From an uncultured Flavobacteriaceae bacterium (GTDB taxonomy: Bacteria; Bacteroidota; Bacteroidia; Flavobacteriales; Flavobacteriaceae), in NCBI GenBank assembly GCA_905479435.1, contig CAJQMN010000116.1, positions 1 to 32,908 of the forward strand: DNA of 32,908 nt, given 5' to 3'. Shown piece after piece: positions 1 through 32,908 of this stretch. Position 1 is the stretch's first letter. Every line of letters starts with the position of its first letter. Under the pieces are notes generated by a model. The model was not told where the DNA came from, ran no database searches, and saw nothing but the letters and a program-made list of their open reading frames with translations. A program made the translations under genes and the position numbers.

Positions 1-1028
1 TCCCAAGGTTCCATAATACATGCATTGTATTCATAAAAAGCTTTACGCTCTTTAGACATGGTTTTATGTTTTTCCCAAGCTTCAGGAATCATCATCATCA
101 TAATTTCTGGCAATGAGCGACCTGTATGTGTTAACAGTTCAACTACCATATCCATAGAGGCAGAGTCAGATTTACCTGGTAAAATTATTGGAAAAAGTTT
201 GTCAATTTGTGGTCCAAAAACATCACTTTTCATGATTTCTTCACGAACACGCATTCTACTTACATTGCCTCGTAGTGTGTTTATTTCTCCATTCTGACAC
301 ATGTGTCTGAAAGGTTGAGCTAATTCCCATGTGGGCATTGTATTGGTAGAAAAACGTTGGTGTACTAATGCTAAACGAGTAACTAAATCTATTTCTTGTA
401 AATCTTTATAGTAAGGCCCAATATCTTCAGGCATAATAATACCTTTATATATGATAGTAGTGATAGATAAACTAGGAATGTAAAAATAGTTACTTTCAGA
501 AATTTTTGATTTTCTGATGGTGTGCTCTGCTATTTTTCTGGCGGCATATAGTTTCGCTTTAAAAGTAGCTTCGTCAATTATGTCAGTTTTTCCAATAAAA
601 AGTTGTTCTATATTTGGTTCTGATGCTAAGGCTATTTCTCCTAATTGACAAGAATCTACAGGAACTTCTCTCCATCCCAAAACAGCAAGTCCTTGTATTT
701 TTAGTTCTTTTTCAAAAATTGTTTTACAAAAATCATATTGATTAGAAACTTTAGGAAGAAATACCATTCCAACTGCGTATTCTCTTTGATTTGGAATGGT
801 AAAATCACATACTCTCTTAAAATAGTCATGAGGAATGTCTATTAATAAACCAGCCCCATCTCCTGTTTTTCCATCTGCACTAACACCACCTCTATGCTCT
901 AGTTTTACTAGTATTTCTAGTGAATCGTGTATAATTTGATTAGTTTTTTCTCCATTTAAGTTACAGATAAAGCCAGCGCCACAATTTTCGTGTTCAAACT
1001 CACTTAAATACAATCCTTGATCTTTCAT
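1..1028 (-). CDS. gltB: Glutamate synthase large subunit, N-terminal part (partial)
   Basis: GOGAT large subunit transfers the amide nitrogen of glutamine to 2-oxoglutarate, giving two glutamates, in the cytoplasm. Only the first 342 residues are present; the gene runs off the left edge. They form the class II glutamine amidotransferase domain. After a short propeptide comes CGAGF, with Cys16 as the expected N-terminal nucleophile after processing. Further family motifs are EHRGG followed by GKTGDGAG, HQRFSTNTMPTW, and NGEINTLRGN. The ATG at 1026-1028 puts the usual short propeptide before the Cys. The gene follows amt on the same strand with a 148-nt gap that holds a hairpin, so it may have its own promoter, although I see no TAnnTTTG box in the gap. 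The identification is firm. Confidence 0.96.
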   Translation of the reverse strand, partial: MKDQGLYLSEFEHENCGAGFICNLNGEKTNQIIHDSLEILVKLEHRGGVSADGKTGDGAGLLIDIPHDYFKRVCDFTIPNQREYAVGMVFLPKVSNQYDFCKTIFEKELKIQGLAVLGWREVPVDSCQLGEIALASEPNIEQLFIGKTDIIDEATFKAKLYAARKIAEHTIRKSKISESNYFYIPSLSITTIIYKGIIMPEDIGPYYKDLQEIDLVTRLALVHQRFSTNTMPTWELAQPFRHMCQNGEINTLRGNVSRMRVREEIMKSDVFGPQIDKLFPIILPGKSDSASMDMVVELLTHTGRSLPEIMMMMIPEAWEKHKTMSKERKAFYEYNACIMEPW

Positions 1029-1080
1029 CTATTCTATCTTCTATTTATTACTACTAATTTTGTAGAAATATAAAACGCAG

Positions 1081-1108
1081 GAAAATGCATTGGTATCAAT
1101 GCATTTTC
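1081..1108 (-). terminator. Perfect 12-bp hairpin between amt and gltB
   Basis: GAAAATGCATTG (1081-1092) and CAATGCATTTTC (1097-1108) are perfect complements around a GTAT loop. It lies 68 nt past the amt stop and 53 nt before the gltB start on the minus strand. The thymines lie inside the 3' arm rather than in a long tail after it. It could therefore be a terminator for amt, an mRNA-stabilising hairpin that sets the amt:gltB ratio, or both. Confidence 0.65.
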
Positions 1109-1176
1109 ACTTCGTTAAAAACTATTTATATTTCTTTTTAACCGAAATTTAAATCGTATTATTTAGGGGTGATAAA

Positions 1177-2538
1177 TTATTCTCCTCGATCTCTTTTTCC
1201 TGGATAAGCTATTGTTCCATGTTCTGTAATATCAAGTCCTTCTAACTCAACCTCTTTGTCTACACGAAGACCAATTGTTTTCTTCAATGTAAACAGAACG
1301 ATCCAAGATAAAGCAACTGCCCATACTGCATATGCCAATGAACCAAGTGCTTGTACTCCTAATTGAGTAGCTCCACCTCCATTAAATAATCCTATTCCAC
1401 CATCTGCGTCAATTCCCCAAAGACCAATTACAACGGTTCCCCAGACACCAACTACACCATGAACAGAAACTGCTCCAATAGCATCATCTATTTTTAATTT
1501 TTTCTCAATAAATTCAATGGAGAAAACAACTAATATACCTCCAAGTAATCCGGCTAAAACAGCTCCTTCAGAAGACATATTTCCACATCCTGCAGTAATA
1601 CTTACTAACCCTGCCAAGGCTCCATTTAAAGTTTGTGCTAAATGAGGCTTTCCATACCATATCCATGTAGTAATTAATGCTCCTAAACCACCTGCTGCTG
1701 CTGATAAGTTTGTTATTAAAACTACATTAGAAGCACCAATAGCATCTGCACCACCCCATGCTAATTGGGATCCACCATTAAAACCAAACCATCCCAACCA
1801 AAGGATAAAAACTCCCAATGTTGCTAACACCTGGTTGTGACCTGGAATAGGCATTACTTTTCCATCTAAAAACTTTCCAATTCTTGGCCCCACCAATATG
1901 GCAGCAACCAATGCAGCCCATCCTCCAACAGAATGTACAATTGAAGATCCAGCAAAATCAATAAATCCTAATTCGGTTAACCAACCTGAACCTTGCCATT
2001 GCCATCCTCCAGATATTGGATATATAATTGCTGTCATCACTATTGAAAAAATTGCATATGTAGAATACTTAGTTCTACCAGCTATAGCTCCAGAAACTAT
2101 TGTTGCAGCTGTTGCGGCAAACATGGTTTGAAAAAACAAATCTGCTCCTTCACCTTGAAATAAACCACTCCAGAAAAACCATCCGTTTGATGTATCACCA
2201 TACATTAATGAGTATCCAACCAACCAATAAGTTAAAGATCCAACACAAATATCTAGAAGGTTTTTCATAGCTATGTTTACTGCGTTTTTGGATCTAGTCA
2301 TACCTGATTCTACTAACGTAAAACCTGCTTGCATGAAGAATACTAAAATACCAGATAATAACATCCATAGCATTCCCATGTCTCCATAGATTGATTCAGT
2401 CGTAGATTTAACAGCTGCGTCTACAGCTGCAGTAAGTTGTTCTTCCGTTACTCCGGCAACAACACTTAAGGAGTCTGTTACAGTCTCTTGAAATACACTA
2501 GGTAAACTCAAAATTAGTTTAGGTAAAAAATTAGTCAT
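1177..2538 (-). CDS. amt: Ammonium transporter (Amt/MEP/Rh family)
   Basis: Inner-membrane channel for ammonium/ammonia, 453 residues, full length for the family. It has the expected run of about 11 hydrophobic helices. The pore twin histidines are visible as His202 (SSIVHSVGGW) and His360 (SVHGVVGVWG). The family signatures GWFGFNGGS and NLSAAAGGLGALITTW are also present. There is an N-terminal extension of about 50 residues, with a hydrophobic start that may be cleaved. The gene starts 28 nt after the porin stop, so the two are probably co-transcribed. gltB, the next enzyme in ammonium assimilation, follows. The PII gene glnK that often accompanies amt is not adjacent here. Confidence 0.95.
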   Translation of the reverse strand: MTNFLPKLILSLPSVFQETVTDSLSVVAGVTEEQLTAAVDAAVKSTTESIYGDMGMLWMLLSGILVFFMQAGFTLVESGMTRSKNAVNIAMKNLLDICVGSLTYWLVGYSLMYGDTSNGWFFWSGLFQGEGADLFFQTMFAATAATIVSGAIAGRTKYSTYAIFSIVMTAIIYPISGGWQWQGSGWLTELGFIDFAGSSIVHSVGGWAALVAAILVGPRIGKFLDGKVMPIPGHNQVLATLGVFILWLGWFGFNGGSQLAWGGADAIGASNVVLITNLSAAAGGLGALITTWIWYGKPHLAQTLNGALAGLVSITAGCGNMSSEGAVLAGLLGGILVVFSIEFIEKKLKIDDAIGAVSVHGVVGVWGTVVIGLWGIDADGGIGLFNGGGATQLGVQALGSLAYAVWAVALSWIVLFTLKKTIGLRVDKEVELEGLDITEHGTIAYPGKRDRGE

Positions 2539-2566
2539 AATTATAAAGTTTTAGTTAAATTATTAT

Positions 2567-3598
2567 TTAAAAAGAATAAACAGCTGCTACAGTTAAACCA
2601 GTTGCATTTTCTTTTCCTCCTACAAAAATTATATCGTCACCTGAAGTATCATATCTTAATTCAGTAATTAGTTTTAAACTTTCAGATAATGTAGTATTAC
2701 CTGTTAAGGTGAATGCTGAAATGGTTTGATTTCCTGCACCTGAAGTTAGTGTGAAAAATTCTGGCCTTAAACCTAGAGCAAAAGTGTCAGAGAACTCATT
2801 TTGAAGGTATAAGGCAAAACCTTGATAACCTGAGTCAGCATCTTCAGAATTTGAATAGGCAGCATTAATTCCAAAAAAGAAAGAGTCTGATAAATCAAAA
2901 CCACCTGTATAATCAAGATATAAAACATCTGAATAACCAAAACCGTCTGCTCCATATGCTAGGTTAAAAAATTGGTCTTTAAAACCAACTTGAAAGCCTA
3001 ATTGATAATAATCATAGTAGGTTTCCTCACCATTGTCATCTATTGTACCATAAAAATTTGAACCAGCTGTTAATCCATGGGGATTGGTTACAGCAAGCAT
3101 AAAAGATAAATCCTCTGAGGCAGCATAATCTAATTTAAGACCTGTGTGTGAAAATGGACCAGCATTGAATAAGTAAGAAACTGAATAATTAAAATTTCCT
3201 GTTGGAGATATTACCTCGTAACCATAGAATGTATTAAACTGTCCTAAGGTAAACGTTACTTTTTCAGAAGCGTTATAGTATGCATATAATTGGTTAATTG
3301 CTCCATCATAAGCATTTGCTGCATTTGCTCTAGGTCCAAAAGCTAAATCTGCAACCACTCCAGTTTTTCCTTTTTCATAGGAAAATACTGTATTTGCCAT
3401 ACCTAAACCAAAACCATTAGCAGGTACATCAGTAAGAGTTCCAATAGTTCCAATGTCTGATGTTGATAAATTTGTAGAATAATAAGTATCTACACTTCCA
3501 CTTAGAGTAAATGTACCTTTTTCATCTTTTTCTTGAGAGTACATGTTAAAACTTGTAAGTAATACTAATGATAACATGGTTAATTTGAATTTTGTCAT
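2567..3598 (-). CDS. Outer-membrane beta-barrel porin linked to amt
   Basis: 343 residues from the ATG at 3596-3598, chosen because it begins a clean signal peptide, MTKFKLTMLSLVLLTSFNMYSQ; an ATG 66 nt upstream would put a non-signal stretch in front. The mature protein alternates short polar turns with amphipathic strands rich in Tyr, Phe and Gly, and it ends in a C-terminal Phe (AAVYSF), as outer-membrane barrels do. Flavobacteria often carry such a porin next to amt or other nutrient uptake genes. Position ahead of amt and gltB suggests diffusion of small nitrogen compounds across the outer membrane, which is inferred from context. Substrate and exact porin family cannot be read from the sequence. 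Confidence 0.85.
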   Translation of the reverse strand: MTKFKLTMLSLVLLTSFNMYSQEKDEKGTFTLSGSVDTYYSTNLSTSDIGTIGTLTDVPANGFGLGMANTVFSYEKGKTGVVADLAFGPRANAANAYDGAINQLYAYYNASEKVTFTLGQFNTFYGYEVISPTGNFNYSVSYLFNAGPFSHTGLKLDYAASEDLSFMLAVTNPHGLTAGSNFYGTIDDNGEETYYDYYQLGFQVGFKDQFFNLAYGADGFGYSDVLYLDYTGGFDLSDSFFFGINAAYSNSEDADSGYQGFALYLQNEFSDTFALGLRPEFFTLTSGAGNQTISAFTLTGNTTLSESLKLITELRYDTSGDDIIFVGGKENATGLTVAAVYSF

Positions 3599-3990
3599 TT
3601 CTTTTTTTTTAAAAGTTAGAGTTGCGAATTTAAAAACAAAAAAACCGTAACACCAAATAACCAAAGGGGTGTAGGCTTACGAAAATGTTTTCGTAGGTCA
3701 GGAGTCTGTCAAAAAAAAGGGTCTAAAAATCAGAAATATGTAATATCTGTAATTATGAAAGAAGTGAAAATATGAATATCTCTTTATAAAGAATCAATTT
3801 TATCATATTCATAAAAATAAGGTTTTTTTAAAAAAATATTAACATCAAATTGTTAAAAACATTGATAATATTCCATTACAAACGATTAAATGAAGTAAAT
3901 AATTAAAAATAACGTATTTTAATAAAAGTTATGAGACAGAAAAAATAGTTAATGAATAATTATTAATTTTTCTTTTTAAAAAAAGATAAG
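3599..3990. other. AT-rich intergenic region with no gene
   Basis: About 390 nt between the porin start and the end of the enoyl-CoA hydratase-like gene, both read leftward. Apart from the palindrome at 3678-3695 I see only A/T-rich sequence with T runs and no convincing small ORF. The end near the hydratase gene has a weak A/T inverted repeat, TCTTTTT and AAAAAGA (3971-3986), that might help termination. No good TAnnTTTG promoter for the porin is visible, so that promoter may need an activator. Confidence 0.5.
3678..3695. promoter_or_regulatory. Palindromic operator candidate upstream of porin-amt
   Basis: TACGAAAATGTTTTCGTA has perfect 8-bp arms around a TG centre, extended by a G-T and a C-G pair to 3676-3697. 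It lies 80 nt before the porin start codon. The nearest weak -7-like match on the minus strand is GTTATTTG at 3654-3661, which would put the palindrome over the -33 region. It looks like a dimeric regulator site. The regulator is unknown, and nitrogen control is inferred only from the downstream genes. Confidence 0.55.
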
Positions 3991-4746
3991 TTAGTTTTTA
4001 AACTTTCTTAACCTCTCTTTTGTATAATTAGATAGCACCAATCTTCCACTAATTTTTGCTTGTTCATATAATAATGTATCCCAATGATCTGTATCTCTCC
4101 AAAATAATATTTTCAGTTCTTTCATAGCTTCATCATTATAGTTACATAGTTGGTCAGCAAAAATCTGTACTTCTCGGTCTAGTTCTAAAATACTTTCAAA
4201 AACCTCAGCATATAAACCCTGTTGTTGTGACCATATAGCAGAATAAAATTCTGTTGGATTTAAAGAGATTTGTGATAAGGAACTTAATCCTATTTTGCGT
4301 TCAATTACAGGACCAATAACAAATGGCCCTAAACCTATATTAAGTTCACTCAATTTAATTTCTGCATGTTTTGTTGCTAAACAATAATCGCAAGCAGCTA
4401 TAATACCTAGACCTCCACCTACTGCTTTTCCTTGAATTCTACCAATAATAATCTTTGGACAAGTTCGCATTGCATTGATAACATTAGCAAACCCAGAAAA
4501 AAATAATTTTCCTGATTCTTCATCAGTAATATTTATTAATTCAGTAAAACTAGCACCAGCACAAAAAGTTCGATCTCCTCCACTTTGCAATACAATTACT
4601 TTGACCTCTTTATTTAATCCGGTATTCTCTATTAAATCAACTAATTTTTGTAAAATATCTCCTGGCAATGAATTATGAGACGGGTGATAAAACTCAATAT
4701 ATGCTATTTGACCTTCAATGGATTGCTTGACGTAAGGATGATTCAT
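3991..4746 (-). CDS. Enoyl-CoA hydratase/isomerase family protein
   Basis: Crotonase-fold protein of 251 residues from the ATG at 4744-4746. An ATG 48 nt upstream would add an unlikely aromatic and basic leader before the standard family N-terminus. The oxyanion-hole segments are FCAGAS (about 61-66) and GKAVGGGLG (about 107-114), followed by AACDYCLA. The usual second acid is plausible at Glu134 (LSELNIGLGP), but the first Glu of classic hydratases is replaced in GGGLGIIAACD. The reaction could therefore be isomerase-like or methylglutaconyl-CoA hydratase-like rather than crotonase-like. Substrate is unknown. It stands alone, divergent from the membrane-protein run that starts at 5015. Confidence 0.85.
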   Translation of the reverse strand: MNHPYVKQSIEGQIAYIEFYHPSHNSLPGDILQKLVDLIENTGLNKEVKVIVLQSGGDRTFCAGASFTELINITDEESGKLFFSGFANVINAMRTCPKIIIGRIQGKAVGGGLGIIAACDYCLATKHAEIKLSELNIGLGPFVIGPVIERKIGLSSLSQISLNPTEFYSAIWSQQQGLYAEVFESILELDREVQIFADQLCNYNDEAMKELKILFWRDTDHWDTLLYEQAKISGRLVLSNYTKERLRKFKN

Positions 4747-4980
4747 TTTAAATCTTTTTTTTCTATTGTAAAAATACCATAAATAATCTATCACAGGAAT
4801 AGAGTATATAATTAATCATTAAATTCTAAAAAATAATTAAATTAGAGATTTAGCTTTTCTCAAAGCAATGCTAATTATGAGCCAAAATATAAAAGAAGTT
4901 TTAAGTATTCCATAAATAATTAATAGAAAATTCTATTAATGTAACTTTAGTTGAATTTGTTTCACTATTTTAGTTAATAA

Positions 4981-5000
4981 TTGTGTAGATAATTACACAA
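4981..5000. promoter_or_regulatory. Inverted repeat just upstream of the membrane-protein run
   Basis: TTGTGTA (4981-4987) and TACACAA (4994-5000) are perfect inverted copies around a 6-nt spacer, ending 14 nt before the start codon at 5015. Position and size fit an operator in the leader or promoter of the three-gene membrane run. It could also form a small hairpin near the ribosome site. Function is inferred. Confidence 0.4.
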
Positions 5001-5014
5001 AATGTTATAATACA

Positions 5015-5914
5015 ATGTATTACATGGTCAAAATAAACAAGATATTACAACTTCTATTTGATAAACTTCTTTCAGATAAAACAAGAACTAAGACAGAAAA
5101 AGTAATTCTGAATATAGCGCTATTTAGCTTTTTTATTCATTTAACATTTATATATTTATCTAAATTAGATATCATAAATTTCACCTCAAGTTCTGAATTA
5201 TTAAACAATCCTATATCTGCAATTTATACACCTTTTTCATTTATTCTTATTTATGAAGTGTATCTCTTGATATATTATTTACCGAAATCTTTTACTACAT
5301 ACATTACAAAACAATATCAAATAATTACACTTATTATAATTCGAAAATTATTTAAAGATTTATCAGCATTGGAGCTAACATCAGATTGGTTTGAAATAAA
5401 AGGAGATTTACAATTTACATATGATTTGATTGCTTCCCTACTTCTATTCTTTTTAATTTATTTATTTCAAAAGCAAGGAAAACAAAAAATTAAACAACAA
5501 ATTAATTTACAGCCCGTAATAGAAAAATTTGTCCAGAAGAAACGATTAATAGCTGTTATTCTAGTGCCTTTGTTTTTTTTTATGGCTCTAAATACGCTAA
5601 TTAAATGGTCTACAGGGGTTACTATTTCTTCAAGTGAATTTCCGTCACTAGAAAGTATTAATAATCTATTTTTTGATCAATTTTTTACTGTATTAATTTT
5701 AGTAGATGTAATTTTACTTTTAATTTCTTTCTTCTATACAGACCAATTTCATAAAATTATCAGAAATTCAGGGTTTATCATTTCTACTATTTTAATACGC
5801 ATGTCTTTCGGAGTTAGTGGTTTAATTAACACCATACTAATTCTTGTTGCAGTTTTATTTGGTTTGGCCATACTTTCAATTCATAACAAGTATGAAAAAA
5901 ATTATTTAATTTAA
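5015..5914 (+). CDS. Conserved-looking polytopic membrane protein, unknown function
   Basis: 299 residues from the ATG at 5015; a second ATG at 5024 is equally possible. I do not recognise a characterised family. Hydrophobic segments lie at about 30-50, 70-90, 101-110, 134-151, 178-196, 221-240 and 253-288, which suggests six to eight inner-membrane helices. The loop after the fourth helix (about 152-177) is basic. Aromatic-rich stretches such as AIYTPFSF and EVYLLIYYLP, then LIIIRKLF, look constrained rather than random. There is no signal peptide, metal motif or nucleotide-binding motif. Two tiny membrane genes follow on the same strand at 49 nt and by overlap, so the three may form one complex. 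Channel, transporter or accessory subunit are all open. Confidence 0.7.
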   Translation: MYYMVKINKILQLLFDKLLSDKTRTKTEKVILNIALFSFFIHLTFIYLSKLDIINFTSSSELLNNPISAIYTPFSFILIYEVYLLIYYLPKSFTTYITKQYQIITLIIIRKLFKDLSALELTSDWFEIKGDLQFTYDLIASLLLFFLIYLFQKQGKQKIKQQINLQPVIEKFVQKKRLIAVILVPLFFFMALNTLIKWSTGVTISSSEFPSLESINNLFFDQFFTVLILVDVILLLISFFYTDQFHKIIRNSGFIISTILIRMSFGVSGLINTILILVAVLFGLAILSIHNKYEKNYLI

Positions 5915-5963
5915 AAAAGAATTGTCTATCATTTTTTTTTACATTTATCAAAAATAGTTATTA

Positions 5964-6152
5964 ATGAATTTTATAAAAAAAATAGGATTGTCTAACTTAC
6001 TTATGTTAGCATTGTGTTTTATGATTATAGTCATTGCTGAGTATATGTTTTTATCTGGAAACAAATTGCATGGAATTTTCATCGGTTTATGGGCACCAAC
6101 ATTGTTGGGAGTATTAATTTATCTAAAACTTATAGAAAATGAGCGCAGATAA
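5964..6152 (+). CDS. Small two-helix membrane protein, unknown function
   Basis: 62 residues with helices at about 12-30 and 36-55, and polar ends (MNFIKK at the start, ENERR at the end). The link between the helices, FLSGNKLHGIFIGLWAPT, is short and carries Gly, His and Trp, so both ends probably face the cytoplasm. It starts 49 nt after the 299-residue membrane protein, and its end overlaps the next 35-residue ORF by 14 nt. I do not know a function. The absence of any membrane-unrelated domain and the tight packing argue that it is an accessory subunit. Confidence 0.65.
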   Translation: MNFIKKIGLSNLLMLALCFMIIVIAEYMFLSGNKLHGIFIGLWAPTLLGVLIYLKLIENERR

Positions 6153-6246
6153 TATAGTCCTTTATTTTTCGATATTTGTAGTTGCTTTTGTTTTAGTTTG
6201 GGCATTTTTTATGATACGCCAATATGATAAAACTGGTAGAAATTAA
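6139..6246 (+). CDS. 35-residue single-helix membrane peptide
   Basis: The ATG at 6139 opens a 35-codon frame, ended by TAA at 6244-6246. It begins inside the last codons of the 62-residue gene, a 14-nt overlap that suggests translational coupling. The peptide starts MSADN, has one hydrophobic helix (IVLYFSIFVVAFVLVWAFF, about 6-24) and ends in a charged tail, RQYDKTGRN. That layout, a short N-terminus, one helix and a basic C-terminus, is typical of small subunits of membrane complexes, such as CcoQ-like or CydX-like peptides, but no direct relation is claimed. The alternative is a chance ORF; codon use and helix quality make a real gene more likely. Confidence 0.55.
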   Translation: MSADNIVLYFSIFVVAFVLVWAFFMIRQYDKTGRN

Positions 6247-6280
6247 TTTCTTACAGCTATAAATTAAATTACTTAAAATC

Positions 6281-7414
6281 TTACAGCATTTTTTTTAGTT
6301 GCTGAAGTGTATAATTTAAGTCTTCCTTTTTTGTATACCTACTAAACGAAAATCTGATAGATGTATATCCATCGATATCATTTTTTATAATTTCTGATAA
6401 GACGTGTGACCCTTTAGAACTTCCACTCTGACATGCACTTCCACCTGAAACAGCAATTCCATAAAGATCTAAATTAAATAATAATAATTCATTCTTAATT
6501 GGTAACGAAACATTCAAAATAGTACAACTACTCAAGTCAATATTAGAAGATTGACCGTTAAAACGAATATTAGAATTGATTTTCAACAATTCTTTCATAA
6601 AAAAAACTTTTAAAGCATTCATAGTAATCATATCTGATTCTAATGTTTCAGAAGCAATTAAAAATGCTTTTTCCATTCCTAGGATTCCATGAACATTTTC
6701 TGTACTAGATCTTGCTCCTTTTTCTTGGTCTCCACCATGAAACATGGGTTGAATTCCAAAACCTTTCTTAAAATATGCAAAGCCTACTCCTTTTGGACCG
6801 TGAAACTTATGTGCACTTGCTACCATAAAATCTATAGGAGTTTTTTGTAAGTTAATTGTATAGTGACCAACTGCCTGGACTGTATCTGAATGAAATAAAG
6901 CGTTGTACTTTTTACACAAATCACAAACTTGTTCTAATGGTAAAATATTTCCTATTTCATTATTAATATACATTAAACTTACCAAAGTTTTTTTATCATT
7001 TTGATTTAGTAAATCTTCTAAATGTTCTAAAGAAATATCTCCCGAAGGAAGAACAGCAACAAAATCTACCTCTACATTATATGTGTCTTTTAAAAAAGCC
7101 ACCGTGTGCAATACTGCATGATGTTCTATCTTTGAGGTAATGATACGTTTTACGTCTAAATTATTAACAGCATTGTGTAGAATTAGATTATCTGCTTCTG
7201 TACCACCAGCTGTAAAAATAATTTCAGAAGCTGAAGCATTTAACAAGTTTGCAATACTTTTTCTAGCAGTCTCAACTAAATTTTTTGCCTGTCTACCAAA
7301 TTGATGGGTAGAGGATGGATTTCCAAAATTTTCTAGCATAGATTCATGCATCACATCAATAACTTCTTGAGCTATTGGTGTTGTTGCAGCATTATCTAAA
7401 TAAATTTTTTTCAT
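6281..7414 (-). CDS. Cysteine desulfurase (NifS/IscS-like, class V aminotransferase fold)
   Basis: PLP enzyme that removes sulfur from cysteine as a persulfide for iron-sulfur clusters or tRNA thiolation. 377 residues, full length. It opens with YLDNAATTP. His98-His99 (EHHAV) stack near the cofactor, Lys203 (SAHKFHGPKG) binds PLP, and Cys328 in GSACQSGSS is the persulfide cysteine on the mobile loop. The loop form GSACxSGS fits the NifS/IscS side of the family rather than SufS. No iscU or other scaffold gene is next to it. It lies 20 nt downstream of the Smr-domain gene on the same strand, so the two are probably one unit. The specific pathway is not decided by the sequence. Confidence 0.93.
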   Translation of the reverse strand: MKKIYLDNAATTPIAQEVIDVMHESMLENFGNPSSTHQFGRQAKNLVETARKSIANLLNASASEIIFTAGGTEADNLILHNAVNNLDVKRIITSKIEHHAVLHTVAFLKDTYNVEVDFVAVLPSGDISLEHLEDLLNQNDKKTLVSLMYINNEIGNILPLEQVCDLCKKYNALFHSDTVQAVGHYTINLQKTPIDFMVASAHKFHGPKGVGFAYFKKGFGIQPMFHGGDQEKGARSSTENVHGILGMEKAFLIASETLESDMITMNALKVFFMKELLKINSNIRFNGQSSNIDLSSCTILNVSLPIKNELLLFNLDLYGIAVSGGSACQSGSSKGSHVLSEIIKNDIDGYTSIRFSFSRYTKKEDLNYTLQQLKKML

Positions 7415-7434
7415 TCTACAAAAGTATTTATTAT

Positions 7435-7983
7435 TTATGACTTTGGATTTTGATATATATAAACTTCAGTTGCTCCAAGTCCATACTTCTTGAAGGAAGC
7501 ATCATAAAAGCGTACCGGATACCGACTAAATAAATAATGTAGCTCACTTTTTAAGACCCCTTCACCTACTCCATGAATAAAAACAACTTTTGAAATTCTT
7601 TTTGAAATGGCATACTCAATTTTACTTTTCGCTGTGTTTAACTGTAACGTTAACATATCAAAATTATCCATCCCTTTGGTACTTTTTATCAATTGATTGA
7701 TGTGTAAATCTACTTCAAGTATTACTTCGTTTTTCTCTTTTTTAAAGCTAGATGTTTTAGAGGAAGTCTCCTCTAACTTTTCATTCAAAAGAGCGTTGTT
7801 AATGTCTGAAAATTTAGATAATTGATACTGATCTTCTTCGATAAGCACTAATTCTTTTTGATGGTATTGATATACCATACCATCAGTATCTTTAATACCT
7901 ATTATTTGATCATCTATACTAACAATAACACCTTTTAAAATATCATCCAATACAGCTACTTTTTTACCTACGATAAATTTCAT
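7435..7983 (-). CDS. Smr-domain protein with N-terminal beta domain
   Basis: 182 residues from the ATG at 7981-7983; upstream in-frame codons encode an unrelated hydrophobic leader that crosses the divergent gene, so I reject them. Residues 1-50 form a short beta-rich domain (KKVAVLDD, KGVIVSIDD). A charged linker, about 60-88, follows. The Smr domain occupies the rest, with VDLHINQL (91-98), the HGVGEGVLK motif (137-145) and GLGATEVYI (168-176). Smr domains bind branched or stem-loop nucleic acid and some act as endonucleases; MutS2 carries one. This stand-alone version may act in RNA or ribosome quality control, but that is family-based. It is followed by the cysteine desulfurase. Confidence 0.85.
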   Translation of the reverse strand: MKFIVGKKVAVLDDILKGVIVSIDDQIIGIKDTDGMVYQYHQKELVLIEEDQYQLSKFSDINNALLNEKLEETSSKTSSFKKEKNEVILEVDLHINQLIKSTKGMDNFDMLTLQLNTAKSKIEYAISKRISKVVFIHGVGEGVLKSELHYLFSRYPVRFYDASFKKYGLGATEVYIYQNPKS

Positions 7984-8003
7984 AATTAACCTTAACTTAA
8001 TAT

Positions 8004-8042
8004 TTGTGTGTATCTTGTTGTAGTATCTTTGGAGCAAAAGTA
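8004..8042. promoter_or_regulatory. Overlapping divergent promoters
   Basis: On the plus strand, TTG (8004-8006) and TATCTTTG (8024-8031) are 17 nt apart and match the Bacteroidetes form TTG...TAnnTTTG. The start codon at 8048 follows after only about 12 nt of leader. On the minus strand, TACTTTTG (8035-8042 complement) is a possible -7 box for the Smr gene, with a leader of about 47 nt. The two boxes nearly touch, so initiation in the two directions may compete. Confidence 0.55.
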
Positions 8043-8047
8043 AGAAG

Positions 8048-8674
8048 ATGTTAAAGACAAACCCTAAAATGGTAAAAGATTTCTTTGAAACGTCCCAACA
8101 AAATATTGTTATTGATACTAATAGAAAGAATCTTTTGTTAAAAATAGCTAATGAAATTGCTGCCAATTACAATAATGAAAATGTAAATATTAATTTTATT
8201 TGCACTCATAATTCTAGAAGAAGTCAACTGGGTCAAGTCTGGAGTTTTTATGCTGCTGACTATTTTAATCTCCCAATTAGTGCTTTCTCTGGTGGTACGG
8301 AAGTAACTGCCTTTCACAGGAATACAGTAAAAACATTAACAGATGTGGGATTTAAATTTGATATTGATGTATTTTCTCATACAAATCCAACCTACAGAAT
8401 TTCTTTTGGAGATGACAAGCCTTCTTTATTAGGTTTCTCAAAATTATATGATAACGAAACAAATAAAACACCTTATTTGGTATTGACTACTTGTAATAAT
8501 GCCGATGAAAATTGCCCATTTATTCCTGAAGCAATTGATAGATTTCATGTTCCTTATATAGACCCCAAACATTCTGATGATACTGCTACACAAGATGAAA
8601 CTTATCTAAAAACTAGCAAAATTATTGCTGCTCAAATGTATTTTCTTTTCAATGAAATTAAAAAGTTGTTATAA
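8048..8674 (+). CDS. ArsC/LMW phosphatase-like protein with redox Cys triad
   Basis: 208 residues of the low-molecular-weight tyrosine phosphatase fold. The phosphate loop is CTHNSRRS, with CX5R at Cys52-Arg58. A second pair, Cys149 and Cys156 in TCNNADENCP, is spaced by seven as in thioredoxin-coupled ArsC, which uses Cys10, Cys82 and Cys89, and the surrounding DADNNCP-like sequence resembles that family. So the likely chemistry is thiol-based arsenate or related oxyanion reduction rather than protein dephosphorylation. It is longer than the roughly 135-residue ArsC: it has about 45 extra N-terminal residues and an insert near 110-140. No arsR, acr3 or other arsenic gene is nearby, so the physiological substrate is open. 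Its stop codon abuts that of the convergent PPK2 gene. Confidence 0.8.
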   Translation: MLKTNPKMVKDFFETSQQNIVIDTNRKNLLLKIANEIAANYNNENVNINFICTHNSRRSQLGQVWSFYAADYFNLPISAFSGGTEVTAFHRNTVKTLTDVGFKFDIDVFSHTNPTYRISFGDDKPSLLGFSKLYDNETNKTPYLVLTTCNNADENCPFIPEAIDRFHVPYIDPKHSDDTATQDETYLKTSKIIAAQMYFLFNEIKKLL

Positions 8675-9460
8675 TTAGATTTGAATGTCCTTATCGTAAG
8701 GTATACTTTTTAATATATGGTTAATGGTATTTACCCTAGCCTCTGTCTTTCTATTGGCCTTTATCACTTTCCATGGAGATTTTTGAGTGTCTGTGATTGT
8801 AAACATGGCCTGTTTATACTTCGTGTAGTCATCCCATAATTCTTGAGCCCTTTCGTCTACAGGTGACATTTTCCATTGTTTCAAAGGATCACTTCTTAAA
8901 TCATCAAACCGCTTTGCTTGTTCTTTTTTAGAAATGGACATGTAGATTTTAACCAAGTGAATACCAGATTCTAAAACCATTCTTTCAAAATCATTAACTT
9001 GACCCATAAATGTAGTGTACTGTTCGTCTGAACAAAAGCCATTAACTGGCTCTAAAACAGCTCTATTATACCAGCTTCTATTAAAAAAAACCATCTCTCC
9101 CGCTTTTGGAAATTGTTCTATATATCGTTGAAAATACCATTGTGTTTGTTCATCTTCTGTAGGCTTAGGTAGGGCTACGATTTTAATATGTCTTGGATTA
9201 ATTCTTTCTGTAATTCTCCTAATTGCACCACCTTTACCAGCTGCATCTCTTCCTTCAAATAGGATAATAACACGTTCATTATTATTGATTGCCCAAGTTT
9301 GAAGTTTTATTACCTCTATTTGTAATTTTACTAATTTTCGTTCATACTCAATATATCTGAGCGTTCTGTCAACATTAATTGAGTCTTTGGACAAAATTGA
9401 TATTAAACCTTTCTTTGAATTTAATTTTTTTAACTCTGAAGATGATAATTCTCTATTCAT
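8675..9460 (-). CDS. ppk2: Polyphosphate kinase 2 family protein, second copy
   Basis: 261 residues. PPK2 enzymes move phosphate between polyphosphate and nucleotides and mostly work in the direction of making NDP/NTP. Walker A FEGRDAAGKGG is at 68-78, then QWYFQRYIEQFP, and the Walker B region FFNRSWYNRA is at 125-134. The lid/arginine segment follows, RSDPLKQWKMSPVD. The Walker B motif has Asn127 where the upstream paralogue and most class I enzymes have Asp (FDRSW); class III enzymes also use Asn there, but in a different context (FNRSHY). It begins 2 nt after the end of the upstream PPK2 gene, so the two are co-translated. Substrate preference (ADP, GDP, AMP) cannot be read off. Confidence 0.9.
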   Translation of the reverse strand: MNRELSSSELKKLNSKKGLISILSKDSINVDRTLRYIEYERKLVKLQIEVIKLQTWAINNNERVIILFEGRDAAGKGGAIRRITERINPRHIKIVALPKPTEDEQTQWYFQRYIEQFPKAGEMVFFNRSWYNRAVLEPVNGFCSDEQYTTFMGQVNDFERMVLESGIHLVKIYMSISKKEQAKRFDDLRSDPLKQWKMSPVDERAQELWDDYTKYKQAMFTITDTQKSPWKVIKANRKTEARVNTINHILKSIPYDKDIQI

Positions 9461-9462
9461 AA

Positions 9463-10323
9463 TTAATCTATTTGAAAAGCAGATCTGTAGTAACGCATCA
9501 CTACATTTGGATCTGGAGTTAATGTTGTTTCTGAATCCTTTTTACCATCATAATCAAACATAGATAATACATACCTCATAGCTTCCAATCGAGCTGTTTT
9601 TTTATTATTGGTTTTAATTAACATCCATGGGCTGTAAGAAGTATGTGTTTTGCTAAACATTTCTTCTTTATAATGTGTATAGATGTCCCAAAGCTCTTGA
9701 CCTTTTTTATCTACTGGACTAAATTTCCATCTTTTTAATGGATTTTCGTTTCTAGCATTAAATCGCTTTAATTGTTCTTCCTTTGATATAGAAAGCCAAA
9801 ATTTTATAATGATTAAACCATCCTCGTATAACATATGTTCAAATTCAGGAACTTGCACAAGGAACTCATTATACTCTTTATCTGTACAGAAATCCATTAC
9901 TGGTTCTACCACTGCTCTGTTGTACCAACTTCTATCAAAAAATACAATTTCTCCAGGGTTTGGTAACTCTTTTATGTACCGTTGAAAATACCATTGTCCT
10001 TTTTCAACATTTGTTGGTTTATTCAATGCCACCAACCTCGAAGATCTTGGATTTAAATGTTCCATAAACCTTCTGATATTTCCTCCTTTTCCAGCAGCGT
10101 CTCTTCCTTCAAAAACAACGGCAACTCTTTTATTTTCCTTTAAAACCCATTGTTGAAGTTTAACCAATTCTATTTGTAAAAACCTTAATTGTTTTTCATA
10201 AGTTAGAACATCAAATACCTTTTGACAAGATATCCCTTTGGTATTTAATTTGCTTATTAATTCTTGTGAAGAATTAGATTCAAAAAAATCTAGTGCTTCT
10301 AAAAAGGGTTTAGGTGCTGTCAT
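9463..10323 (-). CDS. ppk2: Polyphosphate kinase 2 family protein, first copy
   Basis: 286 residues, canonical class I layout: Walker A FEGRDAAGKGG at 71-81, QWYFQRYIKELP, and Walker B FFDRSWYNRA at 128-137 with the usual Asp130. The lid segment (ENPLKRWKFSPVD) and a C-terminal conserved PWMLIKTNNKKTARLEAMRYVL are also present. An extra C-terminal stretch of about 30 residues is not found in the second copy. It leads a two-gene unit with the second ppk2, separated by 2 nt. The protein is cytoplasmic. No ppk1 or ppx gene lies nearby. The pair may form hetero-oligomers or divide nucleoside mono- and diphosphate substrates, which is inferred. Confidence 0.92.
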   Translation of the reverse strand: MTAPKPFLEALDFFESNSSQELISKLNTKGISCQKVFDVLTYEKQLRFLQIELVKLQQWVLKENKRVAVVFEGRDAAGKGGNIRRFMEHLNPRSSRLVALNKPTNVEKGQWYFQRYIKELPNPGEIVFFDRSWYNRAVVEPVMDFCTDKEYNEFLVQVPEFEHMLYEDGLIIIKFWLSISKEEQLKRFNARNENPLKRWKFSPVDKKGQELWDIYTHYKEEMFSKTHTSYSPWMLIKTNNKKTARLEAMRYVLSMFDYDGKKDSETTLTPDPNVVMRYYRSAFQID

Positions 10324-10486
10324 TTAAAATTAAATTGACCCCTAAAATATTACTTTTTTTTTATTAATTTTTAAACTTTTAGTTAATTGAGTAATATATT
10401 TTAGGTTTGAACTAATCTGTTACCATTAATTCTATTTTTCTATTAATGAAAGTACAGAAACACAATAAAAAGTGTGGTTTAATTTT

Positions 10487-10498
10487 TTGAGTACTCAA
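10487..10498. repeat. 12-nt perfect palindrome with AGTACT core
   Basis: TTGAGTACTCAA lies in the 209-nt gap between the end of the RecD-like gene and the start of ppk2, 164 nt before the ppk2 start. Runs of T and A flank it (TTTTTT before, AAAAAAA shortly after), so it could be the stem of a weak bidirectional hairpin that terminates the helicase gene. It shares the core AGTACT with the palindrome at the tRNA-Met promoter. Confidence 0.35.
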
Positions 10499-10532
10499 TA
10501 AAAAAATCTTCACCAAAAAAAAAGTAACTTAT

Positions 10533-11963
10533 CTAGTAATCATTATCAAAGTAATCATCCTTAAAGCCTATCAAATATAATTTTTCTTGAGCTCTTGTGA
10601 TCGCTGTATATAACCATCTAAAATACCCTTTTGAGGGGCCCTCCGGTAAATAAGGTTGTTCTATAAAAATTGTCTTCCATTGACCACCTTGAGATTTATG
10701 ACAGGTAATAGCATAGGAAAATTTTACTTGTAATGCATTAAAAAAAATATTCTTTTTCACTGCCAAAAGCTGTTTGTATTTTGATTTTTCATGGGCATAA
10801 TCTTCTCTTACTGCCTCATACAACTTATTAGATTCTTCATAAGTTAAAGAAGGAGTTTCACTAGTAAGTGTATCTAATAATAAAACAGTCTCAAAGGGTT
10901 TTTGATCTGGATAATCTATCATTCTAATTTCTACTTCGGCAAATCTAAACCCGTACAGTTCCTTAATTGAATTAATTCGCAATACTTCGCAGGTATCACC
11001 ATTTGCAATAAAACCTGCACTGGAAGATTCATTTAACCAATAATAATTATTCTTTACTACCATTATATAATCTCCTGTAGAAATTTCATTTTCTTTTCCT
11101 CGTATTTGATAACGGATTTGTTGATTGTATTGATTAGCTCTTTTATTAGAACGCACAATAAAAGCAGTGTCTTCTACACCATCATTATCATAACATCCAG
11201 AAATAGCATCTTGAATATCATAACCATCAATTAAACGCACTATGTCAGGATAGTTCATATCAAACCTAAAGTTAGTAGCGTCGTTTTCTATTAGTGTTCT
11301 GAGCAGGGTAGCATTTAATAAAATTCCAGAATTCTCATGCTGACGTGTCACTTCATTTAATTCGATGTTGCACACATTTTTATCATAATCTATTTCTAAT
11401 CGATTCTCATCTAATGCTGGACTGATAGATAATTTTACGGGTGGTAGCTGTGCAGTATCTCCAATTAAAATTAATTTACAACGATAACCTGAATAAACGT
11501 AAGAAATTAAATCATCTAGTAAAGAACCATTCTCAAACAATTTACCGTTTTGTGGTCTATCTGGAATCATAGAAGCTTCATCTACAATAAAAATAGTATT
11601 CTTATGCTTATTGGTTTGTAAAACAAAATCTACAGAACCATTTTGTTGTTTTTTAGGAAAGTATATTTTTTTATGAATGGTATAAGCTGGAACTTTTGAA
11701 TATACTGAAATTACTTTTGCGGCTCTTCCTGTGGGTGCTAATAAAACTGATTTTTTTTCAGTTTCCTTCAAGGTCTTAACCAATGCACTTATTGCTGAAG
11801 TTTTTCCTGTCCCTGCATATCCTTTCATTAAAAATAACGTTTGATAATCTTTAGAGAAGACAAAATCTACCAACATTACAAATAACTTTGATTGCCTTGA
11901 AGTTGGGCTATAAGAAAACTTTTTTAAAAGTTCTTTGCGAAAATCTATAACGTTTTTTAACAT
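10533..11963 (-). CDS. RecD-like DNA helicase (superfamily 1)
   Basis: 476 residues with Walker A GYAGTGKT (48-55), motif Ia APTGRAAK (76-83), Walker B IVDEAS (126-131), motif III LIGDTAQLPP, and the C-terminal UvrD/RecD-type motifs YAITCHKSQG and WLYTAITRAQEKL. This is a 5'-3' ATPase of the RecD2/Pif1-like group; AAA_30 followed by UvrD_C_2 is the expected domain order. It lacks the N-terminal extension of full RecD2 (about 730 residues), so it is a short stand-alone helicase with probable roles in repair or resolving stalled DNA. It stands alone: the two ppk2 genes follow after 209 nt. No recB or recC homologue is in the window. Confidence 0.9.
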   Translation of the reverse strand: MLKNVIDFRKELLKKFSYSPTSRQSKLFVMLVDFVFSKDYQTLFLMKGYAGTGKTSAISALVKTLKETEKKSVLLAPTGRAAKVISVYSKVPAYTIHKKIYFPKKQQNGSVDFVLQTNKHKNTIFIVDEASMIPDRPQNGKLFENGSLLDDLISYVYSGYRCKLILIGDTAQLPPVKLSISPALDENRLEIDYDKNVCNIELNEVTRQHENSGILLNATLLRTLIENDATNFRFDMNYPDIVRLIDGYDIQDAISGCYDNDGVEDTAFIVRSNKRANQYNQQIRYQIRGKENEISTGDYIMVVKNNYYWLNESSSAGFIANGDTCEVLRINSIKELYGFRFAEVEIRMIDYPDQKPFETVLLLDTLTSETPSLTYEESNKLYEAVREDYAHEKSKYKQLLAVKKNIFFNALQVKFSYAITCHKSQGGQWKTIFIEQPYLPEGPSKGYFRWLYTAITRAQEKLYLIGFKDDYFDNDY

Positions 11964-12030
11964 GAAAGCTATTAAGCGTTAAAGATACATTGATTTGTCT
12001 TTAAAAGTTTTTATCATTAAAAAAAAATTG

Positions 12031-12038
12031 TAGATTTG
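12031..12038 (+). promoter_or_regulatory. -7 promoter box for the 12066 operon
   Basis: TAGATTTG matches TAnnTTTG. The start codon at 12066 follows with a leader of about 20-25 nt. No TTG stands at 19 nt upstream, where the sequence is TTT, so only the -7 element is clear. Confidence 0.5.
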
Positions 12039-12065
12039 CTTTAAGTGAAAAAATAAATATACAAA

Positions 12066-12809
12066 ATGATTATACTGATTATTCTAGCTGTTGCTGCCAC
12101 ATTTGGATTTGCCTATTTAATAGTAAAATACCTGCCATTAAAATTTAAATGGATGGTTTCCTTAGTGTTAGTTTTCTTAGGTGCTCTTTTAGTTTTTAAA
12201 ATTTATGATGGAATCATGAAACCCATCAATTTTAACAAAGATAAACGAGTTATATATGTTAAAGTAATTCAACATCTAAAAATTATTAGAGATGCAGAAT
12301 TAGCTTACTACAAAGTAAATGGAAACTACACCAACAATAAAGAAGGGTTAATTCAATTTATAGACAGTGCCAAGTTTGCCATTACAGAAGTAAGAGACAC
12401 CGTAGTTAAAGTGAACAAGGGAAGTAAGTGGCAACCTGTTATTGTTGATGTTGAGAAAAGAATAGTTGACACAATTGGTTATGAGCCTATCTTAAAAAGC
12501 TTTCAAGATAAGGACTATAAAAACATGTTCAATGTTCCAGGAGTTGATGATAAACAATTTGAACTATCTATTGGTTTTGTTGAAAAAATAGCGGGCTTAC
12601 AAGTACCTGTTTTTGAGGCAAGAACTGAGAAAAAAGATTTATTAAAAGGTATGGACATCTCTTTAGTTAAACAAGAAATGGAAGCCATCGAAAGTGATCA
12701 AATCAAGGGAGAATATGTTTCTGTTGGTTCTCTTAGTGAAGTAACAACTGGTGGAAATTGGCCACCATCTTATGACAAAGCAAATCGTGAAGAAGAAGAC
12801 GATCAATAA
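12066..12809 (+). CDS. Membrane-anchored protein of unknown function
   Basis: 247 residues. Two hydrophobic helices, about 1-20 and 28-47, are followed by a soluble domain of about 195 residues that probably faces the periplasm or is held at the membrane. The soluble part opens with a helical stretch (VKVIQHLKIIRDAELAYYKVNG) that resembles the helix after the membrane segment in pilin-like or substrate-binding small proteins, then TNNKEGLIQFID. I recognise no characterised family. It leads a run with DUF3822 and rsmD, overlapping the DUF3822 gene by 38 nt. Position next to rsmD recurs in Bacteroidetes as I recall it, but function is unknown. Confidence 0.75.
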   Translation: MIILIILAVAATFGFAYLIVKYLPLKFKWMVSLVLVFLGALLVFKIYDGIMKPINFNKDKRVIYVKVIQHLKIIRDAELAYYKVNGNYTNNKEGLIQFIDSAKFAITEVRDTVVKVNKGSKWQPVIVDVEKRIVDTIGYEPILKSFQDKDYKNMFNVPGVDDKQFELSIGFVEKIAGLQVPVFEARTEKKDLLKGMDISLVKQEMEAIESDQIKGEYVSVGSLSEVTTGGNWPPSYDKANREEEDDQ

Positions 12810-13602
12810 AAAAATAGAAGAAACTTCAAAAAAGAAATTATCCATCCAATTCAGTTTGGATGGATTTTCTTTTTATATCTCCAATACACATCATATTATT
12901 TCAAAGTTTACTTCATTTAAGTTTACAAAACCAATTAAGTCTCCTGAATTAATATTAAAAGAGATTAAAGAGATTTTTAGAAATGAAAAAACTTTACAAC
13001 AGGATTTTGAAACTGTTAGCGTCGTTCATCAAAATACTCTAAGCACACTTGTTCCTAATCAATATTTTAAAGATGATAATCTTAATAAGTATTTAAAATA
13101 CTCAGTGAAGACAATTACTACAGATCTTATTGTTTATGACGATTTAAATTTGATAAAGGCTAAAAATGTTTATGTCCCTTTTGTAAATATTAATAATTTT
13201 ATTTTTCAAAATTTCGGAGAATTTGAATACAAGCATCATTCAAGTATACTTTTGGAAAAATTATTTTCACAATCTGACAATTCTCTAAATTTCTTTGTAA
13301 ATATTTCTCAAAGTCTTTTTGATATAGTGGTTCTAAAAGACTCTAAAATTTTATTTTATAACATTTTTGAATATGAAACAAAAGAAGATTTTATCTATTA
13401 TATTTTATTTACACTAGAACAGCTTGAACTCTCTACAGATAACACTAACGTCTCACTTTTAGGAGATATTAATAAACAATCTGAGCTTTATAAAATTTTG
13501 TACACTTATGTTAGAAATATAAGTTTTTTCAACTCAAAAAATCCCATTTTTAACAATCAAACAGAAATAAATAGACATTCAAATTTTATTTTATTAGGAT
13601 GA
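12772..13602 (+). CDS. DUF3822 family protein
   Basis: 276 residues from the ATG at 12772; a GTG at 12751 in the same frame is less likely. The protein has the usual DUF3822 layout: a basic N-terminus (KQIVKKKTINKKIEETSKKK), then LSIQFSLDGFSFYIS, a middle region VYVPFVNINNFIFQNFGEFEYKHHS-like that I split here as VYVPFVNINNF and FEYKHHSSILL, and an ISQSLFDIVVLKD stretch. The family is found in Bacteroidetes next to rsmD; its fold has been suggested to be actin/ASKHA-like, but no activity is known. It overlaps the upstream gene by 38 nt and rsmD by 4 nt (ATGA), so translation of all three is probably coupled. Confidence 0.85.
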   Translation: MTKQIVKKKTINKKIEETSKKKLSIQFSLDGFSFYISNTHHIISKFTSFKFTKPIKSPELILKEIKEIFRNEKTLQQDFETVSVVHQNTLSTLVPNQYFKDDNLNKYLKYSVKTITTDLIVYDDLNLIKAKNVYVPFVNINNFIFQNFGEFEYKHHSSILLEKLFSQSDNSLNFFVNISQSLFDIVVLKDSKILFYNIFEYETKEDFIYYILFTLEQLELSTDNTNVSLLGDINKQSELYKILYTYVRNISFFNSKNPIFNNQTEINRHSNFILLG

Positions 13603-14147
13603 GAATAATCTCAGGAAAACAAAAAGGAAGAAGGATTACAGCTCCTAAAAACCTTCCTGTAAGACCAACTACTGATTTGGCAAAAGAATCATTATTTAAC
13701 ATCTTAAACAACCACTATTATTTAGATACTATTTCTGTTATTGACTTGTTTTCTGGTACGGGAAATATTGCATTCGAATTTGCTTCAAGAGGTGCTAAAA
13801 ACATTCATGCTGTAGATGGTAATTTTAATTGTGTGAAATTTATTGATAAAATTTCTTCAGAGTTTGAATTCTATATCAATACCTACAGAAGCGATGTGTT
13901 TAAATTTTTGGAGAAAACTGTTCTAAAAACTGATATTATTTTTGCTGACCCACCATACAATCTTGAAAAGAATATGTTTTTAAAAATAATTGAAATTGTA
14001 TTTGAAAGAAACCTTCTAAATGAAAACGGTATTTTAATTATTGAGCATTCAAAACATATGGATTTGTCAGAAAATAATTTTTATAATTATTCAAAAAAAT
14101 ATGGTGGAAGTGTCTTCAGTTTTTATGACACAAGCAAAGAATTATAA
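13599..14147 (+). CDS. rsmD: 16S rRNA (guanine(966)-N2)-methyltransferase
   Basis: 182 residues, normal size. It methylates N2 of G966 in 16S rRNA using S-adenosylmethionine. It starts with the family hallmark MRIISGKQKGRRI, then RPTTDLAKESLFNIL. The SAM-binding motif I is DLFSGTGNIAFE (49-60), and motif IV is ADPPYN (116-121), which binds the target base. The ATG overlaps the DUF3822 stop as ATGA. Its last codons overlap the convergent moxR gene by 6 nt, and the Leu codon TTA is the complement of the moxR stop. Confidence 0.95.
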   Translation: MRIISGKQKGRRITAPKNLPVRPTTDLAKESLFNILNNHYYLDTISVIDLFSGTGNIAFEFASRGAKNIHAVDGNFNCVKFIDKISSEFEFYINTYRSDVFKFLEKTVLKTDIIFADPPYNLEKNMFLKIIEIVFERNLLNENGILIIEHSKHMDLSENNFYNYSKKYGGSVFSFYDTSKEL

Positions 14148-15095
14148 CAATGATTCAATAATATCGGCTACAGAGATATTTTCTGCTTCTGCTTTATAGT
14201 TTTTCACAATTCTATGAGATAAAATTGGAATAGCTACAGTTTTTACATCTTCAATATCCGGCGAATATTTACCTTTTACAGCAGCGATAGCTTTGGCACC
14301 TAAAATTAAATTCTGAGAAGCTCTAGGTCCTGCACCCCAATCAACATATTTTTTCACTAAATCAGTTGCTTTAGCACTATTTGGTCTGGTTTTACCTACC
14401 AAAGAAACAGCATACTCTATGACATTATCTGTTACAGGGACTTTTCTTATTAAATGCTGGATACTGAGAATTTCTTTAATTGATACTATTGATTCTACCT
14501 TAGTTATAATTTCTGTTGTTGTATTTTTAACTACCTCTATTTCTTCCTCAAAGCTTGGATATTCTAGATTAATGGAAAACATAAAACGATCTAATTGAGC
14601 TTCTGGAAGCGGATAGGTTCCTTCTTGTTCTATAGGATTTTGTGTCGCTAAGACTAAAAACGGTAACTCTAATTTATAATGCTCTCCAGATATAGTTACA
14701 GATTTTTCCTGCATAGCCTCTAAAAGAGCAGCTTGTGTTTTAGGAGGTGTTCTATTGATCTCATCTGCTAAAATAATATTTGAAAATATAGGTCCTTTTA
14801 AGAAAGTAAATTCACGTTCTTTATTCAAAACTTCACTCCCTAAAATGTCGGAGGGCATTAAATCTGGTGTAAATTGTATCCTTTTAAAGTTTAATCCAAG
14901 AACATCTGATACTGTGTTGACTAATAACGTTTTAGCTAGGCCTGGAACACCAATCAAAAGAGAATGACCACCACAGATAACAGACAATAGTACATAATTA
15001 ATAGCTTGATCTTGACCAACAATTACTTTTCCAATTTCTGCTTTTAAATTTTTAAATTTAATAACCAGAGCGTCAATTTCAGCTACATCAGACAT
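14142..15095 (-). CDS. moxR: MoxR-family AAA+ ATPase
   Basis: 317 residues. Walker A is GVPGLAKT (49-56), Walker B is LADEIN (109-114), and sensor 1 is at about Asn153 in LATQNP, with the typical GTYPLPEAQLDRF segment after it. MoxR ATPases act as chaperones for complex assembly, often with a von Willebrand-domain partner. Here the usual DUF58 and Bat neighbours are absent. The gene starts in a TAATG overlap with the SurA stop, so it is translated with the chaperone operon, which suggests an envelope assembly role. It ends overlapping rsmD. Identification to family is firm; client unknown. Confidence 0.92.
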   Translation of the reverse strand: MSDVAEIDALVIKFKNLKAEIGKVIVGQDQAINYVLLSVICGGHSLLIGVPGLAKTLLVNTVSDVLGLNFKRIQFTPDLMPSDILGSEVLNKEREFTFLKGPIFSNIILADEINRTPPKTQAALLEAMQEKSVTISGEHYKLELPFLVLATQNPIEQEGTYPLPEAQLDRFMFSINLEYPSFEEEIEVVKNTTTEIITKVESIVSIKEILSIQHLIRKVPVTDNVIEYAVSLVGKTRPNSAKATDLVKKYVDWGAGPRASQNLILGAKAIAAVKGKYSPDIEDVKTVAIPILSHRIVKNYKAEAENISVADIIESLL

Positions 15096-16468
15096 TAGTT
15101 AGCAATTTCTTTCGTCCAATTTTTATCAAAGGTGCATTTTTGGAATTCTTCACTTATTTTTATGTAAGTATCACCTATTTTTTCTCTAGACCATTTTGCA
15201 ATGGCTTCTTGTTTTTTCTTTTGAAGTGCTAAATTTTGAACTTTTACATAATCGTCTACCATATCGGCTATATGAGTATTTGTTCTGTCATTCATAATCA
15301 TCACTTTATACATCTTCTTCCCCTCACGTTCCTCATCATAGAATACATCAGACATTTCACCTTTCTGCAAATTATTTACTCTTGCATACAAAGCTGGATC
15401 CATTCTTGTAAGATCAAAAGTAGATTCTCCCGAATAAGGGTTAACAATTAGGCCTCCATTATTCTTGGTATCTTTATCCTCTGAGTATTTTTTCACTGCC
15501 TCATCAAAAGTGATCAGACCATTATCTATATCTTCTTTTATTTTTTCAAGTTTCGCTTTTGTTTCATCTAATTTTTCTTGAGGTATTTCTGGCTGAATTA
15601 AAATATGTGATGCGACTCTAGTTTCACCTCTTATTTCATGTAATTGAAGAATATGATAACCAAACTTAGACTTAAAGGGTTCAGAAACTTGATTCACATC
15701 TAAAGAAAAAGCGGCTTCTTTGAATTCTTTAATAAATGCACTGTTTTTATCTATTGAATATCTACCCCCATTTTCTGTAACTGCAGGATCATTTGAATTA
15801 ATGATGGCTTTCATTTTAAAACTTGATCCACCTTCTATATCTTTCTTTAATTGATTGAGTTTATTAATTACTCTATCCAATTCTTCTTGAGTTGCTTCTG
15901 CATTTAAAACTAGTTGAGCAATTTGAATTTCCGCTGGAAATTCTGGTAATTCACCTTTTTCTTTCAAACCATTGAAATAGATTCTTATTTCTTCTGGCGT
16001 AACATCAATATTTTCAGTAATTTGTCTTTGTTCTTTTTGAATTAAAGAATTTTCTTTTTCTATACCAAAAAGTTCTTTCTTAAGGTCCTCTATATCATTG
16101 AAACCATAAGCTTCAACAACTTTTTCGATACTTCCATATTCTTGACTAAAAAATTGAATATTTCTTTCAACCTGGTCATTAACCTCAGCATCTGAAACAA
16201 TTATACTGTCAACAACAGCATGATGAGCTAATAATTTTTGCAACATTAATTGTTCTAACATTTCGCAGTCTGAAATTTTTATTTTCCCTTCACTACTGTT
16301 CTCTAATTCTAATTTAAACTTTTCAATATCAGAATCAAGAACAATGTTTTTTCCAACAACGACCCCAACTGCGTCAATTTTAACTTTTTGAGCATTTATT
16401 GTTTGATTAAACAATACAATGAATAGCGTTAAGCTAATGAATTTTAAAAATTTTATTTTGAATGGCAT
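15095..16468 (-). CDS. surA: SurA-like periplasmic peptidyl-prolyl isomerase
   Basis: 457 residues with a signal peptide (hydrophobic to about residue 22, ending TINAQ) and a SurA-type N-terminal chaperone domain (to about 160). Two parvulin domains follow, the first containing SKFGYHILQLHEIRG and the second opening at ASHILIQPEIP and ending in YKVMIMNDRTNTH. This order matches SurA, which escorts outer-membrane proteins. The ATG at 16466-16468 overlaps the upstream lipoprotein gene by 35 nt, with no later start that would keep the signal peptide. It overlaps moxR by 1 nt (TAATG). Confidence 0.9.
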   Translation of the reverse strand: MPFKIKFLKFISLTLFIVLFNQTINAQKVKIDAVGVVVGKNIVLDSDIEKFKLELENSSEGKIKISDCEMLEQLMLQKLLAHHAVVDSIIVSDAEVNDQVERNIQFFSQEYGSIEKVVEAYGFNDIEDLKKELFGIEKENSLIQKEQRQITENIDVTPEEIRIYFNGLKEKGELPEFPAEIQIAQLVLNAEATQEELDRVINKLNQLKKDIEGGSSFKMKAIINSNDPAVTENGGRYSIDKNSAFIKEFKEAAFSLDVNQVSEPFKSKFGYHILQLHEIRGETRVASHILIQPEIPQEKLDETKAKLEKIKEDIDNGLITFDEAVKKYSEDKDTKNNGGLIVNPYSGESTFDLTRMDPALYARVNNLQKGEMSDVFYDEEREGKKMYKVMIMNDRTNTHIADMVDDYVKVQNLALQKKKQEAIAKWSREKIGDTYIKISEEFQKCTFDKNWTKEIAN

Positions 16469-17282
16469 CTTCTACTATTATTTTTTCAATATCTCTAATT
16501 AGTTGTAATTTTCTTTGATGTAAAATCATTTGTTTTATTGTAGGTTCTATATAGCCTAGGGGTGCTATTTGGTTTCTTAATAAAACATCCTTTATAACAG
16601 CCAAATATAAACCTAAAGAATCTTCTTTTTTAATTAAATCCGTTTTTTTTAACAAATCATTACGGGAAAATGGCAATTTTAACAAAACATTTTCTAAAGG
16701 GGTCCAAACTGAATCATTTAACATCATCTTTTTAAAGGAAAGTTGTTTTAATTCTAAAGCTTCTAAATCTTCAATTGAGCCCTTTTTAAAGAACTTAAGA
16801 ACTTCTTTTTTATCTAATAAATCATTAGAGAAATGAATGAATCTTGTTTTGACTAGCTCTTCATTTAATCTAAAATTATTACTGTTCTTCTTATAGTAAT
16901 TTATAATTTCTTCTTTTTCAATAACGGTATCTAGTTGTTGCTTTATAAGTCTCTCTTTGTAACCATTAATTAAAAGAGCTTGCCTATAATCCCTGACTAA
17001 ATCATTGATCTCAGCATTATCATTTTGCGAGGTGTTTTCAGCAGCTTTTTTTAATAATAACTGTTGTATTGCCCAACTATTAATTATACTTTTAGTGAGA
17101 ACAATACTATCATTTTTATCTATGTTTTTGGGAAGTAAAAAATTTAAATCTTCTTTAAACAAACTTTCATCATACACACTTGCAATTGGTAAATCACTTG
17201 CATAATTTTCTTTTTTTTGAAACTCTAACGAATCACATGAAAAAAGCATTAAAAATACCGATATATAGAAATAGTTTTTCAA
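16434..17282 (-). CDS. SurA-N-like lipoprotein without isomerase domain
   Basis: 282 residues starting at a TTG codon (17280-17282) that overlaps the ppiC stop as TTGA; the TTG gives the only complete signal, MKNYFYISVFLMLFSC. The lipobox LFSC puts Cys16 as the lipidated residue. The mature part is helical and charged (repeated KKE, KKS, KND and LLKK patterns) and includes stretches like KSIINSWAIQQLLLKKAAE that resemble the SurA N-terminal chaperone region. I see no parvulin signature (SHILV or GYHILQ) at all. It therefore looks like a holdase subunit or assembly partner of the two isomerases on either side. Function is inferred from context. Confidence 0.75.
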   Translation of the reverse strand: MKNYFYISVFLMLFSCDSLEFQKKENYASDLPIASVYDESLFKEDLNFLLPKNIDKNDSIVLTKSIINSWAIQQLLLKKAAENTSQNDNAEINDLVRDYRQALLINGYKERLIKQQLDTVIEKEEIINYYKKNSNNFRLNEELVKTRFIHFSNDLLDKKEVLKFFKKGSIEDLEALELKQLSFKKMMLNDSVWTPLENVLLKLPFSRNDLLKKTDLIKKEDSLGLYLAVIKDVLLRNQIAPLGYIEPTIKQMILHQRKLQLIRDIEKIIVEDAIQNKIFKIH

Positions 17283-18877
17283 GATTCTTTTCTGTAATAA
17301 TTAATTACCTTTTTTAAAACTTTTTTATTAATCTTAATGATACTTTTAGATCTTAACTCTTGAATCCATTCACGATCTAAAGTAGTTTGAAAATCGTTCA
17401 TCACTTTACCTTTAATACTCTCTAAGTCATTAGTTTCATATGAGTTTTTATGAGCAATAAAATAGGTGTTTAGAGCAATTGAATCTGACGAAATATTCCA
17501 AATCTTTTGCTGCATTAATTCAAAAAGTAACAGACCATCTTGATATTCTGCAAGTGTCGAAGAGAACTCTTTATTGGTATGTACTAAATTTTCTTTGTAA
17601 TAAGCTAAGATTTCTTCATTGATAAAATTTTTCAGCAAAGTGCTAAGTGGCGTTTGACTTCTTTTCGATCTGTAAGCTACAAAGTCACCCTTTGTTATTT
17701 TTTTCTTGTTAATCGTTAAGAAAATAGATTCTAGTGAATCTTCAAAATTATTATTTTGAAGAGACTCCTTTACAGACTGTGTAATGTTTATTAAATACTC
17801 ATTTTTTAATCTTTTTAATATTGAACTACTTGATAACTTAACTCTACCTGTATTTTTTACTTTTTGTGAAATTTCTTTTTTTAATTCCTCAAATGGAAGT
17901 ATGGGATATTTCTTTATTAACTTTATAATATGCCACCCATATTTTGTTTTAAAAGGCATACTTATTTGATCTACAGAATCAAGTGAATAAGCAGCGCTCT
18001 CAAAAGGCTTTACCATTCTGTTGTATCCAAACTTAGGTAAAACACCACCTTTTCTTTTAGAACCTGAATCGTTAGAATATTTGAGCGCTAATTCCTTAAA
18101 AATTGCTCCATTTTTTAGCTTAACATGAACTTCGTCAATTAGTTTCTTTCCGTTTGAGGTTGTATCTGAAATCAGAATATGTGCAACTTGTCTTTCTCCT
18201 TTGGAAGTTCTAGAACCTGTTTTTTGTAAAATATGGTAGCCAAAACGAGTTTTAAAAATTTGTGAAACATCACCAAGGGAAGTTTTATAGGCCACATCTT
18301 CAAAATCATACAACATATTAAACGCTGAAAAGTACCCTAAATCACCACCATTTTTTTTTGCTGATGGGTCTTCAGATAATTCTACAGCTACTTGCTTAAA
18401 AGATTCACCAGCAATTACTCTATTCCTAGCCTCTGTTATTTTTGAGAATGGTAAAAGAGTATCTTTTGGTTTGTAGTTTCGGGGAAGCCTAACTAGTATA
18501 TGACTAGCACTTATTTCGGTTCTAGTTCTATCATAGGCTTCTTTAACAAGAGATTTTAATTGATTTTCATCTTGAATATAAGGGGCAATCAATTGTTTCC
18601 TATAAGTATCAATTTCATTTGTATAAGAAGTTAGCGTATCTAGTTTTAATTCATATGCTTGTTTAACTTTAAGTTTAAAATTAATAAATAAATTAAGATT
18701 TTTATTTACATCCTTTGATTCTTCATTGTCTATAGCATCCAAGTTTCTTTCATAAATTCTTTTAAAATCCTCTACAGACACCTTTTCATCGTCTATAGTT
18801 ACTAAAATATCTGTATCCTTTTGTGAGAAAATATTTAAAGTGTGTACTGTTAGTAATAAGAAAATAATTTTTTTCAT
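17279..18877 (-). CDS. PpiC-type periplasmic isomerase with two parvulin domains
   Basis: 532 residues from the ATG at 18875-18877, which starts a signal peptide MKKIIFLLLTVHTLNIFSQ; the nine codons before it break that signal. Two parvulin domains are seen in a row: the first has SASHILVRLP and ends TRFGYHILQ, the second has VAHILISDTTS and ends TKYGWHIIKLIKK. A long helical C-terminal region follows (about 340-532). Like SurA it should catalyse prolyl isomerisation and chaperone envelope proteins. It overlaps the lipoprotein gene by 4 nt and lies 4 nt after DUF493. Exact name (SurA versus PpiC versus PpiD) is not decided. Confidence 0.88.
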   Translation of the reverse strand: MKKIIFLLLTVHTLNIFSQKDTDILVTIDDEKVSVEDFKRIYERNLDAIDNEESKDVNKNLNLFINFKLKVKQAYELKLDTLTSYTNEIDTYRKQLIAPYIQDENQLKSLVKEAYDRTRTEISASHILVRLPRNYKPKDTLLPFSKITEARNRVIAGESFKQVAVELSEDPSAKKNGGDLGYFSAFNMLYDFEDVAYKTSLGDVSQIFKTRFGYHILQKTGSRTSKGERQVAHILISDTTSNGKKLIDEVHVKLKNGAIFKELALKYSNDSGSKRKGGVLPKFGYNRMVKPFESAAYSLDSVDQISMPFKTKYGWHIIKLIKKYPILPFEELKKEISQKVKNTGRVKLSSSSILKRLKNEYLINITQSVKESLQNNNFEDSLESIFLTINKKKITKGDFVAYRSKRSQTPLSTLLKNFINEEILAYYKENLVHTNKEFSSTLAEYQDGLLLFELMQQKIWNISSDSIALNTYFIAHKNSYETNDLESIKGKVMNDFQTTLDREWIQELRSKSIIKINKKVLKKVINYYRKES

Positions 18878-18881
18878 TTTG

Positions 18882-19163
18882 TTATAGTGATATAATTCCT
18901 TCAATTTTTTCAGCTTGTTTGTAATATGAAATTACTTGGTTTGAGTTTTCTATATGAATAACTACAGAAATGCTATTATATTTTTCAGACTTTGATTTTT
19001 TGGTGGTAATAGTTGCACCTTTATCTTTAAAAATGTCTTTAACTAATGCTACTTTATTTCCTTCAGTTGATACAATAAATTTATATAAATAATCAGACGG
19101 AAAACTTGTTGTGTCATCTAGTTGATTTTTTAACTTTTTATAAAAATTATCTCTATCTTTCAT
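18882..19163 (-). CDS. DUF493 (YbeD-like) family protein
   Basis: 93 residues. The FPSDYLYKFIV and YNSISVVIHIEN segments and the short ferredoxin-like fold are typical of the DUF493/YbeD family, whose members are small cytoplasmic proteins, some thought to be allosteric regulators. It ends 4 nt before ppiC begins, so it leads the five-gene unit. A cytoplasmic protein heading an envelope chaperone operon is a common accident of gene order and gives no function by itself. Confidence 0.85.
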   Translation of the reverse strand: MKDRDNFYKKLKNQLDDTTSFPSDYLYKFIVSTEGNKVALVKDIFKDKGATITTKKSKSEKYNSISVVIHIENSNQVISYYKQAEKIEGIISL

Positions 19164-19198
19164 TTTAAAATTTTAACAACTATTATAATATAGTTTTA

Positions 19199-19246
19199 CA
19201 AAATTACATCATTATATTATTATAATAAATTAATACTATATTTTTG
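19199..19246. promoter_or_regulatory. Divergent promoters of DUF493 operon and the AAA gene
   Basis: On the minus strand the -7 box is TAATTTTG (complement of 19199-19206), about 30 nt before the DUF493 start after the initiation point. On the plus strand it is TATTTTTG (19239-19246), only 4 nt before the ATG at 19251. Each has TTA rather than TTG at 19 nt spacing (TTA at 19217-19219 on the plus strand, and the complement of 19226-19228 on the minus strand). The plus transcript would start at or near the ATG and so have almost no leader. Confidence 0.5.
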
Positions 19247-19250
19247 TTTT

Positions 19251-19793
19251 ATGCAAAAAAAAATTGTGCTTATTGGAGGTCCTGGAACGGGAAAATCATC
19301 CGTTTTAAAACAACTTAAAAGTAGCGGATTTTGTTGTATGGAAGAGATTTCTAGGCAAATAACCATAAGAGCTCAAGAGGAAGGGGTAGAACAATTGTTT
19401 TTAACAGAACCTATATTATTTAGTAAACAGTTACATAAAGGCAGAAAAGAACAATACCTAGAAGCCTCTAGAAGTAATAATAATTTAGTTTTTTTTGATA
19501 GAGGTTTACCAGACATTCATGCCTACTTAGATTATACCAAAGAAAAATACCCATCGTATTTCAAAGAATCTAGCACAAAATACAGATATGATTATGTATT
19601 TATTTTTAAACCATGGAAAGAAATTTTTATCACAGATGGTGAGAGATATGAAAGCTTTAAAGAAGCAACAATTATAGATACGTATTTAGAGAAATCTTAC
19701 AGAGATTTAAATTATACTTTAATTGAAGTTCCTTTTGATACTATTAAAAATCGATCAAATTTCATTCTTAATTGGCTCAAAAATAATGCATGA
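19251..19793 (+). CDS. AAA-type NTPase (AAA_28-like, nucleotide kinase fold)
   Basis: 180 residues. Walker A GGPGTGKSS is at 9-17, then EEISRQI, and a Walker B-like FFDRGLPDIHAYL. The fold is that of a small P-loop kinase (AAA_28/NadR-like group), and the FDRG-P-D pattern resembles deoxynucleoside or thymidylate-type kinases. Substrate is unknown. It starts close to a -7 box and is followed by recQ with a 4-nt overlap, and by fmt, so three genes with different roles form one transcript. Assignment to the P-loop fold is firm, function is not. Confidence 0.8.
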   Translation: MQKKIVLIGGPGTGKSSVLKQLKSSGFCCMEEISRQITIRAQEEGVEQLFLTEPILFSKQLHKGRKEQYLEASRSNNNLVFFDRGLPDIHAYLDYTKEKYPSYFKESSTKYRYDYVFIFKPWKEIFITDGERYESFKEATIIDTYLEKSYRDLNYTLIEVPFDTIKNRSNFILNWLKNNA

Positions 19794-21679
19794 TGCTACC
19801 TAAAGACATATTAAAAAGGTATTGGGGGCATTCTTCTTTCAGAAATTTACAAGAAGAAATAATAAACGCTGTTATATCTAAAAATGATGTTTTTGCTCTT
19901 CTTCCCACTGGTGCTGGAAAATCTTTATGTTATCAAATTCCTGCATTAGCAAAAGAAGGGGTGTGTTTAGTGATCTCTCCACTGATATCGTTGATGAAAG
20001 ATCAAATAGAACAACTTGAGAAAAAGGGAATAAAAGCGTTAACTATTGAGAGTAAATCAAGTGTTGATGAAATAGTCACCTTATTTGACAACCTTAAGTT
20101 TGGCAACTATAAATTTCTCTATTTATCACCTGAGAGGTTGAATTCAGAATTTATTTTGAATAAATTAAAACAAATTCAAGTTAATTTAATCGCTGTAGAT
20201 GAGGCGCACTGTATATCTGAATGGGGACATGATTTTAGACCATCATATAGACTTATTCATAAGGTAAGAGAAATACATCCTGATGTAAATATTATTGCAT
20301 TAACCGCAACAGCTACAAAAAAAGTAACAAAAGATATTATTGAAAATTTAAATTTAAAAAAGTCAGCTGTTTTTAAAAAATCTTTCTTTCGAGAAAATTT
20401 AGCTTATCAAGTGATTCAAATTGAAAACAAAATTGGAAAACTTGAAAAAATATTTAAGAAAAACCCTTACCCTACAATTATTTATGTTGGGTCCAGAAGA
20501 AAAACGGAAGATATTTCTAACCTTATTAATTCAAAAGGGTATTCTTCAACTTTTTATCATGGCGGAATGAATTCAAAAAGTAAATCCAAGGCTTTTAATT
20601 CCTGGATGAAAGAAGAGAAGTTAATCATGGTAGCTACAAATGCCTTTGGAATGGGTATAGATAAACCAAACGTAAAAATAGTAATTCATTTAGATCTTCC
20701 TGCTAGTATTGAAAATTATGTTCAAGAAGCTGGAAGGGCTGGAAGAAGTGGAGAAAAATCATTTTCAGTAATCTTACAAAATGAGAATGACATTAATGCT
20801 TTCAAAAAAAATAAATTAGAGGGATATCCAACCCTCAAAGAAATTAAGATTGTACATCAAAAATTATATCAATACTTTCAAATTGCTAAAGGAGAATTAA
20901 GAGAAAATTCTTTAGATTTTAATTTTTTAAAATTTTGTGAAACTTATAATTTTTCACACAAAAAGACTGCTAATATTTTTCGAATTCTTGTAAATAATAG
21001 CATTATTGAAATTAATTCCAAATACAGTAAAAAGTCTACAATTATTTTTAAAATACCAGGCAATCACTTAGCTAGACAGCACTACAATAGTAAATTAACA
21101 AAAAAATTAATAGATTTAATTCTAAGAAGTCATGGAGGAGTTTTTCAGAAAGAGATAAGAATAAATGAATTTAACATTGCCAAGAGTTTACAAATTAATT
21201 CCTTGACAGTAAGAAACGAATTACATGCATTAGATCAGTTAGACATTATTGACTACAAGGAAGCTAATAGTAACGAAGAACTTACATTTTTAATCCCAAG
21301 AGAAGATGATAGAACAATTAATAGATTATCTACTCCAATTGAAAAATTTTTAAATCAACAAATTAGAAAATCTGAAGATTTAATTTACTTTATTAAAAAC
21401 AACACTATATGCAGAAGTATTCAATTATCTAATTATTTTGGAGAAAAAAAAGCATTAAAGTGTGGTATATGTGATGTTTGTATTTCTGAAAAAACAAATA
21501 ACACCTCTGGATTAGAAAAAGATATTCTAGAACTTTTTAATCACAAAAAAGAAATTTCACAAAAGGAAATTATCTTTTCTTTAGATAGAGATGAAAAAGC
21601 AATTTTAATACATTTGCGTTACCTATTGTCAAAAGATAAGATCGGTTTAACAAAAAATAATAAATTTTTTATTTTATGA
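19790..21679 (+). CDS. recQ: RecQ-family 3'-5' DNA helicase
   Basis: 629 residues from the ATG at 19790; the ATG at 19793 is next to it and equally good. Motifs: Walker A LLPTGAGKS (37-45), DEAH at 137-140 in AVDEAHCISEWGHDFR, ALTATAT, the helicase C region IIYVGSRRKTED and AFGMGIDKP, and QEAGRAGRSG. The zinc site uses Cys541, Cys558, Cys561 and Cys564 (KCGICDVC). The tail after the zinc module is about 65 residues of helical sequence and shows no clear HRDC domain, so this copy is a RecQ core. It repairs DNA by unwinding recombination intermediates. It overlaps its neighbours by 4 nt on both sides. Confidence 0.94.
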   Translation: MMLPKDILKRYWGHSSFRNLQEEIINAVISKNDVFALLPTGAGKSLCYQIPALAKEGVCLVISPLISLMKDQIEQLEKKGIKALTIESKSSVDEIVTLFDNLKFGNYKFLYLSPERLNSEFILNKLKQIQVNLIAVDEAHCISEWGHDFRPSYRLIHKVREIHPDVNIIALTATATKKVTKDIIENLNLKKSAVFKKSFFRENLAYQVIQIENKIGKLEKIFKKNPYPTIIYVGSRRKTEDISNLINSKGYSSTFYHGGMNSKSKSKAFNSWMKEEKLIMVATNAFGMGIDKPNVKIVIHLDLPASIENYVQEAGRAGRSGEKSFSVILQNENDINAFKKNKLEGYPTLKEIKIVHQKLYQYFQIAKGELRENSLDFNFLKFCETYNFSHKKTANIFRILVNNSIIEINSKYSKKSTIIFKIPGNHLARQHYNSKLTKKLIDLILRSHGGVFQKEIRINEFNIAKSLQINSLTVRNELHALDQLDIIDYKEANSNEELTFLIPREDDRTINRLSTPIEKFLNQQIRKSEDLIYFIKNNTICRSIQLSNYFGEKKALKCGICDVCISEKTNNTSGLEKDILELFNHKKEISQKEIIFSLDRDEKAILIHLRYLLSKDKIGLTKNNKFFIL

Positions 21680-22620
21680 GAGATCTACGCATAGTTTTTA
21701 TGGGAACTCCAGAATTTGCTGTTACTATTTTAAAAAAATTAGTAGAAGATAATTTTAATATCGTTGGAGTAATAACTGCTTCAGACAAAAAGGCTGGAAG
21801 AGGACGTAAAATAAATGAGTCAGCTGTTAAGAAATATGCCGTTCAAAATAAACTTAAATTATTACAGCCTAAAAACCTAAAAAGCGAAGAGTTTTTATCA
21901 AATTTAAAAGCGCTAAATGCCAATCTTCAAATCGTAGTTGCTTTTAGGATGCTACCAAAGGTTGTTTGGAAAATGCCTGAATATGGAACTTTTAACCTAC
22001 ATGCATCCCTTCTACCCGACTACAGAGGAGCAGCACCTATACATTGGGCCATTATAAATGGAGAAAAAAAAACCGGTGCTACTACTTTTTTTATAGATGA
22101 AAAAATAGACACAGGTAATATAATTCTTCAGAAAGAAATAACTATTCATGATGATGAAATAGTTGGAGAATTACATGATAGACTTATGAGTTTGGGAGCA
22201 AATTTAGTTTCTGATACAGTCTTAAGTATTAAAAGTAATTCAGTAACAACTCAAAAACAAAAAAATGATAGTAAAAAAATAGCCCCAAAATTATTTCCTG
22301 AAAACTGCAAAATAGATTGGAACAACTCAATAGATAAAATATACAATCATATAAGAGGCCTAAATCCTTTTCCAGGTGCTTGGACCCAAATGCTAAATAA
22401 TAATGATGTCACGTCTTTAAAAATATATAAAATTCGAAAAGAAATCATAAATCACAAAGAGACGATTAAAACAATTACAACCACTAAAGATGACATTAAA
22501 ATAGCAGTTAATGGAGGGTATATAATTATTGATGAACTAAAGATTTCTGGAAAGAAAAAACTAGACAGTAAAAGTCTTCTAAATGGCTACTCTTTTTCTA
22601 TGAATGCAAAAATGCGCTAA
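21676..22620 (+). CDS. fmt: Methionyl-tRNA formyltransferase
   Basis: 314 residues, full length. It formylates Met-tRNA(fMet) with 10-formyl-THF. The start is MRDLRIVFMGTPEFA, and catalytic residues are present as Asn107 and His109 (FNLHASLLPDYRGAAPI) and Asp145 (DEKIDTG). The C-terminal OB-like domain follows (LNPFPGAWT). The ATG lies in an ATGA overlap with the recQ stop. It ends the three-gene run; no def gene is adjacent. Confidence 0.96.
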   Translation: MRDLRIVFMGTPEFAVTILKKLVEDNFNIVGVITASDKKAGRGRKINESAVKKYAVQNKLKLLQPKNLKSEEFLSNLKALNANLQIVVAFRMLPKVVWKMPEYGTFNLHASLLPDYRGAAPIHWAIINGEKKTGATTFFIDEKIDTGNIILQKEITIHDDEIVGELHDRLMSLGANLVSDTVLSIKSNSVTTQKQKNDSKKIAPKLFPENCKIDWNNSIDKIYNHIRGLNPFPGAWTQMLNNNDVTSLKIYKIRKEIINHKETIKTITTTKDDIKIAVNGGYIIIDELKISGKKKLDSKSLLNGYSFSMNAKMR

Positions 22621-22651
22621 AGCCTTTAGTAGCAGTACATTTGTCGTTTTG

Positions 22652-22700
22652 ATGTAAATATGAAGCTCCTTATTAACAATTTACATAGTTTTATTAACAA
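22652..22700 (+). repeat. Inverted and direct repeats upstream of the HU promoter
   Basis: ATGTAAAT (22652-22659) and ATTTACAT (22679-22686) are perfect 8-nt inverted copies with a 19-nt loop. TTATTAACAA occurs twice, at 22670-22679 and 22691-22700, 21 bp apart, which is two helical turns. All lie 26-75 nt before the -33 box of the HU promoter. They fit binding sites for a dimeric or tandem regulator, or a loop that ends fmt; there is no T tract after the inverted repeat, so termination is less likely. Confidence 0.4.
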
Positions 22701-22725
22701 AAAGCGGTTTTTTTGAGGCCTAAAC

Positions 22726-22755
22726 TTGCACAAGCCCTTAATCCGTCTATATTTG
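22726..22755 (+). promoter_or_regulatory. HU gene promoter
   Basis: TTG (22726-22728), a 19-nt spacer, then TATATTTG (22748-22755): an exact match to TTG-N19-TAnnTTTG. Transcription should start near 22760, giving a leader of about 43 nt before the ATG at 22803. Confidence 0.8.
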
Positions 22756-22802
22756 TTAAAGCATTTATGCGAATAAAACAATTAATTTAAATACTATTTA
22801 TT

Positions 22803-23075
22803 ATGAACAAATCAGATTTAATCGATGCAATGGCTGCAGATGCAGGAATTTCAAAAGCAGCAGCAAAAGCTGCTCTAGAATCAGTAACCTCTAATGTAAC
22901 GTCTACTTTAAAATCAGGTGGAAAAGTTGCTTTAGTAGGATGGGGAACTTGGTCAGTATCAAGAAGAGCTGCTAGAAATGGGAGAAATCCACAAACTGGA
23001 GCAGAAATTAAAATTGCTGCAAAAAATGTTGTTAAGTTTAAAGCTGGAGCTGGTTTAAGCAGTGCTGTAAACTAA
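22803..23075 (+). CDS. HU/IHF family DNA-binding protein
   Basis: 90 residues, standard HU length. The dimer helices open with [21 protein letters not shown], split here as [10 protein letters not shown] and [10 protein letters not shown]. The beta-arm sequence is [18 protein letters not shown], and the C-terminal part [10 protein letters not shown] is typical. It binds and bends DNA and packs the nucleoid. It has its own strong promoter and a terminator, so it is a single-gene unit. Gene name (hup) varies between annotations, so I leave it out. Confidence 0.95.
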
Positions 23076-23096
23076 TAACTTTTTTTATCAAAAAAA

Positions 23097-23117
23097 AAAC
23101 CTTCTTAAAGAGGGTTT
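23097..23117 (+). terminator. Intrinsic terminator of the HU gene
   Basis: AAACCTTCT and AGAGGGTTT form a 9-bp stem with one G-U pair around a 3-nt loop. It is flanked by a run of A on the left and a run of nine T on the right, so the hairpin and tail are complete for rightward transcription. The A tract lets it also work leftward. Confidence 0.85.
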
Positions 23118-23164
23118 TTTTTTGTGCTTATTTTTTTTTAAATTTAAGAAATAAAGCATCTGTT

Positions 23165-23713
23165 TTGAAAATAGTAAAAGGAAAACTTCTCATAGCTGAA
23201 CCATCAATTTTAAATGATGATTCTTTTAACAGATCTATAATTCTTCTCACAGAACATAATGAACAAAGTTCAGTTGGTTTTATATTAAACAAACCTCTGA
23301 ACTATACCATTAAAGACCTTATACCAGAAATTAATTGTTCTTTTAAAATTTACCAGGGAGGTCCAGTAGAGCAAGATAATTTATATTTTATACATAAAAT
23401 ACCAGAATTAATACCTGATAGTATACCTGTGAGTAATCAAATTTATTGGGGTGGTAACTTCGAATCTTTAAAAAGCCTCTTACAACAACAAGAAATAAAA
23501 AATACAGAAATTCGTTTTTTCTTGGGGTACTCGGGTTGGGCTAAAATACAATTAGAAGAAGAAGTAGTAAACAAATCTTGGTTTGTTTCAGAAAATGATT
23601 TTGAAAATATATTATCTACAGACAATAGAACACTTTGGAAAAATAAATTAATGCAAAAAGGTGGTGAGTATAAAATTTGGGCAAATGCACCAAATAATAT
23701 AAATTTAAATTAA
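23165..23713 (+). CDS. YqgE/AlgH family protein (UPF0301)
   Basis: 182 residues. The TTG at 23165-23167 starts the family N-terminus, MKIVKGKLLIAEPSILND, and no ATG is placed so well. The motifs VGFILNKPL, YQGGPVEQD and WGGNFE, then FLGYSGWAKIQLEEE, are characteristic. YqgE is a widely conserved cytoplasmic protein with a proposed regulatory role; function is not established. Its stop codon abuts the stop of the class IV aminotransferase on the other strand (TAATTA at 23711-23716). The two-gene neighbourhood with a START-like protein nearby is typical of Flavobacteriaceae. Confidence 0.93.
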   Translation: MKIVKGKLLIAEPSILNDDSFNRSIILLTEHNEQSSVGFILNKPLNYTIKDLIPEINCSFKIYQGGPVEQDNLYFIHKIPELIPDSIPVSNQIYWGGNFESLKSLLQQQEIKNTEIRFFLGYSGWAKIQLEEEVVNKSWFVSENDFENILSTDNRTLWKNKLMQKGGEYKIWANAPNNINLN

Positions 23714-24547
23714 TTACTTACTCGTTAATTCTAAAACATTTAAACTCATGGCGAGTTTTTTTGAGATGTCTGTAGAAAATGTTTTTTTTCTATAGTTTGT
23801 AATAGGTTGAATCCCAATAATTGAATTTGTTATAAAAACCTCATCGGCTTTCTGAATTTCGAAAGGTGAAATTACAGTCTCCTCAATATCATAATCATTA
23901 TTGGATTCAATTATATTAATTACTTTCTCTCTAGCAATACCTTTTAAACACCCCTCTGACAACAAAGGTGTTTTAATTGTATTTCCTTTTATCAAAAAGA
24001 GAGTAGCGTTTGTTGCTTCTACAATTCCTTTTCTTTCATTGAGAAGAATACAATTGTCTAGATCATTTTCTTTAGCAAAAATACTAGCTAGTGTATGAAT
24101 TAACTTATTATTAGTTTTTATAGTTGACAAATGTCCAGAATACAGATAAAAGTCTTTAAATAAATCTACTTTATAATTATCTTTTGTTAAAAATCTAATT
24201 TCACGATATTCAATAAGGTAGTCTACTTCATTTGTTAAGGGTAAATAAAAACCACCGTCTTTTCTTGTAATAGTAAGCCTAATTCTTAAAGTAGTGTTTG
24301 AGTTAGTTACTTTTACTGTTTTTAATATTTCTTTTTCTAAAAATTCTAACGTAAAATTCATAGGAATTTTCATTCGAAGCATTCTCATTGATGCCATCAA
24401 CCTAAAGTAATGTTCTTCCCAGAAAACTAATTTTCCGTTAATAACTTTAATAGTCTCAAAAACTGAATCTCCATACTTATATGCTCTATTATCGGGAGTG
24501 ATTTTTACATCTTCAAAGGCTACTAAATTTCCATTATAATTTAACAT
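23714..24547 (-). CDS. Class IV aminotransferase (PabC/IlvE-like)
   Basis: 277 residues. N-terminal AYKYGDSVFETIKV fits the class IV family, Lys144 (STIKTNNKL) binds PLP, and GIVEATNATLFLIKG and SEGCLKGIAREKVI are standard. Length and the first motif suit 4-amino-4-deoxychorismate lyase or a branched-chain/D-amino acid aminotransferase; I cannot decide between them. The gene converges on yqgE with no spacer. A -7 box TAAATTTG (complement of 24582-24589) gives a leader of about 30 nt. Confidence 0.9.
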   Translation of the reverse strand: MLNYNGNLVAFEDVKITPDNRAYKYGDSVFETIKVINGKLVFWEEHYFRLMASMRMLRMKIPMNFTLEFLEKEILKTVKVTNSNTTLRIRLTITRKDGGFYLPLTNEVDYLIEYREIRFLTKDNYKVDLFKDFYLYSGHLSTIKTNNKLIHTLASIFAKENDLDNCILLNERKGIVEATNATLFLIKGNTIKTPLLSEGCLKGIAREKVINIIESNNDYDIEETVISPFEIQKADEVFITNSIIGIQPITNYRKKTFSTDISKKLAMSLNVLELTSK

Positions 24548-24581
24548 TATATCTCTATTTTTAAAAAAACTAAATAATTCA

Positions 24582-24589
24582 CAAATTTA
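24582..24589 (-). promoter_or_regulatory. -7 box for the class IV aminotransferase
   Basis: TAAATTTG on the minus strand matches TAnnTTTG. The gene starts 34 nt further on, at 24547. No TTG is present 19 nt before it, so only the -7 element is clear. Confidence 0.45.
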
Positions 24590-24614
24590 AAGGAATTAGA
24601 GCATTTTGTATATA

Positions 24615-24647
24615 AAAATAGCTTTGGATTTTACCCAAAGCTATTTT
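24615..24647 (-). terminator. Intrinsic terminator of the START-like gene
   Basis: AAAATAGCTTTGG (24615-24627) and CCAAAGCTATTTT (24635-24647) are perfect 13-bp arms around a 7-nt loop. It lies 22 nt after the START-like stop (24669). On the minus strand the 3' arm runs into a stretch of T. It separates that gene from the aminotransferase downstream. Confidence 0.85.
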
Positions 24648-24668
24648 AAATATAATCTATAAAATCGT

Positions 24669-25049
24669 TTATGCTCCTATTCTGTGTTTCAACTCATCAA
24701 TTTGATTCTCCCAAAACATTTTTGACTCTTCAACTTCATCCTCTTCAGCAAAATCTGTAATCATTAACGAAACATCTTTCGTGATTTCATCAACTTGAAT
24801 TCTAAATTCGAAATAACTTTCATCATTACCACTTTCAATCCATTTATATCTGGCTTTTTCTCCATTTTTTTTTGAGATAATCGTTGCTTGTTCCTCAGAA
24901 TCATCCCAAAAAAATGTTATAACTTTTCCTCTTGAGTTTGCTTTATCAGCAAACCATTCTTCTAAACCTGATGGAGTTGAAAAATACTGATATAACATAT
25001 TTGGTGATGCATGAATTGGAAATTCTATTTCGAATTTAACTTTATCCAT
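24669..25049 (-). CDS. START-like (SRPBCC superfamily) domain protein
   Basis: 126 residues starting MDKVKFEIEFPIHASPNMLYQYF, split here as MDKVKFEIEF and SPNMLYQYFSTPSGLEEWFA. That pattern, and the C-terminal MFWENQIDELKHR, match the START-like/AHSA1-type group of small hydrophobic-cavity proteins. Members bind lipids or other hydrophobic ligands or assist Hsp90-like chaperones. Ligand unknown. It has its own terminator. Adjacent to yqgE and the class IV aminotransferase gene it forms a typical flavobacterial neighbourhood; function remains unknown. Confidence 0.8.
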   Translation of the reverse strand: MDKVKFEIEFPIHASPNMLYQYFSTPSGLEEWFADKANSRGKVITFFWDDSEEQATIISKKNGEKARYKWIESGNDESYFEFRIQVDEITKDVSLMITDFAEEDEVEESKMFWENQIDELKHRIGA

Positions 25050-25139
25050 AATTTCATTAATATTATATAGATGAAAAAAAAATTTATGACTAAGCCAATA
25101 TAGTTAATATATCTAGTTAAAAAAAATTAAAAACACTCC

Positions 25140-25153
25140 TTGCAGTACTGCAA
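25140..25153. repeat. 14-nt palindrome over the tRNA-Met -33 box
   Basis: TTGCAGTACTGCAA is perfectly self-complementary. Its first three bases are the -33 TTG of the tRNA-Met promoter, so a protein bound here would cover the sigma contact. It shares AGTACT and the outer TTG/CAA with the palindrome at 10487-10498. Chance is possible. Confidence 0.35.
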
Positions 25154-25169
25154 AATTGAATTATATTTG
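25140..25169 (+). promoter_or_regulatory. tRNA-Met promoter
   Basis: TTG (25140-25142), 19-nt spacer, TATATTTG (25162-25169): an exact match to TTG-N19-TAnnTTTG, with the tRNA starting 16 nt later at 25185. The -33 TTG is also the first part of the palindrome TTGCAGTACTGCAA at 25140-25153. Confidence 0.8.
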
Positions 25170-25184
25170 CAGCCTTATTATTAT

Positions 25185-25258
25185 GGCGAGGTAGCTCAGT
25201 TGGTTAGAGCGCAGGATTCATAACCCTGAGGTCACGGGTTCAAATCCCGTCTTCGCTA
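25185..25258 (+). tRNA. tRNA-Met (anticodon CAT)
   Basis: Acceptor GGCGAGG pairs with CTTCGCT using two G-U pairs. The D stem is GCTC/GAGC, the anticodon loop is TTCATAA with CAT at positions 34-36, and the T stem is ACGGG/CCCGT. The discriminator is A at 25258; CCA is not encoded. The stem position 31-39 is an A-C mismatch. The first pair G-U and the lack of GGG/CCC anticodon pairs argue against an initiator; elongator Met fits best, and Ile with modified CAT is not excluded. Confidence 0.92.
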
Positions 25259-25266
25259 CACTTCAA

Positions 25267-25290
25267 AAGTCGAGTTTTTACTCGGCTTTT
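25267..25290 (+). terminator. Terminator after tRNA-Met
   Basis: AAGTCGAGT and ACTCGGCTT pair as 9 bp with one G-U pair around TTTT, followed by TTTT. It begins 9 nt after the tRNA end. It separates the Met and Gly tRNA transcripts. Confidence 0.85.
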
Positions 25291-25536
25291 TTCATTAGTA
25301 TTTTTTCTTTTTTCTAAACTTTAAACTAATAGAAAAGTAGTTTTTTAGAATTACTTTCTACTGGTTATAGAACTTGTATGGCTTTATTTTAAAAAAAACA
25401 AGACATTAATTTTTGTAATTAGAAGATTCTTAGGATATTGAGTTTTTTTAAAAAAAAATTAAAAAAATAATGTTGTTTTTAAATAACAAGTTGAAAAATA
25501 CAGCAATTAATTTCGTATTAATTTTTCATTTTTTTA
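25291..25536. other. AT-rich spacer between the two tRNA genes, no gene seen
   Basis: About 245 nt with long runs of A and T and no ORF of note. Weak inverted pieces occur, AGAAAAGTA near 25332 with TACTTTCT a little further on, and a TTGTTTTTAAATAACAA-like stretch near 25474. None is placed like a terminator or promoter. The tRNA-Gly promoter begins at 25537. Confidence 0.5.
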
Positions 25537-25566
25537 TTGCCTAAACCAAAAATGATTTTATATTTG
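25537..25566 (+). promoter_or_regulatory. tRNA-Gly promoter
   Basis: TTG (25537-25539), 19-nt spacer, TATATTTG (25559-25566). The tRNA starts 13 nt after the -7 box, at 25579. This is the same spacer and the same -7 sequence as for tRNA-Met and HU. Confidence 0.85.
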
Positions 25567-25578
25567 CATCGTCTATCA

Positions 25579-25651
25579 GCGAGAGTAGCTCAGTTGGTAG
25601 AGCGTCAGCCTTCCAAGCTGAATGTCGCCAGTTCGAACCTGGTCTCTCGCT
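25579..25651 (+). tRNA. tRNA-Gly (anticodon TCC)
   Basis: Acceptor GCGAGAG pairs perfectly with CTCTCGC (25644-25650). D stem GCTC/GAGC, anticodon stem TCAGC/GCTGA, loop CTTCCAA with anticodon TCC, T stem GCCAG/CTGGT with a G-T pair. The discriminator is T at 25651, normal for glycine tRNA. CCA is not encoded. It has its own promoter and terminator. Confidence 0.95.
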
Positions 25652-25652
25652 C

Positions 25653-25683
25653 AAAAAAGTCTTATCATTGATAAGACTTTTTT
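25653..25683 (+). terminator. Terminator of tRNA-Gly, shared with the rhomboid gene
   Basis: AAAAAAGTCTTATC and GATAAGACTTTTTT pair as 14 perfect bp around ATT. The A run on one side and T run on the other let it stop transcription in both directions. It overlaps the first base of the rhomboid stop (25683-25685). Confidence 0.9.
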
Positions 25684-26336
25684 TATACGTTTATTTTTTT
25701 TCCGAAGACTAATAGAAATAAGATAGGTAAAGAGAGAAAAATAATCATTAATAAATTTTCTCTGAGAACTTCAGGAAATAATAGTAAGGTAAAAACAAAC
25801 CCGCCAATAGCACCTCCCAAGTGAGCAGAATGACCAACATTACCAACTCTATTTTTCATGCCATAAATAGAATACAAAAGGTAGGCAACTCCAAAAATAT
25901 ATCCTGGTATAGGAATGGGTATTAAAATAAGTCCTAGTTGCATTTCTGGATATAACATGATGCATGAATAAACAATTCCAGAGACAGCACCAGATGCACC
26001 AACAGCACTGTAATAAAGCTCATTTTTATGATAGGATATAGAATATAGGCTTCCTGCTAATAAACTACCAAAATAAATTACAAGGAAACCGAAAGACCCA
26101 AGTCTTGCATCAACAATATCCCCAAAAAGATATAAGGCATACATATTAAAACCAAGGTGTAACCAATCTACATGTAAAAAACCAGAGCTTATCATTCTAA
26201 TCTTTTCACCATTCAAAATCTGATTGACTTGAAATTTAAATTTCTCAAAAAACAGGTGATCTCCAAACCCTTTAATAGTAAACAAAACGTTTATTACGAT
26301 AAGAATTAAAACTGCTTGACTCATATTTTGTATCAT
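25683..26336 (-). CDS. Rhomboid family intramembrane serine protease
   Basis: 217 residues, six predicted helices. The catalytic serine is Ser115 in GASG (AVGASGAVSG), and the catalytic histidine is His172 in GHSAHLGG. The HVDWLHLGFN loop supplies the usual His60 and Asn64 pattern. It cleaves membrane-anchored substrates in the lipid bilayer. The first ATG (26334-26336) is only four bases after a -7 box (TATGTTTG), so the ATG at 26322-26324 (MSQAVLIL) is the likelier translated start unless the message is leaderless. Target unknown. It is divergent from the acyltransferase. Confidence 0.92.
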   Translation of the reverse strand: MIQNMSQAVLILIVINVLFTIKGFGDHLFFEKFKFQVNQILNGEKIRMISSGFLHVDWLHLGFNMYALYLFGDIVDARLGSFGFLVIYFGSLLAGSLYSISYHKNELYYSAVGASGAVSGIVYSCIMLYPEMQLGLILIPIPIPGYIFGVAYLLYSIYGMKNRVGNVGHSAHLGGAIGGFVFTLLLFPEVLRENLLMIIFLSLPILFLLVFGKKINV

Positions 26337-26340
26337 ACCA

Positions 26341-26348
26341 CAAACATA
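26341..26348 (-). promoter_or_regulatory. -7 box of the rhomboid gene
   Basis: TATGTTTG on the minus strand matches TAnnTTTG. Nineteen bases further up is GTG in place of TTG. Transcription would begin about 4-5 nt later, at or next to the first ATG, which affects start choice for the gene. Confidence 0.5.
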
Positions 26349-26417
26349 AAGAAAACAATTAATTCATCACATGACATTAAAAAATTTAATCCGATATTTG
26401 CAGTATAAAAATTTTTG

Positions 26418-27308
26418 ATGCAGTTTTTAATTTTTGCTATTTCCTACCCTATCATTTGGATCCTATCTCTCTTACCAATGAGAGTTTTATATATTCTATC
26501 TGATTTCTTATATATATTATTTTTCTATCTAATTGGTTATAGAAAAAAAGTGGTCCTTGAAAATTTACAACTCGCTTTTCCGACAAAAAATCTTAGCGAA
26601 CTAAAAACTATTCAAAAAGATTTTTTTAAACACTTTACAGACATATTTGTTGAAAGTATTAAAGCATTTTCTATAACTAAAAAAACGCTCTTAAAACGAT
26701 ATAAATTCACAAATCCAGAACTAATTAACGAATTATACGACAAAGGGAGAAGCATTGCTTTTATGGGTGCTCATCAAGCAAACTGGGAATGGTCTATCAG
26801 TATTCCTTTGTATGTTAAAATTAAATGCTTTGGTGCCTACACAAGAATTGGGAATACATATTTTGATAAAACCGTAAAAAAATCCAGAACTAAGTTTGGA
26901 TTCATAGGGTATAAAACTTCAGAAACTATTAAATCCATCACTCGAAATTTTGATGAGGGTATTCAGGGCTTATATTTATTATTGAGTGACCAATCTCCAC
27001 AAATACACAAAACACATTATTGGAGAGAATTTATGGGAATAAAAGTTCCTATTCATACAGGAGCTGAAATGATTGCTAAAAAGTTTGATATGGCTGTTGT
27101 AAATTATAGCGTTAAAAAACTAAAAAGGGGGTATTTTGAAGTTACTTTTGAAACCATCACAGAACACCCTAATAATTTTAAAGATTACGAAATTACAGAC
27201 AAGTACTTAGCAATTACAGAAAGAAACATCAATAGCCAACCAGCTTATTACTTGTGGTCTCATAAACGTTTTAAACACAGAAATAAAGTTCCTAAAGAAT
27301 GGCAGTAA
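26418..27308 (+). CDS. LpxL/HtrB-like lipid acyltransferase
   Basis: 296 residues from the ATG at 26418; the TTG just before it is not needed. One N-terminal membrane helix (about 1-40) is followed by the acyltransferase domain, with GAHQANWEW containing His119 and Glu124 (the HX4D/E site). LLLSDQSP and GIKVPIHTGAEMIAKK are family signatures. It adds secondary acyl chains to lipid A in the inner membrane. A weak -7-like GATATTTG lies at 26393-26400. It ends 15 nt before the convergent class V enzyme. Confidence 0.9.
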   Translation: MQFLIFAISYPIIWILSLLPMRVLYILSDFLYILFFYLIGYRKKVVLENLQLAFPTKNLSELKTIQKDFFKHFTDIFVESIKAFSITKKTLLKRYKFTNPELINELYDKGRSIAFMGAHQANWEWSISIPLYVKIKCFGAYTRIGNTYFDKTVKKSRTKFGFIGYKTSETIKSITRNFDEGIQGLYLLLSDQSPQIHKTHYWREFMGIKVPIHTGAEMIAKKFDMAVVNYSVKKLKRGYFEVTFETITEHPNNFKDYEITDKYLAITERNINSQPAYYLWSHKRFKHRNKVPKEWQ

Positions 27309-27327
27309 ATTAGCTTTACTAATTTAC
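27305..27327. terminator. Hairpin carrying both convergent stop codons
   Basis: GTAAATTAG (27305-27313) and CTAATTTAC (27319-27327) are perfect 9-bp arms. The stop of the acyltransferase (TAA 27306-27308) is in one arm and the stop of the class V enzyme (27324-27326) is in the other. There is no strong T tail in either direction, so it is a weak terminator candidate or an mRNA 3'-end stabiliser. Confidence 0.5.
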
Positions 27328-28793
27328 ACTTGAAACCAGTTTTTTACCATTTGTTTTTCAATTGGCACCACTGATTTGTGTACATAATCGTTTTTTGAAG
27401 AATCATACACATAATCTTTTGACCATTCGTGAATATTTTCACATAATTCTACTAGCGAATTACTTATAAATTCTAATTCTGAATCTTTCATTGTGGGGTG
27501 CATAGAGATGCGAACCCAACCCGGCTTTTCGGTGGAACAACCCTCTAAAATCTGATTTTTAATTTTATGAGAAGTTTCTTGATCTACATTCAACAAAAAG
27601 TGCCCATAAGTTCCTGCACAAGAACATCCTCCACGAGTTTGAATCCCGTAGCGATCATTTAATAATTTTACTATGAGGTTAAAATGAATATTTTCTACAT
27701 AAAAAGAAAAAATACTCAATCTGTCTTTATGATTAGGAGCCAAAACCTTAATATTTGGAATAAATTCTAAGGTTTGAAAAAATTTTTCATTGAGCTCATC
27801 TTCCCTCTTTTTTATCATATCCATTCCCATTTTTTCCTTCAATTGAACAGAAAGTGCTATGCGTATGGTTTGTAAAAAAGCTGGTGTACCCCCATCCTCG
27901 CGTGTCTCAACATCATCAAAATAATCATGCTCTCCCCAAGGATTTGTATAACTCACTGTTCCGCCACCTGGATTATCAGGAATTAAATTTTTATATAACT
28001 TTTTATTAAAAATTAAAACACCCGAACTACCAGGCCCACCTAAAAATTTGTGAGGAGAAAAGAAGATAGCATCTAGATGTGTGTCTTTCTCTGACGGATG
28101 CATATCAATTTTTACATACGGTGCACAACAGGCAAAATCTACGAAACATAATCCGTTGTATTTATGAATGATTTTTGCAATCTCATGATAAGGTGTTTTA
28201 ATTCCTGTCACATTAGAACATGAGGTAATAGAGGCTATTTTAATTTTTCTATCCGCATTTTTTTTAATGTGTTCCTCAAAAGTATCCAAACATATGGTTC
28301 CCTCTTTATTACAAGGGACAACAACAACATCTGCAATAGTTTCTAACCATGAAGTTTGGTTAGAATGGTGTTCCATATGTGAAACAAAAACTATCGGTTT
28401 AATGTCATCGGGAATTTCGGTATATTCTCTGAGGTTCTCAGAAACTTTTAACCCTAAAATTCGCTGAAATTTATTAATTACACCTGTCATTCCTGAGCCT
28501 TCAGTGATCAAAACATCATTATCATTTGCGTTTACATGACGTTTAATAATATTTCTAGCTTCATGGTAAGCAAGAGTCATAGCAGCACCTGATGTAGAGG
28601 TTTCTGTATGTGTATTAGCCACAAAAGGCCCAAATTCATTGGTTAACTTTTGCTCTATAGGACGATATAATCTTCCGCTGGCCGTCCAATCAGTGTATAC
28701 TAATTTTTTCTGACCAAATGGAGTAACAAAATCTTGATCAATACCTATGATATGATCTCTAAATTGCTGAAAATATTGTTCTAAGGAATTCAT
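27324..28793 (-). CDS. Class V aminotransferase-fold PLP enzyme
   Basis: 489 residues, larger than the usual 380-420 of the cysteine desulfurases. PLP Lys249 is in SPHKFLGGPG, with His142 and His143 (MEHHSNQ) stacking near the cofactor. GGCSCAG (388-394) holds Cys390 and Cys392, where SufS has its single catalytic Cys. It may release sulfur or selenium from cysteine or selenocysteine, or use a different substrate; I cannot tell. A long C-terminal region after 400 has no known motif. It begins 3 nt after the glmM stop, so it is co-translated with it. Confidence 0.8.
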   Translation of the reverse strand: MNSLEQYFQQFRDHIIGIDQDFVTPFGQKKLVYTDWTASGRLYRPIEQKLTNEFGPFVANTHTETSTSGAAMTLAYHEARNIIKRHVNANDNDVLITEGSGMTGVINKFQRILGLKVSENLREYTEIPDDIKPIVFVSHMEHHSNQTSWLETIADVVVVPCNKEGTICLDTFEEHIKKNADRKIKIASITSCSNVTGIKTPYHEIAKIIHKYNGLCFVDFACCAPYVKIDMHPSEKDTHLDAIFFSPHKFLGGPGSSGVLIFNKKLYKNLIPDNPGGGTVSYTNPWGEHDYFDDVETREDGGTPAFLQTIRIALSVQLKEKMGMDMIKKREDELNEKFFQTLEFIPNIKVLAPNHKDRLSIFSFYVENIHFNLIVKLLNDRYGIQTRGGCSCAGTYGHFLLNVDQETSHKIKNQILEGCSTEKPGWVRISMHPTMKDSELEFISNSLVELCENIHEWSKDYVYDSSKNDYVHKSVVPIEKQMVKNWFQV

Positions 28794-28796
28794 TGG

Positions 28797-30188
28797 TTAA
28801 GCTATAATTTCTGTAATTTCTGTGATGAAACGTTCGGCTAATTCATCAGCTGATTGTTGAGAATTACTCTCTGTATAAATTCTTATAATTGGTTCTGTAT
28901 TTGATTTACGTAAATGTACCCATTGTTTGGCAAAATCAATTTTAATACCATCAATGGTATTCACTTCTTCACCAGCATATTTGTTGGCAATCGTTTCTAA
29001 AATACGATCTACATCAATCTCTGGAGTTAATTGAATTTTATTTTTACTCATAAAATAACTTGGATAAGAATCTCTTAAAGCTTTACAAGACATTTTTTTA
29101 TGAGCCATGAGTGATAAGAATAAAGCAACACCAACCAAACTATCTCTTCCGTAATGAGATGCTGGATAAATAATTCCTCCATTTCCCTCTCCTCCAATAA
29201 CTGTATTCGTTTCTTTCATTTTTATAACAACATTCACCTCTCCTACGGCACTAGCTGTGTATGTTCCACCATGTTTGTGAGTGATGTCGCGTAATGCTCT
29301 TGAAGATGATAAATTTGAAACGGTATTACCACCCCCTAATTTTCCTAAAACATAATCTGCACAGGCTACTAAAGTATATTCTTCTCCAAACATAGAACCA
29401 TCCTCACAAACTAAAGCCAGTCTGTCTACATCGGGGTCTACTACAATTCCAAAATCTGCGTTTTCTTTGATCACCAATTCAGAAATATCTGTGAGGTGTT
29501 CTTTTAAGGGTTCGGGATTATGTGGAAATTGCCCATTTGGTGTGCAATACAATTCTATACATTCTACATTTAGCTCTTTTAACAAAGCAGGAATAAAAAT
29601 TCCTCCAGTAGAATTTACCCCATCAACAACTACCTTAAACTTAGCTTTTCTGATGGCTTCAACAGCTACTAATTCTAAGTTTAAAACTTCATGTATGTGT
29701 TTTTTTAAATACGTCTGATCTTTTGAATACGTTCCTAAATCATCTACTTCAGCAAAATTAAAGTCATCTCTTTCGGCAGTTTCTAAAATTACCTCTCCAT
29801 CTTCTCCATTTAAAAACTCTCCCTTTTCATTTAATAATTTTAATGCATTCCACTGTTTAGGATTGTGACTTGCAGTTAAAATAATTCCGCCGTCTGCATT
29901 TTCAAGAGGAACAGCAACTTCAACAGTTGGTGTTGTAGACAATCCTAGATCTATAACATCTATTCCTAACCCAACTAGAGTATTAGCAACTAAAGAGCTA
30001 ATCATTTTACCTGAAATACGAGCATCTCTTCCTATAACCACACTAATTTTATCTTTAGAGGGGTTTCTTTTTTTTATAAAAGTACCATAAGCTGCAGCAA
30101 ATTTCACTGTATCAATGGGTGTTAAATTTTCTGAAGTTTGACCTCCTATCGTTCCTCTAATTCCAGAAATTGATTTGATTAATGTCAT
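28797..30188 (-). CDS. glmM: Phosphohexomutase, GlmM type
   Basis: 463 residues with four phosphohexomutase domains. The phosphoserine site is TASHNPKQWNALK, with Ser107; the metal-binding loop is DPDVDR (Asp251, Asp253, Asp255); the sugar-recognition loop is EGNGG; and the phosphate-binding loop is RKSNTEPIIRIY. In bacteroidetes genomes this kind is the phosphoglucosamine mutase that makes GlcN-1-P for cell wall and LPS; phosphomannomutase is the alternative. A -7 box TATCTTTG (complement of 30206-30213) gives a leader of about 15 nt. The class V enzyme follows 3 nt later. Confidence 0.88.
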   Translation of the reverse strand: MTLIKSISGIRGTIGGQTSENLTPIDTVKFAAAYGTFIKKRNPSKDKISVVIGRDARISGKMISSLVANTLVGLGIDVIDLGLSTTPTVEVAVPLENADGGIILTASHNPKQWNALKLLNEKGEFLNGEDGEVILETAERDDFNFAEVDDLGTYSKDQTYLKKHIHEVLNLELVAVEAIRKAKFKVVVDGVNSTGGIFIPALLKELNVECIELYCTPNGQFPHNPEPLKEHLTDISELVIKENADFGIVVDPDVDRLALVCEDGSMFGEEYTLVACADYVLGKLGGGNTVSNLSSSRALRDITHKHGGTYTASAVGEVNVVIKMKETNTVIGGEGNGGIIYPASHYGRDSLVGVALFLSLMAHKKMSCKALRDSYPSYFMSKNKIQLTPEIDVDRILETIANKYAGEEVNTIDGIKIDFAKQWVHLRKSNTEPIIRIYTESNSQQSADELAERFITEITEIIA

Positions 30189-30205
30189 GCCATTTTTTTG
30201 TTTAA

Positions 30206-30213
30206 CAAAGATA
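30206..30213 (-). promoter_or_regulatory. Promoter of glmM
   Basis: TATCTTTG on the minus strand matches TAnnTTTG, with TTA (complement of 30233-30235) at 19 nt spacing in place of TTG. The ATG of glmM lies about 15 nt after the expected start of transcription. Confidence 0.55.
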
Positions 30214-30280
30214 ATTTATTCTTATCGACTTCTAATTAAATACCAAAAAAAATAAGTTAATGAAATCTACTTAATCTATT

Positions 30281-31609
30281 TTAATTTTTACTAGGAATTA
30301 AAATTAAATTTTCTTGAGGTTTTGTAAGATATCTTGCTCTATCTTTAGTTATTACTGCCATTTCCTCTACAGATATTGTTTTAAGAGTTGTATCAGATAA
30401 TTTCCAGGCATGAAAACCATCAAAAGCAAAAGTCATTCCTTCCTTTAATTTTTTTTCTGATGCAGGTCTCACATGTGTTGACTGAGATCCACCCAAATTA
30501 GGTCCAACATCATGAGCAACATACCCTACTGGATGACCTGTACTCCACATGACAAATTCAGATTTTGCTTTCTTCATCAATATTCTTTGAGCTTTATCAA
30601 CATCAATACCTTTTACTCCGGGCTTCATTGCATTGAGTGCAGCTCTATTTCCTGCCTTGCCACTCTCCCAATAAAATTGAATATTTTCTGGTGCTTTGAC
30701 TTCATCGTTTTTTAAAACATATGCAAAACGTTGAATATCACTAACCCACCTATCATAAACTTTTATTCCAAAATCAATTTGAATAACATCCCCAGGCATT
30801 ATTATTTTATTGGTTGCGTGAGAATGGCCTCTATCTGGTCCTGAATTTACATTAGGGTTTTGGTCTGGAGACCAACCGTCTTTTACTCCATAATCTAACA
30901 TTTTTTGTTTTAAAAATTTTGCTATATCGGCATCTGTTGATTTTCCTGGAATAACTGTTTTGTATGCCTCAATTTGAAATTCAGCAGTTAATTTTGCTGC
31001 TTTTGTTAAAATTGCTACTTCTTCTGGTAATTTTATAGATAACCAATTGTAGACAAGTTCTGAAGACGATATTAATTTTTTTGAATCTTTTCCTAATAAA
31101 TTTTCTATTTCTTTTCTTTGGGTATACGATAATCCATCAGCAATTGAATTAGATGTTGATGAATTTATTGCTATGGTCTCAAAATTTTTATTTTTTATAA
31201 AATTAATTGCTAAATCGATTGTTGAAATCCCCCTAGGAACACTAACTACTTCATCATGAATATTTAATTCATCCAAGGCTGTTGATTCTCCAATAGGAGA
31301 GAAAACCTTTGAATGAAAACCTCGATCATCATTATAAAATAAAAAAACAGCGCTCCCACCTGTATTTTCTCCTCCGATGTGATCTGCTAAAGGATCATTA
31401 TTGTTTTCTCTACAAAGTACTAACCAACAATCAACTTTAGCCTCTTGCAATGCATTAGGTAATAATTTATTGATTCTTTTTTTTCTAATTTCTGGCCATG
31501 GATTCTTACCCCAATATGTTGAAGGATCAATTTCTTTGAGTTGTTTTTGTTTTGTAGTACACCCAATTAAAAATATAAGAGAAACATACAATAGGGTTTT
31601 AATTTTCAT
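30281..31609 (-). CDS. M24 metallopeptidase lipoprotein (Xaa-Pro aminopeptidase-like)
   Basis: 442 residues with a lipoprotein signal, MKIKTLLYVSLIFLIGC, lipobox LIGC and Cys17 lipidated, so it acts outside the inner membrane. The creatinase-like N-domain is about 40-190. The peptidase domain starts near 200 and carries the metal ligands Asp280 (QIDFGIKV), Asp292 (VSDIQRF) and His367 (VAHDVGP). At the fourth and fifth positions are Asp398 (FAFDGFHAW, normally Glu) and Glu415 or Glu416 (VEEMAV). So four ligands are normal and one is a conservative change. It probably trims N-terminal Xaa-Pro from peptides. Confidence 0.85.
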   Translation of the reverse strand: MKIKTLLYVSLIFLIGCTTKQKQLKEIDPSTYWGKNPWPEIRKKRINKLLPNALQEAKVDCWLVLCRENNNDPLADHIGGENTGGSAVFLFYNDDRGFHSKVFSPIGESTALDELNIHDEVVSVPRGISTIDLAINFIKNKNFETIAINSSTSNSIADGLSYTQRKEIENLLGKDSKKLISSSELVYNWLSIKLPEEVAILTKAAKLTAEFQIEAYKTVIPGKSTDADIAKFLKQKMLDYGVKDGWSPDQNPNVNSGPDRGHSHATNKIIMPGDVIQIDFGIKVYDRWVSDIQRFAYVLKNDEVKAPENIQFYWESGKAGNRAALNAMKPGVKGIDVDKAQRILMKKAKSEFVMWSTGHPVGYVAHDVGPNLGGSQSTHVRPASEKKLKEGMTFAFDGFHAWKLSDTTLKTISVEEMAVITKDRARYLTKPQENLILIPSKN

Positions 31610-31629
31610 GATTTAAAATTTATTCATAT

Positions 31630-31637
31630 CAAATATA
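31630..31637 (-). promoter_or_regulatory. -7 box of the M24 peptidase gene
   Basis: TATATTTG on the minus strand is the same -7 sequence as in the tRNA and HU promoters. Nineteen bases further up is TAC, with no TTG, and that region is the terminator hairpin of rpsA. Leader to the ATG is about 17 nt. Confidence 0.55.
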
Positions 31638-31647
31638 TGAAATAAAA

Positions 31648-31674
31648 AAAACCACTGTAAAATACAGTGGTTTT
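31648..31674 (-). terminator. Intrinsic terminator of rpsA
   Basis: AAAACCACTGTA (31648-31659) and TACAGTGGTTTT (31663-31674) are perfect 12-bp arms around AAA. In the direction of rpsA the 3' arm is followed by more T. It begins about 25 nt after the rpsA stop (31700). Confidence 0.9.
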
Positions 31675-31699
31675 GATATTTATAGGTAAAAAGAAAAAC

Positions 31700-32908
31700 T
31701 TATTTCTTCTTAGCTTTAGCATCCATTTGCTTTTTCAAATCTGCAAGACCTCCAATGTCTCCAAGGGTGGTTTTTTCGGCTTCAGCAGATTTTTTTGCTA
31801 CAGCTTTCATATTTCTTTTTTCTTGCTCTTTGAAAATAGATGTGTGAGACACAACTATTCTTCGATATTCTTTGCTAAATTCTAATACTTTAAATTCAAT
31901 AGTATCTCCTTTACCAAGTTTAGTTCCATCTTCTTTCTCTAAATGACGTCCAGGGGCAAATCCTTCTACTCCATCAGTAAAAGTTACTACTGCTCCCTTA
32001 TCATTTTTCTCTTTAATGGTTCCTGTATGAACAGAATCTATAGAATAAGTTGCCTCGTGAGCATCCCATGGATTATCTTGAGTTTGCTTATGTCCTAAGT
32101 TTAACTTTCTTCCTTCAACATCTAATTCTAATACTTGAACTTCTAAAGAATCTCCAACAGTAACAAAATCTGATGGATGCTTAATTTTCTTAGTCCAAGA
32201 AAGATCAGAAATGTATACAAGACCATCAATTCCTTCTTCTAACTCAACAAATACACCAAAGTTTGTGTAATTTCTTACAGTACCAGTGTGGGTAGATGCA
32301 ACTGGATATTTTTTGGTAATATCTGTCCATGGATCTGGATGTAATTGTTTCATCCCCAAAGACATCTTGCGTTCGTCTCTATCTAAAGTTAAAATTTGCG
32401 CTTCAACTTTATCTCCAACCTTAACAAAATCTTGTGCAGAACGTAAATGAGTAGACCAAGACATTTCAGAAACGTGAATTAATCCTTCAACACCTTCAGA
32501 TACTTCTACAAATGCACCATAATCTGCAATCACAACAACTTCACCTGTTACTTTATCACCAATCTTAAGTTCAGCATTTAAAGCATCCCATGGGTGAGAA
32601 GATAATTGTTTTAATCCTAATTGAATTCTAGATTTACTATCATCAAAGTCTAAGATTACTACGTTTAATTTTTGATCTAATTCAACCACTTCATTTGGAT
32701 GGTTAATTCTAGACCATGATAAATCTGTAATATGAACTAATCCGTCAACACCACCTAGATCAACAAAGACACCATAAGAAGTAATATTTTTAACAATACC
32801 CTCTAATACTTGTCCTTTTTCTAGTTGACCAATAATTTCTTTCTTTTGTATTTCAATATCTGCTTCAATAAGCGCTTTATGTGAAACAACAACGTTTTTA
32901 AATTCATG
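31700..32908 (-). CDS. rpsA: Ribosomal protein S1, C-terminal part (partial)
   Basis: 402 residues are visible; the start lies beyond the right edge and the reading frame is open to the last base. Four S1 OB-fold repeats are present. Each carries a VxGxV opening, then GVFVDL/GAFVEV/GVFVEL-type strands and a closing GLKQL/GMKQL/GHKQ-type segment. The fourth repeat is degenerate (GAVVTF, GFAPGRHL), as usual in S1. A Lys-rich tail ends the protein. S1 binds mRNA for translation initiation. A GTG inside the frame near 32689 is an internal Val codon, not a start. A clear terminator follows. Confidence 0.95.
   Translation of the reverse strand, partial: HEFKNVVVSHKALIEADIEIQKKEIIGQLEKGQVLEGIVKNITSYGVFVDLGGVDGLVHITDLSWSRINHPNEVVELDQKLNVVILDFDDSKSRIQLGLKQLSSHPWDALNAELKIGDKVTGEVVVIADYGAFVEVSEGVEGLIHVSEMSWSTHLRSAQDFVKVGDKVEAQILTLDRDERKMSLGMKQLHPDPWTDITKKYPVASTHTGTVRNYTNFGVFVELEEGIDGLVYISDLSWTKKIKHPSDFVTVGDSLEVQVLELDVEGRKLNLGHKQTQDNPWDAHEATYSIDSVHTGTIKEKNDKGAVVTFTDGVEGFAPGRHLEKEDGTKLGKGDTIEFKVLEFSKEYRRIVVSHTSIFKEQEKRNMKAVAKKSAEAEKTTLGDIGGLADLKKQMDAKAKKK

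Follow-up and report, generated by a model that had tools for sequence, protein, structure and literature searches.

A probably rhodopsin-linked membrane protein gene beside a conserved bicistron of two small membrane proteins in a Flavobacteriaceae genome

Three genes for membrane proteins follow one another on a single strand in the genome of an uncultured Flavobacteriaceae bacterium, and the locus raises the question of whether they belong together as one unit or are neighbours with separate histories. The window, i.e., the whole stretch of DNA that was analysed, comprises 32,908 nucleotides of contig G000:C116 from a genome (G000) that is 72% complete, and the genus-level group of this genome was judged to include Polaribacter. 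The three genes are flanked by an enoyl-CoA hydratase-like and a cysteine desulfurase-like gene, and the features of the locus are as follows:

4981..5000 (arms 4981-4987 and 4994-5000), no strand: 7-bp inverted repeat with a 6-base spacer, 5′ of the large gene
5015-5914, + strand: open reading frame of the 299 gene with the upstream ATG, 299 aa (ORF list)
5024..5914, + strand: large membrane protein (299 gene), of a probably rhodopsin-linked subfamily, 296 aa from the homologue-aligned start
5964..6152, + strand: 62-aa two-helix (hairpin) membrane protein (ORF list; homologue conservation)
6139..6246, + strand: 35-aa one-helix membrane protein, starting inside the end of the 62-aa gene (ORF list; pN/pS)
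6139..6152, + strand: 14-nt overlap of the 62-aa and 35-aa genes (shared end and start)

An earlier reading, made from the letters alone, had described three frames on one strand, the last two overlapping by 14 nt, had taken all three products for membrane proteins of no recognised family, and had proposed that they make up a small membrane complex. The three reading frames are real: all were found where they had been placed, overlap included, and Kyte-Doolittle windows gave seven hydrophobic stretches in the large protein, two in the 62-mer and one in the 35-mer. Nothing in Pfam or NCBIfam exceeded the curated cut-offs for any of the three, which agrees with the absence of a recognised family. 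The sole Pfam hit of the 299-aa protein was ODV-E18 (E 0.24, below cut-off), with no match to the microbial rhodopsin model PF01036; the 62-aa protein gave nothing, and the 35-aa protein gave only sub-threshold hits to SosA (E 0.0094), DUF3021 (E 0.026), and FtsL and YajC (both ~0.2). The Blh model PF15461 matched none of the proteins in the Pfam search. A literature search, with supplementary tables outside its scope, found no published description of the three proteins. Homologues align to the ATG at 5024, so that the large protein more likely has 296 residues, and its gene is followed, after a gap of ~49 nt, by the 62-aa gene on the same strand.

The inverted repeat ahead of the first start, also part of the earlier description, is present and perfect in the window. 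Comparable 7-bp repeats are held by 105 of 1643 sixty-base windows of this same sequence (6.4%), and one arm is broken in a related genome (G009); the repeat is therefore weak evidence, does not clearly exceed chance, and was rejected as an operator.

The distribution of the large gene points to a link that the sequence-only reading had not mentioned, namely one with rhodopsin. A rhodopsin gene was found in 59 of 249 Flavobacteriaceae genomes. In a profile search at E<=1e-6 the 299 family was detected in 55 of the 249, 42 of them with rhodopsin, and at E<=1e-80, which retains the close form, in 40, of which 39 carry rhodopsin; the lone rhodopsin-negative carrier (G208) is 82% complete, 20 of the 59 rhodopsin-bearing genomes have no close form, and 189 genomes have neither gene. 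At the genus level the gene was present in 8 of 10 rhodopsin-positive versus 2 of 26 rhodopsin-negative genomes (8, 2, 2 and 24; p 6e-5), and one genome, G005, has two copies and no rhodopsin. Relatives were detected in 11 of 59 near genomes, and 45 of 178 genomes across the phylum matched the 299 profile.

Presence of the 299 gene tracks rhodopsin beyond shared ancestry. Ancestry was controlled for with a tree of five Act-region proteins from 60 genomes, taken out of 80 with known ActD position and deliberately enriched for carriers; G208 was coded as a carrier, and G183 and G159, which have distant forms only, as lacking the close form. A Pagel-type test (own script, mild penalty, midpoint root) of the 299 gene against rhodopsin gave a likelihood ratio (LR) of 26.4 (p 2.7e-5) and placed the estimated gains of the 299 gene almost solely in rhodopsin-bearing lineages. 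When independent pairs were drawn with the 299 gene leading, 3-6 of them went the same way (mean 5.2) and none the opposite way (median p 0.06), and with rhodopsin leading 4-8 went the same way (mean 6.1), again with none opposed (median p 0.03). A tree of the 299 family itself, made by a quick method that carries a warning of long branches meeting, held one clade of 55 rows (97*), of which 48 were rhodopsin-positive, three rhodopsin-negative (two from G005 and one from G208) and four untested. A separate clade of 12 rows comprised sequences from Chlorobium-like genomes, G014, G183 and G204, the last of these rhodopsin-positive. In two rhodopsin-bearing genomes the 299 gene is split or contains stop codons (G184:C31:90101-90984 and G262:C1:2062282-2063138), by either decay or sequencing error.

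In the window genome the rhodopsin gene lies on another contig (G000:C147), and by the listed positions the two genes are <=5 kb apart on one contig in 9 of 39 double carriers; in the remaining 299 carriers rhodopsin is more distant or on a different contig. Closer arrangements were found in two other families, whose sequences are not sisters in the 299 tree. In G390 (L247) the order is 299 gene, blh, rhodopsin on the opposite strand, and the hairpin gene with its partner, all within ~3.2 kb, and in G330 (L418, L433) blh and the 299 gene are codirectional, with rhodopsin 1.4 kb from blh. The 299 gene is also 0.9-2.3 kb from blh in ten streamlined genomes, with rhodopsin 1.9-3.4 kb away in nine of them (in L348 the stretch ends first). 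Since folD and ffh, as read by eye, separate the 299 gene from blh in these ten (folD alone in L340), the linkage there may be inherited synteny. The co-occurrence and the two blh clusters together make it likely that the large protein is functionally tied to rhodopsin, and the rhodopsin link is the part of the present interpretation that is held with good confidence.

The dN/dS of the large gene is 0.02-0.05 among G000, G009 and G013. A first AlphaFold model had a mean pLDDT of 71.7; a second, built with 39 sequences, reached a mean pLDDT of 79.3 and a pTM of 0.73, and predicted a short helix at the N-terminus and eight longer ones, and the alignment shows conserved charged residues inside helices. 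A fold search of the PDB with the two models gave no clear match. The TRP-like pore of tetrameric cation channels was aligned with two helices at residues 161-238 (Z 8.7, rmsd 3.2 over 75 residues), a score in the range that the tool calls common for helical models; TRP pore helices and rhodopsins recurred as weak hits and were set aside. An internal duplication that had been suspected by eye was likewise unsupported when the two halves were compared (hhalign E 0.18).

The two small genes have a different distribution and form a conserved bicistron, in which the 35-residue frame is under purifying selection. The 62-aa gene was found in 17 genus genomes (an eighteenth hit, E 0.008, came from another family), and at all 17 loci the 35-aa frame is intact and overlaps it by 14 nt. 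The fear that this frame would be broken in relatives was thus not borne out: in 14 of the 17 members (L071, L075 and L078, of other lengths, were excluded), pooled pN/pS of the 35-mer was 0.29 versus 1.08 and 1.36 in the shifted frames, and that of the 62-mer 0.22 versus 0.75 when the same bases were read in a shifted frame. More widely, the best 80 of 147 profile-matched relatives came from named loci in Polaribacter, Winogradskyella, Muricauda/Flagellimonas, Olleya, Psychroserpens, Cellulophaga, Lacinutrix and other genera. Among these best 80 of 147 the partner is complete in 79 (L144 is cut by a contig end; in L175 the script motif missed the partner, which was found by eye), and nearly all have the conserved start, with an overlap of 14 or 11 nt. 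Among more distant relatives the pair is kept in 18 of 20 loci by script and in the other two by eye. Profile A4 found hairpin relatives in 65 of 249 Flavobacteriaceae genomes, 184 showing no pair, and, across the phylum, in 102 of 296; in the two Chlorobium-like loci read, the hairpin relative stands without a one-helix partner. Comparison with the PDB returned Na+/H+ antiporter subunit B (E 0.21), chemokine receptors and designed proteins as weak matches, which were regarded as chance.

Several features of the small genes were observed in passing. The one-helix partner of streamlined genomes, e.g., L197, L199, L200 and L346, differs from the 35-aa form in its longer tail, in which a DxDGxGNxGR-type motif recurs. 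Between G000 and G013 the synonymous divergence of the 62-aa gene is 0.08 (3 changes), far below the 0.82 of the adjoining 299 gene, which may reflect recent transfer, constraint or small numbers.

Do the pair and the large gene belong together? They adjoin one another, in the same order, only in the window's own clade (G000, G009, G013 and the named contig L111), and five relatives hold both parts at separate places (G005, G006, G014 with a distant 299 form, G015 and G031). The genes are thus not kept together in related genomes, which refutes, as a generality, a fixed operon of all three. The proposed association did survive in a looser form, as hairpin and 299-type genes lie <=3 kb apart in 9 of 54 loci by script count; these are 8 of the 49 loci that have a full 3 kb on either side, and L111, which has 2.6 kb on one side. 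By our own grouping these represent five settings: the window clade, G018/G022, G206, G113 and G390. A chance estimate for this closeness, which assumes random placement in 2.5 Mb genomes, was P ~1e-7 (46 loci). In G018 and G022 the hairpin near the 299 gene is divergent and was found by profile search; the genus table, which used a search with the window protein, scored both as pair-negative, and the hairpin profile search left out rhodopsin-negative genus members.

Genome counts gave a similar mixture. Presence of the 299 gene is associated with that of the pair in the 59 genomes that have rhodopsin (31 with both, then 8, 8 and 12; p 0.004); G114 is one genome that carries all three, i.e., rhodopsin, the 299 gene and the pair. 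Moreover, 37 of 45 299-positive genomes of the phylum also have the hairpin, 26 of the 37 being from family f31 and the figure outside f31 being 11 of 18. On the tree of 60 genomes the association of pair and 299 gene was not significant (LR 5.7, p 0.22; 3.2 pairs the same way and 0.8 the other), and 34 of 65 pair genomes have no close 299 form. The pair was also compared with rhodopsin. Across the 249 genomes the counts were 39, 26, 20 and 164, with an odds ratio of 12 when the tree was left aside, and 26 of 65 pair genomes (9 of 17 in the genus) lack rhodopsin; on the tree of 60 genomes this association too was not significant (LR 5.5, p 0.24; independent pairs 4.3 the same way and 1.1 the other).

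The neighbourhoods of the pair are varied. In many Polaribacter loci it stands head to head with a SusR-like regulator beside SusC/SusD, GH13, GH97 and GH31 genes; in Winogradskyella and others a fused CcsBA-like protein is encoded nearby (this cluster occurs in 39 of the best 80 of 147); and in Muricauda the neighbours are DUF294 and a DnaQ-like gene. The SusR-like gene next to the pair is interrupted in one genome (G031; L067 4912-7723), leaving frames of 398 and 548 aa. Rhodopsin and blh lie within ~5 kb of the pair in 10 of the best 80 of 147, of which nine are Winogradskyella loci (L137, L150, L157, L163, L167, L170, L171, L172 and L174) and the tenth is L183, where blh directly precedes the pair. 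The pair and the rhodopsin gene diverge from each other, ~130-230 bases apart, at 3 of 20 phylum loci (L239, L243 and L247).

Relatives of the hairpin were also found inside respiratory operons. In four genomes of other classes they lie between the ActB-like and NrfD genes of alternative complex III operons (L255/G432, L256/G572, L259/G422 and L261/G564); ActD was identified by Pfam in G432/L255 (E 9.6e-63) and by BLAST to G432 in G422 and G564, and the assignment of G572 comes from a Pfam match of its ActB-like protein and reading by eye. The window pair itself is not in an act operon (actA-F), and a script that recovered its control locus found act genes in none of 117 Flavobacteriaceae pair loci, the window included. 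Profiles A4, A6 and A7 were compared with PDB chain sequences and matched no small subunit of alternative complex III up to E 10; in the Rhodothermus marinus structure (PMC5928083), ActG is reported to have no density. Two of these act operons (L255 and L256) include a one-helix partner; L255 and L261 also encode a protein of 93-103 aa that looks like the one-helix part fused to a second hairpin. Elsewhere (L253, L254 and L268), a two-helix relative of the hairpin is immediately followed or overlapped by a gene that reads by eye as CrcB-like (fluoride channel).

These observations can be brought together in a reading to which we give roughly even chances, namely that the locus joins a rhodopsin-linked multi-helix protein with an older, free-standing small-protein bicistron. 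The large protein would come from a multi-helix inner-membrane subfamily that is connected, in marine Bacteroidota, with the use of light through rhodopsin. The pair seems to be older and more general, as other classes have its relatives within respiratory operons and several lineages have them close to rhodopsin or the 299 gene, so that it would adjoin the large gene here, and rhodopsin/blh loci or an alternative complex III operon elsewhere. The large protein would share the membrane with rhodopsin and might handle the light-made ion gradient as a regulated channel, leak or coupler. This role is suggested by the membrane topology, the conserved charged residues in helices and the places of the relatives, and is put forward tentatively. 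The small pair could act as accessory subunits that settle on the large protein or on respiratory complexes; a physical tie between pair and large protein is somewhat less probable than its absence.

The main rival to a functional tie with rhodopsin is shared habitat, whereby the 299 gene would mark sunlit open-water life and have surroundings, not mechanism, in common with rhodopsin. This has a real, if minority, share of the probability: a photolyase paralogue and DUF2237 are likewise enriched in rhodopsin-bearing Flavobacteriia, according to Kumagai et al. 2018 (PMC5932025), and the 299 gene is not near rhodopsin in the window or, as counted above, in most double carriers. Against it stand the strength of the tree-aware association and the position of the 299 gene beside blh and near rhodopsin in G390 and G330.

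For the pair, the alternatives concern its partner. It could be an accessory of alternative complex III or of its oxidase, unrelated to the 299 protein and adjacent to it in the window by chance, which is a doubtful but by no means negligible reading. The relatives inside the four act operons fit it, as do the presence of ActD in 244 of 249 Flavobacteriaceae genomes and the non-significant tests of the pair against rhodopsin and the 299 gene on the tree; however, act genes are absent from the Flavobacteriaceae pair loci, hairpin and 299 genes come close in five settings, and 184 of the 249 genomes lack the pair although nearly all have ActD, so that alternative complex III cannot explain the patchiness. 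A dedicated three-subunit complex made from one operon, as first proposed, would agree with the short codirectional gap and with the order repeated in G009, G013 and L111, but the five genomes with separated parts and the many pair genomes that lack a close 299 form make it improbable. A part in alpha-glucan utilisation, to which the Polaribacter neighbourhoods might point, was rejected as very improbable indeed, since the neighbours differ in other genera (ccsBA-like, MscL, DUF294, ilvD, PMI).

Known systems offer partial likenesses. At the blh-rhodopsin cluster of marine bacteria, a 299 or hairpin gene is present in G390, G330, L183, L239, L243 and the nine Winogradskyella loci, but the window proteins match neither PF01036 nor PF15461, and the rhodopsin of the window genome is on its separate contig. 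Small subunits of alternative complex III such as ActG of R. marinus (PMC5928083) are also small membrane proteins, and pair relatives are encoded in four act operons, whereas the window pair lies outside any. Kumagai et al. 2018 (PMC5932025) described 43 orthologue groups enriched in rhodopsin-bearing Flavobacteriia, predominantly of unknown function, and the 299 family may be among them (Table S5); DUF2237 and the photolyase paralogue, likewise unknown-function or light-related genes from the same kind of comparison, are different proteins.

As for the pair, it is alike in size and topology, the two features on which this comparison rests, to accessory proteins of the AcrZ and CydX type. AcrZ, CydX and the like are small subunits of membrane machines, with one or two helices and 30-60 aa. 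The pair also illustrates that a 35-residue gene, easily missed in annotation, can be widely conserved.

Phototrophy by means of rhodopsin is common across the sunlit ocean; to our knowledge only the pump, the retinal supply and a few statistical companions are known for it in these bacteria. The large protein offers a concrete candidate for a component missing from this list: its close form occurs in the family almost only with the pump, and its gene stands beside the retinal gene blh in two other families, so that it may be an unrecognised component of sunlight use. A more far-reaching and speculative idea, which we consider possible but not probable, is that marine Bacteroidota possess an undescribed membrane module of a multi-helix, a two-helix and a one-helix protein that works with rhodopsins, e.g., by sensing the ion gradient, coupling it or letting some of it leak away, and that its components have older relatives at work in other lineages of the phylum, in energy membranes based on respiration or chlorophyll; in Chlorobium-like genomes both the hairpin and the large protein do have relatives. 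Elsewhere in the window, at 8675-10323, two adjacent genes appear by eye to be polyphosphate kinase 2 paralogues in tandem.
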